From: Chloroflexota bacterium
Lineage (GTDB): Bacteria > Chloroflexota > Anaerolineae > Anaerolineales > UBA4823
Length of the DNA: 64,000 nucleotides
NCBI GenBank assembly: GCA_029557965.1
Contig: JAKQIM010000031.1
Location: 1 to 64,000 of the forward strand
Direction of reading: 5' to 3'
Shown: positions 1 through 64,000 of the stretch, piece after piece
Position numbering within the stretch: the first letter of the stretch is position 1
How the letters are laid out: each line of letters starts with the position of its first letter
The notes under the pieces: model-generated
The model's input: only the letters and a program-made list of their open reading frames with translations
What the model was told of the DNA's origin: nothing
Database searches by the model: none
Position numbers and translations under genes: made by a program

Positions 1-555
1 CCAGGTGGTGCTGCCGGGCAGGCCCAAAGCAGTCATCACACCCAAAGCTTCCTGGCGACCAACTTCCACATTGTCGAACGACAGGTATGCCGCAATGCTC
101 TGCGTCTTGATCAGGCGGTCGTAAGCAATCACCACCACACCAGCCGCCGCAGCCTTATCCACAGAGGTGACCACAGCCTCGCCGTCCTCAGCGATGATGA
201 TCAGGCCCTTCACGCCTTGAGCCACCATGTTGTCGATCTGGTCGTTCTGCAGCTTCACATCGTGGTTGGCTTCTTGCACCAGCACCTCGTAGCCCTTGGC
301 TTCGAGCAGCTCGGTCAGCAGGTCGGCTTCTGGCTTCCAACGCTCGGTCGCAAAGTCAGAGAACGACAGGCCAATCTTGATTGCTTCAGTACCAGCAGCA
401 GGCTCAGCAGGCTCAGCAGGCTCAGCAGGAACAGCCGTGGCGGCCGGCTCGGCAGGCGCCTGCGTGGTCGTGGCCGGTGAGCAAGCGCCAAGGCTCGACG
501 CAATCATCACCACAACCAGGGCAAGCATCAATACACGCATCAATTTACTCTTCAT
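1..555 (-). CDS. xylF: Sugar ABC transporter substrate-binding lipoprotein, xylose type (partial, C-terminus outside window)
   Basis: The minus strand reads open from an ATG at 555 to the window edge, 185 residues without a stop. The start MKSKLMRVLML leads a hydrophobic stretch to the lipobox LGAC (Cys25), so this is an exported lipoprotein. An Ala/Glu/Pro linker with three AEP units follows, then a periplasmic-binding-protein fold: IKIGLSFSDFATERW, NDQIDNMVAQGVKGLIII and VVIAYDRLI. These blocks match the XylF/ChvE group that binds xylose or related sugars and feeds an ABC importer. A GGAG sits just upstream of ATG 555; an in-frame ATG at 570 is less likely. It lies downstream of a XylR-like ROK repressor on the same strand, which supports xylose. 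The symbol is a family-level guess, since the ligand-binding C-terminal half is missing. Confidence 0.85.
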   Translation of the reverse strand, partial: MKSKLMRVLMLALVVVMIASSLGACSPATTTQAPAEPAATAVPAEPAEPAEPAAGTEAIKIGLSFSDFATERWKPEADLLTELLEAKGYEVLVQEANHDVKLQNDQIDNMVAQGVKGLIIIAEDGEAVVTSVDKAAAAGVVVIAYDRLIKTQSIAAYLSFDNVEVGRQEALGVMTALGLPGSTTW

Positions 556-719
556 CTCATCTTTCTCCATATAAATTCGATTAGGGTGGATACAATGGTT
601 AAAACTTGGTTAGCGTTTAAGTGAATGTCTCTATCCAGGTGCGACCTCCTTTTCGGTACACAAACTCTTACATGAACAAGTTACACGAATTGTCAGCGCT
701 TAGCGCCCAAACCTTTCAG
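552..719 (-). promoter_or_regulatory. xylF leader with an orphan Shine-Dalgarno
   Basis: This gap between the ROK gene and xylF carries, on the minus strand, a perfect AAGGAGGT (651-644) about 75 nt before the xylF SD. No ATG/GTG/TTG follows at normal spacing. A CTG at 638 would open a 28-codon frame whose TGA (554-552) overlaps the xylF ATG as ATGA. No clear promoter or terminator was seen. Whether the leader is translated is speculation. Confidence 0.3.
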
Positions 720-1949
720 TTACATCAACGCAGGCTCACGCAGCACATCATCCAGCACCAGTGCAATCGCGCCCATGATACAGGCATCTGAGCCGTGCTC
801 CGATGGAATGATCCTGAGATGCTCGCGCCCCGGAGCCAATGTGTTTGCCGTCACCACGCGTTCCACATCCTTCAACAGCAAAGAGCTGGCCCGGTTAAGC
901 GCGCCGCCTAATACGATCACTTCAACATTAAAAAGGTTCACCAGGTTCGCAATACCAATTCCCAAGTAGAAGCTCACTTCGCCCAGCGCATCGATCGCAA
1001 TTTGATCGCCTGCCTGTGCAGCCTGAACAACATCGTCAAAGACGATATTTTTAAGGTCACCCTTTGCAATATTGTGCAAGATCGAGGATTTTGCCCCCAA
1101 AGATAACAAAAGCCGCACCCGCTGTTCAACGGCTCGCGGCCCCACAAACGTTTCCCAACACCCCCGTTTTCCACAGCCGCACGGCTCACCATTAATGTCG
1201 ATCGTCATGTGGCCTGCCTCGCCGGCATATCCAAACATGCCCCTGAAAAGCTTCCCCCCCATCACAATTCCGCTTCCCAGCCCAATGCCCGAGCTGAGAT
1301 AGATGAAATTCTTCACATGCCGCACCGCGCCGAAATAGTACTCGCCCAAAGCGCCCGCATTGGCCTCGTTCTCAACATAGATTGGGCAGTCAAAATGTTC
1401 GGCCAAAACATCCTTGATCGCCACGTCCACCCAGTGCAGGTTGGGGGCCAGGCGCAGCAAACCGCTCTCCACATCCACCAGCCCCGGCACGCCCACCCCG
1501 ATTCCCAACAGGTGGCAGTTATGCGCCTGGATGAACTCCCAGGCCTCCTTAGCCGCCTGCAAAACCTGCGCCATGATCACATCCTGGCCAACATCAGGCA
1601 CCAAAGCCTGCTTATAACGCCACAAAGCATTGGCAGCGAAATCGGTCAGCAAGAGCTCGATATAATCTACATTGATCTCAATCCCCAGTGCAGCCCCCCC
1701 CTCAGGGTTGATCTCTAACAATCGCCCCGGGCGCCCCGTGGCCGATTGGATCAGATCCGTCTCACGCACCAGGTTTTCTTGAATTAATTCGCTAATGATG
1801 TGGGAAACCGTGCTCGGATTTAACCCCGTCTCGGCTGCCAGGCGGGCCCTTGAAAGCGTCTTGTGTGTGCGGAAAAACCCCAGAATAATCGTCCGGTTCA
1901 TTTTCCGTACCCAAACCTGATCCGCCGTATTGAGCTTCGCAGAAGACAT
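720..1949 (-). CDS. xylR: ROK-family transcriptional repressor, XylR-like
   Basis: A 409-residue protein from ATG 1949, preceded by GAGG at 5 nt; an in-frame GTG at 1955 is the alternative start. The N-terminus is a winged helix-turn-helix (about residues 15-70, LAAETGLNPSTVSHIISELI). A ROK domain follows with the zinc signature CGCGKRGCWE and the GVGVPGLVD strand. The N-terminal ATP-binding Asp-Gly motif of ROK kinases is not recognisable (GIEINVDYIELLL), as expected for a repressor rather than a kinase. In Firmicutes XylR, xylose binding releases the repressor from xyl operators. Here the promoter carries sites very like those operators, and a xylose-type binding protein lies downstream, so autoregulation and control of xylose uptake is the natural inference. 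Confidence 0.85.
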   Translation of the reverse strand: MSSAKLNTADQVWVRKMNRTIILGFFRTHKTLSRARLAAETGLNPSTVSHIISELIQENLVRETDLIQSATGRPGRLLEINPEGGAALGIEINVDYIELLLTDFAANALWRYKQALVPDVGQDVIMAQVLQAAKEAWEFIQAHNCHLLGIGVGVPGLVDVESGLLRLAPNLHWVDVAIKDVLAEHFDCPIYVENEANAGALGEYYFGAVRHVKNFIYLSSGIGLGSGIVMGGKLFRGMFGYAGEAGHMTIDINGEPCGCGKRGCWETFVGPRAVEQRVRLLLSLGAKSSILHNIAKGDLKNIVFDDVVQAAQAGDQIAIDALGEVSFYLGIGIANLVNLFNVEVIVLGGALNRASSLLLKDVERVVTANTLAPGREHLRIIPSEHGSDACIMGAIALVLDDVLREPALM

Positions 1950-1972
1950 GAACACCTCAAGGCAACCAGCGA

Positions 1973-2032
1973 GTTAGTTTATCGATGCAATAAACTAACT
2001 GTTAGTTTAACGAGCTTTAACTCTCCTGTCAA
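1973..2032 (-). promoter_or_regulatory. XylR-like operator cluster overlapping the repressor promoter
   Basis: Three copies of the half-site GTTAGTTTA lie here. GTTAGTTTAT (1973-1982) and ATAAACTAAC (1990-1999) form an inverted repeat with a 7-nt spacer. The second arm also pairs with GTTAGTTTA (2001-2009) across one base. On the minus strand TTGACA (2032-2027) and TAAACT (2009-2004) are exactly 17 bp apart, so the -10 lies inside the operator. The half-site matches Bacillus-type XylR operators (TTAGTTTGTTT...AACAAACTAA). Confidence 0.75.
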
Positions 2033-2106
2033 GTAACTCTAATATTTCATCCTACCCTTCCTTGTCCAGCCCAACAAATTCATGCCATCACCCCCTCCAG
2101 ACGGGA

Positions 2107-2112
2107 TATAAT
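2107..2112 (+). promoter_or_regulatory. Probable -10 box for the ABC exporter operon
   Basis: TATAAT lies 48 nt before the ATP-binding gene. The -35 region has no clear TTGACA match. A GAGG further down is about 14 nt from the start codon, slightly far for an SD. Confidence 0.4.
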
Positions 2113-2159
2113 AAAGACTTAGATCCGATTTTCGACACACAAAGAGGCTACTAGACCCA

Positions 2160-2960
2160 ATGACCACCCCCCTCATCCAAACTCAAAACCTCACCAAAAG
2201 CTACGGCGATAAGCTCGCCGTCAATAACGTCACCTTCGAAGTGCACCCCGGCGAAGTCTTCGGCTTCCTTGGCCCCAACGGCGCCGGGAAGACGACGACG
2301 ATCAAGATGATCGTCGGCCTGCTCCAGCCCAGCAGCGGCCTGGTCAAAGTCGCCGGCTACGATATCAATTCCCAATCCTTGCTGGCCAAGGCCTCCAGCG
2401 GTTACGTCCCCGACACCCCCAACCTCTACGCCAAGCTCAGCGGGCGCGAGCTGCTGCGCTTTGTCGGCAGCCTCTATAGCATGCAACGCGCCCAGGCCGA
2501 GCGCCGCGCCGACGAACTGCTGCGCATGTTCGACCTGGCTGCCGCCGCCGACGACACCATCGATTCTTACAGCCACGGCATGCAGCAGAAGACCGCCCTG
2601 GCTGCTGCCCTGATGCACGACCCCAAGGTGCTGGTGCTCGACGAGCCCACCGTGGGCCTCGACCCCAAATCTGCCCGCCTGATCAAAGATATCCTGCGCC
2701 AGATGGCCGACCGCGGCGCCGCCGTCTTCCTCTCTACCCACATCCTCGAGATCGCCGAGCGCATGTGCGACCGCATCGGCATCATCAACAAGGGCCAACT
2801 GGTTGCCGTGGGCACCATGCAAGAGCTGCGCGCCCTGGGCCAGAACGCCGCTGATCAGACCGGCGCCGCCAGCCAGACCGGCGCCGCCAGCCTGGAAGAT
2901 ATCTTCCTCGATCTCACCGGCGGGGCCGAAGAAGCTGCCATCGCCGAGGTCCTCTTATGA
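2160..2960 (+). CDS. ABC-2 type transporter ATP-binding protein
   Basis: A 266-residue ATPase of the ABC-2/drug-exporter group. The Walker A motif GPNGAGKTT is at residues 38-46. The signature is the degenerate YSHGMQQK (about 137-144), common in this group. Walker B with the catalytic Glu is VLVLDEPTVGLDP (about 157-169), and the switch His lies in LSTHIL. It has no membrane segment and powers the permease encoded next, whose ATG overlaps this stop codon (ATGA), so the two subunits are translationally coupled. A C-terminal repeat (QTGAASQTGAAS) is a short in-frame duplication. The exported substrate cannot be inferred. Confidence 0.92.
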   Translation: MTTPLIQTQNLTKSYGDKLAVNNVTFEVHPGEVFGFLGPNGAGKTTTIKMIVGLLQPSSGLVKVAGYDINSQSLLAKASSGYVPDTPNLYAKLSGRELLRFVGSLYSMQRAQAERRADELLRMFDLAAAADDTIDSYSHGMQQKTALAAALMHDPKVLVLDEPTVGLDPKSARLIKDILRQMADRGAAVFLSTHILEIAERMCDRIGIINKGQLVAVGTMQELRALGQNAADQTGAASQTGAASLEDIFLDLTGGAEEAAIAEVLL

Positions 2961-4783
2961 CAGAGGCCATCAACACCGGCCCCGGCCCCCACCCATCACC
3001 GGCTGTCTTGCCTGCCGTCTGGAAGCTGCTCAGCCTGCGCTGGCAAATCTCTTGGAACAGCTTCCGCCGCACCAGGCTGGTGCGCAAGATCTTCACCGTC
3101 ATCGGCTACCTGGCCCTGCTTGGCTTCGTCGGCTTCATCTTCTGGGCCAGTTGGCAGCTCTTAGGCTTCTTGCGCTCTCCTGAGCTGACCCAATACGTGG
3201 GTGACACGCGCCAATTCGTCGATGCCGTCCCCGGCCTGCTCTTCACTGCCTTCTTCTTTGGCATCTTGCTTACCAGCTTTGGCGTGCTGCTCCAGGCCCT
3301 CTACCTTTCTGGCGACATGGACTTCCTGCTCGCTGCGCCCGTCCCCATCCGGGCCGTCTTCATCACCAAGCTGCTCCAGGCCATCTTGCCCAACTTTGGC
3401 CTGGGCATTGCCTTTGGCTTGCCGGTGCTCTTTGGCCTGGGCGCTTCGCGCGGCTACAACTTCTTGTATTACATCCTCGTGGTCTTGATGTTCGTGCTCG
3501 TCTCGTTGGCGGCGGCTGGCCTGGCTGCCCTCTTGGTCATGCTCGTGGCGCGCGTCTTTCCCGCCCGCCGCGTGGTCGAGGTGCTGGGCTTTGTCGGCGC
3601 CATCTTCTCCATGATCTGCTCGCAGACCGGCAACCTGATGAATTCTGCCGGCGACGAGATCGACGTCACCAACCAGCAGGTCTCGCAGACCGTGGGCCTG
3701 CTTTCCAGGTTCGATAATCCCCTCAACCCCCTCAGTTGGCCCGCCAAAGGCTTGCTGTCACTTGGCGAAGGGAGCTGGCTGCCCGGCCTGGGGCTCAGCT
3801 TGCTCAGCCTGGGCCTTGCCGGTTTCATCTTCTGGGTTTCGCTGCAAACCGCCGAGCGCTGGTACTACACCGGCTGGGCCGGCATGCAAGCCGTGACCCG
3901 CAAGAAAAAAGCCACCCGCGCCGGCTCGCCTGCCATCAATGGCGCCGCTGGATTGACCGGCGACGCCTTAGAGCGCAGCCACCCGCTGTTCTCGCGCCTG
4001 CGCCGGCTGGTAGAACGCACGCTGGCCGCACCCATCCGCGGCATCATCTGGAAGGACTCCCTCGTCCTGCGCCGCGACCTGCGCCAATTCTCTCAACTCA
4101 TCACCCCCCTCATCTTTGGCGTCATCTACGGCTTCATCTTCCTGCGCCGGGGCGGCGAGGTGCCTGCCGGCCAGGGCGAAGCCCCAGCCTGGTTCATGGG
4201 CGCCCTCGGCACCCTGCTCAACTACGGCAGCATCCTGCTGGCCATCTTTGTGGGCTGGATGCTGCTCCAGCGCCTGGGCGGCATGGGCTTCTCAGCCGAG
4301 GGCAAGAACTACTGGCTGCTCAAGACCTCCCCCCTCAGCGCCCGCCAGATATTGACCGCCAAGTTCCTGGTGGCCTACCTGCCATCCCTGGCCCTCAGCA
4401 TCCTCTTCCTGGTCGGCTACTCCATCTTGCAGAAAACCCCCTTCCCCGCCTTTCTGTACAGCATACTTGCCCTGGGCGCCTGCCTGGGCGGCATGGCCGG
4501 CATCGAGGTGGCTTTTGGCGCCGCCGGGGCCAACTTCACCTGGGAAGACCCGCGCCGGATGAACGCCGGCAACATGGGCTGCTTAGGCTCTATCCTGGCC
4601 GTACTCTACGTCCCCCTCAACCTGGCCTTGTTCTTCGTCCCCCTGGTGGTCATCAACCTCATGGCCCTGCCGCAGATCCTGGGCTTCTTGGTCGGCGGCC
4701 TGCTCGGCCTTGGCGCCTGCATTGCCGCCGTCATCATCCCCATGCGCCTGCTCGAGCCCCGGGTTAACAAGCTGGGAGAATGA
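2957..4783 (+). CDS. ABC-2 family exporter permease
   Basis: A 608-residue polytopic membrane protein with about a dozen hydrophobic segments in two blocks, around residues 50-310 and 390-600. A basic cytoplasmic region (VTRKKKATRAGS) separates them. The arrangement resembles the 'putative ABC exporter' permeases that pair with single ABC-2 ATPases. It overlaps the ATPase gene by 4 nt. The transported substrate is unknown. A strong hairpin lies beyond the stop codon, towards a convergent gene. Confidence 0.8.
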   Translation: MTEAINTGPGPHPSPAVLPAVWKLLSLRWQISWNSFRRTRLVRKIFTVIGYLALLGFVGFIFWASWQLLGFLRSPELTQYVGDTRQFVDAVPGLLFTAFFFGILLTSFGVLLQALYLSGDMDFLLAAPVPIRAVFITKLLQAILPNFGLGIAFGLPVLFGLGASRGYNFLYYILVVLMFVLVSLAAAGLAALLVMLVARVFPARRVVEVLGFVGAIFSMICSQTGNLMNSAGDEIDVTNQQVSQTVGLLSRFDNPLNPLSWPAKGLLSLGEGSWLPGLGLSLLSLGLAGFIFWVSLQTAERWYYTGWAGMQAVTRKKKATRAGSPAINGAAGLTGDALERSHPLFSRLRRLVERTLAAPIRGIIWKDSLVLRRDLRQFSQLITPLIFGVIYGFIFLRRGGEVPAGQGEAPAWFMGALGTLLNYGSILLAIFVGWMLLQRLGGMGFSAEGKNYWLLKTSPLSARQILTAKFLVAYLPSLALSILFLVGYSILQKTPFPAFLYSILALGACLGGMAGIEVAFGAAGANFTWEDPRRMNAGNMGCLGSILAVLYVPLNLALFFVPLVVINLMALPQILGFLVGGLLGLGACIAAVIIPMRLLEPRVNKLGE

Positions 4784-4826
4784 ACGCATACAATGTGATT
4801 GTCACAATCATTACGGCGCGAAAAAA

Positions 4827-4875
4827 ACGCGAAATCCATGCCAGGCTTCGAAACGCCCTGGTATGGATTTCGCGT
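4827..4875. terminator. Long hairpin between convergent genes
   Basis: An inverted repeat with 13 bp of perfect outer stem plus further pairing inside. Seven A residues (4821-4827) precede it, giving a T-run for the minus-strand transcript. It is therefore a good intrinsic terminator for the leftward gene and may also stop the rightward ABC operon. Confidence 0.8.
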
Positions 4876-4912
4876 CGTTCATGTTTCAGATTCCTTTACG
4901 GAAACAATGAAA

Positions 4913-5419
4913 CTATGCTATTTGCAGGGTATCTTTCAACTGCCCTAAGTATTTCGATTCTTTGTCGCTGATTTTATTGCGGCTCAAGCCCAAAAAACCC
5001 TCTCCAGAAGCTGTTACGGCTTTTTCGGCAATGCGGTACAGGAAACGTTTATATTCGAGCACTTCGGATGCAGGAGATTTTTGAGCGACAATATCCACCG
5101 CCTTGCTTATCTTCGTCAACTCGCACTTGATAATCTCTTCGGTATCCTCGGTATATGAGCCTTCATCGTGGACTTCCTCGACCTCGCCACCTTCCTGTAT
5201 GACCTGGGCATCGGCTTCTATCGCATCCAAGACGGATTGGATCAGCTCGTTCATCGGGAAGATTTGCTTGGCTTCATCCAGACCCTGTTCGATGCTTGCC
5301 ATCTCGCGGCTGTAACCAAGTAAGCTCAAATCCACCAGCGATGCAGTCAGTCCCGCGGAGAAAGCTGCTTCCTTGACCTGTATCCATTCTTCCTGCGTGT
5401 AATCTTTTTGAGTTGACAT
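4913..5419 (-). CDS. Conserved-type hypothetical protein, acidic, 168 aa
   Basis: A soluble, acidic protein starting at an ATG preceded by AAGGAG, a strong SD. No signal peptide or membrane span is visible. The middle (about residues 75-95) is very acidic, with EGGEVEEV and YTEDTEE. The ends look helical. The family was not recognised and no catalytic motif is evident. It is a single-gene unit: the hairpin at 4827-4875 lies beyond its stop, and a 340-bp non-coding gap lies upstream. The call as a real gene rests on the SD, the terminator and normal amino-acid composition. Confidence 0.7.
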   Translation of the reverse strand: MSTQKDYTQEEWIQVKEAAFSAGLTASLVDLSLLGYSREMASIEQGLDEAKQIFPMNELIQSVLDAIEADAQVIQEGGEVEEVHDEGSYTEDTEEIIKCELTKISKAVDIVAQKSPASEVLEYKRFLYRIAEKAVTASGEGFLGLSRNKISDKESKYLGQLKDTLQIA

Positions 5420-5759
5420 GAAAACTCCTTAGAGTATGGTTTAATTTATGGCGAGGCTAATTTTACCCGATTAGGCGAGCTTTTGACAGTTATCAATGCC
5501 TGTATATCGAAACTGCTCCGAATGCTACGCACCCCACCACTGCCTGGTGTTGCTCTGGCTGCCATGAGTATATTGCATTCTCCTGCCCTGTCAAGAGCCA
5601 AAGAATAACGCCTGCTGCCGTCATGCGATTGGCCTCGTCGTAACTATACTCCGTTTCCAGGCATCCCGCCGGCAGCAGGCAGGCTGTCTTCTTCATCCGA
5701 TACGCGATCGTCGCTGCCTCCACCAAGACGCCTGCCCTTAAATCAAGTATAATCCCCCC
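5420..5759. other. Intergenic stretch of 340 bp
   Basis: Nothing convincing is encoded here. A leftward open frame (5493-5810) runs into the start of the helicase gene, has no SD and no recognisable product. The right end holds the helicase promoter box at 5748-5753. Confidence 0.5.
5748..5753 (+). promoter_or_regulatory. -10 box, leaderless-type, for the dinG-like gene
   Basis: TATAAT ends six bases before the ATG at 5760, and the spacer is CCCCCC-like with no SD. Transcription would start at or next to the A of the ATG. Confidence 0.6.
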
Positions 5760-8555
5760 ATGTCTTCTATCGTAGCCCTCGACATCGAGACCACCGGCCT
5801 CGACCCTCAAGCCGACGCCATCATTGAGATCGGCGCCGTTCGGTTTAACGGCAAGCGCGTCGAAGGGGAATGGTCAACTTTAATTAACCCCGGCCGCCGC
5901 ATCCCCCCCTTCGTTGTCCAGCTCACCGGCATCACCGACCCAATGGTGTCTGACGCCCCCACCCTGCGTTCTGTCCTCGCCGACCTGCGCGATTTCGTCG
6001 GCGAGGCCCCCATCCTCGGCCACAACGTTGGCTTTGACCTGGCCTTCTTGCGCCGCGCCGGCATTCTGCAGGCCAACGACAGCCTCGATTCTTACGAGAT
6101 GGCCTCTGTGCTCCTGCCCACCGCCGGGCGCTATAACCTGGGCGCCCTGGGCCAGGCCCTGGGCGTGCCTCTCTCTGCCACCCACCGCGCCCTGGATGAT
6201 GCCCACGTCTCGCGTGCCATCTACCTGCGCATGTGCGAGATGGCCCTCGAAATCCCCATCAACGTCCTGGCCGAAATTGTCCGCCTGGGCGAAAACGTCG
6301 ACTGGGCCGGTTACGGGGCTTTTTACGAAGCCCTGCGCGCCCGCTCGCGCGAGACCATCTCTGCCCGCCAGGCCCGCCAGGCCGCCGTCGGCCCCCTTTT
6401 CGACACCTACACCACCCGCAACATCCCCGCCCTCAACCCCAGCCCCCAGCTCACCCCCCTCAACACCGATGAACTGGCCTCCATTCTCGAATACGGCGGC
6501 GCCTTCTCCCGTCACTTCCCCGAATTTGAACAGCGCCCCCAGCAGATTGAAATGCTGCGCGCCGTGGCCGAGGCCCTTTCTGAAAGTCGCCACCTCCTGG
6601 TCGAAGCCGGCACCGGCACTGGCAAAAGCTTCGCTTACCTCATCCCCGCCGCCTTCTGGGCCATGCAAAACGGCGCCCGCGTCGTCATCTCTACCAACAC
6701 CATCAACCTGCAAGACCAACTCATCAACAAAGATATCCCCGACCTGCGCCAGGCCCTCAACCTCGATGTGCAGGCCGCCGTGATGAAAGGCCGCGGCAAT
6801 TACCTCTGCCCTCGCCGCCTTGAGAACATGCGCCGCCGCGGCCCCCAAAATGCCGACGAAATGCGCGTCCTGGCCAAAGTCCTCGTCTGGCTCCAGACCA
6901 CTGAAACCGGCGACCGCAACGAGATCACCCTCAACGGCCCCTCTGAGCGCGAGATCTGGAGCCGCCTATCCGCCGAAGACGACGCCTGCACCACCGATAA
7001 CTGCCTCAAGCGCGATGGCGTCTGCCCCTTCTACCGCGCCCGCATGGCGGCCCAGGCCGCCCACATCCTCATCGTCAACCACGCCCTGCTCCTCGCCGAC
7101 GTTGCCACCGGCAACAAGGTGCTGCCCGAATACGATTACCTCATCGTCGACGAGGCCCACCACATGGAAGACGCCACCACCAACGCCCTCAGCTTCCGCA
7201 CCACCCAATCTGCCATCCAGCGCACCCTGCGCGAGCTGGGCGGGCCGAGCGCCGGCGCCCTCAAATGGCTGTACGAAACGCTCGAAGGCGTCCTCTCTCC
7301 GGCCGATTTTGCCGCCGTCAACCAGCTCATCCAGCGCGCCACCGATTTCGCCTTCCACTTCGAAAGCCTGGTAGAGCTCTTCTTCCGCTCCATTGATGAA
7401 TTTCTCACCGAACAGCGTGAAGGCCGCCCGATGGGCAATTACGCCCATCAAGAGCGCATCTTGCCCGCCACCCGCACCCAGCCCGCCTGGGCCGAGGTCG
7501 AATCCGTCTGGGATGAAGCCGAGCGCCCGCTCAAGCTGCTCATCGAAACCACCGGCGATCTGCTCAAGATCCTCGGCGAGCTGACCGACGCCCTGCCCGA
7601 AGCCAGCGACGAGCTGCGCGGTGCCTTCAGCGGCATCTACCGCCGCCTGAACGAGATGGCCCTCAACCTCAACGGCCTGGTCTTCGAACCCAACCCCGAT
7701 GTCATCTACTGGGTCGAATCGAACCCCAACGGCCGCCAGATGTCTCTCAACGCCGCCCCGCTCCACATCGGCCCCCTCATGCAAAAGCACCTCTGGCACC
7801 AAAAAGAGGCCGTCATCATGACCTCCGCCACCCTCACCGCCGCCGGCGAGTTCGAATACCTGCGCGGCCGTTTGAACGCCGAAGACGCCTACGAGCTGGC
7901 CCTTGGTTCCCCCTTCGATTACGAGGCCGCCACCCTGCTCTACGTTGCCAACGACATCCCCGAGCCGTCTGACCGCCAGGGCCACCAGCGCGCCGTTGAA
8001 CAGGGCATCCTCAACCTGGCCAAAGCCACCGGCGGCCGCATGCTGGTCTTGTTCACCTCTTACGACCAGCTCAAGCGCACCTCCCAGGCCATCAGCCCCA
8101 TCCTCGCCAAGCAAGATATCCGCCTCTACGAGCAGGGTGAAGGCGCCTCGGCCAACGCCTTGCTGGAGAACTTCCGCAGTGATGGCCGCGCCGTCCTCTT
8201 GGGCACGCGTGCCTTCTGGGAAGGCGTCGATGTCCCTGGCGAGGCCCTCTCGGTGCTCGTCATCGTCAAGCTGCCCTTCGACGTACCATCTGATCCCATC
8301 ATCGCCGCTCGCTCCGAAACCTTCGAAGACCCCTTCAACCAATACGCCCTCCCCGAAGCCATCTTGCGCTTCCGCCAGGGCTTTGGCCGCCTCATCCGCA
8401 CCCAATCTGATCGCGGCATCGTCGCCATCCTCGACCGCCGTATGCTCACCAAGCGCTACGGCCGCCTCTTCATCGACTCTCTGCCCACCTGCACGGTCAA
8501 GGTTGGCGCCCTCGCCGACCTGCCCCGCTCTGCCGCCAAGTGGCTTAATCTTTAA
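5760..8555 (+). CDS. dinG: DnaQ-type exonuclease fused to DinG-family Fe-S helicase
   Basis: A 931-residue fusion. The N-terminal 3'-5' exonuclease domain (about 1-170) shows the DEDDh motif ALDIETTGLDP and a later HRALDDAHVS. The helicase begins near residue 260: motif I EAGTGTGKS, motif II DEAHH, and four cysteines between them (LCPRRL..., CTTDNC, GVCPF) as in the XPD/DinG iron-sulphur cluster. C-terminal motifs are LGTRAFWEGVDVPG and FRQGFGRLIRT. The family unwinds DNA 5'-3' and acts in repair or R-loop removal. The exonuclease-DinG fusion is known in Firmicutes and other Gram-positives. It stands alone between its own promoter and a strong terminator. Confidence 0.93.
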   Translation: MSSIVALDIETTGLDPQADAIIEIGAVRFNGKRVEGEWSTLINPGRRIPPFVVQLTGITDPMVSDAPTLRSVLADLRDFVGEAPILGHNVGFDLAFLRRAGILQANDSLDSYEMASVLLPTAGRYNLGALGQALGVPLSATHRALDDAHVSRAIYLRMCEMALEIPINVLAEIVRLGENVDWAGYGAFYEALRARSRETISARQARQAAVGPLFDTYTTRNIPALNPSPQLTPLNTDELASILEYGGAFSRHFPEFEQRPQQIEMLRAVAEALSESRHLLVEAGTGTGKSFAYLIPAAFWAMQNGARVVISTNTINLQDQLINKDIPDLRQALNLDVQAAVMKGRGNYLCPRRLENMRRRGPQNADEMRVLAKVLVWLQTTETGDRNEITLNGPSEREIWSRLSAEDDACTTDNCLKRDGVCPFYRARMAAQAAHILIVNHALLLADVATGNKVLPEYDYLIVDEAHHMEDATTNALSFRTTQSAIQRTLRELGGPSAGALKWLYETLEGVLSPADFAAVNQLIQRATDFAFHFESLVELFFRSIDEFLTEQREGRPMGNYAHQERILPATRTQPAWAEVESVWDEAERPLKLLIETTGDLLKILGELTDALPEASDELRGAFSGIYRRLNEMALNLNGLVFEPNPDVIYWVESNPNGRQMSLNAAPLHIGPLMQKHLWHQKEAVIMTSATLTAAGEFEYLRGRLNAEDAYELALGSPFDYEAATLLYVANDIPEPSDRQGHQRAVEQGILNLAKATGGRMLVLFTSYDQLKRTSQAISPILAKQDIRLYEQGEGASANALLENFRSDGRAVLLGTRAFWEGVDVPGEALSVLVIVKLPFDVPSDPIIAARSETFEDPFNQYALPEAILRFRQGFGRLIRTQSDRGIVAILDRRMLTKRYGRLFIDSLPTCTVKVGALADLPRSAAKWLNL

Positions 8556-8576
8556 TTCCCCCCAAAAAAGAAGGAA

Positions 8577-8614
8577 GGGCTGTCCAAAAGATGCAAAATT
8601 GGACAGCCCTTTTT
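8577..8614 (+). terminator. Intrinsic terminator after the dinG-like gene
   Basis: GGGCTGTCC and GGACAGCCC form a 9-bp perfect stem with about a 15-nt inner region, followed directly by TTTTT. Confidence 0.9.
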
Positions 8615-8707
8615 GCTTTTTCAGCCCTGTGGGGCTTTTCTGGGGCCGTCTAGCGCCCATTTTTCGCCAATTTGACGTTTACTTGACGCTGCGGGTGTAT
8701 ACTGAAA

Positions 8708-8946
8708 ATGGTTCGAGGAACTGAACAGGCTTACGCTCTCACCTCACCCCCCACCACTCCTTTCTCCTGCGGCTTTGGCTGACCAGCACTGACCAACACC
8801 CCGCCTGGCAAGCCTCGCTGGAGCATCTGCGCACCCACCAATCGATTGGCTTCGACAGCCTGGAAACCCTGTTGGCTCACCTGAGGCTCCCCGAACAAAA
8901 CCAGGGCCCCGCAGCCCCCTTGCCCGGCCCTATCGAACAGCCTTAA
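8708..8946 (+). pseudogene. Small Chloroflexi-type protein gene broken by a frameshift
   Basis: From 8731 to the TAA at 8944-8946 one frame reads as a real protein: HHSFLLRLWLTSTDQHPAW, then SLEHLRTHQSIGFDSLETLL. This style of short protein (HSFxLRLW..., WRASLE...GFxSLEELFxFL) is common in Anaerolineae, from general familiarity. A stop lies just upstream in this frame and there is no start codon. A start at ATG 8708 is in another frame. One extra C in the six-C run at about 8747-8752 would join the two into a 79-residue protein. It is either a decayed gene or a homopolymer sequencing error. The function of the family is unknown. The beta-helix protein gene follows 22 bp later. Confidence 0.55.
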
Positions 8947-8968
8947 TTCGCGCAAAGGAGAAAATAAA

Positions 8969-11900
8969 ATGAACACTGATCCCTTAAAAAACAATCTTTT
9001 CAACAAACTGCTGCACGGACTGGCCATCCTGGCGCTGCTCCTGTGCCTGGCAGCACCGGCTTACGGCGAGGCAGCGGTATTTGAGGCAACTTTTACGGTC
9101 AACGATAGCGGCGATGATCCCGACGATGACCCCGATGACGATAAATGCCTGACAGCAGATGAACCGCGGGTCTGCACGCTGCGCGCTGCCATCATGCAGG
9201 CCAATTTCAACGTTGGGCACGACACGATCATCTTCGAATATGTAGACACCATCTCACCACTCACTGCCTTGCCGCCTTTGACCGACCCAGACGGCGTTTC
9301 AATCTATGGACAAGGGTATTACAAAGACCACGTCACCATCGATGGAACCAACGCTCCTACAGGCGCAGATGGGCTTGTGCTGGCTTCAGGGAATAATGTG
9401 ATCCAGGACCTGGCCGTGAGCAACTTTCACACCGGCATCGAGATCACCGGCAGCGGCAATATCATCGGCACAGATGGGGATGGCGTTGGCGATGAGGATG
9501 AAGGCAACGTTATCTCCGGCAACAGGATGTTCGGGATCCATGTGATCAACGATTCGACGAATACGGTGATCGCCGGCAACCTCATCGGCCTGAACACCAC
9601 CGGCGATACCGCCCTTGGCAACGTGGTAGCCAATATCTACTTCGATAACGGCCCAGAGCAGGCCCGTGTCGGCACGAATGGCGACGGCGTTTCCGACTCT
9701 CTGGAGCGCAATGTGATCTCGGCAAGCAGCGTAGGCATTGCAATGGACCACAGCGGCCCCATCACTATCACCGGTAATTACATCGGCCTGAATGCCGCCG
9801 GCGATGCCGCCATTCCTAATGTCAACGGCATCGCCCTCAGAGAAGCCACCGGCATCCTCATCGGCACGAATGGCGACGGGCAGGGCGATGAGGCCGAGCG
9901 TAACATCATCTCAGGAAGCTCTAACGCTGCCATTGCCGTATTACTCTCCACCGGCACAACGATTGCCGGCAACTACATCGGCCTGAACGCCAGCGGCAAT
10001 GCTGCCCTGGCAAACAAGGATGGCGTGTGGGGTTCTCAATCCTCCGCCACGCTCATCGGCACAGATGGCAACGGGCAAGGCGATGCCGCTGAGCGCAACG
10101 TGATCTCAGGCAATACGGAATATGGCGTGCATTTTGTCAGCACCATCACAGATACCGTGCTGGCTGGCAACTATATCGGCCTGAATGCTTCGGGGACGGC
10201 TGCCCTCGGCAATGGAACCGGCGTAGCTATAGAAAGTTCATCGGAGATTCGCATTGGCACAGACGGCAACGGGCAGAGCGACGACCTGGAACGCAACCTC
10301 ATCTCAGGGAACACTTACGGCATCGCCCTGGATCTTAGCGATTACACCACCATCGCTGGCAACTACATTGGGACAAATGCCATTGGCGATGCATCCATTG
10401 ACAATTATGTTGGAGTCACCGCTTCGCTCTCCACTTACACCATCATCGGCACAGATGGCAACGGACAGGGCGATGCCGCCGAGCGCAACCTCATCTCGGG
10501 GAACGATTTGGGCATTGGGCTTTATGACAGCGACCACACCACCATCGCCGGCAACTATATTGGGATAAACGCCAATGGCGATGCACCCATCGAGAATCGA
10601 ATGGGCATCATCGTTTCAAACTCCTCCAATGACCTCATCGGCACGGATGGCGACGGGCAGAGCGACAACCTGGAGCGCAACATTATCTCGGGGAGCAGTT
10701 ATGGGATCTCGATTGTCATTGGAAGCGACCGTACCAGCATTGCTGGCAACTACATCGGGACAAATGCCAATGGAGATGCCGCCATCGGGAATTGGGCCGG
10801 TATCAGCATCTCAGACTCATCCGACACCCTCATCGGCACAGATGGCGATGGGCAGGGCGACGCTGCCGAGCGCAACGTGATATCCGGAAATGATTATGGC
10901 GTGTTTTTTGAAAGCGCCGCCACAGGCATGGTATTGGCTGGCAACTACATCGGCCTGAATGCTTCGGGCACGGCTGCCCTTGGCAATGAATTCGGCGTAT
11001 ATCTCGTGAGCGCAGAAAACAGCCGTATTGGCACAGATGGCAACGGGCAAAGCGACGAGCTGGAGCGCAACGTGATCTCAGGCAATACCGAGTTGGGATT
11101 TGTGATGACAGGCAACAGTTATCACAACACGGTGGCAGGCAACTATATCGGCACCGGCGCCAACGGCACATCCGACCTGGGCAACGGAGGAGCGGGCATC
11201 TCCATTGAAGACAGCACAGACAACCTGATCAGCCGCAACCGCATTGCCTTCAGTCACAGCCAGGCCAATGTGAGAATTTTCAGCGGGACGGGCAACACAC
11301 TCAGCGCTAACGAGATCTACGGCGGACTGGGCCTGGGCATCGACCTTGAAGGGTTTGGCATCACCCCCAACGACGACCAGGATCTCGATACCGGCCCGAA
11401 CAACCTGCAGAACTACCCCATCCTACAGACGGTGGTCAGCCTCCCCGGGCAGACCACCATCACCGGCACGCTCAACAGCTTGCCCAATTCCACTTTCCGA
11501 TTGGAGTTCTTTGCCAACACTACCTGCGACGTTAGCGGCTACGGCGAGGGTGAAGTTTACCTGGGCGTCTACACCAGCACCACCAACGCCCAGGGCAATG
11601 CCTCCTTCGTCTTCGTCCACCCTGCGGTTGTGCTCGACGACTACGCCGTGACCGCCACCGCCACCGATGCAGATGGCAATACCTCCGAGTTCTCTGGCTG
11701 TACCACGGTGGATGGAATGCGTTTGCCTGGCGCCGCCACCCACGCCGCCACAGATGTGGATGCAGCTTCTGCCACGTTGCACGGCACAGTAAACGCTAAC
11801 AAACTGACCACGGCGGTCTCCTTCCAGCTCACCACAGTCAGCGGCAATTACGCCAGCCCCATCATCGTTGCAGCCAGCCCCGCCAGCGTAGATGGCACCG

Positions 11901-12061
11901 CCGATACCCCGGTCAGTGGCTCAGCCAGCGGGTTGCAGGCCGGCAGCACCTACTACTATCGGGTGGCAGCCACCAGTGCCGCCGGCACCGCTTATGGCGA
12001 CGAGCTCAGCTTCACGACCCAGAGCGTGCTGAGGATTTACCTGGCGATTATCCTCCGCTAA
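8969..12061 (+). CDS. Secreted CSLREA/parallel beta-helix repeat protein
   Basis: A 1030-residue exported protein with a strong SD (AAAGGAG) and signal peptide (about residues 1-33, LAILALLLCLAAPAYG). A very acidic segment follows (GDDPDDDPDDD), then a CSLREA-like motif (CTLRAAIMQAN). Residues about 130-760 are beta-helix coils of the NosD type, built from repeats of IGTDGNGQGDxxERNVISGN plus TIAGNYIGLNASGNAALGN. Nine copies carry a D/N-G-D/N-G-x-x-D pattern like calcium loops. The last 110 residues form a fibronectin-type fold ending in IYLAIILR, similar to the end of the secreted protein at 31970-36025. Likely a surface or released adhesin or polysaccharide-interacting protein; no enzymatic residues were recognised. 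Confidence 0.88.
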   Translation: MNTDPLKNNLFNKLLHGLAILALLLCLAAPAYGEAAVFEATFTVNDSGDDPDDDPDDDKCLTADEPRVCTLRAAIMQANFNVGHDTIIFEYVDTISPLTALPPLTDPDGVSIYGQGYYKDHVTIDGTNAPTGADGLVLASGNNVIQDLAVSNFHTGIEITGSGNIIGTDGDGVGDEDEGNVISGNRMFGIHVINDSTNTVIAGNLIGLNTTGDTALGNVVANIYFDNGPEQARVGTNGDGVSDSLERNVISASSVGIAMDHSGPITITGNYIGLNAAGDAAIPNVNGIALREATGILIGTNGDGQGDEAERNIISGSSNAAIAVLLSTGTTIAGNYIGLNASGNAALANKDGVWGSQSSATLIGTDGNGQGDAAERNVISGNTEYGVHFVSTITDTVLAGNYIGLNASGTAALGNGTGVAIESSSEIRIGTDGNGQSDDLERNLISGNTYGIALDLSDYTTIAGNYIGTNAIGDASIDNYVGVTASLSTYTIIGTDGNGQGDAAERNLISGNDLGIGLYDSDHTTIAGNYIGINANGDAPIENRMGIIVSNSSNDLIGTDGDGQSDNLERNIISGSSYGISIVIGSDRTSIAGNYIGTNANGDAAIGNWAGISISDSSDTLIGTDGDGQGDAAERNVISGNDYGVFFESAATGMVLAGNYIGLNASGTAALGNEFGVYLVSAENSRIGTDGNGQSDELERNVISGNTELGFVMTGNSYHNTVAGNYIGTGANGTSDLGNGGAGISIEDSTDNLISRNRIAFSHSQANVRIFSGTGNTLSANEIYGGLGLGIDLEGFGITPNDDQDLDTGPNNLQNYPILQTVVSLPGQTTITGTLNSLPNSTFRLEFFANTTCDVSGYGEGEVYLGVYTSTTNAQGNASFVFVHPAVVLDDYAVTATATDADGNTSEFSGCTTVDGMRLPGAATHAATDVDAASATLHGTVNANKLTTAVSFQLTTVSGNYASPIIVAASPASVDGTADTPVSGSASGLQAGSTYYYRVAATSAAGTAYGDELSFTTQSVLRIYLAIILR
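9460..11090 (+). repeat. Nine beta-helix coil repeats with Asp/Asn-Gly calcium-type loops
   Basis: Within the beta-helix protein, the segment IGT[D/N]G[D/N]GxxDxxERNxISG recurs nine times at roughly 60-70 residue intervals, clearly visible at DNA level (for example GGCACAGATGGCAACGGGCA). The intervening coil is NYIGLNASG-like. The copies vary at synonymous sites, so the array is not recent. Confidence 0.8.
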
Positions 12062-12125
12062 ACCCGCTCAAGCGGGTGTATCTGCCGCTGATCATGCGGT
12101 AATGATACCGTGTCGTGCAAAACAA

Positions 12126-12158
12126 GGGGCCGTCTAAAGGTTCTTTCTAGACGGCCCC
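12126..12158. terminator. Hairpin between convergent genes
   Basis: GGGGCCGTCTA pairs with TAGACGGCCCC over 11 bp with an 11-nt loop. It lies between the beta-helix gene and the oppositely directed histidine kinase. The T-run is weak on both sides. Confidence 0.65.
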
Positions 12159-12190
12159 GGCTTCATTTTCGGGATAGTTTTTATTTACAG

Positions 12191-13357
12191 CTAACTTTTC
12201 ATTGGCAAGTAGATCGTAAACGTACTGCCTTCTCCCAGCTTGCTCGCCACCTCGATGCGCCCCCCGTGCTGTTCGATCACCTGGCGGCAAATTGAGAGCC
12301 CCAGCCCCACCCCTCGGAACAGGTGCCCCCCCACCTCGTCCAACCGGAAAAAGCGCTCAAAAATGCGCGGTAGTGCCTCTTCTGGAATGCCCACCCCCTG
12401 GTCCTGCACTTCCACCCAGATCAGCGGCTCGTTATGGCCAATCTCCACCCGCACATCGCCCCCCTCTGGGCTGAACTTGATCGCATTATCCAGGATGGCC
12501 ACAAAAGCCCGCTCCAGGCTGGCTGGGTCTCCAGCCACCTTCGGCAGGCCCTCTGCCACCTTGAGCTGCAAATTGATGCGGTGGCGCTCAGCCCGCCCGC
12601 GCTGCTGCTCTACCGCCATGGTCACCAAGGCCCCCATGTCCACCGGCTGCACGTCGGTCAAGATCAGATCCATTTCTTGCAAGAAGAGGATATCGTTGGT
12701 CAGCGAGATAATGTCTTGGATATTGTTGGCCACCGTATCCAGCGCCGAATTCAACGCCTCGCCCTGCAGCATCCCCTTGCGGATGAACTGCATAAACCCG
12801 CCCGCCGCCGTCAGCGGCGTGCGCAGCTCGTGCGCAATGGTGGTCAAGAACTCTTGGCGGGCATAGTCCATCTCAGCCAACTGCTGGTAGGCCTCTGCCA
12901 GCTCACGCGCCTTCAGGCGCAGCTCTTCGATCGCCAGGTCATCGTTCTGCCGCATGCGCCGGCTGATCTCGCGCACCATCGCCAGCGACATGGTGGTACT
13001 GCGCTCGAGCAGCTTGGTGAAGTCTTCCTTGCGGATCTCCAGCACCGTCACCGGCGTCACCGTGGTCACGGTCGCCGCCCGCGGCGCATTATGGATCAGC
13101 GCCATCTCACCAAAGAAATCCCCCGCCTCGAGGTCTTTCATATGCTTCTTCTCAAGGTTGGTCATCTCTTTGGTAACCACCACCTGGCCATCTAATAGAA
13201 TATAAAAAGTGCTCTCGCGCGCCGCCTCGCGGCACAAGATCGTCTCTTCTGGATACTTGCGCATCTTGCCCACCGCCACCATCTCTTCCGCTTCATCCTC
13301 ACGGATGCCCGGAAAAGCGCGGCGTAAAATCTTGCGTGGAGAGATTTCACTTGGCAT
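12191..13357 (-). CDS. Cyclic-nucleotide-binding-domain sensor histidine kinase
   Basis: 388 residues. Residues about 20-135 are a cNMP-binding (CRP-like) beta-roll with the phosphate-binding-cassette-like stretch FFGEMALIHNAPRAATV. A coiled linker follows (about 135-165), then HisKA with the H-box AHELRTPLTA (His176). The GHKL ATPase domain has the N-box LDNAIKFSPEGG, G1 DQGVGIP and G2 GVGLGLSICRQ. No membrane span or signal peptide is present, so it is a soluble kinase that may respond to cAMP/cGMP or another ligand. No response regulator is adjacent. A GGGAG precedes the ATG, 17 nt after the rsmD stop, so the two are probably co-transcribed. Confidence 0.9.
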   Translation of the reverse strand: MPSEISPRKILRRAFPGIREDEAEEMVAVGKMRKYPEETILCREAARESTFYILLDGQVVVTKEMTNLEKKHMKDLEAGDFFGEMALIHNAPRAATVTTVTPVTVLEIRKEDFTKLLERSTTMSLAMVREISRRMRQNDDLAIEELRLKARELAEAYQQLAEMDYARQEFLTTIAHELRTPLTAAGGFMQFIRKGMLQGEALNSALDTVANNIQDIISLTNDILFLQEMDLILTDVQPVDMGALVTMAVEQQRGRAERHRINLQLKVAEGLPKVAGDPASLERAFVAILDNAIKFSPEGGDVRVEIGHNEPLIWVEVQDQGVGIPEEALPRIFERFFRLDEVGGHLFRGVGLGLSICRQVIEQHGGRIEVASKLGEGSTFTIYLPMKS

Positions 13358-13374
13358 AGGCTGCTCCCGATAAC

Positions 13375-13950
13375 CTAATTGTACAACCGTTCATAGAAAA
13401 TCAACAAGGTGCTGCCATAATGCCGCCGGTCAAATTCAGCCAGGTTGCACAGCACCTCGCCGCCTTCCAGAGGCTCCATCTCCACCGGGTGGATCTGCAC
13501 CATCACCCACGCATCCTCTGAAAGCAGCTCCGGGTGGGCGTCCACCGCCAGCAGTGCCCGCTTCCACAGCCCCTTGTACTGCGGCGGGGCAATGTACACG
13601 TAATCGTAAGCCTGCGCCGGGGTGCGCTCCAAAAAAGCAAACGCATCTCCCTGCCACACCTGCGCCCCGGCCTCCAGGCCGGTGGCTTTCAGGTTGGCCT
13701 TCACCGTAGCCACGGGCAGGCGGTTCAAATCCACAAAAGTCACATGCGCCGCCCCCCGGCTCAAAGCCTCGATCCCCACGCTGCCCGTGCCTGCGAACAG
13801 ATCCAGCATCCTCGCCCCTTGCACATCTGGGCCCAGGATGTTGAACAAGGCCTCGCGCACCCGGTCGGTGATCGGCCGGGTAGTATCCCCCGGCACCGAG
13901 CGCAGCCTGCGGCCGCGCGCCGTACCGCTGATCACGCGCAGCTCAGCCAC
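13375..13950 (-). CDS. rsmD: 16S rRNA (guanine966-N2)-methyltransferase RsmD
   Basis: 191 residues from a GTG start. RsmD hallmarks are the N-terminal RVISGTARGRRL, TRPITDRVREALFNIL, and the SAM motif MLDLFAGTGSVGIEALSRGA. RsmD methylates G966 of 16S rRNA during 30S assembly. The usual catalytic [D/N]PPY motif reads IAPPQYKG here, with the acidic residue replaced by Ala and a shifted Tyr. The remaining fold is intact, so the call is firm, but the active-site motif is unusual. It follows the UroD-like gene by 27 nt in a leftward operon. Confidence 0.9.
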   Translation of the reverse strand: MAELRVISGTARGRRLRSVPGDTTRPITDRVREALFNILGPDVQGARMLDLFAGTGSVGIEALSRGAAHVTFVDLNRLPVATVKANLKATGLEAGAQVWQGDAFAFLERTPAQAYDYVYIAPPQYKGLWKRALLAVDAHPELLSEDAWVMVQIHPVEMEPLEGGEVLCNLAEFDRRHYGSTLLIFYERLYN

Positions 13951-13977
13951 GGCCCACCCCCGCCCGGGTCATCCGCT

Positions 13978-14982
13978 TCATGCCGTCCACTTGCCCTCCA
14001 CGCTCTGCCGCGCCGCCCAAATATTGCCCCGCGGCGCAGTGATGGGCAGCACACAGCCCGTCCCTAAGATGAAGCGCTCTCCGCCGGTTGCCAGCAGCGC
14101 ATCGTGCGCCTCTGCCGCCACCTGCTCGGGCGTGCCCAACACCATCGTCCGCTCGCGCTGCAAGCCCCCGCACATCACCCCCTGGTAGTGCTGGCGCGCC
14201 TCCACCAAAGATGGGAAGGTATCCCGGTCGTGCCAGTTGATGATCGCCAGCGGGTAATCCGTCAGGTGCTCGAACATCACATCGTTGCCGTGCAGGTGCA
14301 GCATATTCAGCCACAGCTTACCAGCCGGCTCCAGCACCTGCAGGTCATACGTCCGCCCAAAGTGCTCATATTCCGAGGCCGAAAGCAGCATATAGCTGGC
14401 ATGCTGCACCGCGTAGAAGACCCCCGCAATCCCGGTTTCACAGGCCGCCTCGATAAACCGCCGCGTACTCTCGGCAATGGTCTGCAAGCCCGCATGCAGC
14501 GCATCTGGGTAATGTCGCAAATGGGTCAGCAAGGTTTGCCCGCCGCACAGATTCTTGGCCTGTGCCAATGGGCTGAAGATGGTTTGCAGCACCGGCGTCT
14601 GCTCTTTCATCTCCCCACACACCAGGCGCAGGCAGTCCAACTGCTGCCCCAGGCTGCCCGCGTAGGGGTCCAGCACCGGCAGGCGCAGCCAATCTCCGGG
14701 CGTTTGCACCGCCCGGCGGGTATTCTCGCGCGTGCCCTCGGTTGAGCCTCGCCACGCATCTTCCACCCCCCAATCGCGCAGGCAAAATGAAGAAGCCGGG
14801 GTCACCTTCACCAGGTCAAAATCATACAAGCGCTGGAATTCCAGGGTCGCCGCCGCCAGCCCATCCGCGGTCTGGTCGTCGACCGGAAAATGCCGCCACA
14901 ACGCCACTGGCGGACGGTCAAGCTTCCCGCCCGCCAGGCAAGCCTCAAGGCGCTGACGATGATTTAAGTGATGCGCTGCCAA
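13978..14982 (-). CDS. Uroporphyrinogen decarboxylase-family protein (not canonical HemE)
   Basis: 334 residues from a TTG that sits 8-9 nt after GGAG and overlaps the end of the TPR gene by 19 nt. It has the URO-D fold: N-terminal NHRQRLEACLAGGKLDRPP, central H-rich strands (LHLHGNDVMFEHL, INWHDRD) and the terminal FILGTGCVLPITAP. HemE's RQAGRYLPEY loop is absent (VALWRHFPVDDQ instead). It therefore belongs to the wider COG0407 group, which includes methyltransferase-like enzymes, rather than being assured as a heme enzyme. Its neighbour, a Mg-chelatase-I-like ATPase, makes a tetrapyrrole link tempting, but no other tetrapyrrole genes are nearby. Confidence 0.8.
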   Translation of the reverse strand: MAAHHLNHRQRLEACLAGGKLDRPPVALWRHFPVDDQTADGLAAATLEFQRLYDFDLVKVTPASSFCLRDWGVEDAWRGSTEGTRENTRRAVQTPGDWLRLPVLDPYAGSLGQQLDCLRLVCGEMKEQTPVLQTIFSPLAQAKNLCGGQTLLTHLRHYPDALHAGLQTIAESTRRFIEAACETGIAGVFYAVQHASYMLLSASEYEHFGRTYDLQVLEPAGKLWLNMLHLHGNDVMFEHLTDYPLAIINWHDRDTFPSLVEARQHYQGVMCGGLQRERTMVLGTPEQVAAEAHDALLATGGERFILGTGCVLPITAPRGNIWAARQSVEGKWTA

Positions 14983-15359
14983 ATCTCTTTCTCCAGGTTC
15001 CAGTCCCCTTGCGTAATCTCATTGATATGCCCCAGGGCCAGGCGGCGCAGCATATCGGCCTTCACCCGGTTCGCCCCCGTCTCTGAAGAGATCAGGTCGA
15101 TCACCTGCCTGAAGGCCGCCACAGCCTCATCCGGCTTCTCTTGGGCCTTCTTCACCATCCCCAGGGCGTAATAAGCCTCGCGATCTTTGGGATCCAAAGA
15201 AATCGCCGCATCCAGGTCCAGCGAGGCCTTATCAAACTGCTGGCGGGCATAACAGGCCATACCCCTGCGCACAAAATCAGCGGCGGTTGTTGGTTCAGGC
15301 ATCGTAGCGGGGTCTACAGGAATTGACTTTACCTTGTAAATTTCTTTCTTCGCAGCCAT
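14964..15359 (-). CDS. Small TPR-repeat protein
   Basis: 131 residues with two to three tetratricopeptide motifs (about residues 28-100): ACYARQQFDKASLDLDAAISL, then the next unit with AYYALGMVKKAQEKPDEAV. The start is supported by AGAGGAAAG, which overlaps the end of the ATPase gene. No signal peptide is present, so it is probably a cytosolic interaction partner. The tight packing with the Mg-chelatase-I-like ATPase (12 nt) and the UroD-like gene (19-nt overlap) suggests a shared function or regulation. Confidence 0.8.
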   Translation of the reverse strand: MAAKKEIYKVKSIPVDPATMPEPTTAADFVRRGMACYARQQFDKASLDLDAAISLDPKDREAYYALGMVKKAQEKPDEAVAAFRQVIDLISSETGANRVKADMLRRLALGHINEITQGDWNLEKEIWQRIT

Positions 15360-15371
15360 CGCTTCTTTCCT

Positions 15372-16577
15372 CTACTTCCCGTTCTCTTTTATGGCCTGGT
15401 CAATAATACCAGAAATCTCAGCCTCTTCTGCCCCTTGATCCTCAAAATACTTTTCCATAAATGTCGAACGCCGCAAGCGCAGTGCCATCGGCGCTACATC
15501 GCGCAGGTCTTCTGCACTGACCTCCAGCCGGTTATCCAGGGCCGCATAAGCACGTGCCCCCTCGAACAAAGTGATCTCTGCCCTCAGCGAATCGATCTTC
15601 AAGCGGTGCACCATCGCCAGCCCCAGCCGCGAAACCTCCTCAGGAATCACCACCTGCGGCAGCATATCGCGCGCCACTTGCAGCTCAGCCTGGGCCAACT
15701 GCGTCTCAGGCGCATACGCCAGCACCACCCGCCGCGGCATGGTCAGGTAAGCCTGCACCCGGCGGTAAGCCTCCATGCGCTCGTTAACGTCACTCAGGCC
15801 GCGCACCACCACCCGCAGCCCAAAGCGGTCCATGATCTGCGGGCGCAGCCGCCCCTCCTCCGGGTTCATCGACCCAATCAGGCCAAAGCGCGCCCGGTAT
15901 GTCGCCGTCAAAGGACCGCGCCGCACGCTGTAGGTTCCCTGCGCCGCCGCATCCAAGATCGCATCCACCACCTCATCTGCCAGCAGGTTCACTTCATCCA
16001 CGTGCAGCAAATTGCGGTCGGCCAACGCCAGGATGCCCCGCTGCAAACGCACCCGCTCTTGCACGGCGGCGCGTTCATCCAGCCCCCCCACCACGTCTTC
16101 CAGGCGCGCGTTCAAGGGCAGCTCCACCAGGCGCACCTTATCCATGGCTGCCAGGGGCTCTCCCTGTCCATACTTGCGGGCGCAGTCTGGGCAAACCGCA
16201 TCCAGCCCGCCAACCTCAATATCCTCTGGCATACAGCCGTAGAAACACAGGCTGCGCGGCGTCTCGGGCAGCAGGTCCACCAGGCTGCGGATGGCAGTCG
16301 TCTTGCCGGTGCCGCGCGGCCCCAACAGCAGCACACCCCCCACCGCCGGGTTGATGACCGCCAACAGCAAAGCCAGCTTCATCTCGGTCTGCCCTACCAA
16401 CGCCAAGAAGGGAAAAGGCAGGCTCTCCGCCAGGCCGCTGTCGGCCTCGCGGGTTAGCTTCCACTGCCCTTTCCCCGAAACGCGCTCGATCAGCTCACGC
16501 AAAGAACGGACCGTGGTGACCGCTTCGGCCTCCGATCCAGCCTTTTCTTCTAGGACAGGGGTTTCGTCGCTCATCAT
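15372..16577 (-). CDS. Magnesium-chelatase subunit I-like AAA+ ATPase
   Basis: 401 residues. Walker A is GPRGTGKTTAIRSL (about residue 84), Walker B/sensor region LLHVDEVNLLADEVVD, and sensor SMNPEEGRLRPQIMDRFGL, all diagnostic of BchI/ChlI. Between them lies the family's insert with a cysteine pair (AVCPDCARKYGQGEPL). In photosynthetic organisms BchI works with BchD and BchH to insert Mg into protoporphyrin. Neither is present here, and many non-phototrophs carry BchI-like ATPases with VWA partners. The specific substrate is therefore open. It heads a leftward cluster with TPR, UroD-like and rsmD genes. Confidence 0.85.
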   Translation of the reverse strand: MMSDETPVLEEKAGSEAEAVTTVRSLRELIERVSGKGQWKLTREADSGLAESLPFPFLALVGQTEMKLALLLAVINPAVGGVLLLGPRGTGKTTAIRSLVDLLPETPRSLCFYGCMPEDIEVGGLDAVCPDCARKYGQGEPLAAMDKVRLVELPLNARLEDVVGGLDERAAVQERVRLQRGILALADRNLLHVDEVNLLADEVVDAILDAAAQGTYSVRRGPLTATYRARFGLIGSMNPEEGRLRPQIMDRFGLRVVVRGLSDVNERMEAYRRVQAYLTMPRRVVLAYAPETQLAQAELQVARDMLPQVVIPEEVSRLGLAMVHRLKIDSLRAEITLFEGARAYAALDNRLEVSAEDLRDVAPMALRLRRSTFMEKYFEDQGAEEAEISGIIDQAIKENGK

Positions 16578-16605
16578 GTGTAGAGGGAAATCAGTTCGTC
16601 GCCGG

Positions 16606-16986
16606 TCAATCCATATCCTTGAGCATATCGCCGAAATCCACCGGCGGCAGCAGCTCAGGATAATCCATCAGCACATCGGCTGTGCCAAAGCTCAGCTCGC
16701 GCATCATGGGCGCCAGCGGCACCTGGGCCGGCGTCACCACTTTGATCGCCTCAGGCCGCAGCACCGCGATGACCGGCCGGATATCGTCATCAGACAGCTT
16801 GCGCAAGATGCGCGGGCCATCTGCCAGCCAGCCCACGTACTGCCCGTGCACCGAATACACATCGCGCTCAGCCGTTACCAACCCAATCCAATCGCCCTGC
16901 CGGCTGTAGATATGTGGATAAGCCATGAAGGCTTCCAGGTCGCCGCGTGTTGAATAGATGGGTACATATCGCTTTGGGGTAGACAT
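16606..16986 (-). CDS. Small unknown protein with a repeated 'YSxxGDxxAF' beta pattern
   Basis: About 126 residues (ATG 16986; another ATG at 16989). Three short repeats, PIYSTRGDLEAFM, HIYSRQGDWIGLV and DVYSVHGQYVGWL, look like strand-turn-strand units reminiscent of the '4-fold beta flower' small-domain type seen in Chloroflexi and other bacteria. The C-terminal half ends acidic (FGDMLKDMD). No catalytic residues or signal peptide are present. A TATAAT (17009-17004) and AAAGG support the start. It lies 28 nt before the Mg-chelatase-I-like gene, probably as the first gene of that operon. The function is unknown. Confidence 0.7.
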   Translation of the reverse strand: MSTPKRYVPIYSTRGDLEAFMAYPHIYSRQGDWIGLVTAERDVYSVHGQYVGWLADGPRILRKLSDDDIRPVIAVLRPEAIKVVTPAQVPLAPMMRELSFGTADVLMDYPELLPPVDFGDMLKDMD

Positions 16987-17003
16987 CATTTGACCTTTTA
17001 TAA

Positions 17004-17009
17004 ATTATA
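17004..17009 (-). promoter_or_regulatory. -10 box for the 16.9-kb leftward operon
   Basis: TATAAT on the minus strand, 14 nt before the first ATG codon (16989) and with AAAGG between. It is the likely promoter for the small protein, the BchI-like, TPR and UroD-like genes, and rsmD. Confidence 0.5.
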
Positions 17010-17050
17010 CTCTCTTCAAGTAATTGTGTGAAATCTGAATAGGCTCAGAA

Positions 17051-17512
17051 TCATGTCACGTCGCGATAGGTCCAATAGCGGTTGGCAAAGAAATTCCAAA
17101 ACATTACGATCACGATCGCAACCGCCAGGGTGATATTATCCGCATACACCCGCGGCTCAAACAGCGGCAGGCTGAACGGCAGGCGCTCAAACAGGTTCTC
17201 CAACACCGGCTCTACGTAGTGCAAGATCGGGATGCGGATCAGCAGGCCAGCCACGCTGACCAGCGTAAATTCCACCAACTGGCGCGCCGCATGCTTAGAA
17301 CGCGAATCGGGATATGTCCAATAGCGATTCCAGGTGAAGTTGCTGATGATCGCACAGATGAACGAGACCGTCCCCGCCAGCGTCAGCGAGGCCTTGGCCA
17401 GGTGCACCAACAGGTTAGCCACCCCAAAATCGACCACTGCCCCCACCACCCCCACCACCGCAAAGCGCAAAAAACGCCCCCGCTCGCGCGGGTTGGTCAA
17501 AATCGAGGTCAT
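17051..17512 (-). CDS. GtrA-family small membrane protein
   Basis: 153 residues taking the ATG at 17512, which overlaps the epimerase stop as ATGA. Four membrane segments are visible ([61 protein letters not shown]). Each half carries the GtrA signature N-x-x-W/R-Y-W-T-Y (NRYWTYPD and NRYWTYRD). GtrA-like proteins are thought to move polyprenyl-phosphate-linked sugars across the membrane. Being coupled to a nucleotide-sugar enzyme fits surface glycan synthesis. Confidence 0.88.
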
Positions 17513-18474
17513 ACCGTCTGCAAACCCAGCTTCGAGCGAAAGTATTCGATCGTTCGCTGAAGGCCATCTTCTAACACCACCTGCGGCTGCCAACCCAAGA
17601 TCTGTTGGGCGCGGCTGATATCCGGACGGCGGCGCTGCGGATCGCTGCCCAGGCGCAGGTCAGGCTTGAACTCAATCCCCGCCGGGTTGCCCACCAGGCG
17701 GTTGATCGTCTCAGCAAACTCCAGGATCGTGGTCTCGCGCGGGTTGCCAATGTTCACCGGCATGTGTTCATCAGAATACAGCAGGCGCACGATCCCATCC
17801 ACCAGGTCACTTACATAACAGAAGCTGCGCGTCTGCTGCCCATCGCCATAAACGGTCAGGGGCTCACTGCGCAGAGCCTGCTGCAAAAAGTTCGGCACCA
17901 CGCGGCCGTCGTCCAGGTGCATGCGCGGCCCATAGGTGTTAAAGATGCGCACGACGCGCGTATCGATGCCGTGGAAGCGGTGATAGGCCATTGTCAGCGC
18001 CTCAGCGAAGCGCTTGGCTTCATCGTACACCGAGCGCGCCCCAATCGGGTCCACGTGCCCCCAATAGGCCTCCGTCTGCGGGTGTTCCAGCGGGTCACCG
18101 TAGATCTCGCTGGTCGAGGCCAGCAAGAAGCGCGCCTGGTGTGCCCGCGCCACCCCCAGCGAATTGTGCGTCCCCAGCGCCCCCGCCTTCATCGTTTGGA
18201 TCGGCAGGTTCACATAGCCCAGCGGCGAACCCGGGTTTGGGCTGGCTGGAGAGGCAAAGTGCATCACGGCATCCACTTTGCCCGGCACAAAAATGAAGTC
18301 CGAGACATCGTGCCGGATGAATTCAAACCCCTCCCTGCCCGCCAGGTGGGCCAGGTTTTGCGGGTTGCCGGTAATGAAGTTATCCATCCCAATAACCTGG
18401 TGCCCCTCACCCAAAAGCCGCTCGCACAAATGTGAACCCAAGAATCCGGCCGCGCCGGTAATCAAAATGCGCAT
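17509..18474 (-). CDS. NAD-dependent sugar epimerase, UDP-glucuronate decarboxylase-like
   Basis: 321 residues of the extended SDR family. The NAD-binding GxxGxxG is [12 protein letters not shown] at residues 4-15 and the catalytic YxxxK is [29 protein letters not shown] and [16 protein letters not shown] are typical of UDP-glucuronate decarboxylase (UXS), which makes UDP-xylose from UDP-GlcA. dTDP-glucose 4,6-dehydratase is a less likely alternative. A strong GAGGAG precedes the ATG. It is coupled to the GtrA gene and follows a lipoprotein gene by 25 nt, making a three-gene surface-sugar unit. Confidence 0.88.
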
Positions 18475-18499
18475 TTCAAACGCTCCTCATACTCGATTT

Positions 18500-20125
18500 T
18501 TATTTCCAATCCACGCTTACCGCCAGGCCGTCTCCGGTGATCTGCTGCGCCTCACCATCGGTCAGGTTCACCATCCAGATATTGCCCTGGTAAAGTAATA
18601 CAATACGATAACCGCCTGCCTCTCCCACCGGCCCCGGCGACCAGACCACCTGCTGTGGGTCCAGCCCTGGCGCCCCTTCATCAGGGAAGAGCACGCGCCG
18701 GTTTGACCCATCCCGGTCCATCACCACCAGCCGGTAACGACTGGTATTGCTCTGCGCCGGAAAGATAGCCTGCAAATAAGCCACCTGGTACACATTCTCT
18801 AACAGCGGGCCGCCCTCATCGCTGCCAACCTGCACGATCGGGTTCTGCAGCGGCGACGGCGATGGATATGCGAACATGCCCACGTCTGAAACCAACCTCA
18901 GCGGCGCCCCCCCTTCCAGCGGAATCGCCAGCAGGTCAAAGCGCGTCGATTGCTCTGGCGCGGCCGAGCCCGCAGGCGCTACGTGATCAACGGTATAGAT
19001 CACCCGGTTGTCCGGCGCCCAGGTCACCCCTGGCACCCAGGCCCAATCGCTCCCCGTTTGGAATGGGATTAGGTCATACAGCGGCGTCAGCGCTTCCGCG
19101 CGGGTGTCAAACAGGCCCACCCCATCCGGCCTGGCATAAGCCAGCCGGATGCCATCGTTCGACCAGGTGAAATCCATCCCCCACCACCCATACACCCCGC
19201 CCGAATTGGCCTCCAGCCTCTCCATCACCGGCATCAGGTAGCCCGTCTCGCGCACCCCCACCGTATACAGGTCATTATTCGCCTGCCAACCGGGGGCCGT
19301 GCTGCGCTGTTCCACCGTCGAATATGCCACCATGCTCAGGCCCGGCGCCCAACCCGCAAAATGAACGATGTTGGCCGCCTGCAAGTCAACCAACTGCCCG
19401 TCATCCTGGTCCAACAGCACCGTCCACAGCGTATTGATCGTGGTTTCTGCCTCGCCGCGCCGGGTAAACAACAGCCATTTGCCATCCTGCGAAAGCTCAA
19501 ACACCTGTCCATCCAGGTCGCCGGTGGTCACCACCGGGCGGCGGTTGCCCGTGCTCACTTCCATCACCCAGGCATTGCCCGCCGAAAGATACGCCATCCG
19601 CCCTGGGATTGGCTGGGAAGCAAAAGGCGTCTGGCTGCCTAACATCACAATCTCTGGCACCGGCTCGCGCACCACCACCGTGCTCACCGCACTGACCGAT
19701 ACTTCCACCTCGTTCTCATACACCCGCCGATAGGTCACCTCTTGCAGGCCTTCTACCCCCGGCTGGCTCAGGCGCGTCTCACCCGCCGGCAGCGACTCGT
19801 TACGCAGGGTTTGGTGCTCAAAGGCAATCACCACTTGTTCGATGTAGAATTCCTCCCGCACCCGCACCACCTTCACCTGCGAGCCATCCAATAACACCGT
19901 ATAATCCGGTGGATCGCTGTGGTCCAGCGCATTCATCGTCACCCCGGCCGCAGTCAGTGCATCCAGCACCGTGCTGCCCGCCGGGATGCGCACCTGGTAC
20001 TGCTTACCGTCGGCGCTGATGTCCACCGTCATCTCACCCTGGCTGACCTGCGGCGGCGTACAGCCCGCCAAAAGGGCCAGCAAAAGGGCCAGTAAAGGGA
20101 AGCGGCTCCAATGGTATAATCGCAC
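18500..20125 (-). CDS. Lipoprotein with Ubl/DUF348-like, G5 and TolB-type propeller regions
   Basis: 541 residues from a GTG with GGGAG 6 nt upstream. The signal peptide ends in the lipobox LLAGC (Cys22). Residues about 32-110 resemble the DUF348 fold (GKQYQVRIPAGSTVLDALTAAGV). About 110-165 resemble a G5 domain (REEFYIEQVVIAFEHQTLRNESLP... VYENEVEVS). The rest is beta-propeller: PD40-like blades such as LSQDGKWLLFTRR, FTWSNDGIRLAYARPD and VTWAPDNRVIYTV. G5 domains often bind wall sugars. The protein is probably surface-anchored and senses or binds a polymer. It lies upstream of the epimerase and GtrA genes. Confidence 0.82.
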   Translation of the reverse strand: MRLYHWSRFPLLALLLALLAGCTPPQVSQGEMTVDISADGKQYQVRIPAGSTVLDALTAAGVTMNALDHSDPPDYTVLLDGSQVKVVRVREEFYIEQVVIAFEHQTLRNESLPAGETRLSQPGVEGLQEVTYRRVYENEVEVSVSAVSTVVVREPVPEIVMLGSQTPFASQPIPGRMAYLSAGNAWVMEVSTGNRRPVVTTGDLDGQVFELSQDGKWLLFTRRGEAETTINTLWTVLLDQDDGQLVDLQAANIVHFAGWAPGLSMVAYSTVEQRSTAPGWQANNDLYTVGVRETGYLMPVMERLEANSGGVYGWWGMDFTWSNDGIRLAYARPDGVGLFDTRAEALTPLYDLIPFQTGSDWAWVPGVTWAPDNRVIYTVDHVAPAGSAAPEQSTRFDLLAIPLEGGAPLRLVSDVGMFAYPSPSPLQNPIVQVGSDEGGPLLENVYQVAYLQAIFPAQSNTSRYRLVVMDRDGSNRRVLFPDEGAPGLDPQQVVWSPGPVGEAGGYRIVLLYQGNIWMVNLTDGEAQQITGDGLAVSVDWK

Positions 20126-20183
20126 AGGTTACTCCCAATCTTCAAACAGAAAATAGATCCCACAAATACCGCCCAATTATAGC

Positions 20184-20768
20184 ATGTCAGACCAACCAAT
20201 CCCAGAACTCGACCCCCTCCTCCTGGCCCGCCTGGAAGCCCTTCTTTTTGTGGCCCCCGGTGCCGTGGCCGTCAACCAGCTTGCCACCGCCCTCGAGCTG
20301 CCCCTGCGCGACATTGAACAGGGCCTCTCTGCCCTTGAAATGCTGCTCAACCGGCCCGAGAACGTGCGCGGCCTGCGCTTGCAGCGCCATTATGGCCGCG
20401 TCCAGCTCACCTCTGCCCCCGAGATGGCCCCCCTGGTGGAGCGCTTCTTAGGCCTGGATGCCTCCAGCCGCCTCAGTCGCGCCGCCCTTGAAGCCCTCGC
20501 CATCATCGCCTACCAGCAGCCCGTCACCCGCCCCGAGATCGACTCCATTCGCGGCGTCAGCAGCGACGGCGTGCTCAAGAGCCTGCTCAGCAAAGGCCTG
20601 GTGCAAGAAGTGGGCCGAGCGGAGCGCCCCGGACGCCCCATCCTCTACAGCACCACCACCGACTTCTTACAGCACTTCGGCCTCAATGCCCTCTCTGAGC
20701 TGCCCCCCCTGGCCCTTGAAACCGCCCCCGAAGCCCAGCCTACCGCCGCCGAAATTTTGAAAGGATAA
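20184..20768 (+). CDS. scpB: Segregation and condensation protein ScpB
   Basis: 194 residues with the tandem winged-helix pattern of ScpB: LLARLEALLFVAPGAVAVNQLATAL, LSRAALEALAIIAYQQPVTRPEID and IRGVSSDGVLKSLLSKGLVQEVG. ScpB is the kleisin-associated subunit of the SMC-ScpAB condensin that compacts the chromosome. ScpA is not adjacent in this window. The start ATG at 20184 has no SD, and a weak TATAGC/AATTAT lies directly before it. It is followed after 8 nt by a GH3 gene, an unusual but apparently co-transcribed pair. Confidence 0.92.
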   Translation: MSDQPIPELDPLLLARLEALLFVAPGAVAVNQLATALELPLRDIEQGLSALEMLLNRPENVRGLRLQRHYGRVQLTSAPEMAPLVERFLGLDASSRLSRAALEALAIIAYQQPVTRPEIDSIRGVSSDGVLKSLLSKGLVQEVGRAERPGRPILYSTTTDFLQHFGLNALSELPPLALETAPEAQPTAAEILKG

Positions 20769-20776
20769 CCCCCAAT

Positions 20777-23464
20777 ATGGATGCACAGATTGCGCAACTG
20801 CTCGCCGAGCTCACCGTCGAAGAAAAAGCCAGCCTCCTGGCTGGTGCCGACCTGTGGTACACCATCCCCATTCCTCGCCTGGGCATCCCCGCTTTCAAGG
20901 TCACCGATGGCCCCAACGGCGCCCGCGGCAGCGAAGGCAGCATGGCCCCTCGTTCGGCCTGCTTCCCCATCGGCACCGCCCTCGCCGCCACCTGGAACCC
21001 TGCCCTTGTCGAGCAGGTAGGCCAGGCCCTGGGCCAAGAGACCCAGGCCAAGGGCGCCCATATCCTCCTGGCCCCCACCGTCAACCTTCACCGCACCCCC
21101 CTCGCCGGGCGCAACTTCGAATGCTATTCCGAAGACCCCCTCCTCACTGCCCGCATGGCCACCGCCTACATTAAAGGTGTCCAGAGCCAGGGCGTGGGCG
21201 CTTGCATCAAACACTTCGTCTGCAACGATGCCGAATTCGAGCGCCGCTCCCTCAGCTCTGATGTCCGTGAGCGCCCCCTGCGCGAGCTGTACCTGCGCCC
21301 CTTCCAAATCGCCATCCGCGAGGCTCAGCCCTGGGCGGTCATGTCGGCCTACAACAAACTCAACGGCACCTGGTGCAGCGAAAACAAACGCCTCCTGCGC
21401 GACATCCTCAAAGGCGAATGGGGCTTCGATGGCCTGGTTATGTCTGACTGGATCGGCACTTACACCCCTGCCGCTGCTTGCAACGGCCTGGATCTCGAAA
21501 TGCCCGGCCCCGCTCGCTGGATGGGCCAGCATGTGCTCGATGCCCTCCAGTCTGGCCGCCTGACCATGGAACAACTGGATGATTCCGTTGCCCGCATCCT
21601 CCTCACCCTGCAACGCGCCGGGGTCTTCGAACACCCCCAGCCCCAGCCTGAGCAGTCCATCGACCGCCCCGAGCACCGCCGCCTGGCCCGCCAGGCAGCC
21701 GCCGAGGCCATCGTCTTGCTCAAGAACGACTCCGTTCTCCCCCTCGACCCTGCCCGCCTGCGCTCTGTCGCCGTCATCGGCGCCCTGGCCCGCCAGCCCT
21801 CCATCATGGGCGGCGGCAGCTCTGAAGTCACCCCCCATTACGTCATCAGCCCCCTGCAGGCCATCCAAGAGCAGCTCGGCCCCCAGGTTGCCGTCCAATA
21901 CAGCCCCGGCTGTGCCATTCACCGCAACCCGCCCCTGCTGGATATGAGTTGGCTGAGCGGCGCCGCCCAACCCGGCGGGCTTGATATCGAAATCTTTGCC
22001 ACGCCCGATTTCTCTGGCCCACCCGCCGCCCGCCTCTTCACCGACCGGGCCAACATCACCTTCTCTGACAGCATGCTTGCCGCGGTTGACCCCACCCGCT
22101 TCTCGGCCCGCCTCAGCGCCACCCTCAGCGTGCCCCAATCCGGCGCCTACGACTTCCAGTTGTACGGCAGCGACCGCCTGCGCCTGCTCCTCGATGGCCA
22201 GCCCGCTTTCGAGCTGGAAGAGAAGAGCCTGCTCGATCCCCACCACCGCAAGGGAGAAAGGCCCGCCTCCCAGGTCGAGCTCCAGGCCGGCCGGCCCTAC
22301 GCCCTCCAAATCGAATACATCTGGGAAGGCACCAGCCCCTGGCGCGGTCTGCGCATTGGCTGCCTGCCGCCCCAGCCCGCCGACCCCCTGGGCGATGCCG
22401 CCGCCCTCGCCGCCCAATGCGACCTGGCCATCGTCTTCGCCGGCCTCACCGCCGAATGGGAATCTGAAGGCTTTGACCGCGCTGACCTGTCGCTTCCCGG
22501 CCAGCAGGCCCAGCTCATCGCCCGCGTTGCCGCTGCCAACCCCCGCACCATCGTGGTCCTCAACTGCGGTTCGCCCGTCGAAATGCCCTGGCTGGACCAG
22601 GTTGCCGGCCTGCTCATGGCCTGGTACCCCGGCCAAGAAGCCGGGCACGCCGTGGCGGATGTCCTCTTTGGCCAGGTCAACCCCTCTGGCCGCCTGCCTA
22701 CCACCTTCCCCCGCCGCCTCCAAGATACTCCCTCTTTCACCAACTTCCCCGGCGAGAACGGCGCCGTGCTCTACGGCGAGGGGCTCTTCATTGGCTACCG
22801 CCATTACGACGCCCGCGATATCCAGCCCCTCTTCCCCTTTGGCTTTGGCCTCTCATACACCAGCTTTGCCTACCACAGCCTCTTGCTCAACAAAGCCTGC
22901 TACGCCCCCAGCGAAGCCCTGCACCTGGCCATTGAGCTTTCAAACACCGGCGCCCACCCCGGCCACGAGGTGGTCCAGGTTTACCTGCGCCCGCTCAACC
23001 CTCGCCTCCAGCGCCCACCCAAAGAGCTCAAGGCCTTCACCAAGGTCTTCCTCCAGCCCGGTGAGCGCCGCTGTGTCGAGTTGGACCTGGAATGCGCCGC
23101 CCTGGCCTGCTACGATGATGCCCGCCAGGCCTGGGTCACCGAGCCTGGCAGCTACGAGGTGCTGGTGGGCGCTTCCTCGCGCCACATTCACCTGCAGGCC
23201 GCCTTCGAGCTGGAAGCCGGTGAGCTGCTCTCAGACGGCCAACCCGCCCGCAAGGCCCTGCTCAGCACCACATCTCCCATCCAAAGCCTGCTCGATAATC
23301 CCGCTGCCCTTGAGGTGCTCAAAAAGCACATCCCCCAGGCCCTGGCCGCCCCCGAGCTTTCGATGGCTATGGCCATGTCGCTCGAACAAGTGGCCCCCTT
23401 CACCCAGGGCCTGCTGAACGAAGAAGTATTGGCCAAGATCAACGAGGACCTGAAAAAACTATGA
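20777..23464 (+). CDS. Glycoside hydrolase family 3 beta-glucosidase with PA14 insertion
   Basis: 895 residues. The GH3 N-terminal barrel shows KHFVCNDAEFERR and the nucleophile motif GLVMSDW (Asp224). A GH3 C-terminal alpha/beta domain is split by a PA14 domain (about 400-530, FSARLSATLSVPQSGAYDFQ), the arrangement of Kluyveromyces-type beta-glucosidases. A fibronectin-like domain follows (YGEGLFIGYRHYD... FPFGFGLSYTSF). No signal peptide is present, so it is probably cytosolic, hydrolysing imported oligo-beta-glucosides. An extra helical tail (about 810-895) follows. AAAGGATAA serves as SD. The next gene's ATG overlaps its stop. Confidence 0.93.
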   Translation: MDAQIAQLLAELTVEEKASLLAGADLWYTIPIPRLGIPAFKVTDGPNGARGSEGSMAPRSACFPIGTALAATWNPALVEQVGQALGQETQAKGAHILLAPTVNLHRTPLAGRNFECYSEDPLLTARMATAYIKGVQSQGVGACIKHFVCNDAEFERRSLSSDVRERPLRELYLRPFQIAIREAQPWAVMSAYNKLNGTWCSENKRLLRDILKGEWGFDGLVMSDWIGTYTPAAACNGLDLEMPGPARWMGQHVLDALQSGRLTMEQLDDSVARILLTLQRAGVFEHPQPQPEQSIDRPEHRRLARQAAAEAIVLLKNDSVLPLDPARLRSVAVIGALARQPSIMGGGSSEVTPHYVISPLQAIQEQLGPQVAVQYSPGCAIHRNPPLLDMSWLSGAAQPGGLDIEIFATPDFSGPPAARLFTDRANITFSDSMLAAVDPTRFSARLSATLSVPQSGAYDFQLYGSDRLRLLLDGQPAFELEEKSLLDPHHRKGERPASQVELQAGRPYALQIEYIWEGTSPWRGLRIGCLPPQPADPLGDAAALAAQCDLAIVFAGLTAEWESEGFDRADLSLPGQQAQLIARVAAANPRTIVVLNCGSPVEMPWLDQVAGLLMAWYPGQEAGHAVADVLFGQVNPSGRLPTTFPRRLQDTPSFTNFPGENGAVLYGEGLFIGYRHYDARDIQPLFPFGFGLSYTSFAYHSLLLNKACYAPSEALHLAIELSNTGAHPGHEVVQVYLRPLNPRLQRPPKELKAFTKVFLQPGERRCVELDLECAALACYDDARQAWVTEPGSYEVLVGASSRHIHLQAAFELEAGELLSDGQPARKALLSTTSPIQSLLDNPAALEVLKKHIPQALAAPELSMAMAMSLEQVAPFTQGLLNEEVLAKINEDLKKL

Positions 23465-24417
23465 CCTTTGACGAGCTTGTTGCCGCCATCACCCAGCACT
23501 TCCAAAACGGCGATTATGCCCAGGCCTTGGCCCTGGCAGATGAACACGCCGCCAACTTTCCCCAGCATGCCGCCCACATCGCCTACTTGCAAATGTGCCT
23601 CGCTGCCCGCCTGGAACAGCGCCCGCGTGTCTTTGCCTTGCTCCAGGCCATGCACCAGCAGGGCATCTGGTACTCGCCAGAAGTCTTGCACAACAGCCCC
23701 TCGTTCAAAGCCTTGCAAGGCGATCCTGAGTTCGAAGCCCTGATCGAGTCATCCCGGGCCCTGCAAGCTGAAGAGGCCAAAGCCGCTCCCGCCATCCTTG
23801 TCACCTACCCCCAGGGCAAGTGCCAGAGCGCCGACGAAACCTGCCCCCTCATCGTCGCCCTGCACGCCAACGGCGAATCGCCCGAAAGCGCCCTCGCCGG
23901 CTGGCACACCGCCGCCCAAGAAGGCTGGCTGGTAGCCGCCCCCCGCTCTTCTCACACCCTGTGGGCTGGCGGCGGCAACATGTGGTTCGACCACCAAGAA
24001 TCTGCCGCCGAGATCATCACCCAGCTCGAACACCTGGCTGAGAATTACTGGGTCGAGGGCGAGGGCATGATCTTGGGCGGCTTTTCGATGGGCGCCGAGG
24101 TAGCTCTGTGGATGGCCCTCAAGGGCCTTCTCCCCGCCCACGGCTTCATCCTCCTCGGCCCCGGCGGCCCGCTCATGGATGAGCCCGACCACTGGCTGCC
24201 CCTCATCCAAGAAGCCGCCGACCGCGAGCTGCGCGGCTTCATCATCTTCAGCCAGGACGATCCCACCATCCCCCATGATGGCATCCGCCAGACTGCCGCC
24301 CTGCTCAACGAAAACGGCATTCCCACCCACGTCGAGGTCCTCCACGGCCTGGCCCACGAATATCCCCCCGATTTCGAGCGCCTGCTGCGGGTGGCCCTTG
24401 ACTATATTGGCGAGTGA
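23461..24417 (+). CDS. Alpha/beta-hydrolase esterase with N-terminal helical repeat region
   Basis: 318 residues, ATGA-coupled to the GH3 gene. Residues about 1-90 are TPR-like helices (FQNGDYAQALALADEHAANF). Residues about 100-318 form an alpha/beta hydrolase of the phospholipase/carboxylesterase type: the nucleophile elbow GGFSMGAEV, an acid in FSQDDPTIPHDGI and a catalytic His in GLAHEYPPDF. No signal peptide is present. Together with the beta-glucosidase it suggests deacylation of sugar esters or glycosides, but the substrate is not shown by the sequence. Confidence 0.82.
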   Translation: MTFDELVAAITQHFQNGDYAQALALADEHAANFPQHAAHIAYLQMCLAARLEQRPRVFALLQAMHQQGIWYSPEVLHNSPSFKALQGDPEFEALIESSRALQAEEAKAAPAILVTYPQGKCQSADETCPLIVALHANGESPESALAGWHTAAQEGWLVAAPRSSHTLWAGGGNMWFDHQESAAEIITQLEHLAENYWVEGEGMILGGFSMGAEVALWMALKGLLPAHGFILLGPGGPLMDEPDHWLPLIQEAADRELRGFIIFSQDDPTIPHDGIRQTAALLNENGIPTHVEVLHGLAHEYPPDFERLLRVALDYIGE

Positions 24418-24423
24418 TTGACT

Positions 24424-24469
24424 TAAACGAAAAGAGAGCGTTGCTCTGGCAGCGCTCTCTTTTCGTTTA
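24424..24469. terminator. Symmetric hairpin between convergent genes
   Basis: A perfect 17-bp stem: TAAACGAAAAGAGAGCG pairs with its complement at 24453-24469. A/T tracts at the outer ends serve both directions. It lies between the esterase and the HAAS-domain gene. Confidence 0.8.
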
Positions 24470-24473
24470 CAGA

Positions 24474-25520
24474 TCACTTACGCAACAAACGCCACACTGT
24501 CTTCGCAATCTCCACCCCGCTCAAGATGATCACCACGATCAGCACCCAGCGCAGCATCTGGCTCAACAGGTTCATCACCACTTCCACCGTCTCAGCCGTG
24601 AACCCGCCGCTGTCAATCAACATCTGCGCATCCAGCGCCAACAGGCTCGGCCCCACCAGCATTGCCACCACAATGCCAATCCTCAGCACATGGATGCCGA
24701 TATTGAGCCAGCGCGTTGCCGGTGTCCAGGCCCGCTTGCGCAGCAGCACCAGGTTCAACCCAATCTCAGCCAAGATCGCCACGTTCATCAGCGGCACAAA
24801 GCGGAAGAACTGCTCTGTCAGGGCTGGCAGCATCACCCAACCATTCTGATCGGCAAAACCCAACACCCAGCCCCCCTCGGCGTTGTAACCGGCCCCCAGG
24901 TAGCGGGCATACAGGTTCAAAAAGGCCAACAACAGCAGGCCGATCACGATCTCAAACACCGGCTCTCCAAAGCCCACCTGGTCAGGCCCTTCCACCTTCT
25001 CCAGCGTGTGCGGATCCCAGGTCTTCTCATCCTTCTGCTCTACCCTTGGCAGGGTGCGCTCTAAGATGGCAAAGATCAGGGCCAGCGTGCCAAACACCTG
25101 GATCACCGAGGTCCCCAACCCCAAAATCGCCTCCCAACCTATCTCCAGCATTTTCACCAGCCCACCGGCCGCATACCCCGGCTGGCCAAGCTGGCCCAAG
25201 CGGATGCCCATCCCGATCAAGGCCAGCACCGCAATGATGGGCAGCACGATCTTTGCCACCTGCAAAAAGGCCGGGTACAGCTTGGGCCCCACCAGGTAAT
25301 TGACCGCCCCATAATTGGCCGCCACCTGATCCGGCGCGCCGAATTCCTTCAGCACCGCCACCTTCATCGCATCATCCACCGCCTGCCCGCTCTCGCGGCT
25401 GCGGTCTTCCAGCGCATCCTCCAGCAGCGAGCGGATCTCCTTCTGCACATCCTCCCGCCCCTGGCTCGGCAGTTGCCGCCCCACCTCGATAATATAGGCC
25501 TCAATTAGATCTTTCATCAT
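24474..25520 (-). CDS. HAAS-domain membrane protein, PadR-linked
   Basis: 348 residues taking ATG 25520 with GGGAG upstream; a TTG at 25532 is the alternative. The N-terminus (LIEAYIIEVGRQLPSQGREDVQKEIRSLLEDALEDR) is a HAAS/DUF1700-type helical domain. It is followed by about five to six membrane spans (IVLPIIAVLALIGMGI, LIFAILERTL, IVIGLLLLAFLNLY, VAMLVGPSLL, WVLIVVIILSGV). HAAS proteins are typically encoded next to PadR regulators and are thought to sense membrane or ligand signals. That is the case here, with padR 144 bp upstream on the same strand. Confidence 0.8.
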   Translation of the reverse strand: MMKDLIEAYIIEVGRQLPSQGREDVQKEIRSLLEDALEDRSRESGQAVDDAMKVAVLKEFGAPDQVAANYGAVNYLVGPKLYPAFLQVAKIVLPIIAVLALIGMGIRLGQLGQPGYAAGGLVKMLEIGWEAILGLGTSVIQVFGTLALIFAILERTLPRVEQKDEKTWDPHTLEKVEGPDQVGFGEPVFEIVIGLLLLAFLNLYARYLGAGYNAEGGWVLGFADQNGWVMLPALTEQFFRFVPLMNVAILAEIGLNLVLLRKRAWTPATRWLNIGIHVLRIGIVVAMLVGPSLLALDAQMLIDSGGFTAETVEVVMNLLSQMLRWVLIVVIILSGVEIAKTVWRLLRK

Positions 25521-25664
25521 CCACACTCCCAATGTCCATCCGTTAGGTTTTGCCTTATCGCACGCTTAGCGATTAGCGCTTCGCTCTTTCTTTCCTTCGC
25601 GCCCTTGCGTTAAACCTTTGCTCTTGCGCTCTGTGATCCCCGCCTCTCGGCGGTGAATCACCCT

Positions 25665-25997
25665 TCATTTCGACAGCACTTTTCCCATCATCCCCACAAT
25701 TCCTCCCCACTCTGCCTTCAGCCCTGGTAGGGCCTCTCGCCCCGCCTGGCTGATCACATAATACCGCCGCGGCCTCCCTTCCTCGATGCGCCAGCTCGAA
25801 GCCAGCAGCCCCTGCCCCTCCAGCCGCCTCAGCAGCGGGTACAGAGTCCCCTGCTCCACCTCCAGCCCGCATTCAGACAGCCGCTTCATCAGCGAGTAAC
25901 CGTACTGCTCTTCATCCAGCAGGCTCAACGCCGCCAGCACGATCACCCCGCGCCGCAGCTCTAAGATCACATTCTCAATCGCATCACTGTTTGTCAT
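25665..25997 (-). CDS. PadR-family transcriptional regulator (short type)
   Basis: 110 residues, the PadR winged helix: RRGVIVLAALSLLDEEQYGYSLMKRL, then GTLYPLLRRLEGQGLL and RPRRYYVISQAGREAL. The short form dimerises through its C-terminal helix. It sits downstream of an almost ideal promoter whose spacer is a perfect dyad, so negative autoregulation is likely. The HAAS membrane protein downstream is the expected functional partner. Confidence 0.92.
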   Translation of the reverse strand: MTNSDAIENVILELRRGVIVLAALSLLDEEQYGYSLMKRLSECGLEVEQGTLYPLLRRLEGQGLLASSWRIEEGRPRRYYVISQAGREALPGLKAEWGGIVGMMGKVLSK

Positions 25998-26014
25998 ATC
26001 TCACCATTGATTAC

Positions 26015-26043
26015 ATTATACTGTGTTTCACACAGTATGTCAA
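26015..26043 (-). promoter_or_regulatory. Consensus promoter with dyad operator in its spacer, upstream of padR
   Basis: On the minus strand TTGACA (26043-26038) and TATAAT (26020-26015) are separated by exactly 17 bp. The dyad at 26018-26038, ATACTGTGT-n3-ACACAGTAT, fills the spacer. A bound dimer would block RNA polymerase. Confidence 0.85.
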
Positions 26044-26155
26044 CCCCCAATCGACATAAGACATAACACATCCCGAATTTTAATCTTCGGCTGTGTTATG
26101 CACAAAACCACCCCCACCCCTGCCCCTCCCCCGCCAAGCGGGTGAGGGGATGTGA

Positions 26156-26207
26156 CCGAAAACGAAGATGATGCGGGCCTTTGGCCCCGCATCATCTTCG
26201 TTTTCGG
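26156..26207. terminator. 22-bp perfect inverted repeat after crtI
   Basis: Two 22-base arms (26156-26177 and 26186-26207) pair perfectly around an 8-nt loop, with a TTTT/AAAA tract in the arms. It lies past the end of the leftward crtI gene and before the padR promoter. The rest of 26044-26282 shows no gene. Confidence 0.75.
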
Positions 26208-26282
26208 GATTTTGGGGATAGGAGAAAGGGAGCACCAAGCATGATGCACTCCTGAAAGATTAAATCAGGGGGGCATCATGTC

Positions 26283-27773
26283 TTAGATCTCCTCCATCAT
26301 CCGCTCTGCCGCCAGCCGCCCCGAGATCAGCGCCGTCGGCATCCCCGTCCCGGGGCGCGTGCTGGCCCCCGCAAAATACAAATTATGGTACCTGGCATGC
26401 CGGTTGGACGGCCTGAAGTACGCCAGCTGCGTCAGGTTATGGCACAGCCCGTGCGTCGATCCCTTCACCAGGTTATAGCGCTTGCGCCACGAAAGCGGCG
26501 TAAAGCAGATCTCGAACTTGATGTGCGCCTCCAGGTCCCTGATCCCCAGCAGCGCCAGCCGCCGCATCACCGCTTGCCGCGCCGCCTGCGTCCGCTGCTT
26601 CCAATCCTGATCATCCCCCTCGCTCAGGTGCCCCACCGGCACGATCGCGATCAGCGTTTCCTCCCCTGTCGGCGCCATGCTCGCATCCAGGCGCGTGGGC
26701 GCGTGGATGTACAGGCTCGGGTTATCCGGCAGGTCCAGGTCATCGATGATCTGTTCAAAGTTACGCCGGTAATCATCTGCCAGGAAGAGCGTATGCGGCC
26801 CCAGCGCCGGGTATGGCTGGTCTACCCCCCAGAAAAAGGTGATCACCGAGCAAGAATAGCGCTTCTGCCCCAGCCGCCCCGCCTGCGGATCGCCCGCCAG
26901 CAGATTCTGGTAAATATAGGGCAGGTCGGCATTGCCCAACACCGCCTCTGCCGCCATGAAACTGCCGTCTTCTAAGACCACCCCCTTGGCCTTCTGCCCA
27001 TTCACCTCGATCTTCTGCACCTCGCAATCGTACACCAGCTCTACCCCAGCCCGCTTCGCCATCCCCTCCAGCGCCTCCACCACCGCATACATCCCCCCGC
27101 GCGGGTAATACACCCCGTGCGCCATCTCGGTATAAGACATCATCGAAAAAGTAGCCGGCGCCTCGAACGGGCTCAGCCCCATGTATACATCCTGGAAGCT
27201 GAAGGCTGCCTTCAAGCGCGGTGACTTGAAGAAACTCTGCATATGGCGGTAATGGTTAGCCAGCGGCTTGAGCTGCCACAACAGCGGCACGCTCTCTAGC
27301 CGGAAGAAATCCCCCACCCGCCTGAAATCCACGTTCACCAGCTTTGGCATGGCCTGAGCATAGTGCCGGTGACCCTCTTCCAGGTAGCGCAGGTAACCCG
27401 CAAAGCTCCCCGCCTCCACCGCCTCTAACTGCGCCTGCATCGCCTTCAGATCCGGCGTCAGCGCCAGCCCGCTGCCATCATCGAACACCAGGCGGTAAGA
27501 CGGATCCACCGCCTGCAAGTCCAGCGCATCATCCAGCCGCACGCCCAGCCGCGCGAATTCATCTGCATACACCTGCGGCATAATGAACAGCGTCGGCCCG
27601 GTATCAAACGTATGCCCCTCCCGGCTCAAGCGGTCGCAGCGCCCGCCTGGGCGGGCATTCTTCTCCACCACCCGCACCTCGTACCCGTTCTGCGCCAGGC
27701 GCACCGCCGCGGCCAATCCCGCCAGCCCGGCCCCAATTACCACCACCTTCTTTTTCGTCATCGCCTGCCTCAC
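26283..27773 (-). CDS. crtI: Phytoene desaturase-family FAD oxidoreductase (CrtI)
   Basis: 496 residues. The N-terminal dinucleotide-binding motif is VVVIGAGLAGLAAAVRLAQNGYEVRVVEKNARPGGR. CrtI-type blocks follow (FDTGPTLFIMPQVY, MSYTEMAHGVYYPRGGMYAVVEAL), and the C-terminal signature is LYFAGASTRPGTGMPTALISGRLAAE. These enzymes desaturate phytoene, usually to lycopene or neurosporene, using FAD at the membrane. The ATG at 27773 overlaps the crtB stop (ATGA). Another in-frame ATG lies four codons in. The next-door phytoene synthase makes the pathway assignment firm, though the product (number of desaturations) is not predictable. Confidence 0.92.
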   Translation of the reverse strand: MRQAMTKKKVVVIGAGLAGLAAAVRLAQNGYEVRVVEKNARPGGRCDRLSREGHTFDTGPTLFIMPQVYADEFARLGVRLDDALDLQAVDPSYRLVFDDGSGLALTPDLKAMQAQLEAVEAGSFAGYLRYLEEGHRHYAQAMPKLVNVDFRRVGDFFRLESVPLLWQLKPLANHYRHMQSFFKSPRLKAAFSFQDVYMGLSPFEAPATFSMMSYTEMAHGVYYPRGGMYAVVEALEGMAKRAGVELVYDCEVQKIEVNGQKAKGVVLEDGSFMAAEAVLGNADLPYIYQNLLAGDPQAGRLGQKRYSCSVITFFWGVDQPYPALGPHTLFLADDYRRNFEQIIDDLDLPDNPSLYIHAPTRLDASMAPTGEETLIAIVPVGHLSEGDDQDWKQRTQAARQAVMRRLALLGIRDLEAHIKFEICFTPLSWRKRYNLVKGSTHGLCHNLTQLAYFRPSNRHARYHNLYFAGASTRPGTGMPTALISGRLAAERMMEEI

Positions 27774-28684
27774 TCCTGATTGGTCCTCATCCTGCCCGCC
27801 TCTGGGCTCTCTGCCTGCCCCGGGTGACTCACCAAGCCCATCCAGGCCGCCCAGCCCAGCATCCCCAACCCCCCGCCCTGCTCATATGCTGCTCTCAGCC
27901 GGTACCCACCCGCCTCGATCTGCCCCAGCAGCCCCTCAAAACGGTGCAGGTAAGCAAACCCCGCCACCCGGCAGCGCGCGCTGCCCGCCTGGCTCAACGC
28001 CTTGCGCCCATCGCTGAAGCAATCCCGCGCCTCTGCCACCCGCCCCCGCACCCACTCGCGGTAACCGGCGCAGTCCACTTCCTCTGGCCCAAAGCCGCCC
28101 GCCTCCAGCACCTCTCTGGGGATGTTGTAATACCCAGCCTGCGCGTCATCCACCGCATCGCGCAGCATATGCACGATGTGCGCCCCCTTCACCGCCCGGT
28201 AGCGCCAGGTCCCCTTTGGCGAGCGGCAGTTATGCCCGATGAAGTAGTGCATCGCCTCCGTCACAGCCGAGGCCAGCCAATAGGTATAATCTTCCAGCTC
28301 GCGCCGGCTCACCACCACCCCGCGCCGCTGGGCATCGAACGCCATCACCCGCATCATATTGTGGATGTAGATCCCCAACCCGCTCTTTTCGCCCTGGCGC
28401 TGCCCCGCCAACAACGCCGCCAGCATGGCCTCCTCCTGCGTCAGTTCCCCCAGCGCTGCTCCTTCCGCCAGCCTTTGCTGCCGGTGCACGAATGCCAGCC
28501 GTTCTTCCGCTGGCCTTTCCTCCCCATCCAGCCAATCGTCCACCCACCTGAAGTACGCGTACGCCCGGTACGCATCCCCCACCCGGTCCCGGTCCACCAG
28601 CCACCGCACGGTGGCATAGGTCTGCCTGCTGGCCTGCCGCGTGATCCTTGCCGCCAGTCCAGGCTCAAAAGAAAACGCCGTCAT
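27770..28684 (-). CDS. crtB: Phytoene/squalene synthase family protein (CrtB)
   Basis: 304 residues from ATG 28684, chosen because GGAGGG lies about 9 nt upstream; another ATG at 28699 is possible. It carries both Asp-rich Mg-diphosphate motifs of the trans-isoprenyl head-to-head synthases: YFRWVDDWLD near residue 48 and LRDAVDDAQAGYYNIP near 178. It condenses two geranylgeranyl diphosphates to phytoene, the first committed carotenoid step. Squalene synthase activity is the alternative, but coupling to crtI favours phytoene. The two genes form a compact carotenoid unit, without a cyclase or ketolase in the window. Confidence 0.88.
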   Translation of the reverse strand: MTAFSFEPGLAARITRQASRQTYATVRWLVDRDRVGDAYRAYAYFRWVDDWLDGEERPAEERLAFVHRQQRLAEGAALGELTQEEAMLAALLAGQRQGEKSGLGIYIHNMMRVMAFDAQRRGVVVSRRELEDYTYWLASAVTEAMHYFIGHNCRSPKGTWRYRAVKGAHIVHMLRDAVDDAQAGYYNIPREVLEAGGFGPEEVDCAGYREWVRGRVAEARDCFSDGRKALSQAGSARCRVAGFAYLHRFEGLLGQIEAGGYRLRAAYEQGGGLGMLGWAAWMGLVSHPGQAESPEAGRMRTNQE

Positions 28685-28711
28685 CCTCGTACCCTCCATC
28701 TATATATACGC

Positions 28712-28758
28712 AGCGGCCAGGGCTTGGTTCTCCCCTGGCCGCTTGCTAACACGTGTTA
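28712..28758 (-). promoter_or_regulatory. crtB leader: stable hairpin plus 12-bp palindrome
   Basis: AGCGGCCAGGG (28712-28722) pairs with CCCTGGCCGCT (28733-28743), a perfect 11-bp stem just before the crtB SD. It has no T-run after it. Next to it is the palindrome TAACACGTGTTA (28747-28758), shaped like an operator. It could be the end of the upstream glycosyl operon or control of crtB; the sequence does not decide. Confidence 0.45.
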
Positions 28759-28866
28759 ATGATATCGTTAATACGAATAAATGAGATTAGAAATTCGGTT
28801 TTTTAATTTTTGTAGGAACGAGCCGCCGGCTCCACCATTTCTCTCACGATCCACGATCCACTTTCC

Positions 28867-30726
28867 TCACTTACCCCACCCCGCCAGGCACCCGTACTGA
28901 AAGACCAGGTCTTGCTCCACCGCCACATCGTTCTCATACAGCGGCCCGTGCAAATACTCGGCCCGCAAAGTGTATGCCGCTCGCATGCCGCTTTCCCCTG
29001 CCTCGGGCCCCGCCCGGATGATCAGCTCATAATACTTCCCCCCCGATTTCCAGTCCGGCGCCATCGAGATCACAAACCAGTTTTGCTCCGGCAGCATACG
29101 GTTGCCGATCACCTCTTGATAGACCACCACATCCGCTTCCGTATCGTATAACAAGAACTCGGTCGTCCCTGCTTCATCTGCACCCGAGCTGTCCACCCAA
29201 AAACGCAGCTCTTTCATCCCATTGCATTCCGGTTGCAAAACCTGCCGCAGCCAAAATTGTCCTGAAATAGGCTCAGAGTAACGCTCATTCGGGGACCAAT
29301 TTTTGTACCGCGGCTGGTAACATAGCCCCGGCTGGTAATAGCTTGTTCCACAAGGCACATGGTACGCCAGCCCAATTCCCACGACAAAAGTCATCAGGCT
29401 CAACAAGCCCAAGGCCGGCGCCCCCCACCTCAGCCAGGCCGGTCCTCGCCCGCCCTTCAAAACCGGTATCCCAACCAGGGCCAGGAACAACAGCGGCAGC
29501 ACCATCCCAAAGTAGCGCCCCTGTACCCCCAGGATCGTGCTGCTGCCCACCGGCGTATATGACACATACAAAGAACCCACGCTTGCCAGGTAAGCCGCCC
29601 CAAAGACCAGCGCCAGCCCGCCGCGCGTTCGCCGGTCAGGAATACCGCCCGCCGGGTCCAATACAGCCAGCCCCAGGGCCAACAGGTACAGCACGTACGT
29701 TATCGCCGGAACAGGCCAATAACCATACCCTGTCGCCGCAATCCAATCCCGCACGTAACCCGGCCCCTGCAGAAAAATGTCTTGTATCACCGTCCCTGCA
29801 AAAGCCAACGGTTGTGAGACGATATAGCCCAACTGCCCCATCGGGTCAGCCCCAACCAGGGCATACTTGTAGTGAGCATAAGCCAGCAGATTCCACCCCC
29901 CCACTACGATCACCCCCAAAACCAGGGCCACCGCCACCAACCCAACATAGCTTCTTCGATTCGGAAACTTCGCCGGCGAGATCAACAAAAAGGGCAGCAT
30001 CGCCAGGGGAACCAGGTTGACCTTGGTCATATACAACAGCAGCAGCAGCAAAACCAGCCCCCACCATTCTCGCCCACCGATTTTTGAACGCCTGGCGGCA
30101 TCTAAGCTGCCCGCCATGAACAAGAAACCAATCCCGTTCGAAACCGGGTCTGCCCCCACTATCGCCGCTTGCATCACCATCGTCGGCGCGATCGCCAGGA
30201 TCGTCACCACCCACTTTCCAAACGGCATCACCCGCACCGCCAGCCACGCCAACACCGTGTAGCTCAGCAAACCCGCCATGCGGGTAAGGATATACACCGG
30301 AATCGCCGGCAGGGTCCCCGTTTGCCCCACGCTTCGCATCACCACCGCTTGCGGCAGCAGCAGCAGCGGCGAATATACCGACCGGGTTTCCAGGTCTTCA
30401 TCTGTATACCCCAGGCCGTCCATCGCCAGCTCGCCATACTTCTGGTAAAAATCGTCCTTCACCGGGCGCACCAGCGGGGGCCTGCGGTAAGAAAGCTCCC
30501 AATAGATCGCCGGGAAGGGGTTCTGCTCGCGCGGCACCTCATTTGGGATGAAATACAGCGCCGCCATATCCCACACCCGGATCATATGCGTTTCTTCGTC
30601 CGTTCCCCCACCAATCGGCACGATCAATGCCGTCGGAATTCCCATCGCCAGCAGCCCCAACACCAGCACCGCCTCGGGCCACGAGAAGTGGAGTAATCGC
30701 TTTCTCCGTTTCATAATCCGCAGCAT
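28867..30726 (-). CDS. DUF2142-type polytopic membrane protein, putative GT-C glycosyltransferase
   Basis: 619 residues from ATG 30726, where GAGGGGAAG forms an SD; a longer frame upstream overlaps the preceding gene. About 12 membrane spans fill residues 15-470. A first extracytoplasmic loop carries GGTDEETHMIRVWDMA, with the acidic pair typical of GT-C enzymes, and a soluble C-terminal domain follows. The DUF2142 pattern (SPLLLLPQAVVM, GVQGRYFGMVLPLLFL) is recognisable. Such proteins probably transfer a lipid-linked sugar outside the membrane. It is the last of three tightly packed genes after GT2 and DUF2304. Confidence 0.8.
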   Translation of the reverse strand: MLRIMKRRKRLLHFSWPEAVLVLGLLAMGIPTALIVPIGGGTDEETHMIRVWDMAALYFIPNEVPREQNPFPAIYWELSYRRPPLVRPVKDDFYQKYGELAMDGLGYTDEDLETRSVYSPLLLLPQAVVMRSVGQTGTLPAIPVYILTRMAGLLSYTVLAWLAVRVMPFGKWVVTILAIAPTMVMQAAIVGADPVSNGIGFLFMAGSLDAARRSKIGGREWWGLVLLLLLLYMTKVNLVPLAMLPFLLISPAKFPNRRSYVGLVAVALVLGVIVVGGWNLLAYAHYKYALVGADPMGQLGYIVSQPLAFAGTVIQDIFLQGPGYVRDWIAATGYGYWPVPAITYVLYLLALGLAVLDPAGGIPDRRTRGGLALVFGAAYLASVGSLYVSYTPVGSSTILGVQGRYFGMVLPLLFLALVGIPVLKGGRGPAWLRWGAPALGLLSLMTFVVGIGLAYHVPCGTSYYQPGLCYQPRYKNWSPNERYSEPISGQFWLRQVLQPECNGMKELRFWVDSSGADEAGTTEFLLYDTEADVVVYQEVIGNRMLPEQNWFVISMAPDWKSGGKYYELIIRAGPEAGESGMRAAYTLRAEYLHGPLYENDVAVEQDLVFQYGCLAGWGK

Positions 30727-30733
30727 CTTCCCC

Positions 30734-31129
30734 TCACGCCGCCCCGTGGTACCAGCGCCCTTCCGGCCCATCATCCCCGCCCTGGCCTTTCTCTGCCAGG
30801 CTTTCCCCTTCACCTGCTTGTGCTTTCAGGATCGCAATCTCTCGTGCCGCCAGGGTGACCATTTTGAGCAAACGGTTTTGTTCACCCAGCGTGTACACAA
30901 AATAATACAAGTTGAAGATCACCAATAGATACAAGATCAGGTCAGCCCCGCGCCCAAATCCAACCATATTCGCCAGCTTCGTGGTCAACTCAGGCATAAA
31001 AACGAACAGCATCCCCAACCCCAACAGCAGCACGATCAGGATGCGGATCGAAGTCAAATTCTTCAAACGCAAGATATACAGCATCAACAAGAATAAGAAG
31101 CATAAGATCAAGAATTGCCCTATGTGCAT
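30734..31129 (-). CDS. DUF2304 small membrane protein
   Basis: 131 residues with three hydrophobic segments (FLILCFLFLLMLYIL, ILIVLLLGLGMLFVF, LILYLLVIFNLYYFVYTL), followed by a basic amphipathic helix and an acidic/Gly tail. This is the layout of the DUF2304 family. Members almost always follow a GT2 dolichyl-phosphate-mannose-synthase-like gene, as here (1-nt gap), and may anchor or assist it. The stop lies 7 nt before the DUF2142 gene. Confidence 0.82.
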   Translation of the reverse strand: MHIGQFLILCFLFLLMLYILRLKNLTSIRILIVLLLGLGMLFVFMPELTTKLANMVGFGRGADLILYLLVIFNLYYFVYTLGEQNRLLKMVTLAAREIAILKAQAGEGESLAEKGQGGDDGPEGRWYHGAA

Positions 31130-31130
31130 G

Positions 31131-31823
31131 TTATTTCAAGCCTCCCACCAGGGTATCCCACACAATATCAATTGCATTCCAGATCGACTGGCCCTTTTGC
31201 ATCGAATACGGCGTATAGCGCACCGTCACCGGCACCTCCATATACATCATCTTCAGCTTGCTGATTTGAGCCAGGATTTCACTGGCATGCGACATGCGGT
31301 TTTGTGTCAGGTGGATCCGTCGCGCTGCCGGCGCCGTAAAGGCGCGCACCCCGTTATGCGTATCGCTCACCTCCAACCGGGTCAGCAGCTTCGTCAGCCA
31401 GGTTGCCAGCTTAAGCACCCAATACCGGCTCTTGCGGATCCCGCTCAGGCGCGCCTCATCCCCGAACCGGGTTCCCAGCGCCACCTCCACGTTCGATTTT
31501 TCAAGCGCATCCACCAGCCTAAAAATATCCTGCGGGTCGTGCTGCCCATCCGCATCAAAGGTCACAAGATACCGGCAGTCCGGCTGCCTCAGAGCAAAGG
31601 TCATCCCGGTTTGCAAGGCCGCCCCCTGCCCCAGGTTAAAGGGGTGTTTCAGCACATACACCGGGTAACCCAAAGCAATCTCTGCCGTTTCATCCGCCGA
31701 GCCATCGTCCACCACCACCACCCGCACCTCCTGCGTCACCAATTCTTCCAGGATCTTACCGATCACCGTACCTTCGTTATACGATGGCACAATCACAAAA
31801 ATGTGTTTGGGTAAAATGGACAT
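31131..31823 (-). CDS. Family 2 glycosyltransferase, polyprenyl-phosphate sugar synthase-like
   Basis: 230 residues from ATG 31823. The GT-A fold shows IFVIVPSYNEGTVIGKIL, VVVVDDGSADET and the DxD-type metal site VTFDADGQHDPQD. It ends in NAIDIVWDTLVGGL with no membrane anchor of its own. Enzymes of this group load a sugar from a nucleotide donor onto polyprenyl phosphate on the cytosolic face; DUF2304 and DUF2142 partners then place it outside. TATAAT (31836-31831) ends seven nt before the ATG, arguing for this start and a leaderless mRNA rather than an ATG 21 nt upstream. Confidence 0.9.
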   Translation of the reverse strand: MSILPKHIFVIVPSYNEGTVIGKILEELVTQEVRVVVVDDGSADETAEIALGYPVYVLKHPFNLGQGAALQTGMTFALRQPDCRYLVTFDADGQHDPQDIFRLVDALEKSNVEVALGTRFGDEARLSGIRKSRYWVLKLATWLTKLLTRLEVSDTHNGVRAFTAPAARRIHLTQNRMSHASEILAQISKLKMMYMEVPVTVRYTPYSMQKGQSIWNAIDIVWDTLVGGLK

Positions 31824-31969
31824 AGCTTTTATTATACCTTCCATTCATCCCACATCCTTCCCAGCCGGGGTGAGGTTCTTCTGTTGCTAAGCCATCGTTA
31901 ATATGATAATATATATCCAATTTATTACATTAACCACTCATCTTTCCTGATCCTCCAAAGGAGAATAAA

Positions 31970-34900
31970 ATGAAAATCAGGCTCTTTACCCTCCTCACCT
32001 TCATTGTTGTTCTGGCGTTAGCGGTTATGCCGCTGCCGGCCCGGGCCTCAGGCGACACCCCCGAAACCCTCCGCGAACAAGCCTTGGCCCTTGAGCCCGC
32101 CACTGCTGCCGTGGCAACCACGGCTGCCACGGCAACCACGGCTGCCACGGCAACTACGGCTGCCACGGCAACTACGGCTGCCGCGGCAACTACGGCTGCC
32201 GCCGCCGCTTCCGACTACCCCCTCTTCATCGGCGTTGACGACACAACCCTCTCCACCTACCGCATCAATCCTGCCACTGCCGGCAGCATTCCCGCCTTCA
32301 CTGGCTACCAGGTTTGGGGCGCCGCCTACGACCCGGTGAACGACCGCGTTTTCTTCAACAACAACGCCGCCCTGTATCAATGGTCGCCCGATGGCGCCGT
32401 CACCTTCCTTGGCAGCATCACCCATGCCTCCTCCAGTTTCGCTGCCGTCGGCCTGGCATACTACGATGGTGTTCTCTACGCTGTGAACAATACGAACGAT
32501 GAGGCCGTTTACAGCATTGATCTGACCACCTTCGAAGCCACTCTGGTCATTAATTACCCCAATGTCGAATTCGATCTAGGCGGCCTAGCCGCCGATCCCA
32601 GAACCGGCCTGCTCTACGCCACCAATGATGACACTGATCTCCTGGGGGTCGGCCTCTACCGCATCAATTGGGATGCCACCCTCACCCTCATCGCCCCCTA
32701 CCCGGTTGGCCAAACCGATATCGACGGCCTCGCCATCAGCGAGGCCGGCATCGCTTACCTCATCACCGATGAGCCCGGCTTCACTTACGTCTACGATTTG
32801 AATACCTCCACCTACCTGGCCCCCATTGCCAACCCCTGGACCACCAGCGAAGTTTTCTCAGCCGGCGCCTGGATCTGGGGCGATCCATCCATCACCCTCG
32901 CCACCACCGTCGGCACAGACCCCAATCTCTGCGCCCCCACCGGTGCCCTGGTAGTTGACCCCGGCACACAAGTCACCTACTGCTACACCGTCCAGAATAC
33001 GGGTGAACGCACCCTCACCCTCCACACCCTCGATAGCAGCCTGTCGGGGGTCATCTTGAATGCCTTCCCCTTCACCCTCTTGCCCGGCGCCTCCGCTTTT
33101 CTCACCCAAACCGAAACCATCCTCACCGACACCGTCAACACTGCCGCCTGGACCGCCTTCAACACCGGTATGTCTTATTTATATGACGACACTGTCGCCT
33201 TTCCCTTCACCGATATCAGCACCACCGGCACCCCCCTCAACCTGGCCGATGAAAGCGCAGACAATCTCACCCTGCCCTTCTGGTTCACCTTCTATGGGGT
33301 CAGCTCCAACCAGGTACGCGTGGGCAATAACGGTGCCCTGCTCTTCAACGCATCCAGCGGCACCATCACTTTCGCAAATTCAAATTTACCCTCCGCCGCC
33401 CTACCCCTCGCCATCTTCCCCTTCTGGGATGATATCGACGATGACACGGGCAATGTCTTTTACGAAACCCGCGGCCAATCGCCCGAGCGCACCTTCATCA
33501 TCCAATGGCACGACCGCCCGCATTTCCCCAGTACCGGCAGTGCCACCTTCCAGGTCATCCTCTTCGAAGGCACCAACCACATTCTCTTCCGCTACGTAGA
33601 CTTGAACTTTGGCCATGCCGGCTATGATTACGGCGCATCCGCCACAGTTGGCCTCAATAAAGACGCTACCACCGCCGTCCAGTACTCGTTCAACACCGCC
33701 TCCCTGGCCGATGGCCTGAGCATCCTCTGGACCCCCACCCAATCGGCATCTGCCAGTGATGCCGCCGCCGTCACCCTGCGCCGGCCCGAGATCCTGGCCG
33801 CCCCATCCAACATTGTCACCAGCCAGGTCCTCGGCACCTCCGCAAACTACACCCTCACCATCCAAAACGTCGGCGGCGGCCTGCTCCAGTGGCAGGTCGG
33901 CGAAGTCGATGGCGCCGCACTCCTGCAAACCCCGCCGCCCGCCCCATCCGCCGCCCCCGCCGCACATCCTTCTGCATTCCTCACCGGCACCCTGGCAGCC
34001 GGCCCCATCCTTCCCCAAGCACCTGCCAGCCCCGCTCCATCGGGTAACCCCGCTCCATCGGGTAACCCCGCCTCACCGGGTAGCCCTGTTTCACCGGGCA
34101 GCCCTGTTTCACCGGGTAACCCTTCGCCCCCCCTTGCTCTCCCTGCTTCTCTCTCCCTCAGCGATGCCCTGGCAGCCGGGCTCATTCCTCCCCAGCCCGC
34201 CGCCAACTTACCCGCGCTGGTTCATCCGCAGTCCAGCCCCGATCTACCGGCCAGCCCCGGGGTCGTCTTCTATGCCACCCGCCAGCTCTTTAATGCTTAC
34301 AACCCCGCCCTGCCCATAGAAGACTTCGAAGATACGTCCTGGCTCGATAACACTGTCATCTCTTGCCCCGCCCCCTTCAATGCCGCCACCAACAACGCCT
34401 GCCTGACCCCTGGCGTCATCCTGCCCGGGGTCAGCTTCCAGGATAACCCCCTCAACGATTCCGGCGGCGGCTCTCCAAACGGCCTGGCTGGCGTTGGCAT
34501 GGGTTTCCTGAGCGCTCCCAGCAAACGTCTTGTTGCCAACAACTATGCCGATAGTTTCGAGATCCTCTTCAACCCGCCCGTCACCGCTGCCGGCATAGAT
34601 TTGGTACATTATTACGCCAGCCCTGCCACCGTCGATATTGCCCTTTACGACGCCACCGATACCCTCATCCTCACCACCACCGCTTCGGCCACCAACCAGG
34701 GCAGCTTCTGGGGGATCTACTCTGCCACGCCCATCGGCCGCATCAGCATTCAGTCTCAAATGAGCGCCGGCGATGGCTACGAGGGCGTCGATAACCTGGC
34801 CTTTGGCACAGCCGGGCCTTGCAACATCCCCTCCGATATCCCCTGGGCCAGCACCTCGCCCATCACCGGCACCATCCCTGGCGGCGGCAGCATGGATCTC

Positions 34901-36025
34901 ACCCTCACCATCAACACCCTCGGCCTCACCCCCGGCAGCACCTACCCCGCCCTGTTGTGTGTCATCAGCAATGCCTCCAACGCCCCCGTGCTCCCGCTGC
35001 CCATCACCCTATCTGTCATTGCCCCGGCCTACGGCGTAGACATCTCCCCTGACCAGTCCGCATCCGCCACTGCCGGCACCTCCGCCTTCTACAGCCTCTC
35101 CATCACCAACACCGGCAATATCACAGATACCTTTGACCTGAGCGCCTCCGGCCTCTGGGCCGCCAGCCCCTCCCTCCCCAGCATCACCCTCGCCCCTGGC
35201 GCCGCCGGCAGTTTCTCCGTCTCGGTCGCCGTCCCCCTCTCGGTGGCTGATGGCGACACAGACCTCACCACCCTCACCGCCGTCTCCCAGGCCCACCCCG
35301 CCGCCACAGACGCCGTCCAGCTCACCACCACCGCCTTCGTGCCCCCGGTCTACAGCCTGGCCCTCTCCGCCGACCAGGCCGCCTCCGCCGCGGCCGGCAC
35401 CTCCGCATCATACACCCTCTCCATCACCAACACTGGCAACCGCACCGACACCTTTGACCTGAGCGCCTCCGGTGCCTGGCCCGCCAGCCTATCTCTCTCC
35501 AGCATCACCCTCGCCCCCGGCGCTGCCGGCAGCTTCACCGTCTCGGTCGTCGTCCCCCTCTCCGTGGCTGATGGCGACACAGACCTCACCACCATCAACG
35601 CCGTCTCCAGGGCCCAGCCCAGCGCCAAAGCCACCCGCCAGCTCACCACCACCGCCGTCGTGGCCCCCGTCTACAGCCTGGCCCTCTCCGCCCATCAAGC
35701 CGCCTCTGCCGCGGCCGGCACCTCCGTCATATACAGCCTCTCCATCACCAACACCGGCAACCGCACCGATACCTTTGACCTGAGTGTCTCCAGCGCCTGG
35801 GCCGCCAGCCCCTCCATCACCAGCATCACCATCTCTCCCGGCGCCACCGGCAGTTTCACCGTCTCGGTCGCCATTCCCCCCTCCGCATCGGATGGCGCGG
35901 TCAACCTCACCACCCTCACTGCCGTCTCCAGGGCCAACCCTGCCGCCACAGACACCGTCCAGCTCACCACCACCGCCATCGTAGATAGCTACAAGATCTA
36001 CCTGCCCATCACCCTCAAACGTTAA
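31970..36025 (+). CDS. Very large secreted multidomain surface protein
   Basis: 1351 residues behind an AAAGGAG SD. Signal peptide about 1-26 (FIVVLALAVMPLPARA). A low-complexity Ala/Thr stalk (about 47-77) comes from an 18-bp DNA repeat. About 80-300 is propeller-like (YDPVNDRVFFNNNAALYQWSPDG). About 390-590 contains WNDR-like beta sheets (WFTFYGVSSNQVRVGNNG, FWDDIDDDTGNVFYETRG). A collagen-like Pro/Gly/Asn/Ser stretch (about 687-717) is a second 18-bp repeat. A jelly-roll-like region (about 760-945) follows, then three tandem NEW3-like units (about 1019-1338, LSITNTGNRTDTFDLS). It ends in YKIYLPITLKR. Likely a cell-surface adhesin or sheath protein; no catalytic site was recognised. Confidence 0.85.
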   Translation: MKIRLFTLLTFIVVLALAVMPLPARASGDTPETLREQALALEPATAAVATTAATATTAATATTAATATTAAAATTAAAAASDYPLFIGVDDTTLSTYRINPATAGSIPAFTGYQVWGAAYDPVNDRVFFNNNAALYQWSPDGAVTFLGSITHASSSFAAVGLAYYDGVLYAVNNTNDEAVYSIDLTTFEATLVINYPNVEFDLGGLAADPRTGLLYATNDDTDLLGVGLYRINWDATLTLIAPYPVGQTDIDGLAISEAGIAYLITDEPGFTYVYDLNTSTYLAPIANPWTTSEVFSAGAWIWGDPSITLATTVGTDPNLCAPTGALVVDPGTQVTYCYTVQNTGERTLTLHTLDSSLSGVILNAFPFTLLPGASAFLTQTETILTDTVNTAAWTAFNTGMSYLYDDTVAFPFTDISTTGTPLNLADESADNLTLPFWFTFYGVSSNQVRVGNNGALLFNASSGTITFANSNLPSAALPLAIFPFWDDIDDDTGNVFYETRGQSPERTFIIQWHDRPHFPSTGSATFQVILFEGTNHILFRYVDLNFGHAGYDYGASATVGLNKDATTAVQYSFNTASLADGLSILWTPTQSASASDAAAVTLRRPEILAAPSNIVTSQVLGTSANYTLTIQNVGGGLLQWQVGEVDGAALLQTPPPAPSAAPAAHPSAFLTGTLAAGPILPQAPASPAPSGNPAPSGNPASPGSPVSPGSPVSPGNPSPPLALPASLSLSDALAAGLIPPQPAANLPALVHPQSSPDLPASPGVVFYATRQLFNAYNPALPIEDFEDTSWLDNTVISCPAPFNAATNNACLTPGVILPGVSFQDNPLNDSGGGSPNGLAGVGMGFLSAPSKRLVANNYADSFEILFNPPVTAAGIDLVHYYASPATVDIALYDATDTLILTTTASATNQGSFWGIYSATPIGRISIQSQMSAGDGYEGVDNLAFGTAGPCNIPSDIPWASTSPITGTIPGGGSMDLTLTINTLGLTPGSTYPALLCVISNASNAPVLPLPITLSVIAPAYGVDISPDQSASATAGTSAFYSLSITNTGNITDTFDLSASGLWAASPSLPSITLAPGAAGSFSVSVAVPLSVADGDTDLTTLTAVSQAHPAATDAVQLTTTAFVPPVYSLALSADQAASAAAGTSASYTLSITNTGNRTDTFDLSASGAWPASLSLSSITLAPGAAGSFTVSVVVPLSVADGDTDLTTINAVSRAQPSAKATRQLTTTAVVAPVYSLALSAHQAASAAAGTSVIYSLSITNTGNRTDTFDLSVSSAWAASPSITSITISPGATGSFTVSVAIPPSASDGAVNLTTLTAVSRANPAATDTVQLTTTAIVDSYKIYLPITLKR
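32111..32200 (+). repeat. Five 18-bp tandem repeats (Ala/Thr stalk)
   Basis: The unit ACGGCAACTACGGCTGCC, with one or two substitutions per copy, occurs five times head to tail in frame and encodes TATTAA. Such an array can change in number by slippage without breaking the frame. Confidence 0.9.
34031..34120 (+). repeat. Five 18-bp tandem repeats (Pro/Gly/Ser stretch)
   Basis: The unit CCCGCTCCATCGGGTAAC varies to CCTGTTTCACCGGGCAGC, five copies. It encodes six-residue PAPSGN/PVSPGS units, collagen-like in composition but with period six. Confidence 0.9.
35027..35985 (+). repeat. Three ~318-bp repeats encoding NEW3-like domains
   Basis: Units at about 35027-35340, 35341-35658 and 35659-35985 share long identical DNA blocks (for example CACCTTTGACCTGAGCGCCT). 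Units two and three are closest. Each encodes about 105 residues of an Ig-like beta domain, which points to internal gene duplication. Confidence 0.85.
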
Positions 36026-36044
36026 CCCATCCACACCCAATAAA

Positions 36045-36089
36045 AAACATGGGTGGTGCAGGGATTTCTCCCTGGCGCCACCCATGTTT
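36045..36089. terminator. Symmetric hairpin between convergent genes
   Basis: AAACATGGGTGG pairs with CCACCCATGTTT around an inner CAGGGATTTCTCCCTG stem. The outer A and T tracts serve both directions. Confidence 0.8.
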
Positions 36090-36103
36090 CATTTCTCATT
36101 TCC

Positions 36104-36316
36104 TCACCGCATCGTAAAGAACACCACCCCCGTCAGCACCAGCATCAACACCGCCTCCAGCCCCAGCATCCCCCAATACAGCTTCGGATTCTCCTCCCGC
36201 GTCGTCAGCGGCCCCCCCACCAGGTTCTTGCGCAGTTTCTTCCCCGTCTTCAACTCATAGCCCCACTTCACCCCAAAGAACAGCCATACCACCGTCAGAA
36301 CAATTTGCGGATTCAT
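36104..36316 (-). CDS. Small two-helix membrane protein, unknown
   Basis: 70 residues. Two membrane helices (IVLTVVWLFFGVKWGY and MLGLEAVLMLVLTGVVFF) flank a basic loop (KTGKKLRKNLVGG). On the minus strand GGAGAAGG precedes the ATG at good spacing. It lies between a strong terminator and the GIY-YIG gene, all on the minus strand. The family was not recognised. Confidence 0.7.
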   Translation of the reverse strand: MNPQIVLTVVWLFFGVKWGYELKTGKKLRKNLVGGPLTTREENPKLYWGMLGLEAVLMLVLTGVVFFTMR

Positions 36317-36357
36317 TGCTCAACCTTCTCCTTTACGTACACAAGTTTTTAATTTTT

Positions 36358-37008
36358 CTAAACTGGCCAGACATTTACCCGCACAATTTCTCTCAATATA
36401 CCCAATTCCTCGCCCGACAAAGCCTCTTTATTCAACTCGTTCACCAGCCACAACCCGCCCTGCCTGATCTTCTCTTTAGGCGAATAATTGCCCAGCCAGG
36501 CCCCAGACGGGCGGCAGACACTGCAACCTGAAACGGTTGAGATGATCCTAGATTCCCATTTCAAACGCGCATCCTTGTCATTCACACAGAACACTGCGAA
36601 GCTAAAATTCTGTTGAATGTATTTCGTCACCTGCCGTTCCACCTCGCTCTGCCGGGCGAAGTCAATGCCTGCTGCGTGTGCTTGCTTAGCTATTCGAGTC
36701 GTCAAGTCGATCTCCCATTGTTCGATGAATGGGTCGCCATCGCGGGCCAGCAGTGCCCGCCCAATATTCTTCCGAAAAATACTCCGGTCCTTATTTTCTT
36801 GCACAAAATGCTGGTTCAACCTGGATCTCAACTGGTTAGTCCCGGTATGGGTGCCAACGCGCACAATCCGCTTGCCCCCATGCGCCGCTTCCCCTGTCTC
36901 GAAGAGAATATACAAGCCATTCTGAGGAATAGCACTCGCGTCGAAGGGGAACCTATGTTGGGTCAGGCCGTTGAACAATTGGTGAAGTTGCCCGCAAATT
37001 TCGCTCAT
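36358..37008 (-). CDS. GIY-YIG-like nuclease domain protein
   Basis: 216 residues. Residues about 29-75 match a divergent GIY-YIG nuclease: NGLYILFETGE in place of GIY, RIVRVGTHTG in place of YIG, the conserved Arg/His helix RSRLNQHF, and a later acidic KWESRIISTVS. The C-terminus carries a pair of cysteines (SGCSVCRP) and a helical end. GIY-YIG enzymes cut DNA in repair, restriction or homing. It begins 3 nt after the DUF6884 stop, so the pair is coupled. Base composition is visibly more AT-rich than the flanks, which suggests transfer. Biological role unknown; phage defence or DNA modification is a guess. Confidence 0.72.
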   Translation of the reverse strand: MSEICGQLHQLFNGLTQHRFPFDASAIPQNGLYILFETGEAAHGGKRIVRVGTHTGTNQLRSRLNQHFVQENKDRSIFRKNIGRALLARDGDPFIEQWEIDLTTRIAKQAHAAGIDFARQSEVERQVTKYIQQNFSFAVFCVNDKDARLKWESRIISTVSGCSVCRPSGAWLGNYSPKEKIRQGGLWLVNELNKEALSGEELGILREIVRVNVWPV

Positions 37009-37011
37009 CTA

Positions 37012-37416
37012 TCACTTACCTAAAAATTGCAGTTGTTTGCCGATCGGCAGATTTGCCAGGGGCGCTTCGCTCGAGGCGAACATAGGTATCAGGTATTTGC
37101 GGTATTTCGCGCCTGCCAGGAAGATGAAATGATCGCGAGCCGGGTCTGCCTGTACAGCAATCTGCTTGAACACCCGCTTGGCCCATGTGGCCACTTCCCT
37201 AGCCGGCATCTCGTTCAGGGTCAGGTCATACGGCTCGATCTCCGTATCCAGGTCGAGCAGCCCATACTTCGCTGAGAGAATGAAGATCTTATCTGCCTTT
37301 AGCTTGCGGGCGTATGCCAGGCTCTTCTCAAAAAGCGGGCTGATATACATCGCTTCGGCCTTTGACTTGGTGGTACGTTTTTTACTAGCACAAGATATCA
37401 AAACAATCGTATTCAT
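37012..37416 (-). CDS. DUF6884-like (YaaA-related) protein
   Basis: 134 residues from ATG 37416; an earlier in-frame start at 37455 adds a poor N-terminus. It shows IVLISCASKKR at the start, then the helix AMYISPLFEKSLAYARK and the strand-loop FILSAKYGLLDLDTEIEPYDLTL, the DUF6884/YaaA-like pattern. It is a soluble single-domain protein. A TATACT (37428-37423) six bases before the ATG supports this start and a leaderless mRNA. It is coupled to the GIY-YIG gene. The biochemical activity of DUF6884 is not established to my knowledge; the YaaA relation is fold-level only. Confidence 0.68.
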   Translation of the reverse strand: MNTIVLISCASKKRTTKSKAEAMYISPLFEKSLAYARKLKADKIFILSAKYGLLDLDTEIEPYDLTLNEMPAREVATWAKRVFKQIAVQADPARDHFIFLAGAKYRKYLIPMFASSEAPLANLPIGKQLQFLGK

Positions 37417-37616
37417 GCTAAAAGTATAGCACTTTATATCAAGACTTGAAGGCACACCTTCCCTTCATAAATAATTCCCCCTCTCCACCCCATGGAGAGG
37501 GGGCCAGGGGATGAGGTTCCCGGGGGTGAAATTCTTCATCCTGTCCATCCTGTGCATCCCTGTTAAATCTCACGCTCTTCACCAGCAATCGATCTTTGAT
37601 TGTCATCTACTTAAGT

Positions 37617-37622
37617 TATAAT
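37617..37622 (+). promoter_or_regulatory. -10 box, leaderless-type, for rluB
   Basis: TATAAT ends eight bases before the ATG at 37631 and no SD is present. CTTTGA 17 bp upstream is a poor -35. Confidence 0.6.
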
Positions 37623-37630
37623 ACAAAGCT

Positions 37631-38617
37631 ATGGAAGAACGCCTACAAAAGATCCTTGCCCAGGCCGGCCTGGGCTCTCGCCGCACTTGCGAAACCCTTA
37701 TCATTGCCGGACGGGTCACCGTCAACGGCAAAAACGCCGAGCTCGGCCAAAAAGCCGATCCCGCCGTAGACAAGATCCTCGTCGATGGCCGCCCCCTTCA
37801 GCCTCTGCAGACCACCATCTACGTGGCCCTGCACAAGCCGCGCGGCGTTGTCAGCACCGCCAGCGACGAATTTGGCCGCTCCACCGTCCTCGACCTGGTG
37901 CCCCTTGAAACGCGCCTCTACCCCGTTGGCCGCCTGGATATCGACAGCGAAGGCCTGGTCCTGCTCACCAATGATGGCCAGCTTGCCAACCAGCTCTCGC
38001 ATCCCAAGTTTGAGCACCCCAAAGAGTACAAAGTGCTCGTGGCCCGCCAGCCCGATGATGCCCAGCTAGAGGCCTTCCGCCACGGCGTGGTCATGCCCGA
38101 TGGGCACCGCACCGCCCCCGCCGAAGTGCGCCTCGAAGCCAACCAGGGCAAGGGCGCCTGGCTCAACGTCATCCTGCGCGAAGGCCGCAAGCGCCAGATC
38201 CGCGAAACCTGCCAGCAGGTCGGCCTGCCCGTGGTGCGCATCGTGCGCGTCCGCATCGGCACCCTGCGCCTGGGCAACCTCAAGCCCGGCGAATGGCGCA
38301 AACTCACCCCCCAAGAAGCCGCCGACCTCAAGGCCCCGCCTGCCCGTCCCGCCCGCGCCGAACGTCCCGCCCGCGCCGCTGGCTCTCGCTCTGAGGGCAG
38401 ATCACCCCGCCAGCCTCGGTCTACCGGCCAGCCTCGCACTACCCGCGCTGGTTCATCCGCAGGCCAGCCTCGTTCTACCGGCCAGCCTCGCACTACCGGC
38501 CCACGCCGTCCATCCGCCCGCGTTACCGATGAAAAGACCCCCCGCCGGCCTCGTTCCACCGGCCGGCCTCGGTCCACCGGCCGGCCTCGATCTAGCGGCC
38601 CGCGCCGCCCGCGCTAA
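37631..38617 (+). CDS. rluB: Pseudouridine synthase, RluB/RsuA family
   Basis: 328 residues. An N-terminal S4 RNA-binding domain (about 2-48, MEERLQKILAQAGLGSRRTCE) precedes the catalytic domain with VGRLDIDSEGLVLLTNDG (Asp103 the likely nucleophile). KPRGVVST, EGRKRQIRETCQQVGLPVVRIVRV and RLGNLKPGEWRKL complete the RsuA/RluB signature. It converts a uridine in 23S rRNA (RluB-type) to pseudouridine. A basic 85-residue tail rich in Arg, Ser, Thr, Gly and Pro is made of 18-bp repeats, longer than in most homologues, and could add RNA affinity. Confidence 0.93.
   Translation: MEERLQKILAQAGLGSRRTCETLIIAGRVTVNGKNAELGQKADPAVDKILVDGRPLQPLQTTIYVALHKPRGVVSTASDEFGRSTVLDLVPLETRLYPVGRLDIDSEGLVLLTNDGQLANQLSHPKFEHPKEYKVLVARQPDDAQLEAFRHGVVMPDGHRTAPAEVRLEANQGKGAWLNVILREGRKRQIRETCQQVGLPVVRIVRVRIGTLRLGNLKPGEWRKLTPQEAADLKAPPARPARAERPARAAGSRSEGRSPRQPRSTGQPRTTRAGSSAGQPRSTGQPRTTGPRRPSARVTDEKTPRRPRSTGRPRSTGRPRSSGPRRPR
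38414..38602 (+). repeat. 18-bp repeats in the basic tail of rluB
   Basis: The unit CCTCGGTCTACCGGCCAG recurs imperfectly at 38414-38503 (five units) and 38549-38602 (three units), coding for RSTGRP/RSTGQP. A 45-nt non-repeat stretch separates the two blocks. Confidence 0.88.
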
Positions 38618-38665
38618 GCGCCCCAGCGCACCAAATTCATTTCTCGAAAGGTTCTCCTAAACATT

Positions 38666-40570
38666 ATGAAGAAGATCACCACTGCTGACCGCCTGCGTTA
38701 TTGGTTTGATAACCTGATGGCCAAAGGCACCCCCGCCATGATTGGCATGCTCTTCGTGGCATCTGCCCTTCTCATCATCCTCATCTCTGCCATCGTCTCT
38801 CTCACCCCCATCGGCCTGCAAGAAGATGGCACCCGCCTGGGCTTCGTTCAGGTCGCCTGGATGAGCCTCATGCGCACCCTCGATGCCGGCACCATGGGCG
38901 GCGACAGCGGTAACTGGTGGTTCTTGCTTGCCATGTTCATTGTCACCCTCGGCGGCGTCTTCATCGTCAGCACCCTCATCGGCGTCCTCGGCAGCGGCAT
39001 CGAAGGCCGCATCGAAGAGCTGCGCAAGGGCCGCTCCCTGGTTGTCGAAGAAAACCACACCGTCATCCTGGGCTGGTCTGAGCAGGTCTTCGCCGTCGTC
39101 TCTGAGCTTGCCTCGGCCAACGCCAACCAGCGCCGCGCCTGCATCGCCATCCTCGCCGATAAAGACAAGGTCGAGATGGAAGACGAGCTGCGCGGCAAGG
39201 TCTCTGATTTCCAGACCACTCACCTCGTCTGCCGCACCGGCAGCCCCATGGACCTCGCCGACCTTGAGATCGTCAACCCCCACGCCGCCAAATCTATCAT
39301 CATCCTGGCCCCCGAAACCGCCGACGCCGACTCGCAGACCATCAAAGCCATCCTCGCCCTCACCAACAACCCCCACCGCCGCCAGGCCCCCTACCACATC
39401 ACCGCCGAGATCCGCAACCCCAAGAACCTCGAGGCTGCCCAACTGGTGGGCAAAGACGAGGCCGAGCTGGTCAAGGTCGATGAACTCATCGCCCGCATCA
39501 CCGCCCAAACCTGCCGCCAATCGGGCCTCTCCACCATCTACACCGAGCTGCTCGACTTCGGCGGCGATGAGATCTACATCAAAGAAGAACCCTCCATGGT
39601 CGGCAAGACCTTTGGCGAGGCCCTCTTCATCTACGAAGATTCTGCCGTTATGGGCATCCTGCCCGCCGGTGGCCAGGCCTCCCTCAACCCGCCCATGAAC
39701 ACCGTCATCCAGCCTGGTGATAAGCTTGTCGTTGTTTCTGAAGATGATGACACCATGATCCTCTCGGGGCTCACCGATTACAAGCTCGATGCCGCCGCCA
39801 TCCACACCCGCACCAGCCCCGCCGCCGGCCCCGAGCACACCCTCATCCTCGGCTGGAACCGCCGCGCCCCCATCATCATCCACGAGCTGGATGCCTACGT
39901 GGCCCCCGGCTCCACCGTCAAAGTCCTCAGCGGCACCCCCCAGGCCGAGATGGAAGAAGCCTGCGACTGCGATGAGCTGCAGAACATTACCCTCACCATC
40001 CAGCACGGCGATACCATCGAACGCCGCACCCTCGACAGCCTAGATGTCACCCAGTTCGACCACATCATCACCCTCAGCTCCAACGACCTTCACAACGCCC
40101 AAGAGGCCGATGCCCGCTCCCTCGTCACCCTGCTCCACCTGCGCGACATCTCTGAGAAGACCGGCCGCCACCTGGCCATCGTCTCTGAGATCCTCGATGT
40201 GCGCAACCGCGAGCTGGCCGAGGTCAGCCGCGCCGACGATTTCATCGTCAGCGACAAGCTCATCAGCCTGCTCATGTCGCAGATCTCTGAAAACAAGTCC
40301 CTGGCCCCCGTCTTCGAAGACCTCTTCGACCCTGAGGGCTCTGAGCTTTACCTCAACCCCGCCAACGACTACGTCCAAACCGGCAAGCCCCTCAACTTCT
40401 ACACCGTGCTCGAGGCCGCCCGCCGCCAGGGTCACGTAGCCATTGGTTATCGCCTCAAGGCCCTCTCCGAAGACCCCAAAAACGCCTACGGCGTGGTCAT
40501 CAACCCCGAGAAATCGAAACAGATCACCTTTACCGAGGCAGATCGCATCATCGTCCTGGCCGAAGGCTAA
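38666..40570 (+). CDS. CASTOR/POLLUX-like ion channel with RCK/TrkA-type domains
   Basis: 634 residues. Two membrane spans (about 22-45, MIGMLFVASALLIILISAIV; about 88-112, FLLAMFIVTLGGVFIVSTL) flank a pore-like loop with RTLDAGTMGGDSG. The cytosolic part holds paired Rossmann/RCK domains: HTVILGWSEQVFAVVSELA near 130 and HTLILGWNRRAPIIIHEL near 390, each with a regulatory C-terminal subdomain. This is the layout of the CASTOR/POLLUX/SYM8 group of cation channels (DUF1012). It probably gates K+ or another cation in response to a bound ligand. It is followed by a short hairpin and the Agl23-like gene. Confidence 0.87.
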   Translation: MKKITTADRLRYWFDNLMAKGTPAMIGMLFVASALLIILISAIVSLTPIGLQEDGTRLGFVQVAWMSLMRTLDAGTMGGDSGNWWFLLAMFIVTLGGVFIVSTLIGVLGSGIEGRIEELRKGRSLVVEENHTVILGWSEQVFAVVSELASANANQRRACIAILADKDKVEMEDELRGKVSDFQTTHLVCRTGSPMDLADLEIVNPHAAKSIIILAPETADADSQTIKAILALTNNPHRRQAPYHITAEIRNPKNLEAAQLVGKDEAELVKVDELIARITAQTCRQSGLSTIYTELLDFGGDEIYIKEEPSMVGKTFGEALFIYEDSAVMGILPAGGQASLNPPMNTVIQPGDKLVVVSEDDDTMILSGLTDYKLDAAAIHTRTSPAAGPEHTLILGWNRRAPIIIHELDAYVAPGSTVKVLSGTPQAEMEEACDCDELQNITLTIQHGDTIERRTLDSLDVTQFDHIITLSSNDLHNAQEADARSLVTLLHLRDISEKTGRHLAIVSEILDVRNRELAEVSRADDFIVSDKLISLLMSQISENKSLAPVFEDLFDPEGSELYLNPANDYVQTGKPLNFYTVLEAARRQGHVAIGYRLKALSEDPKNAYGVVINPEKSKQITFTEADRIIVLAEG

Positions 40571-40577
40571 AGATCAA

Positions 40578-40601
40578 GGCCGCCCCCCTCCTGGGGCGGC
40601 C
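40578..40601 (+). terminator. Short GC-rich hairpin after the channel gene
   Basis: GGCCGCCCC pairs with GGGGCGGCC with a 6-nt loop. No T-run follows, so it is a weak terminator or attenuator. It sits 16 nt before the SD of the next gene. Confidence 0.5.
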
Positions 40602-40627
40602 CCATCTTGCCTTCACAAGGAGTTATT

Positions 40628-43600
40628 ATGCAGCTTGCTCAACCCACCGAAGAAAAACCCACCCTGCTCGACCGCCCCGTCTTGGCTGGCTTCCGCCTGA
40701 GCTGGGAGACCCTCGTCTTTGCCCTGGTCGTCATCCTGGCCATCATCACCCGCTTCTACTTGCTCGAGCCGCGCGTCATGAGCCACGATGAGACCTCGCA
40801 CGTTTACTTCTCCTGGCTGCTCTCTAAGGGCAGTGGCTATGCTCACGATCCCGTCACCCACGGGCCGCTCCAGTTCCACCTCGTGGCCCTGTCCTACTTC
40901 CTCTTCGGCGACAGCGACACCTCCGCCCGCATCCCGGCCGTCCTCTTCAGCATAGCCACCGTCTACTTCATGTGGCATTACCGCCGCTACCTAGGCCGCG
41001 TGGGGGCCATTGCCGCCGCCCTGTTCTTCACCATCTCGCCCTACATGCTCTATTACGGGCGCTACGTGCGCAATGAGGCCTTTGTGGCCCTCTTCGGCGT
41101 GATGATGCTGTGGGCCATGCTGCGCTACATGCACACCGGCCACTCCCGCTATCTCTATTGGTTCACCCTCGTCAACGTCTTGCACTTCTGCACCAAAGAG
41201 ACCTCCTTCATTTACGCCGCCCAGGCCCTGCTCTTCCTCGCCATCTACCTCATCTACCGCATCACGGGCCGGCCCTGGATCTCCAACCAGGCCCGCACCC
41301 GCTTCATCATCGCCCTGCTGCTGGCCCTGCTCCTATTCTCCATCGCCGCCATCCTGTATTTTGCCGGTTCCGGCCCGGCGGTGCCCAGCGCCACCACCAG
41401 CCCCGCCACACCCGCCGTATCCGCCACTGCCATCCCCAGGGCCTACCCCCTCAGTATGCTCGGGCTGGGCCTCCTGGCTGTGGTGGGGGCCGTCTATTAC
41501 GCTCTCACCGGCTTCGGCCTGGCCCAGCTCCGCCAGGAGCGTTCCTTCGACCTGGCCATGCTCCTCGGCACCCTCATCCTGCCCCAGCTCTCCCCCTTCC
41601 TCATCAACGCCGTCGGCTGGAGCATCCCCGTCAACGCCACCGAGGTGCGCGCCCTCACCCTCACCAGCATCTTACAGATCGCTGCCGTGTTGGTGCCCGT
41701 CGTGATCCTCTCGGTGGTGCTTGGCCTGGTCTGGAACCGCCGCCTGTGGTTGGGAAATGCCGCCCTCTGGTACTCCGTCTTCACCGTCTTCTACACCACC
41801 CTCTTCACCAACGGCGCCGGCTTCTTCACCGGCACCCTGGGCTCTCTGGGTTATTGGTTGGCCCAGCAAGAGGTCAACCGCGGCAGCCAGCCCCTTTACT
41901 ATTACGCCCTGCTCCAGATCCCGCTCTACGAATTCCTCCCCGCCATCGGCTCTCTCCTGGCCATCTTCCTCTTCCTGCGCGACCGCCAACCCGCCCTGGT
42001 CGAAGAACCCCAGCCTTCCCAGGCTGAACCATCTGAGGCCCCCCTGCCCAACGCAGAAGAGCCCGCTCCCCTGCCTGCCCTGCAAAAGCCCCCCTTCCTT
42101 GCCCTCATGGGCTTTTGGGCCATCACCAGCCTGCTGGCCTATTCCATCGCCGGCGAAAAGATGCCCTGGCTGACCGTCCACATCACCTTGCCCATGATCA
42201 TCCTCTCTGGCTGGACGGTGGGCACGCTGGTAGATAACGTGCGCTGGGGCTTCTTGCGCACCGCCCGCGGCTGGCTGATGCCCGCCGCCCTCCTGGTCTT
42301 CATCCTGGCCTTGCCCGCCGCCCTGCGCTCGCTGCTGGGCGCCAACCCGCCCTTCGCCGGCCAATCTCTCGATCAGCTATCCGCCACCAGCGAGTTTCTC
42401 ATCGCCCTCGGCGCGGCCCTGCTCAGCGGCTATGCCCTCTTCCGCCTGCTCAACGAATGGCCTTCCATGCACATCCGCCACTTCATTGCCCTGGGCTTTT
42501 TGGGCTTCTTGGCTGTGCTCACTGCGCGCGCCGCCTTCATGGCCTCTTACGTCAACTACGACCGCGCCACCGAATACCTGGTCTACGCCCACTCTGGCCC
42601 CGGCGATAAGCTGGCCCTCGCCCAGATCGAAGACCTCTCCCGGCGCCTCACCGGTGGCCTGGATATGGTGGTGGCATACGACAGCGACACCACCTACCCC
42701 TATTGGTGGTACCTGCGCAACTACCCCAACCAGCGCTTCTATGGCAGCACCCCCACCCGCGACCTGCGCGATGCCCCTGCCATCCTGGTTGGCGAGAACA
42801 ACTTCGGCAAGATCGAGCCCATCGTCGGCCAGGCCTACTACCGTTTTGATTACATCCGCATCTGGTGGCCCAATCAAGATTACTTCAACCTGACCCGCGA
42901 TCGCCTGCTCAACGCCTTCCGCGATCCCAACCTGCGCGAGGCCATCTTCCAGATCTGGCTCAACCGTGATTACACCAAGTATGGCCAGGTCACCGGCCTC
43001 GATATGGGCCTGGATACCTGGAACCCCTCCGGCAAGATGCGCCTCTACCTGCGCAAAGATGTGGTCTCTCAACTGTGGGACTACGGTGTCGGCCCAAGCG
43101 CCGCCGAAGTCGTCGCCGACCCCTACGAGGGCAAGCAGGTCAATCTCACTGCCGACCTCAGCTACGGCGTCCAGGGCATCGACCCCGGCCAATTCCTCAA
43201 CCCCCGCGATGTGGCCGTTGCCCCCGATGGCACCATTTACGTCGCCGACACCAACAACCACCGCATTCAGCATCTCTCGGCCGATGGCCAGGTGCTCGAT
43301 GTGTGGGGCACCTTCGCCGATCTCTCTAAGGGCGCTGCCCCCGGCGGCACCTTCTACGAACCCTGGGGGGTGGCCGTTGGCCCAGATGGCTCGGTCTACG
43401 TGGCCGACACCTGGAACCACCGCCTGCAAAAATTCACCGCCGATGGCCAGTTCCTCACCATGTGGGGCTTCTTCGGCCAGGGTGAGACCCCCTTTGCCCT
43501 GTGGGGCCCGCGCGATATCGCCATTGATGCCAATGGCATGGTCTATGTCACCGATACCGGCAACAAGCGCGTTGTGGTCTTTGACCCCCAGGGCGGCTAC

Positions 43601-44026
43601 ATCACCCAGTTTGGCACCGTTGGCTACGATCCCGGCCAGTTTGACGAACCCACCGGTCTCACCGTTGACCCCGATGGCCTGGTCTATGTGGCCGACACCT
43701 GGAACCAGCGTGTGCAGGTCTTCGAGCCCGGCGAAATGGGCATCTTCATCCCCGTCCGCAGTTGGGACGTGGTGGCCTGGTTTGGCCAATCGCTGGACAA
43801 CAAACCCTCTATCATCGCGGATGCCACCGGCAGCATCTATCTGTCCGATCCCGAGGGCAGCCGCATCCTGCGCTTCAACGCCGCCGGCGAGTTCGTCAGC
43901 TACTGGGGCGACTACGGCAGCGAGCTGAGCACCTTCATCCTGCCATCTGGCCTCGCCGCCGATCCTGCCGGCGGGCTGTGGGTCGCCGACAGCGGCAACC
44001 ACCGCATCCTACACTTCGTACCTTAA
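40628..44026 (+). CDS. Agl23/PMT-like membrane glycosyltransferase fused to NHL-repeat propeller
   Basis: 1132 residues from ATG 40628 with AAGGAG upstream. Residues about 20-680 are a GT-C-type membrane region: the first periplasmic loop has EPRVMSHDETSHVYFSW with the catalytic-type acidic pair and THGPLQFHLVALSYFLFGD. This is the TIGR03663 (Agl23-associated) pattern. The C-terminal about 270 residues form an NHL six-blade propeller with repeats such as PRDVAVAPDGTIYVADTNNHRIQ, typical of a carbohydrate- or protein-binding platform. The protein probably transfers a polyprenyl-linked sugar to an extracytoplasmic acceptor held by the propeller. The channel gene upstream lies 57 nt away. Confidence 0.87.
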   Translation: MQLAQPTEEKPTLLDRPVLAGFRLSWETLVFALVVILAIITRFYLLEPRVMSHDETSHVYFSWLLSKGSGYAHDPVTHGPLQFHLVALSYFLFGDSDTSARIPAVLFSIATVYFMWHYRRYLGRVGAIAAALFFTISPYMLYYGRYVRNEAFVALFGVMMLWAMLRYMHTGHSRYLYWFTLVNVLHFCTKETSFIYAAQALLFLAIYLIYRITGRPWISNQARTRFIIALLLALLLFSIAAILYFAGSGPAVPSATTSPATPAVSATAIPRAYPLSMLGLGLLAVVGAVYYALTGFGLAQLRQERSFDLAMLLGTLILPQLSPFLINAVGWSIPVNATEVRALTLTSILQIAAVLVPVVILSVVLGLVWNRRLWLGNAALWYSVFTVFYTTLFTNGAGFFTGTLGSLGYWLAQQEVNRGSQPLYYYALLQIPLYEFLPAIGSLLAIFLFLRDRQPALVEEPQPSQAEPSEAPLPNAEEPAPLPALQKPPFLALMGFWAITSLLAYSIAGEKMPWLTVHITLPMIILSGWTVGTLVDNVRWGFLRTARGWLMPAALLVFILALPAALRSLLGANPPFAGQSLDQLSATSEFLIALGAALLSGYALFRLLNEWPSMHIRHFIALGFLGFLAVLTARAAFMASYVNYDRATEYLVYAHSGPGDKLALAQIEDLSRRLTGGLDMVVAYDSDTTYPYWWYLRNYPNQRFYGSTPTRDLRDAPAILVGENNFGKIEPIVGQAYYRFDYIRIWWPNQDYFNLTRDRLLNAFRDPNLREAIFQIWLNRDYTKYGQVTGLDMGLDTWNPSGKMRLYLRKDVVSQLWDYGVGPSAAEVVADPYEGKQVNLTADLSYGVQGIDPGQFLNPRDVAVAPDGTIYVADTNNHRIQHLSADGQVLDVWGTFADLSKGAAPGGTFYEPWGVAVGPDGSVYVADTWNHRLQKFTADGQFLTMWGFFGQGETPFALWGPRDIAIDANGMVYVTDTGNKRVVVFDPQGGYITQFGTVGYDPGQFDEPTGLTVDPDGLVYVADTWNQRVQVFEPGEMGIFIPVRSWDVVAWFGQSLDNKPSIIADATGSIYLSDPEGSRILRFNAAGEFVSYWGDYGSELSTFILPSGLAADPAGGLWVADSGNHRILHFVP

Positions 44027-44028
44027 TC

Positions 44029-44069
44029 AAAACAGAGAAGGTGGCGCTTGGCGCCACCTTCTCTGTTTT
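44029..44069. terminator. Perfect 19-bp symmetric bidirectional terminator
   Basis: Arms of 19 bases (44029-44047 and 44051-44069) pair perfectly around TTG, with AAAA and TTTT at the ends. It lies between the convergent Agl23-like and MBOAT genes and overlaps the last bases of the latter. Confidence 0.88.
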
Positions 44070-45507
44070 AAAATTGAGCGTAGATGAATTCCGTCACCTC
44101 GCTGGGGGCCAGCAAAATGATCCCCGCCAACAGCAGGGCATAGAACAAGGCTCTCAGTGGGGCCGGCAGGCGCGTGGCCACCAGCAGGTTGCCGCTGGCA
44201 TACTGCACCGTGTCCATCAAGATCAGCGGCGCGCTATAGAACAGCAGGTCGGTGGCAAAGAGCAGGCTCTGCTCAGAGGCCGCCGCCCTAAAGTGGCTCA
44301 GCATATACCACACCTGCCCCACCGACTCGGCCCTGAAGAACAGCCAGCCGAAGGACACCAGCGCCAACATCAACACGATCCTCAGCCCCACCAATGGGAA
44401 GGCCTGCCCGCTGTTCCAGGGGTCCTGGTGGATCGGGCGCTTCTCAAACCGCCGGTACAGCACCATCAACAGCCCGTGGTAGCCCCCCCACAGCAAAAAG
44501 GTCCATCCCGCCCCATGCCACAAACCGCTGACCAGCATCGTGATCATGGGCGGCAGCAGCTCTGGCAAAAACTTCAGCTTCAGCAAGGCCCGCCGCGAGG
44601 GGAAGAAGATATAGTCCCTCAGCCATTCAGAGAAGGAAATATGCCAGCGCTGCCAGAAGTCGGTGGGGTTGAGGGCCAAGAACGGCAGGCGGAAGTTGAT
44701 CGTCAGCTCAAAGCCCAGCAGCTTGGCCAGGCCGCGCCCAATATCCGAATAGGCCGAGAAATCGGCGTAGATCTGCACCCCAAATGCCAGCACCGCCAGC
44801 AGGTAATCTGCGCCTGCATATTGGGCCGGGTCGGCAAAAACCGGGTTCACCACGTTGGCCAGGTTATCAGCCACCACCAGCTTCTTAAAGAAGCCCCAGA
44901 TCAGCAGGTACACCCCCGCCGCCGTTTGCGAGGCGCTGGGGCTGCGCGGCCGGGCGATCTGCGGCAAGAGCACGTGTGCCCGGTCCATTGGCCCCGCCGG
45001 CAGCGCCGGGAAGAAGGCCACGTAGATGGCATATTCCAACAGGCTGCGCGTGGGCTGGCTGCGCCGCTGGTACACATCGATCACATAGCTCATTGACTTC
45101 AACGTGAAGAAGCTGATCCCCAGCGGCAGGGCCAGGTTCAGGCTGGGCGCGGCCGCCTCTACCCCCAGGCGGTTGAGCACGCTGAAGAAGCTGCCGGCGA
45201 AGAAATTGAAGTACTTGAAGGCCACCAGCGCCCCCAGGTTAGCCCCCAACGAGGTGAACAACAACAGGCCGCGCGGCAGGCGGGCTGCCTTCTCATCTTT
45301 GCCCGGCCCCAACCCCAGGCCCACCAGGTAGTCCAGCAGGGTCAGCCCGCCAATCAAGAGGGCCATCCGCCAACCGCCCCAGCCGTAGAAAACGTAACAG
45401 GCCGCCAACAGCAGCAGGTTCTGCAGCCGGCGCTGCTTTTGCAGCACCAGGTAAAGGGCGTAAAACAGGGCAAAGAAATAGAGGAACTCGAGCGAGCGAA
45501 ATGCCAT
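44068..45507 (-). CDS. MBOAT-family O-acyltransferase (AlgI-like)
   Basis: 479 residues with about ten membrane spans. The MBOAT signature is WHISFSEWLRDYIFFP and LVSGLWHGAGWTFLLWGGYHGLLMVLY, with the catalytic His in LWHGAGW. Members transfer acyl groups (often acetate) onto extracytoplasmic polysaccharides such as alginate. No AlgJ/AlgX-like partner is adjacent; the nearby GT-C and UXS-type genes provide possible glycan context. The ATG at 45507 has only a weak SD. It lies 42 nt after the AlbA_2 gene on the same strand. Confidence 0.9.
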   Translation of the reverse strand: MAFRSLEFLYFFALFYALYLVLQKQRRLQNLLLLAACYVFYGWGGWRMALLIGGLTLLDYLVGLGLGPGKDEKAARLPRGLLLFTSLGANLGALVAFKYFNFFAGSFFSVLNRLGVEAAAPSLNLALPLGISFFTLKSMSYVIDVYQRRSQPTRSLLEYAIYVAFFPALPAGPMDRAHVLLPQIARPRSPSASQTAAGVYLLIWGFFKKLVVADNLANVVNPVFADPAQYAGADYLLAVLAFGVQIYADFSAYSDIGRGLAKLLGFELTINFRLPFLALNPTDFWQRWHISFSEWLRDYIFFPSRRALLKLKFLPELLPPMITMLVSGLWHGAGWTFLLWGGYHGLLMVLYRRFEKRPIHQDPWNSGQAFPLVGLRIVLMLALVSFGWLFFRAESVGQVWYMLSHFRAAASEQSLLFATDLLFYSAPLILMDTVQYASGNLLVATRLPAPLRALFYALLLAGIILLAPSEVTEFIYAQF

Positions 45508-45549
45508 GGTCTTCAGGGGAACCGGGAGGCCTGCCTCCCCACAGCCCGG

Positions 45550-46974
45550 CTAAGCGGCCGGAGCGACCTTCTTCAGGATGTAATACGTGGCCCGCTTATC
45601 GCCGATCTTGAGCAGCACACCCTGGCTCACCAGGTCTGCCAGGTCGCGCCGCAAGGTCTCGGCGTGCACATCGGGGCAAAGGTCCTGGTATTCGCGGCTG
45701 GTAATACGGCGGTGGCCCGCCAGGTATGCCAGGGCCATCTGCTGGCGTGGGTTGAGCGCCAGCGAGGCGTAGACAGACAGGTCTGGTACAGGGTGGGTGG
45801 CAGCGTCCAGCCCGCTGTACAGGGTGACGCGGAAAGTGCCCGAGGCATCTTCAAAGCGCGGTGGGCGCAGGCCGGCGGCGCGGGTCACCGTCACCACCCG
45901 GTTCAAGCCGTAGCCCAGGCGCTCCACAAAGCCCAGGTCTGCCAGCACCTGCACCACCACCGGGTTGCGCGAGAAGCGCGCTTCCAGCAGGTTATCCAGC
46001 GTCACCGGGCCGGGCAGGCCGCCGGGTGAATGCACCTCCAGGCGGTCTGAGAAGATGTACAGGTGGGTGTTATCGCCCTGCACGCTGTAATCGCGGTGGG
46101 CAATGGCATTCACCAACAGCTCGCGCACCGCTTCGAACGGGTACTCGGGCGCTTCTTGGTGCTGGAGACCCACCAGGCGCACCACGCTGCGCAAATTGCC
46201 CCGCACAAAGGCCTCGGCCTGGCGCAGTTGCTCAGGCAAGGTACCGCTGATGTCTTGCTTGATGTAGCTATCTGCAAGGGTCACCCCCGGGAAGCGCCCC
46301 GCCAGCAAGGTGGCATTGGGCAGCCACTGCTGTGGGCAGCGCCCAAACAACAGCAGCGCGGCATAGGTCGGCCGCAGAACCCCCTCCACCCGCCTCAGGC
46401 AGCCGCGCCGCACCAGCCAGTCTTGCTCAGAGATCGAGGGCGGCAGCAGGCCATCCTGGTTGGCTCTTTCCATGTAGGCCTGCACCTGAGCCGGATCCAG
46501 GTCGTCCAGGCTGGCATCTGGCAGGGGGCGGGCCTCGAACTGCACCGCGCCCCGCTCTACCAGCAGTTGGCGCAAGCGCCGGGCCGGCAGGGGGTTGGTC
46601 TGTGTGCCCTCCCGCCCCAAGTAACGCCCTTCCAGGCTGTAGACGTGCGGCAGGCCGCCGGGCACGGCCACGCACAACACCTGCGCCGCCGAAGCAGAGC
46701 CCGGTTGGGCCGCCTGCACCCGGCGCGGCAGCGGCAAGACCAGGGCCGGCTCAGCCATCAAGGCCGCCTGGAAGACCTTATCTGCCGCCGCTTCAACATC
46801 CACCAGGCCAATCACCTCGCCGCTGCGTGGGGCAATCCCCAACAGCACCAGGCCGCCCCCGGCATTGGCCATTCCCACCAGCACTGAGGCCAGGCGCGCC
46901 AACGGCACATCCTCCGGGAACCAATGCAGCCCCGCGCCCATGCCTTGTGCCAGCAAGCCAGGTATATCGTACAA
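45550..46974 (-). CDS. AlbA_2/Schlafen-type ATP-binding protein, putative transcriptional regulator
   Basis: 474 residues from a TTG at 46974 (an ATG at 46941 is an alternative). The N-terminal AlbA_2 domain (about 15-130) has LASVLVGMANAGGGLVLLGI. The middle has a HATPase_c_4-like region (about 290-360, AVRELLVNAIAHRDYSVQGDNTHLYIFSDRLEVHSPGGLPG). The C-terminus is a winged helix (about 405-465, ITSREYQDLCPDVHAETLRRDLADLVSQGVLLK). This is the family often labelled 'ATP-dependent DNA helicase RecG-like' or 'Schlafen-like regulator'. It lacks helicase motifs, so a regulator is more likely. The gene begins 9 nt after the lon stop. Confidence 0.85.
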   Translation of the reverse strand: MYDIPGLLAQGMGAGLHWFPEDVPLARLASVLVGMANAGGGLVLLGIAPRSGEVIGLVDVEAAADKVFQAALMAEPALVLPLPRRVQAAQPGSASAAQVLCVAVPGGLPHVYSLEGRYLGREGTQTNPLPARRLRQLLVERGAVQFEARPLPDASLDDLDPAQVQAYMERANQDGLLPPSISEQDWLVRRGCLRRVEGVLRPTYAALLLFGRCPQQWLPNATLLAGRFPGVTLADSYIKQDISGTLPEQLRQAEAFVRGNLRSVVRLVGLQHQEAPEYPFEAVRELLVNAIAHRDYSVQGDNTHLYIFSDRLEVHSPGGLPGPVTLDNLLEARFSRNPVVVQVLADLGFVERLGYGLNRVVTVTRAAGLRPPRFEDASGTFRVTLYSGLDAATHPVPDLSVYASLALNPRQQMALAYLAGHRRITSREYQDLCPDVHAETLRRDLADLVSQGVLLKIGDKRATYYILKKVAPAA

Positions 46975-46983
46975 TGCCGCCGC

Positions 46984-49484
<2,501 letters not shown>

Positions 49485-49488
<4 letters not shown>

Positions 49489-50834
49489 TCACAACTCCTA
49501 TTATTCTTTTCCCAGGCAATGCGCGCTCCGGCAACCACAAAAATACTGCCGGTAACCAGCACCAAAGCCCGATCGCCAGCCAGGCGCAGGGCTTCTTCGA
49601 ATCCATCGGCCACATCCAATACGATGCGAGCCGGGCAGTTGTAGCTTTGGGCTAATGCCAGCAGCTTCTCGGGCTGCATGGCACGCGGGTGGAAGGATTT
49701 GACAATCACCACCTGTTCCACACGCTCCATCAACTCGGCAAACATACCTTCCACATCTTTATCTTCCGATGCGCCAAACATCATCACCACCGGCGCCGCG
49801 GGGAAGTAATCGTCCAGCGCCTGGCGCAGCTTGAGCGCCGAATCGCGATTGTGGGCGCAGTCCAGCACCACCGGCGGCTGTTGGCGCAGCACTTCAAAGC
49901 GGCCCGGCCAAACCACGTTGGCAAAACCGGCCTGGATGGCCTGGTCACTCACCGGCAGGCCTTGCCGGCAGGCCACCTGCAAGGCTGCATACGCGGTGAC
50001 GGCATTGCTCACCTGGTGCTGCCCCAACAAAGGGATGCGCAGGGTCACCGGGGCTGGCACAATCCCGGGCTCGGGCCTGGCCCACACTTCGAAAGTCTGC
50101 CCGGTCAATGAATGGTCCAGCAGGGCAAACTGGTAGTCAGCCCCCACCTCAGTCAGCGGGGCGCCTCGTTCACCAGCCACCCGCGCCACCACCTGGCGAG
50201 CTTCTTCGGGCTTGGGGGCCAGCACCACCGGCACACCCGGTTTTATGATCCCGGCCTTCTCGCCGGCAATCTCTGCCAGGGTGTTCCCCAGCAAGAACAT
50301 GTGGTCGTACGAAAGCGAGGTGATCACAGCCACCTGCGGCAAGATGACGTTGGTGGCATCCAGCCGCCCACCCAGGCCCACTTCGATCAAGGCAGCATCA
50401 CACCCCTGGCGGGCAAAATACATGAAGGCCAGGGCCGTGGTGATCTCGAAGGTCGTCAGCCGCGGGATGGAAGCAATATAAGGCTTGAGTTCATCGACCA
50501 GCGCCACCAGCTCGGCGTGGTCGATCATCTGGCCGTTCACCTGGATGCGCTCGGTGTAATCGTCGAGGTGCGGCGAGGTATACAGCCCCACACGGTAGCC
50601 TTGGGTTTGCAGCGCACTGGCGCACAATGCCGAGACTGAGCCTTTACCCTTGGTGCCCGCCACGTGGATCGACAAGAACCTGGCCTGTGGATTGCCCAGG
50701 GCCTCAACCAGGGCCTGCATGCGCCCCAGGTCAAACTGCTCGGGCTTGAGATCCACCGAGTGTTTGAGGCTGAAATCGACAAAACTGTACAAATACGCCA
50801 GCGTCTGCTGGTAACGGGTCTCTAAGTCGCTCAT
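49485..50834 (-). CDS. folC: Folylpolyglutamate synthase / dihydrofolate synthase
   Basis: 449 residues of the Mur-ligase-like FolC fold: P-loop VAGTKGKGSVSALCAS, TSPHLDDYTERIQVNG, EVGLGGRLDATNVI, and TSLSYDHMFLLGNTLAEIAGEKAGIIKPGVPVV. It adds glutamate to folates or dihydropteroate using ATP. TTGCAT and TACAAT (50872-50867 and 50849-50844) are 17 bp apart. The -10 ends nine bases before the ATG, so the leader is only a few bases or absent. The stop overlaps the lon ATG. Confidence 0.95.
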
Positions 50835-50843
50835 CGTTCACGG

Positions 50844-50872
50844 ATTGTACCCGCTTGAACCCCTCTATGCAA
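50844..50872 (-). promoter_or_regulatory. folC-lon promoter
   Basis: TTGCAT, 17-bp spacer, TACAAT on the minus strand; the transcription start would fall 2-3 nt before the folC ATG. Confidence 0.7.
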
Positions 50873-50881
50873 GAGGCTTTA

Positions 50882-50925
50882 ATCACAAACAAAAACGGCG
50901 CAGGTGCGCCGTTTTTGTTTGTGAT
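50882..50925. terminator. Perfect 20-bp hairpin after lnt
   Basis: Arms of 20 bases (50882-50901 and 50906-50925) pair perfectly around AGGT. The inner part is GCGCC-rich and the outer part is A/T tracts. It sits at the end of the leftward lnt gene, just before the folC promoter. Confidence 0.85.
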
Positions 50926-52422
50926 CTAGGCCTTTTTGGCCAGCCAACCACTGCTGAAGATGAAAAAAAACATTCCAGCCAGGGCCAGCCAGCCCACCCA
51001 ATCGCCCAGGCGGGTGTTCAGGGTACCGGCTCCAGAGCCCAACTGCACCTCGCCCACTACGGTGGCCTCACAGCCTTCGGTACAGCTTGCCAGGCTGACA
51101 ATACGCCCATACGGGTCAATGATGGCCGAGTCAAAGCCGCCATCTGCCTTGACCATGGCCACGCGGTTCTCAACGGCGCGGAAAACAAGGTGGGTGTAAT
51201 GAATGCCGGCAATGGTGGTCCAGTCATTGGATGGCACGGCGATCAACTGAGCACCCTGGCGAACCAGCTTGCGAGCTGTATCGGTGTAATCCAGGTCGTA
51301 GCAAATGATGGTGCCCAGCTTGCCGATCTCTGTGTCATACACCGGGTAGGTGCCGCGCGTGGGACTGGTCTCGCCGCCAAAGACCACCGGGTGATCTTTG
51401 CCAAACACACCCAAGAAGCGTCCTTGCGGGTCGATCACTGTGGCCTCGTTACGGAACAAACCTTCCTGGATATTTACTACGTAACCCACAGCCAGGTAGC
51501 TGTTGGTTTCTTGTGCCAATCCCGCCAGGCCCAACTTATCCTCCACCTGTGGGTCCCACAAGAAGCCGCCCTCTGGCCAGGCGATCAAGCGGGCGCCCTG
51601 GTCTGCGGCCTGGCGCGTCTGCTCGAGCATGCGGGCGTGCAGCGCTTCAACCAGGTCTGCATGGCCCTGGTTGGCATTGATGATCGGCGAGACCGCCGGT
51701 TGAACGGCAGCCACTGTCACCCGCGGGGTATCCATAGGACGCAGAAGCACCAGGCTGAGGATGATCCAGGCGGCCAAAGTAACCCCCGCGCTCAGCATCC
51801 AGCGTTTCCACTGGCGGTCAGAAATGGCCACCACGGCATCATCCAATTTCCAACGCTGGTCAAAAAGCCCCATCAGCATCAGGGTCAAGGCCAGGTTGAC
51901 CCAGTAGATCAATGCACCCAGGCCGATGATACCAAAGACGCTCACCGGCTGGATCAGCCATACCTGCCTGAAGAGGGGCGTGGCAATGAAAGCCCAGGTG
52001 CCGGCAATGGGCACGAACAGACGGATCAACTCGGTGCCGGCCCAGTTGGCGACGCCCGAAGCCACGAACCAACGGTAGCCTGTCTTCTCATGGAAACGGA
52101 GCAGGCTCATCTCGGCAAACAGGGTAAAAACAGAAAGGATCAGGGGCAGATAGGCCATGTAAGAGCCGACCGGTGCAAAGACCCGGCCCAGGTAACCTTG
52201 CAGCCAGACGAACAAACCCAGGGCCGATGCCAGTGAGCCCAGCTTGCGCGGCATCAGGCGGAATTGGGCAAACAGCACCAGCACCCAGCCGATGAAGATC
52301 AAGGGCCAAATCTCAAACGGCGGAAAAGCCAGCACAAACGCCAGACCACCTGCTGCTGCGCACAATAAGCCCAAGAGCACACGCAGCGGGTTAGAAAGCT
52401 TGATCAAAAGGGGCTCGCTCAT
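50926..52422 (-). CDS. lnt: Apolipoprotein N-acyltransferase-like protein
   Basis: 498 residues from the ATG at 52422 with GGAG 6 nt upstream. About seven membrane spans fill residues 10-225. The nitrilase-like domain (about 235-450) follows with a Glu in LIAWPEGGF, a Lys in FGKDHPVVFGGE and the nucleophile Cys in TIICYDLDYTD, the Glu-Lys-Cys triad of Lnt. Lnt adds the third acyl chain to lipoproteins, normally a trait of diderm bacteria, though Lnt homologues also occur in some monoderm-like lineages. The E in CYE is a D here. Lipoproteins are encoded elsewhere in the window. Confidence 0.88.
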   Translation of the reverse strand: MSEPLLIKLSNPLRVLLGLLCAAAGGLAFVLAFPPFEIWPLIFIGWVLVLFAQFRLMPRKLGSLASALGLFVWLQGYLGRVFAPVGSYMAYLPLILSVFTLFAEMSLLRFHEKTGYRWFVASGVANWAGTELIRLFVPIAGTWAFIATPLFRQVWLIQPVSVFGIIGLGALIYWVNLALTLMLMGLFDQRWKLDDAVVAISDRQWKRWMLSAGVTLAAWIILSLVLLRPMDTPRVTVAAVQPAVSPIINANQGHADLVEALHARMLEQTRQAADQGARLIAWPEGGFLWDPQVEDKLGLAGLAQETNSYLAVGYVVNIQEGLFRNEATVIDPQGRFLGVFGKDHPVVFGGETSPTRGTYPVYDTEIGKLGTIICYDLDYTDTARKLVRQGAQLIAVPSNDWTTIAGIHYTHLVFRAVENRVAMVKADGGFDSAIIDPYGRIVSLASCTEGCEATVVGEVQLGSGAGTLNTRLGDWVGWLALAGMFFFIFSSGWLAKKA

Positions 52423-52489
52423 AAATTCTCCAATCGAAAGACTCAATTCCCGCTGTGGGCAGTCGCCAGCACTGCTCACAACAAGATCA

Positions 52490-53056
52490 TTATCCGATCG
52501 TCGGCAGCTCGTATTGGCTGCGCCGGATGCGGGCAATCACTTCTTCTAGCCAGCGAAGTTGGGCAATGGCACTTGCCACGCCATAATCCACCGTCAACAT
52601 CCAATAGAATCGGTCGCGCGGCGTTTCGCTGCCATCCATTTGCTGGCTGCTCTCAGCCGGGATACCACCCAAGCGCTGCAAACGGTGGCGGATCAAGGAT
52701 GCCTGGTGCTCCAACAACCCCAATACCACCTCATCGCTGAGCTGTCCGGCAAAGAAGAGCTGGATCAGCCAGGCCAGGCGCGTCTCAGACGGCGGCTGGT
52801 CGGCTGCCAGCCAGGCTTGCAGCTCAGCCCGACCGCGCTCGGTCAGGTGATACACCTTGCGGGCGGGGCGGGTATCCTGCTGGATCACCTCCACCGTCAG
52901 CCAGCCCTTTTCCTCCATTTGCGGCAGGACACGATAAATGTGGCTCTGCTTAGCAGGCCAGAAGTGTTTGATAGACTGGTCAAAGATCTTCTTTAGCTCA
53001 TACCCAGTCATCGGCTCGTAGTTTAGAAATCCTAAAATGGCGTGTTCAAGTGACAT
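52490..53056 (-). CDS. PadR-family transcriptional regulator with C-terminal helical domain
   Basis: 188 residues. The N-terminal PadR winged helix is LEHAILGFLNYEPMTGYELKK, then HIYRVLPQMEEKGWLTVEVI and RPARKVYHLTERGRAELQAWL. A Vir-act-alpha-C-type helical domain (about 95-175) adds ligand binding or dimer contacts. It has a good promoter (TTGACA-17-TACTAT, at 53120-53092 on the minus strand). lnt follows 67 nt after the stop, which may be the controlled gene or simply neighbouring. Confidence 0.92.
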   Translation of the reverse strand: MSLEHAILGFLNYEPMTGYELKKIFDQSIKHFWPAKQSHIYRVLPQMEEKGWLTVEVIQQDTRPARKVYHLTERGRAELQAWLAADQPPSETRLAWLIQLFFAGQLSDEVVLGLLEHQASLIRHRLQRLGGIPAESSQQMDGSETPRDRFYWMLTVDYGVASAIAQLRWLEEVIARIRRSQYELPTIG

Positions 53057-53091
53057 GATCTATATCCATAATTATGTATTCAACTTGTATA

Positions 53092-53120
53092 ATAGTATCC
53101 TTGTTGAGCACAATTGTCAA
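53092..53120 (-). promoter_or_regulatory. Promoter of the 53-kb padR gene
   Basis: TTGACA (53120-53115), 17-bp spacer, TACTAT (53097-53092) on the minus strand; the spacer contains CAATTGTG-like half-dyads. Confidence 0.7.
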
Positions 53121-53187
53121 GGGATGGTACCGGGCCTTTGCGAGGATATTGCCTCGCTTTCGGAGATTTCTGGGGTAGAATTATTTG

Positions 53188-53844
53188 ATGCGAAATCGAT
53201 TTATCAAACATGTGTTCAGGCTAATTCAGGTCATAGTAGTAACCGGGGCCTCGGCGCTCTTGCTTTCGCGCCTCCTGGCGCTGCTTTCTACCGGGCCGCG
53301 TCAATACAACCTGGTGCAGGTTCCAGCCCGTCCGGCAGCGGTGGTCTTTGGGGCCGGCCTTTGGCGCGATGGCAGCCCTACCCCCGTGCTGCGCGATCGG
53401 GTGGCAACCGCGGCCGAACTGTACTTTTCGGGCAAGGTTGAGAAGATCTTGATGAGCGGCGATAACCGCGTGGTGGAATACAATGAGCCAGCCGCCATGC
53501 GCACTTATGCCCTCAGCCTGGGCGTGCCCGATGAAGCCATTGTGCTCGATTATGCCGGGCGCAGCACTTACGATACCTGTTACCGCGCCGGGGCGATCTT
53601 TGGCTTGCACGAAGTGATCTTGGTAACGCAGAAGTTCCACATGCCGCGCGCAATCTATACCTGCCAGGCACTAGGATTAGACCCCGTAGGGGTTGCCGCT
53701 GACCGGCGTGATTACCGGCGCTCTTCCCAGTTGTATTGGAACCTGCGCGAGCTGCCTGCCACGCTGAACGCCCTGTTTGAAGTGCACCTGCTGCGCCCAC
53801 TGCCCGTGCTCGGCAACCCCGAGCCCATCTTCCCAGATACATAG
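53188..53844 (+). CDS. SanA/YdcF-like DUF218 protein
   Basis: 218 residues from ATG 53188 (a TTG directly upstream is an alternative). An N-terminal membrane anchor (about 10-30, IVVTGASALLLSRLLALL) precedes the DUF218 domain: VVFGAGLWRDGSPTPVLRDRVATAA, EKILMSGDN, and QKFHMPRAIYTCQALGLD. The SanA/ElyC/YdcF family is tied to envelope integrity and lipid carrier metabolism; the exact reaction is not firmly known. TAGAAT ends six bases before the ATG, a leaderless pattern. The HD-domain gene follows 9 nt later with an AGGAG SD. Confidence 0.88.
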   Translation: MRNRFIKHVFRLIQVIVVTGASALLLSRLLALLSTGPRQYNLVQVPARPAAVVFGAGLWRDGSPTPVLRDRVATAAELYFSGKVEKILMSGDNRVVEYNEPAAMRTYALSLGVPDEAIVLDYAGRSTYDTCYRAGAIFGLHEVILVTQKFHMPRAIYTCQALGLDPVGVAADRRDYRRSSQLYWNLRELPATLNALFEVHLLRPLPVLGNPEPIFPDT

Positions 53845-53853
53845 GAGTGAATC

Positions 53854-54405
53854 ATGGATCGACCAACTGCCCTCACCCTGGTACGTGAATTCGTAAAAAA
53901 CGAAAGCCTGGTACGTCACATGCTGGCGGTGGAAGCTGCCATGCGCTTCTACGCCGAGAAGTACGGTGAAGATGTTGAAACCTGGGGCATGGCTGGCCTG
54001 CTGCATGATTTCGATTGGGAAATCCATCCCACCCTCGAAGAGCACCCCACCGCGGGGGCGCCAATCTTGCGCCAGCGCGGCGTGCCAGAGCCGCTGGTGC
54101 GCGCTGTGCTCAGCCATGCCGATCACAGCGGGGTAACGCGCGAGACCCGCATGGAAAAGGCCCTCTTCGCCTGCGATGAAATCACCGGCCTGATCACCGC
54201 TGCCGCCCTGGTGCGCCCCTCCCGCGCCCTGTACGACCTCGAAGCCTCTTCGGTCAAGAAGAAGTGGAAAGACCGCTCTTTTGCTGCAGGGGCCAATCGA
54301 GAAGAAATCACGAAGGCCGCCGAGGAGTTCGGCATTGAGTTATGGGAGCATGTGGGGAATGTGATCCTGGCGATGCGGCGCATCGCCCCCGACTTGGGGC
54401 TCTGA
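53854..54405 (+). CDS. HD-domain phosphohydrolase family protein
   Basis: 183 residues. The HD motif is H-x-L...HD: LVRHMLAVEAAMRFYAEKYG, LLHDFDWEIHPT, then VLSHADHSGVTR and FACDEITGLITA. It resembles the small HDIG-type proteins annotated as hydrolases. The HD pair and downstream His/Asp give the metal site, so phosphodiesterase or phosphohydrolase activity is likely. The substrate is unknown. It is co-transcribed with the SanA-like gene. A separate promoter for the recombinase-like gene follows. Confidence 0.88.
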   Translation: MDRPTALTLVREFVKNESLVRHMLAVEAAMRFYAEKYGEDVETWGMAGLLHDFDWEIHPTLEEHPTAGAPILRQRGVPEPLVRAVLSHADHSGVTRETRMEKALFACDEITGLITAAALVRPSRALYDLEASSVKKKWKDRSFAAGANREEITKAAEEFGIELWEHVGNVILAMRRIAPDLGL

Positions 54406-54423
54406 TAAGGATCTGCCTTTTCG

Positions 54424-54453
54424 CTTGACAAGCAGGCTTCGTTTCTGCTAAAC
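54424..54453 (+). promoter_or_regulatory. Promoter of the recombinase-like gene
   Basis: TTGACA (54424-54429), 18-bp spacer, TAAACT (54448-54453). A small dyad, AGACT-n8-AGTCT, follows near the start site. Confidence 0.65.
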
Positions 54454-54492
54454 TAAGACTATACGAAAAGTCTATGCGAAAGAGAGGTGTCC

Positions 54493-55389
54493 ATGTCTCC
54501 TGAAAACAATCCCCTCACCCACATCACCGCCCAGGCCCCCATCCTCCCGGCGGTGAACGCCTGGCGCATCTACCTGAATGACCAGGGCAAATCTCCGCAC
54601 ACCGTCAAAGCCTTTACCGCTGATGTCTTGCTGCTGGCGGGCTTCTTGGCCCCCGACCGCCCACTGGGCGAGATCAGCACCAATGAGCTGAATTTATTCT
54701 TACAATGGATGCAGAATACCCGTGATGTGCCCTGCAGCCCAAAAACCTTCGCTCGCCGCATCACCTCGCTCAAAGCATTCTTCCGCTGGCTGCACCAATA
54801 CGGCGTGATCCTGGTCGACCCGGCTGAACGGGTGGTACAGCATTCTGTGGTCAGCCCCCTTCCCCAGGTGCTCACTGCCGATGAGGTCGAGGCGGTGTTG
54901 GCCGCGGCCGAGAAAAGCCGCCGCGCCCAGCCGTCAGATGCCCGCCCGCTGGCATTGGTAACCCTGCTGTTAAACACCGGCATCAAAAAGAGTGAGTGCC
55001 TGGCTATCAGCCCCAATCACATTGACTTTGAGGCTCCAGAGGGCCCCATCCTCTTTGTACGCTACGCCAGCCCCCAACACCGTTATAAAGAACGCAAGAT
55101 CACGCTGCCTGAAAACTGGGCCGAAATCTACAATGAATACAAAGGCCAATACCCCATCAGCGACCGCCTGTTCCCCTGGTCGCCGCGCCGCCTGGAATAT
55201 CTATTGGAAGACCTGGGCGAAGCTGCCGGCCTGAGCAAGCATCTCTCTTTCGATATGTGCCGCTGGACCTGCGCCCTGAGCGATTGGCAGTCAGATGTAG
55301 ACCCCAATAAAGTGCGCCAAAAACTAGGCATCTCGAAGATCCAATGGCGTGAAGTAAAAATGAAATTGGAAAGGTTATCAGTTTCTTAA
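54493..55389 (+). CDS. Tyrosine-recombinase fold protein lacking its active site
   Basis: 298 residues from ATG 54493 with AGAGAGG upstream. The core-binding SAM-like domain (about 15-110) shows NAWRIYLNDQGKSPHTVKAFTADVLLLAGFL and RITSLKAFFRWLHQYGVI, clearly XerC/D-like. The catalytic half follows, but each key residue has changed: Arg I (usual GLRxSE) is GIKKSE; the HxLRH box reads FDMCRWT; the LGH box reads LGISK; and the Tyr position has no Tyr (IQWREVKM). Only the second Arg is kept. The protein may bind DNA but should not cut it. No attachment sites or cargo genes surround it. Confidence 0.8.
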   Translation: MSPENNPLTHITAQAPILPAVNAWRIYLNDQGKSPHTVKAFTADVLLLAGFLAPDRPLGEISTNELNLFLQWMQNTRDVPCSPKTFARRITSLKAFFRWLHQYGVILVDPAERVVQHSVVSPLPQVLTADEVEAVLAAAEKSRRAQPSDARPLALVTLLLNTGIKKSECLAISPNHIDFEAPEGPILFVRYASPQHRYKERKITLPENWAEIYNEYKGQYPISDRLFPWSPRRLEYLLEDLGEAAGLSKHLSFDMCRWTCALSDWQSDVDPNKVRQKLGISKIQWREVKMKLERLSVS

Positions 55390-55428
55390 GCAGAAAGCGG
55401 GCCGAATGGCCCGCCTTCTGCTTAAGAA
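55383..55428. terminator. Symmetric hairpin between convergent genes
   Basis: TTCTTAAGCAGAA pairs with TTCTGCTTAAGAA around an inner GCGGGCC-GAAT-GGCCCGC stem. The stop codon of the recombinase-like gene lies inside it. It serves the recombinase-like and DUF47 genes. Confidence 0.8.
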
Positions 55429-55435
55429 AGATAGC

Positions 55436-56062
55436 TCACATCCACTTCACCACAATATCACCAATCACGTTAGCAGCCTGGTCGCCGCGATCGGCGGCAT
55501 TCGACAGGTGGCGATAGATCTCGCGCAGTTTAAGGATCTTCATCACCCCATCCAGGTCTTTTGGCGCCGAGAACAGATCCACCAACGACTCGCGGTACAC
55601 ATATTCCACCCGGTTTTCCAGGGCTTTGGCGCGCACGGCATGGTCGTTCGCCACGTTGGGATGATCTTCCAGGCGCAGCACCGAGCGGTTGATCTCTACC
55701 GCCGCATCGGATAGCAGTGAAGCGATCCTGGCCAGGTACTGGTTAGGCTTAACCTTGAGCATCACCATCTCATCCAGGGTCGAATTGGCATAATCGACCA
55801 TGTCATCGATCGCCAGAGAAAGCGAGAAGATGTCTTCCCGGTCAAAAGGCGTGACGAAGGTATGGTTCAGATCATCGATCAAGATGCGCCGCACTTCATC
55901 CGCTTCCTTTTCAACTTTGTCCAATTGTTCACGCAAGCCTTCGTCCGGCTCCGCCATGTACTGCTTCAAGATCTCCATTCCTTTGACCGTCAATTCAGCT
56001 TGCTGCACCAGTAGATCCAAAAACCGGTTGGGCTTCTTGCTTTTTCGATTGAACCACTTCAT
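55436..56062 (-). CDS. DUF47/PhoU-like protein
   Basis: 208 residues from ATG 56062, which overlaps the tilS stop (ATGA). GAGGAG lies about 13 nt upstream. The all-helical PhoU-like fold shows FLDLLVQQAELTVKGMEILKQYM, the metal-binding motif EKEADEVRRILIDDLNHTFVTPFDREDI and DDMVDYANSTLDEMV. DUF47 proteins usually sit beside Pit-type phosphate transporters, but none is here. It is probably a phosphate- or metal-linked regulator. Confidence 0.9.
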   Translation of the reverse strand: MKWFNRKSKKPNRFLDLLVQQAELTVKGMEILKQYMAEPDEGLREQLDKVEKEADEVRRILIDDLNHTFVTPFDREDIFSLSLAIDDMVDYANSTLDEMVMLKVKPNQYLARIASLLSDAAVEINRSVLRLEDHPNVANDHAVRAKALENRVEYVYRESLVDLFSAPKDLDGVMKILKLREIYRHLSNAADRGDQAANVIGDIVVKWM

Positions 56063-57498
56063 CTCATCATCTCTCCTCGATATAAATGCAAATGTGCAAT
56101 CCGGCGCGTTGTGGGTTGAACACGCGCCCCATGCCCCAGGCGGTAACCCGGCAACCAGGCAATATCCTGGCCCGAACACATCAAAGGCCAGGTGCGGCGA
56201 GCCCGGCGCGGGAGCTTTAAGTTTATCATTATGTCTGACAATTTGGCAACCCGTCCAGCCATACCGAGGGGCTGGAAACGATCGCCTCGCTGCCTGGAAC
56301 GCAGGATCAGCGGCAGTTCCAAAGCGTCAGCGTCCATCCAGGCCTGGAATGGGTCCCCGTTTTCCAACGCCTGGCGGTACGCAAGCGCAGTATTTTCCAC
56401 CAACTCAGATTGAAGCGACCATCCCCCCGGAAGTGCCAGCACCCCAGGCACTTCAAAGGCCAGGGTCTGCCCCGGCTCCAAGGCCGGCCAATGCCCGTTG
56501 GGCAGGTCCGCCTCCCAGGCTGCCAGCCAAAGGCAGCCCTGCTCTAAGAACAGGCCCAGCCCCGCCACCAGGTCCACCTGGTTCGTCTGCGGGGGCGCCG
56601 CCAAGAAGGCCAGGCCGCGCTCAACATCCTCAAAATCGATATCGCGCAGCCCGGGCCGGTGAACCTCAATGGCTTTTCGCAGCAAGCGCCGCTGTACACC
56701 CGGCCCAAAGCCCGCCAGGATTTGCCGGTCAAAGACCACGTAGCCTGCCCCCTGGCGCAAGACGCACTGCTGCCAGGCCGTTTCCACCACGCTTTGCAAG
56801 ACCTGCTCTTCTCCGGCCAACACCTCGGCCATGCGCGCCAGGCTTGAACGCAAGCGCGGCTGGTATCCTTCCAGGTATGGGATCAATTCGTGGCGCAGGC
56901 GGTTGCGAAAATAAGTAGTATCCAGGTTACTGCGGTCCAAGACCGGCTGTAAATCGTGATCTTCGCAGTACTCCACAATCTGCGAGCGCCAGATACCCAG
57001 CAGTGGGCGTAGCAAGGCAATATCGGCGCTCCAGGGATTGGGCAGCAGACGGTACACCATGCCCTTTAAGCCCGCCAGACCAGCGCCGCGCAGCAGGTGC
57101 ATCAAAACCGTTTCGACCTGGTCATCGGCCGTATGCCCCACTGCCACAGCCTGGGCATGGTGCTGGTGAGCCTGCTCAAACAAAAATTGGTAGCGCAAGA
57201 TGCGCGCCGCCTCTTCAATTGAAAGGGCATTCGCCTCAGCATAAGCGGGCGTATCCACCTGGGCCTGGACGTAAGGCAGGCCCAGCCGCGCCGCCACACC
57301 AGCCACGCTGTCGGCATCCTGGGCAGCTTCGGCCCGCAGCCCGTGGTTCAAATGTGCCACCACCGGCTGGTAACCGGCGCGCCGCAAGAGGTCCAAAAGG
57401 CACAGGCTGTCTGGCCCGCCCGAAACTCCCACCACCAGCGGCCGGCCAGCATCAAGAGCGCATTCGTTTTGCAAGACCTGGCGCACAACTTTTAGCAT
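56059..57498 (-). CDS. tilS: tRNA(Ile)-lysidine synthase
   Basis: 479 residues. The N-terminal PP-loop is VVGVSGGPDSLCLLDLLRRAG. TilS blocks VAHLNHGLRAEAAQDADSV, AVGHTADDQVETVLMHLLRGAGLAGLKGM, and RPLLGIWRSQIVEYCEDHDLQPVLDRSN follow. The C-terminal substrate-binding domain (LRSRQRGDRFQPLGMAG) is present. It attaches lysine to C34 of tRNA-Ile(CAU), an essential decoding step. TATAAT (57513-57508) stands nine bases before the ATG. It overlaps the DUF47 gene by 4 nt. Confidence 0.95.
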   Translation of the reverse strand: MLKVVRQVLQNECALDAGRPLVVGVSGGPDSLCLLDLLRRAGYQPVVAHLNHGLRAEAAQDADSVAGVAARLGLPYVQAQVDTPAYAEANALSIEEAARILRYQFLFEQAHQHHAQAVAVGHTADDQVETVLMHLLRGAGLAGLKGMVYRLLPNPWSADIALLRPLLGIWRSQIVEYCEDHDLQPVLDRSNLDTTYFRNRLRHELIPYLEGYQPRLRSSLARMAEVLAGEEQVLQSVVETAWQQCVLRQGAGYVVFDRQILAGFGPGVQRRLLRKAIEVHRPGLRDIDFEDVERGLAFLAAPPQTNQVDLVAGLGLFLEQGCLWLAAWEADLPNGHWPALEPGQTLAFEVPGVLALPGGWSLQSELVENTALAYRQALENGDPFQAWMDADALELPLILRSRQRGDRFQPLGMAGRVAKLSDIMINLKLPRRARRTWPLMCSGQDIAWLPGYRLGHGARVQPTTRRIAHLHLYRGEMMR

Positions 57499-57607
57499 CT
57501 TACTGTCATTATAGCTTAAATTCCCCTCAATACTCTTGCCGGGATTGAATGTTTATGCTAGACTGACAATACAAATAAGACTGTCATCTTAGTGAGGAGT
57601 GGCCTCC

Positions 57608-58774
57608 ATGCCTGAGAAAATCTTAGTAGTAGACGATGATGTCGATACCCTACGCCTGGTTGGTTTGATGTTGCAGCGCCAGGGTTACCAGATCGTAGCC
57701 GCCAGCAACGGCCAGCAAGCACTGGCCATGGCAATGGCTGAGAAGCCCGAATTGATCTTGTTGGATGTCATGATGCCAGACATGGATGGCTACGAGGTCA
57801 CCCGGCGCCTGCGCGCCAATGCCTCCACGGCCTCGACCCCCATCATCATGTTCACGGCCAAATCTCAGGTAGATGACAAGGTCATGGGCTTTGAGGCAGG
57901 CGTAGATGATTACCTGACCAAGCCCACGCAGCCGCGCGAGTTGTTTGCACACGTCAAAGCGGTGCTGGCGCGCGGACGTAAAACCAGCGGACCGGCTGCC
58001 CCGGCTGCCCCGGCCCGCGAACGCGGCTATGTGATTGGTGTCATTGCCGCCAAAGGTGGCTTGGGCGTATCGACGATCGCCATCAACCTGGGCATCAGCC
58101 TGCGCACGCGCACCCGCAAGGATGTGGCTGTGGCTGAGCTGCGCCCCGGTGAGGGCAGCCTGGCTCTCGAGTTGGGCTACCTGAATCCCGAAGGGATGAA
58201 CCGCCTGCTGCAAAAGAATCCCGCCGAGATCGGCTTAAAGGACGTTGAGTCTGAGCTATTGACCCACAAATCGGAGACACGGCTGCTGCTGGCCTCATAC
58301 AATCCCGCGGATGCCAAATACCAGGCCTCCGACGCCCACTTCGAGATGATCACCCGCCACCTTTCGTACCTGGCCAATTACATTGTGTTGGATCTTGGCC
58401 CGGCCATTTCGCCGATCACCGATAAAGCCCTGGCGGTTTGTGACGAATTGATCCTGGCCCTGGAACCAATCCCCACCACAATCACCCGTTCTCAACTGCT
58501 GTTGGAAGAATTGGCCGGGCGCGGTTTTGGCGAGGGCCGGGTGAACTCGGTGCTGTATAACCGCCAGCGCTCTGAAATGCAGTTCTCGCTGGCTCAGGTG
58601 CAGAAAGAATTCAAACATACCATCGGGATCGTGTTCACCGCAGCGCCAGAGCTGGTTTACCAGGCGGCGCGGGCCAATGTTGCCCTGGTTACACAGCACC
58701 CCGATAACCTGACTTCGCAGCAGTTCTTCAAGCTGGCAGATAGCATTGCCAAACGCGTGCGGACGAAAGAATAA
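57608..58774 (+). CDS. Response-regulator receiver fused to CpaE-like ATPase
   Basis: 388 residues from ATG 57608 (GAGGAGTGG upstream). The receiver domain (about 5-120) has the acidic pocket VVDDDVD, the phospho-acceptor Asp53 in LLDVMMPDMDG and Lys in YLTKPTQPRE. After an Ala-Pro linker, a MinD/ParA-type domain (about 140-385) carries VIAAKGGLGVSTIAINLG, where the deviant Walker A lacks the usual GKT/S lysine, as in CpaE-like proteins. CpaE works with Tad pili, but no tad genes are present. Its partner is probably the GAF kinase encoded 84 nt downstream. Confidence 0.9.
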   Translation: MPEKILVVDDDVDTLRLVGLMLQRQGYQIVAASNGQQALAMAMAEKPELILLDVMMPDMDGYEVTRRLRANASTASTPIIMFTAKSQVDDKVMGFEAGVDDYLTKPTQPRELFAHVKAVLARGRKTSGPAAPAAPARERGYVIGVIAAKGGLGVSTIAINLGISLRTRTRKDVAVAELRPGEGSLALELGYLNPEGMNRLLQKNPAEIGLKDVESELLTHKSETRLLLASYNPADAKYQASDAHFEMITRHLSYLANYIVLDLGPAISPITDKALAVCDELILALEPIPTTITRSQLLLEELAGRGFGEGRVNSVLYNRQRSEMQFSLAQVQKEFKHTIGIVFTAAPELVYQAARANVALVTQHPDNLTSQQFFKLADSIAKRVRTKE

Positions 58775-58858
58775 ACTGGCTCTTCGTTCACTGCCGGTAG
58801 AAGTTTCCGCGAGCCGCTCAACGCAGCCAGGCCAGCCCGCTTGCCAGAGAGGTATTGA

Positions 58859-60043
58859 ATGCCCAAGCGTAAAATCCCCCCCATCGTCAACCGCTATCAG
58901 CGGTTGATAGAGTTATCGCGCGATCTGGCTTCCACGCTTGACCTGGATACCCTCCTGCGGCGCATCGTCCACGTGGCCGCCGAATTGTGCGAATCAGAAC
59001 AGGCATCCATCCTTCTGTACGACCACGTTAAAGGCGAGTTGTATTTCGAGGCTGCTACCAATATCGAACAACCCATGATGAGCGGCCTGAGCGTACCGGT
59101 CGACTCGAGCATTGCCGGCTGGATCGTTACGCACCGCCAGCCCATCATCATCTCAGATACCAGCCAGGATAAGCGTCACTTCTCGAATGTCGCCAAAGTA
59201 ACCAACACCAACACCCGCTCGCTGCTGGGTGCGCCTCTGATCACCAAAGACAAGGTGGTGGGCGCCTTGGAAGCCATCAACAAGCGCAACGGCGAATTTA
59301 CCACTGAAGACCAAGAGATCCTGATCACCCTGGGCGCCCAGGCAGCAGTAGCCATCGAAAATGCCCGTCTCTTCCAACAATCTGACCTGATCGCCGACCT
59401 GGTGCACGAGCTGCGCACCCCCCTGGCTTCGTTGAACACGGCTGTGCACCTGCTGCTGCGTACCGACGTGCCCGACGAACAACGCAGCCGCATATCAGAG
59501 ATCATCCGAGATGAGATCTTCCGTCTTTCAGAGATGACCACTTCGTTCCTCGACCTGGCACGCCTGGAATCGGGGCGTGCCCAATTCCACCCCAGCCATT
59601 TTGACCTGGGTAAGCTGCTGGAAGACTGCCGTGAGATGATGCACAGCCGGGCCACCGAAAAAGGGCTCACCTTATACCTTGAGTCCTCGCCCGAACTGCC
59701 GCCTGTATACGCCGATCAAGATAAGATCAAACAGGTGATACTTAACCTGGTCAGCAACGCCATCAAATACAACAGCCCGGCTGGCAGCATCTGGGTCAAG
59801 GCCGATGCAGACAAAGATTTTGTAATTTCAGTGCGCGATATGGGGCCGGGCATTCCGCCCGAAAGCTTGCCGAACTTGTTCCAAAAATTCTTCCGCGTGC
59901 CGGGGTTAGAAAATATGTCATCCGGAACCGGTTTAGGGCTATCGATCTGCAAACGCATCGTAGAAGCCCACAACGGCAGCATCGAGGTACAAAGCACGGT
60001 CGGCAAAGGCACGACTTTTTCGGTGCATTTACCGATCAAATGA
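58859..60043 (+). CDS. GAF-domain sensor histidine kinase
   Basis: 394 residues. A GAF domain (about 27-165) shows LRRIVHVAAELCESEQASILLYD and SLLGAPLITKDKVVGALEAINKRNGEF. The HisKA box is ADLVHELRTPLASL with His183. The GHKL domain has LNLVSNAIKYNSPAGS, RDMGPGIPPESL and GTGLGLSICKRIVEAHNGS. No membrane segment is present, so the signal is cytosolic. The gene follows the receiver-CpaE fusion by 84 nt, a natural two-component pair. Its stop is only 4 nt from the stop of the convergent dehydrogenase gene. Confidence 0.93.
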   Translation: MPKRKIPPIVNRYQRLIELSRDLASTLDLDTLLRRIVHVAAELCESEQASILLYDHVKGELYFEAATNIEQPMMSGLSVPVDSSIAGWIVTHRQPIIISDTSQDKRHFSNVAKVTNTNTRSLLGAPLITKDKVVGALEAINKRNGEFTTEDQEILITLGAQAAVAIENARLFQQSDLIADLVHELRTPLASLNTAVHLLLRTDVPDEQRSRISEIIRDEIFRLSEMTTSFLDLARLESGRAQFHPSHFDLGKLLEDCREMMHSRATEKGLTLYLESSPELPPVYADQDKIKQVILNLVSNAIKYNSPAGSIWVKADADKDFVISVRDMGPGIPPESLPNLFQKFFRVPGLENMSSGTGLGLSICKRIVEAHNGSIEVQSTVGKGTTFSVHLPIK

Positions 60044-60047
60044 AGCT

Positions 60048-61013
60048 TTAGCCAGAAGAAGGCGCCAAAAGAACCTTGATCCGCCCATGCTGGCCCGCCT
60101 CTTCATACGCTTGTTGCGCCTGGGCCAATGGGTAGCAGGCCTCAATTTGATCCCGGGGGTCAACCTGCCCGTTGGCCAACAACGCCAAAGCCGGCTCAAA
60201 CGGGCCGCAGCGCGAACCGATCAAGGTGATCTCGTCCACTACCAGTGACGATAAATTGAGCGTTACATCGCCCTTGTAAGTGCTTTTGAGCACCAGGGTG
60301 CCGCGCGCTCTCAGCGCCTTGCGCGCCATCTCAAAACCAGCTGGCGAGCCAGTGGCCTCGACCACCACATCCATACAACCCATGGGCAATGCCTCTTCAG
60401 GCAGCCAGGCAATCTGCCGCCGCTCCAGCAGTTGGCGCTGGCGGGGATAGCGGGCAATCACCTGCAAGTCACAGCCGGTGAGGGCCAGGGTCTGGGCCAC
60501 CAGTTGGCCTAACCTCCCAGCGCCCACCACCAGGATGCGCTCAGAACCCAGGCCAGGCAGTTGCTCTTGGATCTCCAAGGCCGCCGCCAACGGCTCGGTA
60601 AAGACAGCCCCCTCATCCGAGAGCGTATCCGGAACGCGATACAGGTTGGCCAGGGGCAGCTTGAGGTATTCGGCAAAAGCCCCATTCCAAGAATGGATCC
60701 CCAGAGCAGACCGCTTCTCACAGTGGGTCTTGCGCCCGGCCCGGCAGGCAGCGCAAACCCCGCAGGTAATGTTGATTTCGCCCACCACGCGCTGCCCCAC
60801 CCACTCGGGCGCATCGGGCGCAGCCACCACCTGCCCAACAAACTCGTGCCCAGGCACGCCAACAAAAGGCGAATAGCCGCCTAACACCGCCAGGTCTGTA
60901 CTGCAAACCCCTGCCAGGCGCACGCGTATCAAAGCCTGCCCAGCTTCTAAAGCCGGTATGGGCAAATCATTACGCACCGATAAGATATTGTTCTCTACCC
61001 AAAGCGATTGCAC
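60048..61013 (-). CDS. Zinc-dependent MDR alcohol dehydrogenase-like enzyme
   Basis: 321 residues from a GTG with GAGGAAAGG upstream. Catalytic zinc ligands Cys (AGVCSTDLAVL) and His-Glu (VPGHEFVGQV), and the structural zinc cluster CGVCAACRAGRKTHC, are all present. NAD(P) is bound by VVGAGRLGQLVAQTLAL. It is short for an MDR enzyme (usual about 340-350). Substrate unknown; threonine dehydrogenase-like or sorbitol dehydrogenase-like are options. It follows mutL by 15 nt on the same strand. Confidence 0.9.
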   Translation of the reverse strand: MQSLWVENNILSVRNDLPIPALEAGQALIRVRLAGVCSTDLAVLGGYSPFVGVPGHEFVGQVVAAPDAPEWVGQRVVGEINITCGVCAACRAGRKTHCEKRSALGIHSWNGAFAEYLKLPLANLYRVPDTLSDEGAVFTEPLAAALEIQEQLPGLGSERILVVGAGRLGQLVAQTLALTGCDLQVIARYPRQRQLLERRQIAWLPEEALPMGCMDVVVEATGSPAGFEMARKALRARGTLVLKSTYKGDVTLNLSSLVVDEITLIGSRCGPFEPALALLANGQVDPRDQIEACYPLAQAQQAYEEAGQHGRIKVLLAPSSG

Positions 61014-61028
61014 AAAAAACCTTTCCTC

Positions 61029-62792
61029 TTAGCGCGCCCCACGACGGCCAAACTGGCGTTCCAACAGATCCACAGACAGCAGGATCATGGTCGGGCGCCC
61101 ATGCGGACAGGTGCGCGGTGATTGACAAGCTTCCAGGTCTGCCAGCAGCGTACGCTGCTCTTCTCCTGAAAGGATCTTGCCCGCCTTGACCGCGGCGCGC
61201 TTACACACGCGCGCCACAATGCGGGCTTCCACCTCTGCTTGCAAAGGCGTCTCATCCTCTTCAAAATCTTCTACCAGCACTGCCAGGGCCGCTGCAGGGT
61301 TCATCCCTGCCAACAATGCCGGGATGGCGCGCACCAAAAAGGTACCGCGCCCAAACGGCTCGACCTTGAAGCCCAGGTCATTCAACGCCTCCATTTGATC
61401 TTCAACCAGCCGGGCGCTCGCCGGCGGCAGTTCGACTGCCTGGGGCTCCAACAGGCTTTGCGCCGGGATGCCGTTTGGAGATTGGGCCCGCAGCGCCATG
61501 AAGCGCTCGAACAAGATACGCTCATGGGCTGCATGCTGGTCGATCAGGTACAACCCATCTGGCCCTTCAGCCACCAGGTAAGCCGAAGCCACCTGCCCCA
61601 CCAGCCTTAGCAAAGGCATGCGGGTGCCGGGCAAGGCAGGTTGAACAGGCTGGATCGGACCCTGTGGCGGAGGGAGCTCTGGCATAGAGGAAGTAGCTTG
61701 CTGCTCAGCAGAAACCATGCCCCAATCCAGGCCCGGCTGAGGCGAGGGGCGGGTTGAGGCCGCCGCACTGCTCCATGCAAAACCCGGGCTGACCTCAGGC
61801 AAGGGGTTGTGGGCCAATAATGCCCGCCGCACAGCCCGCTGCACGCCCCGGAACACCTGGTCGCCAGAACGGAAGCGCACCTCAGCCTTGGTGGGGTGCA
61901 CATTCACATCCACCGCCTCAGGGTCAATCTCTAAGAACATAGCCGCCAGTGGGTAGCGGCCCACCATGAGCAGGGTGTGATAAGCCTGCATCAGCGCCGC
62001 CGAAAGGGAGGCATCTTGCACCGGGCGCCCATTCACAAAGAAAATGATCTCGCGCCGGTTTGAACGCGTCAGACTGGTGGGGCTGATAAAACCAGTCACC
62101 CGCAGGCCATCTTCTTCTGAGATCACTTCCAACATCTGGCGGGCAATATCAACGCCGTACAGGGTTGCCAAAACCTCACGCCGGTCGCCATTTCCACTGG
62201 TCATCAGCGCTGGACGGCCATCTTGATGCAAATGAAAACGCACATGTGGATAAGCCAGGGCATAGCGCGTGACCAATTCATCAATATGGCGGCGTTCGGT
62301 AGCATCTTGCTTGAGGAACTTCAGGCGGGCAGGCACGTTATAGAAAAGGTCTTCCACCCGCACCACCGTTCCCACTGGCGCGCCCACCAGCTCCAATTGG
62401 CCCACGTGGCCCCCCTCCACCCGCAGGCGAGCCCCCCCCTCGGCTGCCGCCGGGCGAGAGGTGAGGGTCAGGCGCGCCACCGAACCAATTGAAGCCAGGG
62501 CTTCACCGCGGAAGCCCAGTGTAGCAATGCGAAAAAGGTCATCCGCCCGCTCCAACTTGCTCGTGGCATGCCGCTCAAGCGCCAAAGCCAGCTCAGCAGC
62601 CGGGATGCCGCAGCCATTATCGGCAATCTCAACCAGGCGTTTGCCAGCCCCCTCCACATGAATGCTGACCTGGCTGGCTTTGGCGTCCAGGGCATTTTCC
62701 AACAATTCTTTGATCACAGAGGCCGGGCGTTCTACCACCTCGCCGGCAGCAATCTGCGAGGCAACCTCAGAGGGTAAAAGATGAATAGGCAT
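61029..62792 (-). CDS. mutL: DNA mismatch repair protein MutL
   Basis: 587 residues. The GHKL ATPase domain begins LPSEVASQIAAGEVVERPASVIKELLENALDA, with DNGCGIP and FRGEALASIGSVARL. After a proline-rich linker (about 330-385), the C-terminal dimerisation domain has DQHAAHERILFERF, the DQHA(x)2E(x)4E metal motif of MutL endonucleases, plus CPHGRP. MutL couples mismatch recognition to strand incision. MutS is not in the window. TATAAT (62806-62801) ends eight bases before the ATG. Confidence 0.96.
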   Translation of the reverse strand: MPIHLLPSEVASQIAAGEVVERPASVIKELLENALDAKASQVSIHVEGAGKRLVEIADNGCGIPAAELALALERHATSKLERADDLFRIATLGFRGEALASIGSVARLTLTSRPAAAEGGARLRVEGGHVGQLELVGAPVGTVVRVEDLFYNVPARLKFLKQDATERRHIDELVTRYALAYPHVRFHLHQDGRPALMTSGNGDRREVLATLYGVDIARQMLEVISEEDGLRVTGFISPTSLTRSNRREIIFFVNGRPVQDASLSAALMQAYHTLLMVGRYPLAAMFLEIDPEAVDVNVHPTKAEVRFRSGDQVFRGVQRAVRRALLAHNPLPEVSPGFAWSSAAASTRPSPQPGLDWGMVSAEQQATSSMPELPPPQGPIQPVQPALPGTRMPLLRLVGQVASAYLVAEGPDGLYLIDQHAAHERILFERFMALRAQSPNGIPAQSLLEPQAVELPPASARLVEDQMEALNDLGFKVEPFGRGTFLVRAIPALLAGMNPAAALAVLVEDFEEDETPLQAEVEARIVARVCKRAAVKAGKILSGEEQRTLLADLEACQSPRTCPHGRPTMILLSVDLLERQFGRRGAR

Positions 62793-62800
62793 AGATCTAT

Positions 62801-62831
62801 ATTATACCGAATGCTGAATATCTCGTATAAT
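62801..62831. promoter_or_regulatory. Back-to-back -10 boxes of mutL and the HAD gene
   Basis: ATTATA (62801-62806, minus strand TATAAT) and TATAAT (62826-62831, plus strand) face away from each other, 19 bp apart. Extended arms TATTATAC and GTATAATA form a dyad. Both boxes end 7-8 bases before their ATGs, and neither has a clear -35. Confidence 0.6.
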
Positions 62832-62838
62832 ACTCCCC

Positions 62839-63531
62839 ATGCAATACACGACCCTCTTCTTTGACCTTGACGAAACACTGTACCCACCCAACAGCGGATT
62901 ATGGGAGGGCATCCGGCAGCGCATCCATGACTACATGCAGGCTTTATTGGGCCTGCCCTCGGCGGATATCAGCAGGCTGCGCGAGGAATACATGGCCCAA
63001 TATGGCACCACGCTGCGCGGCCTTCAAGCCCATTACCATGTCGATACTGAAGAATACCTGGCTTATGTTCATGACCTGCCCTTGCGCAGTTACATTGGGC
63101 CCGACCCCAACCTGCATGACCTGCTGCTCAGCTTGCCCCAGCGGCGCTTCATATTCACCAATGCCGATACCAACCATGCCCGGCGGGTGATGGATGTGAT
63201 TGGTGTAACGGATTGCTTTGACGGCATTATCGATATCGAAGCTTTGCAATTTATCAGCAAGCCAGATCCCGCGGCCTACTGGCGCGCCTTAGAGCTGGCC
63301 GACGAGCCAGACCCAAGCCATTGTGTGTTGTTTGAGGATTCTGCCCATAACCTGGCACCTGCCCGACAGATGGGCTTTTTGACCATCCTGGTAGGCGACC
63401 GCCCTGCCACCCCAGCCGCCCAACACATCATCCATAACCTGCACCAACTGCCGGCTGCCCTGCCCGAACTGTGGAACGGCAGCAGCCTGCCCAACGCCAT
63501 GCGCGGCTCAGGGGTGGAGATCGCCCGGTGA
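62839..63531 (+). CDS. HAD-family pyrimidine 5'-nucleotidase-like phosphatase
   Basis: 230 residues. HAD motif I is FFDLDETLYPP, motif II FIFTNADTNHA, motif III ISKPDPAAY and motif IV VLFEDSAHNLAPARQMGF. The opening LYPPNSGLWEGIRQRIHDYM is characteristic of the Sdt1/pyrimidine 5'-nucleotidase branch, which dephosphorylates UMP/CMP-type nucleotides. It is likely leaderless, with TATAAT seven bases before the ATG. Its stop overlaps the GTG of the CoA-transferase gene (GTGA). Confidence 0.9.
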   Translation: MQYTTLFFDLDETLYPPNSGLWEGIRQRIHDYMQALLGLPSADISRLREEYMAQYGTTLRGLQAHYHVDTEEYLAYVHDLPLRSYIGPDPNLHDLLLSLPQRRFIFTNADTNHARRVMDVIGVTDCFDGIIDIEALQFISKPDPAAYWRALELADEPDPSHCVLFEDSAHNLAPARQMGFLTILVGDRPATPAAQHIIHNLHQLPAALPELWNGSSLPNAMRGSGVEIAR

Positions 63532-64000
63532 ACAAGCTAATTTCTATTGAGGAAGCGGCGGCCTGTATTACCCCTGGTAGTATGCTGGCCCTGGGCGGGA
63601 TGACGCTCTACCGCAGGCCGGTGGCCTTTGTGCAGGCGCTGCTCCGCCGCTACCGCCGCAACAGCCAGCCCAGCGGGCTAACCCTGTTATCATTCACGGC
63701 CGGCCTAGAAAGCGATTGGCTGGTAGGCGCTGGCCTGGTGCAGGTTGTGCGCAGTTGTTATTTTGGGTTAGAAATCTTCGGCCTGGCGCCCATGTTCACC
63801 TACCGCGCCGGGCACGGCGAAGTTGAGATCATTGAAGAGACCGAAACCAGCCTGGCCATGGGGCTGCGCGCTCAAATGGCGGGGGTGGGCTTTATGCCTG
63901 GGCGCGCCTGGATCGGTACAGACCTGCCGCGCCTGCGCCCCGACGTGCAAACCATCCGCGATCCTTATCATGGCGAAACGCTGATGGCTTTTCCTGCCAT
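63528..64000 (+). CDS. CoA-transferase subunit A (partial, runs off the window)
   Basis: Open for 157 codons from GTG 63528 to the edge. The start, NKLISIEEAAACITPGSMLALGG, with LYRRPVAFVQALLRR, TLLSFTAGLESDWLVGAG and GRAWIGTDLPRL, matches the glutaconate/3-oxoadipate/acetate CoA-transferase subunit A fold. The family moves CoA between organic acids. Which acid cannot be told without the B subunit, expected just downstream. It overlaps the HAD gene stop by 4 nt. Confidence 0.82.
   Translation, partial: MNKLISIEEAAACITPGSMLALGGMTLYRRPVAFVQALLRRYRRNSQPSGLTLLSFTAGLESDWLVGAGLVQVVRSCYFGLEIFGLAPMFTYRAGHGEVEIIEETETSLAMGLRAQMAGVGFMPGRAWIGTDLPRLRPDVQTIRDPYHGETLMAFPA

Follow-up and report, generated by a model that had tools for sequence, protein, structure and literature searches.

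The gene at positions 54,493 to 55,389 of the window (the whole stretch of 64,000 nucleotides analysed here) is best read as a Xer paralogue turned into a non-catalytic DNA-binding protein, which would have lost its catalysis early in the Chloroflexota and which would read the element CTATACGAAA and control its own promoter. The probability given to this reading is about 0.6. Its sequence-level support comprises the loss of the catalytic residues, the conservation of this loss, purifying selection, the predicted fold and a private element in the promoter. The preliminary description had proposed a DNA-binding protein repurposed from a recombinase; this is still the best reading, now accompanied by a candidate binding site. 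The features are the following:

54493..55389, + strand: catalytically degenerate Xer-like protein of 298 aa (ORF, domains, residue alignment and fold model)
54425..54430, + strand: -35 hexamer TTGACA (promoter search)
54449..54454, + strand: -10 hexamer TAAACT, with an 18-nt spacer and a TG before it (promoter search)
54459..54468, + strand: candidate operator copy 1, CTATACGAAA (conserved in order-level promoters)
54472..54481, + strand: candidate operator copy 2, CTATGCGAAA, a direct repeat 13 bp downstream (conserved spacing)
54482..54487, + strand: Shine-Dalgarno-like GAGAGG (read from the sequence)
55397..55414, + strand: terminator-like hairpin past the stop codon, with a weak T tail (hairpin search)

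The reading frame is undamaged, and the promoter, Shine-Dalgarno sequence and terminator that had been attributed to it beforehand were all located, the last two as a Shine-Dalgarno-like hexamer and a terminator-like hairpin. The 298-aa product contains a SAM-like core-binding domain (Phage_int_SAM_1, E 1.6e-9) and a DNA breaking-rejoining domain (Phage_integrase, E 4.7e-12), both passing the curated Pfam cut-off and both present in the fold comparison, in agreement with the core-binding domain and the XerC/D-like length originally reported. The best NCBIfam models were XerC and XerD, with 83.7 and 81.8 bits against equivalog cut-offs of 335 and 330, the XerD cut-off being one that no XerD match reached in any of the 38 family genomes (0/38).

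The catalytic columns were numbered by alignment with Escherichia coli XerD, taken from NC_000913. At the columns R148, K172, H244, R247, H270 and Y279 the window protein presents K, H, D, R, I and L, and at the H248 column it presents W, Arg II being the sole survivor of the catalytic R-K-H-R-H/W-Y set. The substitution of Arg I, of the catalytic histidine pair, of the H248 position and of the tyrosine, with Arg II kept, is as the preliminary description had it; its residue list omitted the beta-hairpin lysine (K172 column), likewise lost and replaced by H.

An AlphaFold2 model built on 75 family sequences (pLDDT 94.3, pTM 0.76) predicts the full tyrosine-recombinase fold, which answers the structural comparison with XerD proposed at the outset. 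The top fold matches were XerH on difH (Z 20.0, rmsd 3.2, 275 residues) and XerA (Z 20.0 but rmsd 14.6, the domains being arranged differently), followed by Tn1549 Int, lambda Int and Cre; further matches were SroF (Z 14.6) and MrpR/YopR (Z 13.1-13.3). In the model a short helix, 194-199, lies between strands in place of the catalytic lysine hairpin, and residues 282-297 form a single helix across the former tyrosine position. Four cysteines, C81, C169, C256 and C260, are near-fixed in the order-level rows (Cys in 48, 40, 48 and 46 of 48) and not so elsewhere; two of them flank Arg II, and in these bacteria, most of them anaerobes, they could have a packing role or make up a redox or metal site.

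The close set comprises 91 distinct homologues, obtained from 110 loci and the window after dropping L001 (the window itself) and collapsing identical proteins. In all 91 the Arg I position is K, the Arg II position R and the H248 position W. Close homologues with R-H-R-H-Y would have marked this copy as a recent dead allele; Arg I is retained in 0 of the 91. The wider set comprises 193 distinct proteins, 136 from the class Anaerolineae and 57 from other Chloroflexota groups, collected by their similarity to the window protein (a choice that may under-represent sister proteins whose sites are intact) and with the class or order of some genomes known via kinship labels only. In Anaerolineae the Arg I column is K and the Arg II column R in 136/136, the H244 column is D in 113, E in 21, A in 1 and N in 1, the H270 column is V, I or L in 136/136, and the Y279 column is L or I in 136/136, with no tyrosine gained by realignment. 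The other groups present K (45), T (6), S (5) or N (1) at the Arg I column, Q (56) or S (1) at H244 and L (53), A (3) or Q (1) at H270, so that R148, H244 and H270 are retained in 0 of 57; here Y279 is Y in 55, aligned with L292 of the window protein, and 34 have K at the K172 column. The loss seems to have been stepwise, beginning with Arg I and the histidines and reaching the lysine and tyrosine later, in Anaerolineae, this order being taken from the tree. A second, very divergent copy was identified in one f31 genome (L197, G401:C10), where Arg II itself is replaced by C.

Matches were identified in 36 of the 38 family genomes, 34 of them near full-length single orthologues and two fragments (G014 and G016), all without internal stops; the two genomes lacking one have a completeness of 58% and 80%. 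With a threshold of E 1e-20, matches were present in 113 of 400 genomes sampled from the phylum; besides the window's own genome, these comprised 35 from its order, 17 from its class and 60 further ones. Among the genomes listed, none of the same order and two of the same class lack a match, and a further draw of order genomes gave 51 of 59. Of 152 relatives in a scan of genome contigs 80 were kept, and the titles shown among these all name Chloroflexi/Chloroflexota, Anaerolineae or a genus there. The orthologue of one order genome (G447:C61:6596-7543) was matched in two pieces separated by a 75-base gap within one open frame, an insertion at mid-protein.

The 32 Xer-like ORFs of the family genomes comprise 25 with the full R-K-H-R-H-Y set, two with one change and five in a second degenerate group; the intact ones imply that active Xers coexist with the degenerate gene. 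The second group (L123, L124, L125, L126 and L129, from genera g20 and g15) has the columns S/P-K/Q-R-R-H-L and forms its own clade. One tree combined 47 degenerate rows with 31 other Xer-like ORFs of the family genomes and E. coli XerD; the degenerate rows formed a single clade at 100/100, with the intact Xers outside it, one short row being left out. After adding the 20 next-best matches of the phylum, 41 degenerate rows grouped together at 100/99, with six long or short rows left out and the clade rows thinned; two of the 20, both degenerate, fell inside the clade, and 18, all with Arg I, lay outside it.

Sequence comparison indicates that the gene is under purifying selection. By Nei-Gojobori, dN/dS was 0.02-0.12 in 21 of the 22 pairs at 85% identity or more (the exception being 0.22 at dS 0.10), and the window against L002 gave 0.17 at dS 1.03. 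The 215 usable pairs had a median of 0.25 and a maximum of 0.43, the method saturating for distant pairs. Both checks proposed in the preliminary description, conserved substitutions and low dN/dS, thus came out as it anticipated, and with the presence in 36 of 38 family genomes its statement that the gene is not simply decaying holds.

This is a core chromosomal gene and no mobile element. In 62 of 121 neighbourhoods the first ORF downstream is tilS, on the opposite strand, and many have LytR-type, LysM and histidine-kinase genes upstream (names read from the sequences). Around the gene in the window lie DUF218, HD-domain, PhoU-like, TilS-like, response-regulator/ATPase and histidine-kinase genes, the TilS-like label being a reading by ORF cluster. 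No functional partner emerged from the neighbourhoods, the conserved neighbours being housekeeping or cell-envelope genes, and with housekeeping neighbours such as tilS no carriage by phage or prophage was seen. The phage, plasmid and viral collections contain distant integrases only: four phage records at about 23% identity, one plasmid record at 28%, and three loci of viral contigs at 21-29%. A role in anti-phage defence was rejected, with no PADLOC match. In nine loci (L186 and L189-L196, from f49, f47 and f23) a same-strand ORF of about 96 aa lies 3' of the gene, possibly an operon partner.

The promoter hexamers of the window gave 10 of 12 matches. Among 112 distinct promoters of the order, CTATACGAAA was identified at 8/10 or better in 107 and at 9/10 or better in 88, against 13 and 0 in the reversed regions, the motif having been picked after viewing some of the promoters later counted. 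In shuffled promoters the frequencies were 10.8% at 8/10 or better and 1.1% at 9/10 or better, and after thinning to 83 dissimilar regions the counts were 78 at 8/10 and 61 at 9/10. All 107 matching regions agree at positions 1-3 (CTA), 7 (G) and 9 (A), partly due to the selection of rows for matching. Outside the element base conservation drops, with the exception of the upstream bases overlapping the -10 box. This box was located in 103 of the 107, overlapping the element by 2 bp in 55 and with the element 2-26 bp downstream in 48. Since transcription start sites usually lie about 7 bp past the -10 box, an element overlapping it is taken to be read as DNA and not as RNA. At least two CTAYNCG copies were identified in 50 of the 112 regions and in a single one of the 112 reversed regions, and 34 of the 54 copy intervals in the order promoters are exactly 13 bp. 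The sole conserved element found was this direct repeat at the gene's own promoter. Because a script assigned the start codons and several are wrong in distant groups (in L181, for example, the called start is upstream of the box), distances to the ATG are approximate there.

Judging from genome-wide counts, the element belongs essentially to this gene alone. Exact CTATACGAAA occurs once in the window's genome (56% complete), at this gene. The looser CTATRCGMAA occurs there in 14 places, including both copies here, against 7 in the control, and CTATACGMAA was at or below the reversed control in five of eight genomes and slightly above in three. In 81 order genomes TTGACA-N18-45-CTAYRCGMA gave 78 matches; 37 of them, in 36 genomes, are at this gene, 12-166 bp before its matched part, and the 41 elsewhere are no more than the reversed control of 53. 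The tandem pattern gave 13 matches, 11 at this gene; since the reversed control totals 18 the pattern is not enriched as such, and the location of 11 of the 13 is what counts. A global regulon via exact or near-exact CTATACGAAA sites was rejected because the genome-wide counts lie largely within the controls. One perfect tandem pair stands at the convergent ends of two genes and not before a promoter (L400 1402-1421, G490:C91:12401-12420).

The possibility that CTATACGAAA is a LexA box was also rejected. Of 23 readable lexA promoters of Anaerolineales, 20 carry GAACNNNNGTTC instead and none CTAYNCGMA (30 loci in total, seven unread by the script, and L338 among the 23 seems a wrong ORF). In this order the promoter of the gene contains no LexA box, GAACNNNNGTTC differing from the element. 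An SOS-like GAACANNTGTGC was identified before the gene in 6 of 9 f57, 4 of 7 f6 and 1 of 23 f31 loci, and in none of the reversed regions. In f57 genomes GAACANNTGTTC precedes lexA, ruvB, uvrA and a RecA/ImuA-like gene, and exact AGAACATNTGTGC occurs once each in four of six genomes, in three of these at this gene. These boxes make DNA-damage control of the gene likely in the f57 and f6 lineages. The CTATACGAAA-type element was identified in 3 of 12 loci of other Anaerolineae families, in 1 of 7 of f6 and in 0 of 56 of the other groups; either the site changed or the link between protein and element is not general. The f31 promoters (L185-L230) share an exact 11-mer, CTATAATGAAA, which contains the -10 box, in 21 of 23. 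It is close to CTATACGAAA and could represent an earlier version of that operator, or just conservation of the -10 region.

The proposed mechanism is that a Xer paralogue lost its catalysis early in the Chloroflexota and was kept as a non-catalytic DNA binder. In Xer and Cre the two domains close as a C-shaped clamp around some 11-13 bp of DNA, and with the core-binding and catalytic domains retained such a clamp would still grip DNA. Without Arg I, the lysine, both histidines and the tyrosine no phosphotyrosine intermediate is expected, and the protein would bind and not cut. Its most likely target in Anaerolineales is CTATACGAAA, often as two head-to-tail copies 13 bp apart, and a clamp on one or two repeats at or just past the -10 box would repress or tune its own transcription. 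That the protein itself binds the element, that binding means repression and that one monomer sits on each 13-bp repeat is what we infer. An arm of loxP is also 13 bp long, and the interval fits one recombinase-type clamp per repeat, which is suggestive only. Active Xer and Cre sites are inverted repeats, and to our knowledge there is no structure with a recombinase fold on direct repeats. Self-control could not be the whole job, the element being almost confined to the gene's own promoter. What remains may be a further role, less dependent on sequence, in DNA recombination or repair; this is the likeliest candidate, at low confidence, and the SOS-like boxes of two other lineages fit it.

Against autoregulation, the element could serve another regulator. 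In that case the protein would bind DNA structure (junctions or forks) in a non-catalytic architectural or repair role, an unlikely explanation that nevertheless deserves some weight. Canonical Xers bind Holliday junctions, the SOS-like boxes stand at the gene in most of the f57 and f6 loci, with the same box type before the f57 repair genes named above, and an element so private means that regulating other genes is not the protein's job. On the other side, the element is no LexA site in Anaerolineales, and a dedicated regulator with a 13-bp repeat and a single target is less economical than autoregulation. It is quite doubtful that the protein is an inactive partner subunit guiding or regulating an active Xer in a mixed complex: active Xers do coexist with it, as the 25 intact ORFs of 32 indicate, but none adjoins the gene in the neighbourhoods, the repeats are direct and not inverted, and the C-terminal tail past the tyrosine column tends to be short (medians 14 and 8 against 20), though the ranges overlap.

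The two explanations that concern the catalytic site itself are weaker still. It is very improbable that the protein is an enzyme whose chemistry has changed or whose nucleophile is displaced. The candidate nucleophile would be Y236, kept in 48/48 order-level rows and in 22 of 27 of the rest, and the replacement of Arg I by lysine is non-random; however, Y236 is placed by the model in the helix 231-244 before Arg II, distant in sequence from the tyrosine position, the tyrosine column is L or I throughout Anaerolineae, and the lysine and both histidines are also gone. A decaying pseudogene has a negligible probability: nothing speaks for it except the lost residues, whereas the substitutions are conserved, dN/dS is low and 36 of 38 family genomes have copies without internal stops. 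A recent dead allele is ruled out by the conserved substitutions, by dN/dS and by the presence across the family genomes.

The reading as a non-catalytic, self-controlling DNA-binding protein has precedents in phages, where a recombinase fold turned into a DNA-binding regulator is already known. MrpR (YopR) of the Bacillus phage SPbeta (PDB 8a0a, 8bj6 and 8bpz) has the recombinase fold with catalytic residues lost, and in the available part of its description it is a repressor that lost recombinase function and acts via a repeated element (PMC10516654). By analogy it shows that a recombinase fold can act as a repressor on such an element. MrpR is phage-borne and keeps the lysine and the tyrosine, whereas the window protein is chromosomal and vertically inherited, with the element at its own promoter. 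No MrpR chain was identified among the 26 profile matches at E 0.1, and from the sequences the two are probably independent recruitments. SroF, by entry title the repressor of phage phi3T (PDB 9rd5, DNA-bound, and 9rgl), matches the fold over 254 residues at the Z given above; it is a phage protein compared by PDB entry titles only, unlike the chromosomal window protein, and the literature search found no paper on it.

XerC, XerD, XerA and XerH share domains, length and fold with the window protein and are its best sequence relatives, but the Xer dimer recombinases are catalytic, whereas it has lost all catalytic residues but Arg II. Their dif site is a 28-bp inverted-repeat arrangement, in contrast to the direct repeat of this family. 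NF002685/PRK02436, which we take to be a streptococcal XerD-like protein and a chromosomal Xer relative without catalytic residues, is matched weakly by 14 of the 75 family members (best 2.1e-12) and not by the window protein at E 10 or better; the search of the literature found no work on the streptococcal protein. The XerC of Pseudomonas aeruginosa, in the portion of its report available, has a regulatory function in pyocin control separate from recombination (PMC9431673), with its enzyme intact, whereas here the catalytic residues are gone.

The search for catalytically inactive tyrosine recombinases in Chloroflexi found no paper on this family, and that for Xer recombinases in Chloroflexi gave one, whose subject, as far as its accessible text goes, is dif prediction. 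Within the text available, a 2021 survey of tyrosine recombinases contains neither the word 'Chloroflexi' nor 'inactive' (PMC8138268). The authors on MrpR consider, in the part available, that tyrosine recombinases acting as transcription factors are probably more widespread than anticipated (PMC10516654). This family is a testable chromosomal and vertically inherited case of that idea, for which a candidate binding site and a graded series of intermediates are available. What is new is a chromosomal gene, in most sampled Anaerolineae and in other Chloroflexota groups, with graded losses and a private tandem element. A broader proposal, somewhat short of even odds, is that of an ancient, phylum-wide core family of Xer-derived regulators, with stepwise catalytic loss, a clamp on tandem 13-bp repeats at their own promoters and a damage-linked role, as an independent chromosomal counterpart of MrpR.

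Automatic annotation in Chloroflexota would call this gene simply an integrase, and caution is needed because Xer and integrase matches are not always genes of mobile elements or of dimer resolution. A Xer sequence match was also identified over most of the length of PDB 9i5v chain 14 (401 aa, named ribosome-associated inhibitor RaiA), which is a fusion or a misnamed chain.
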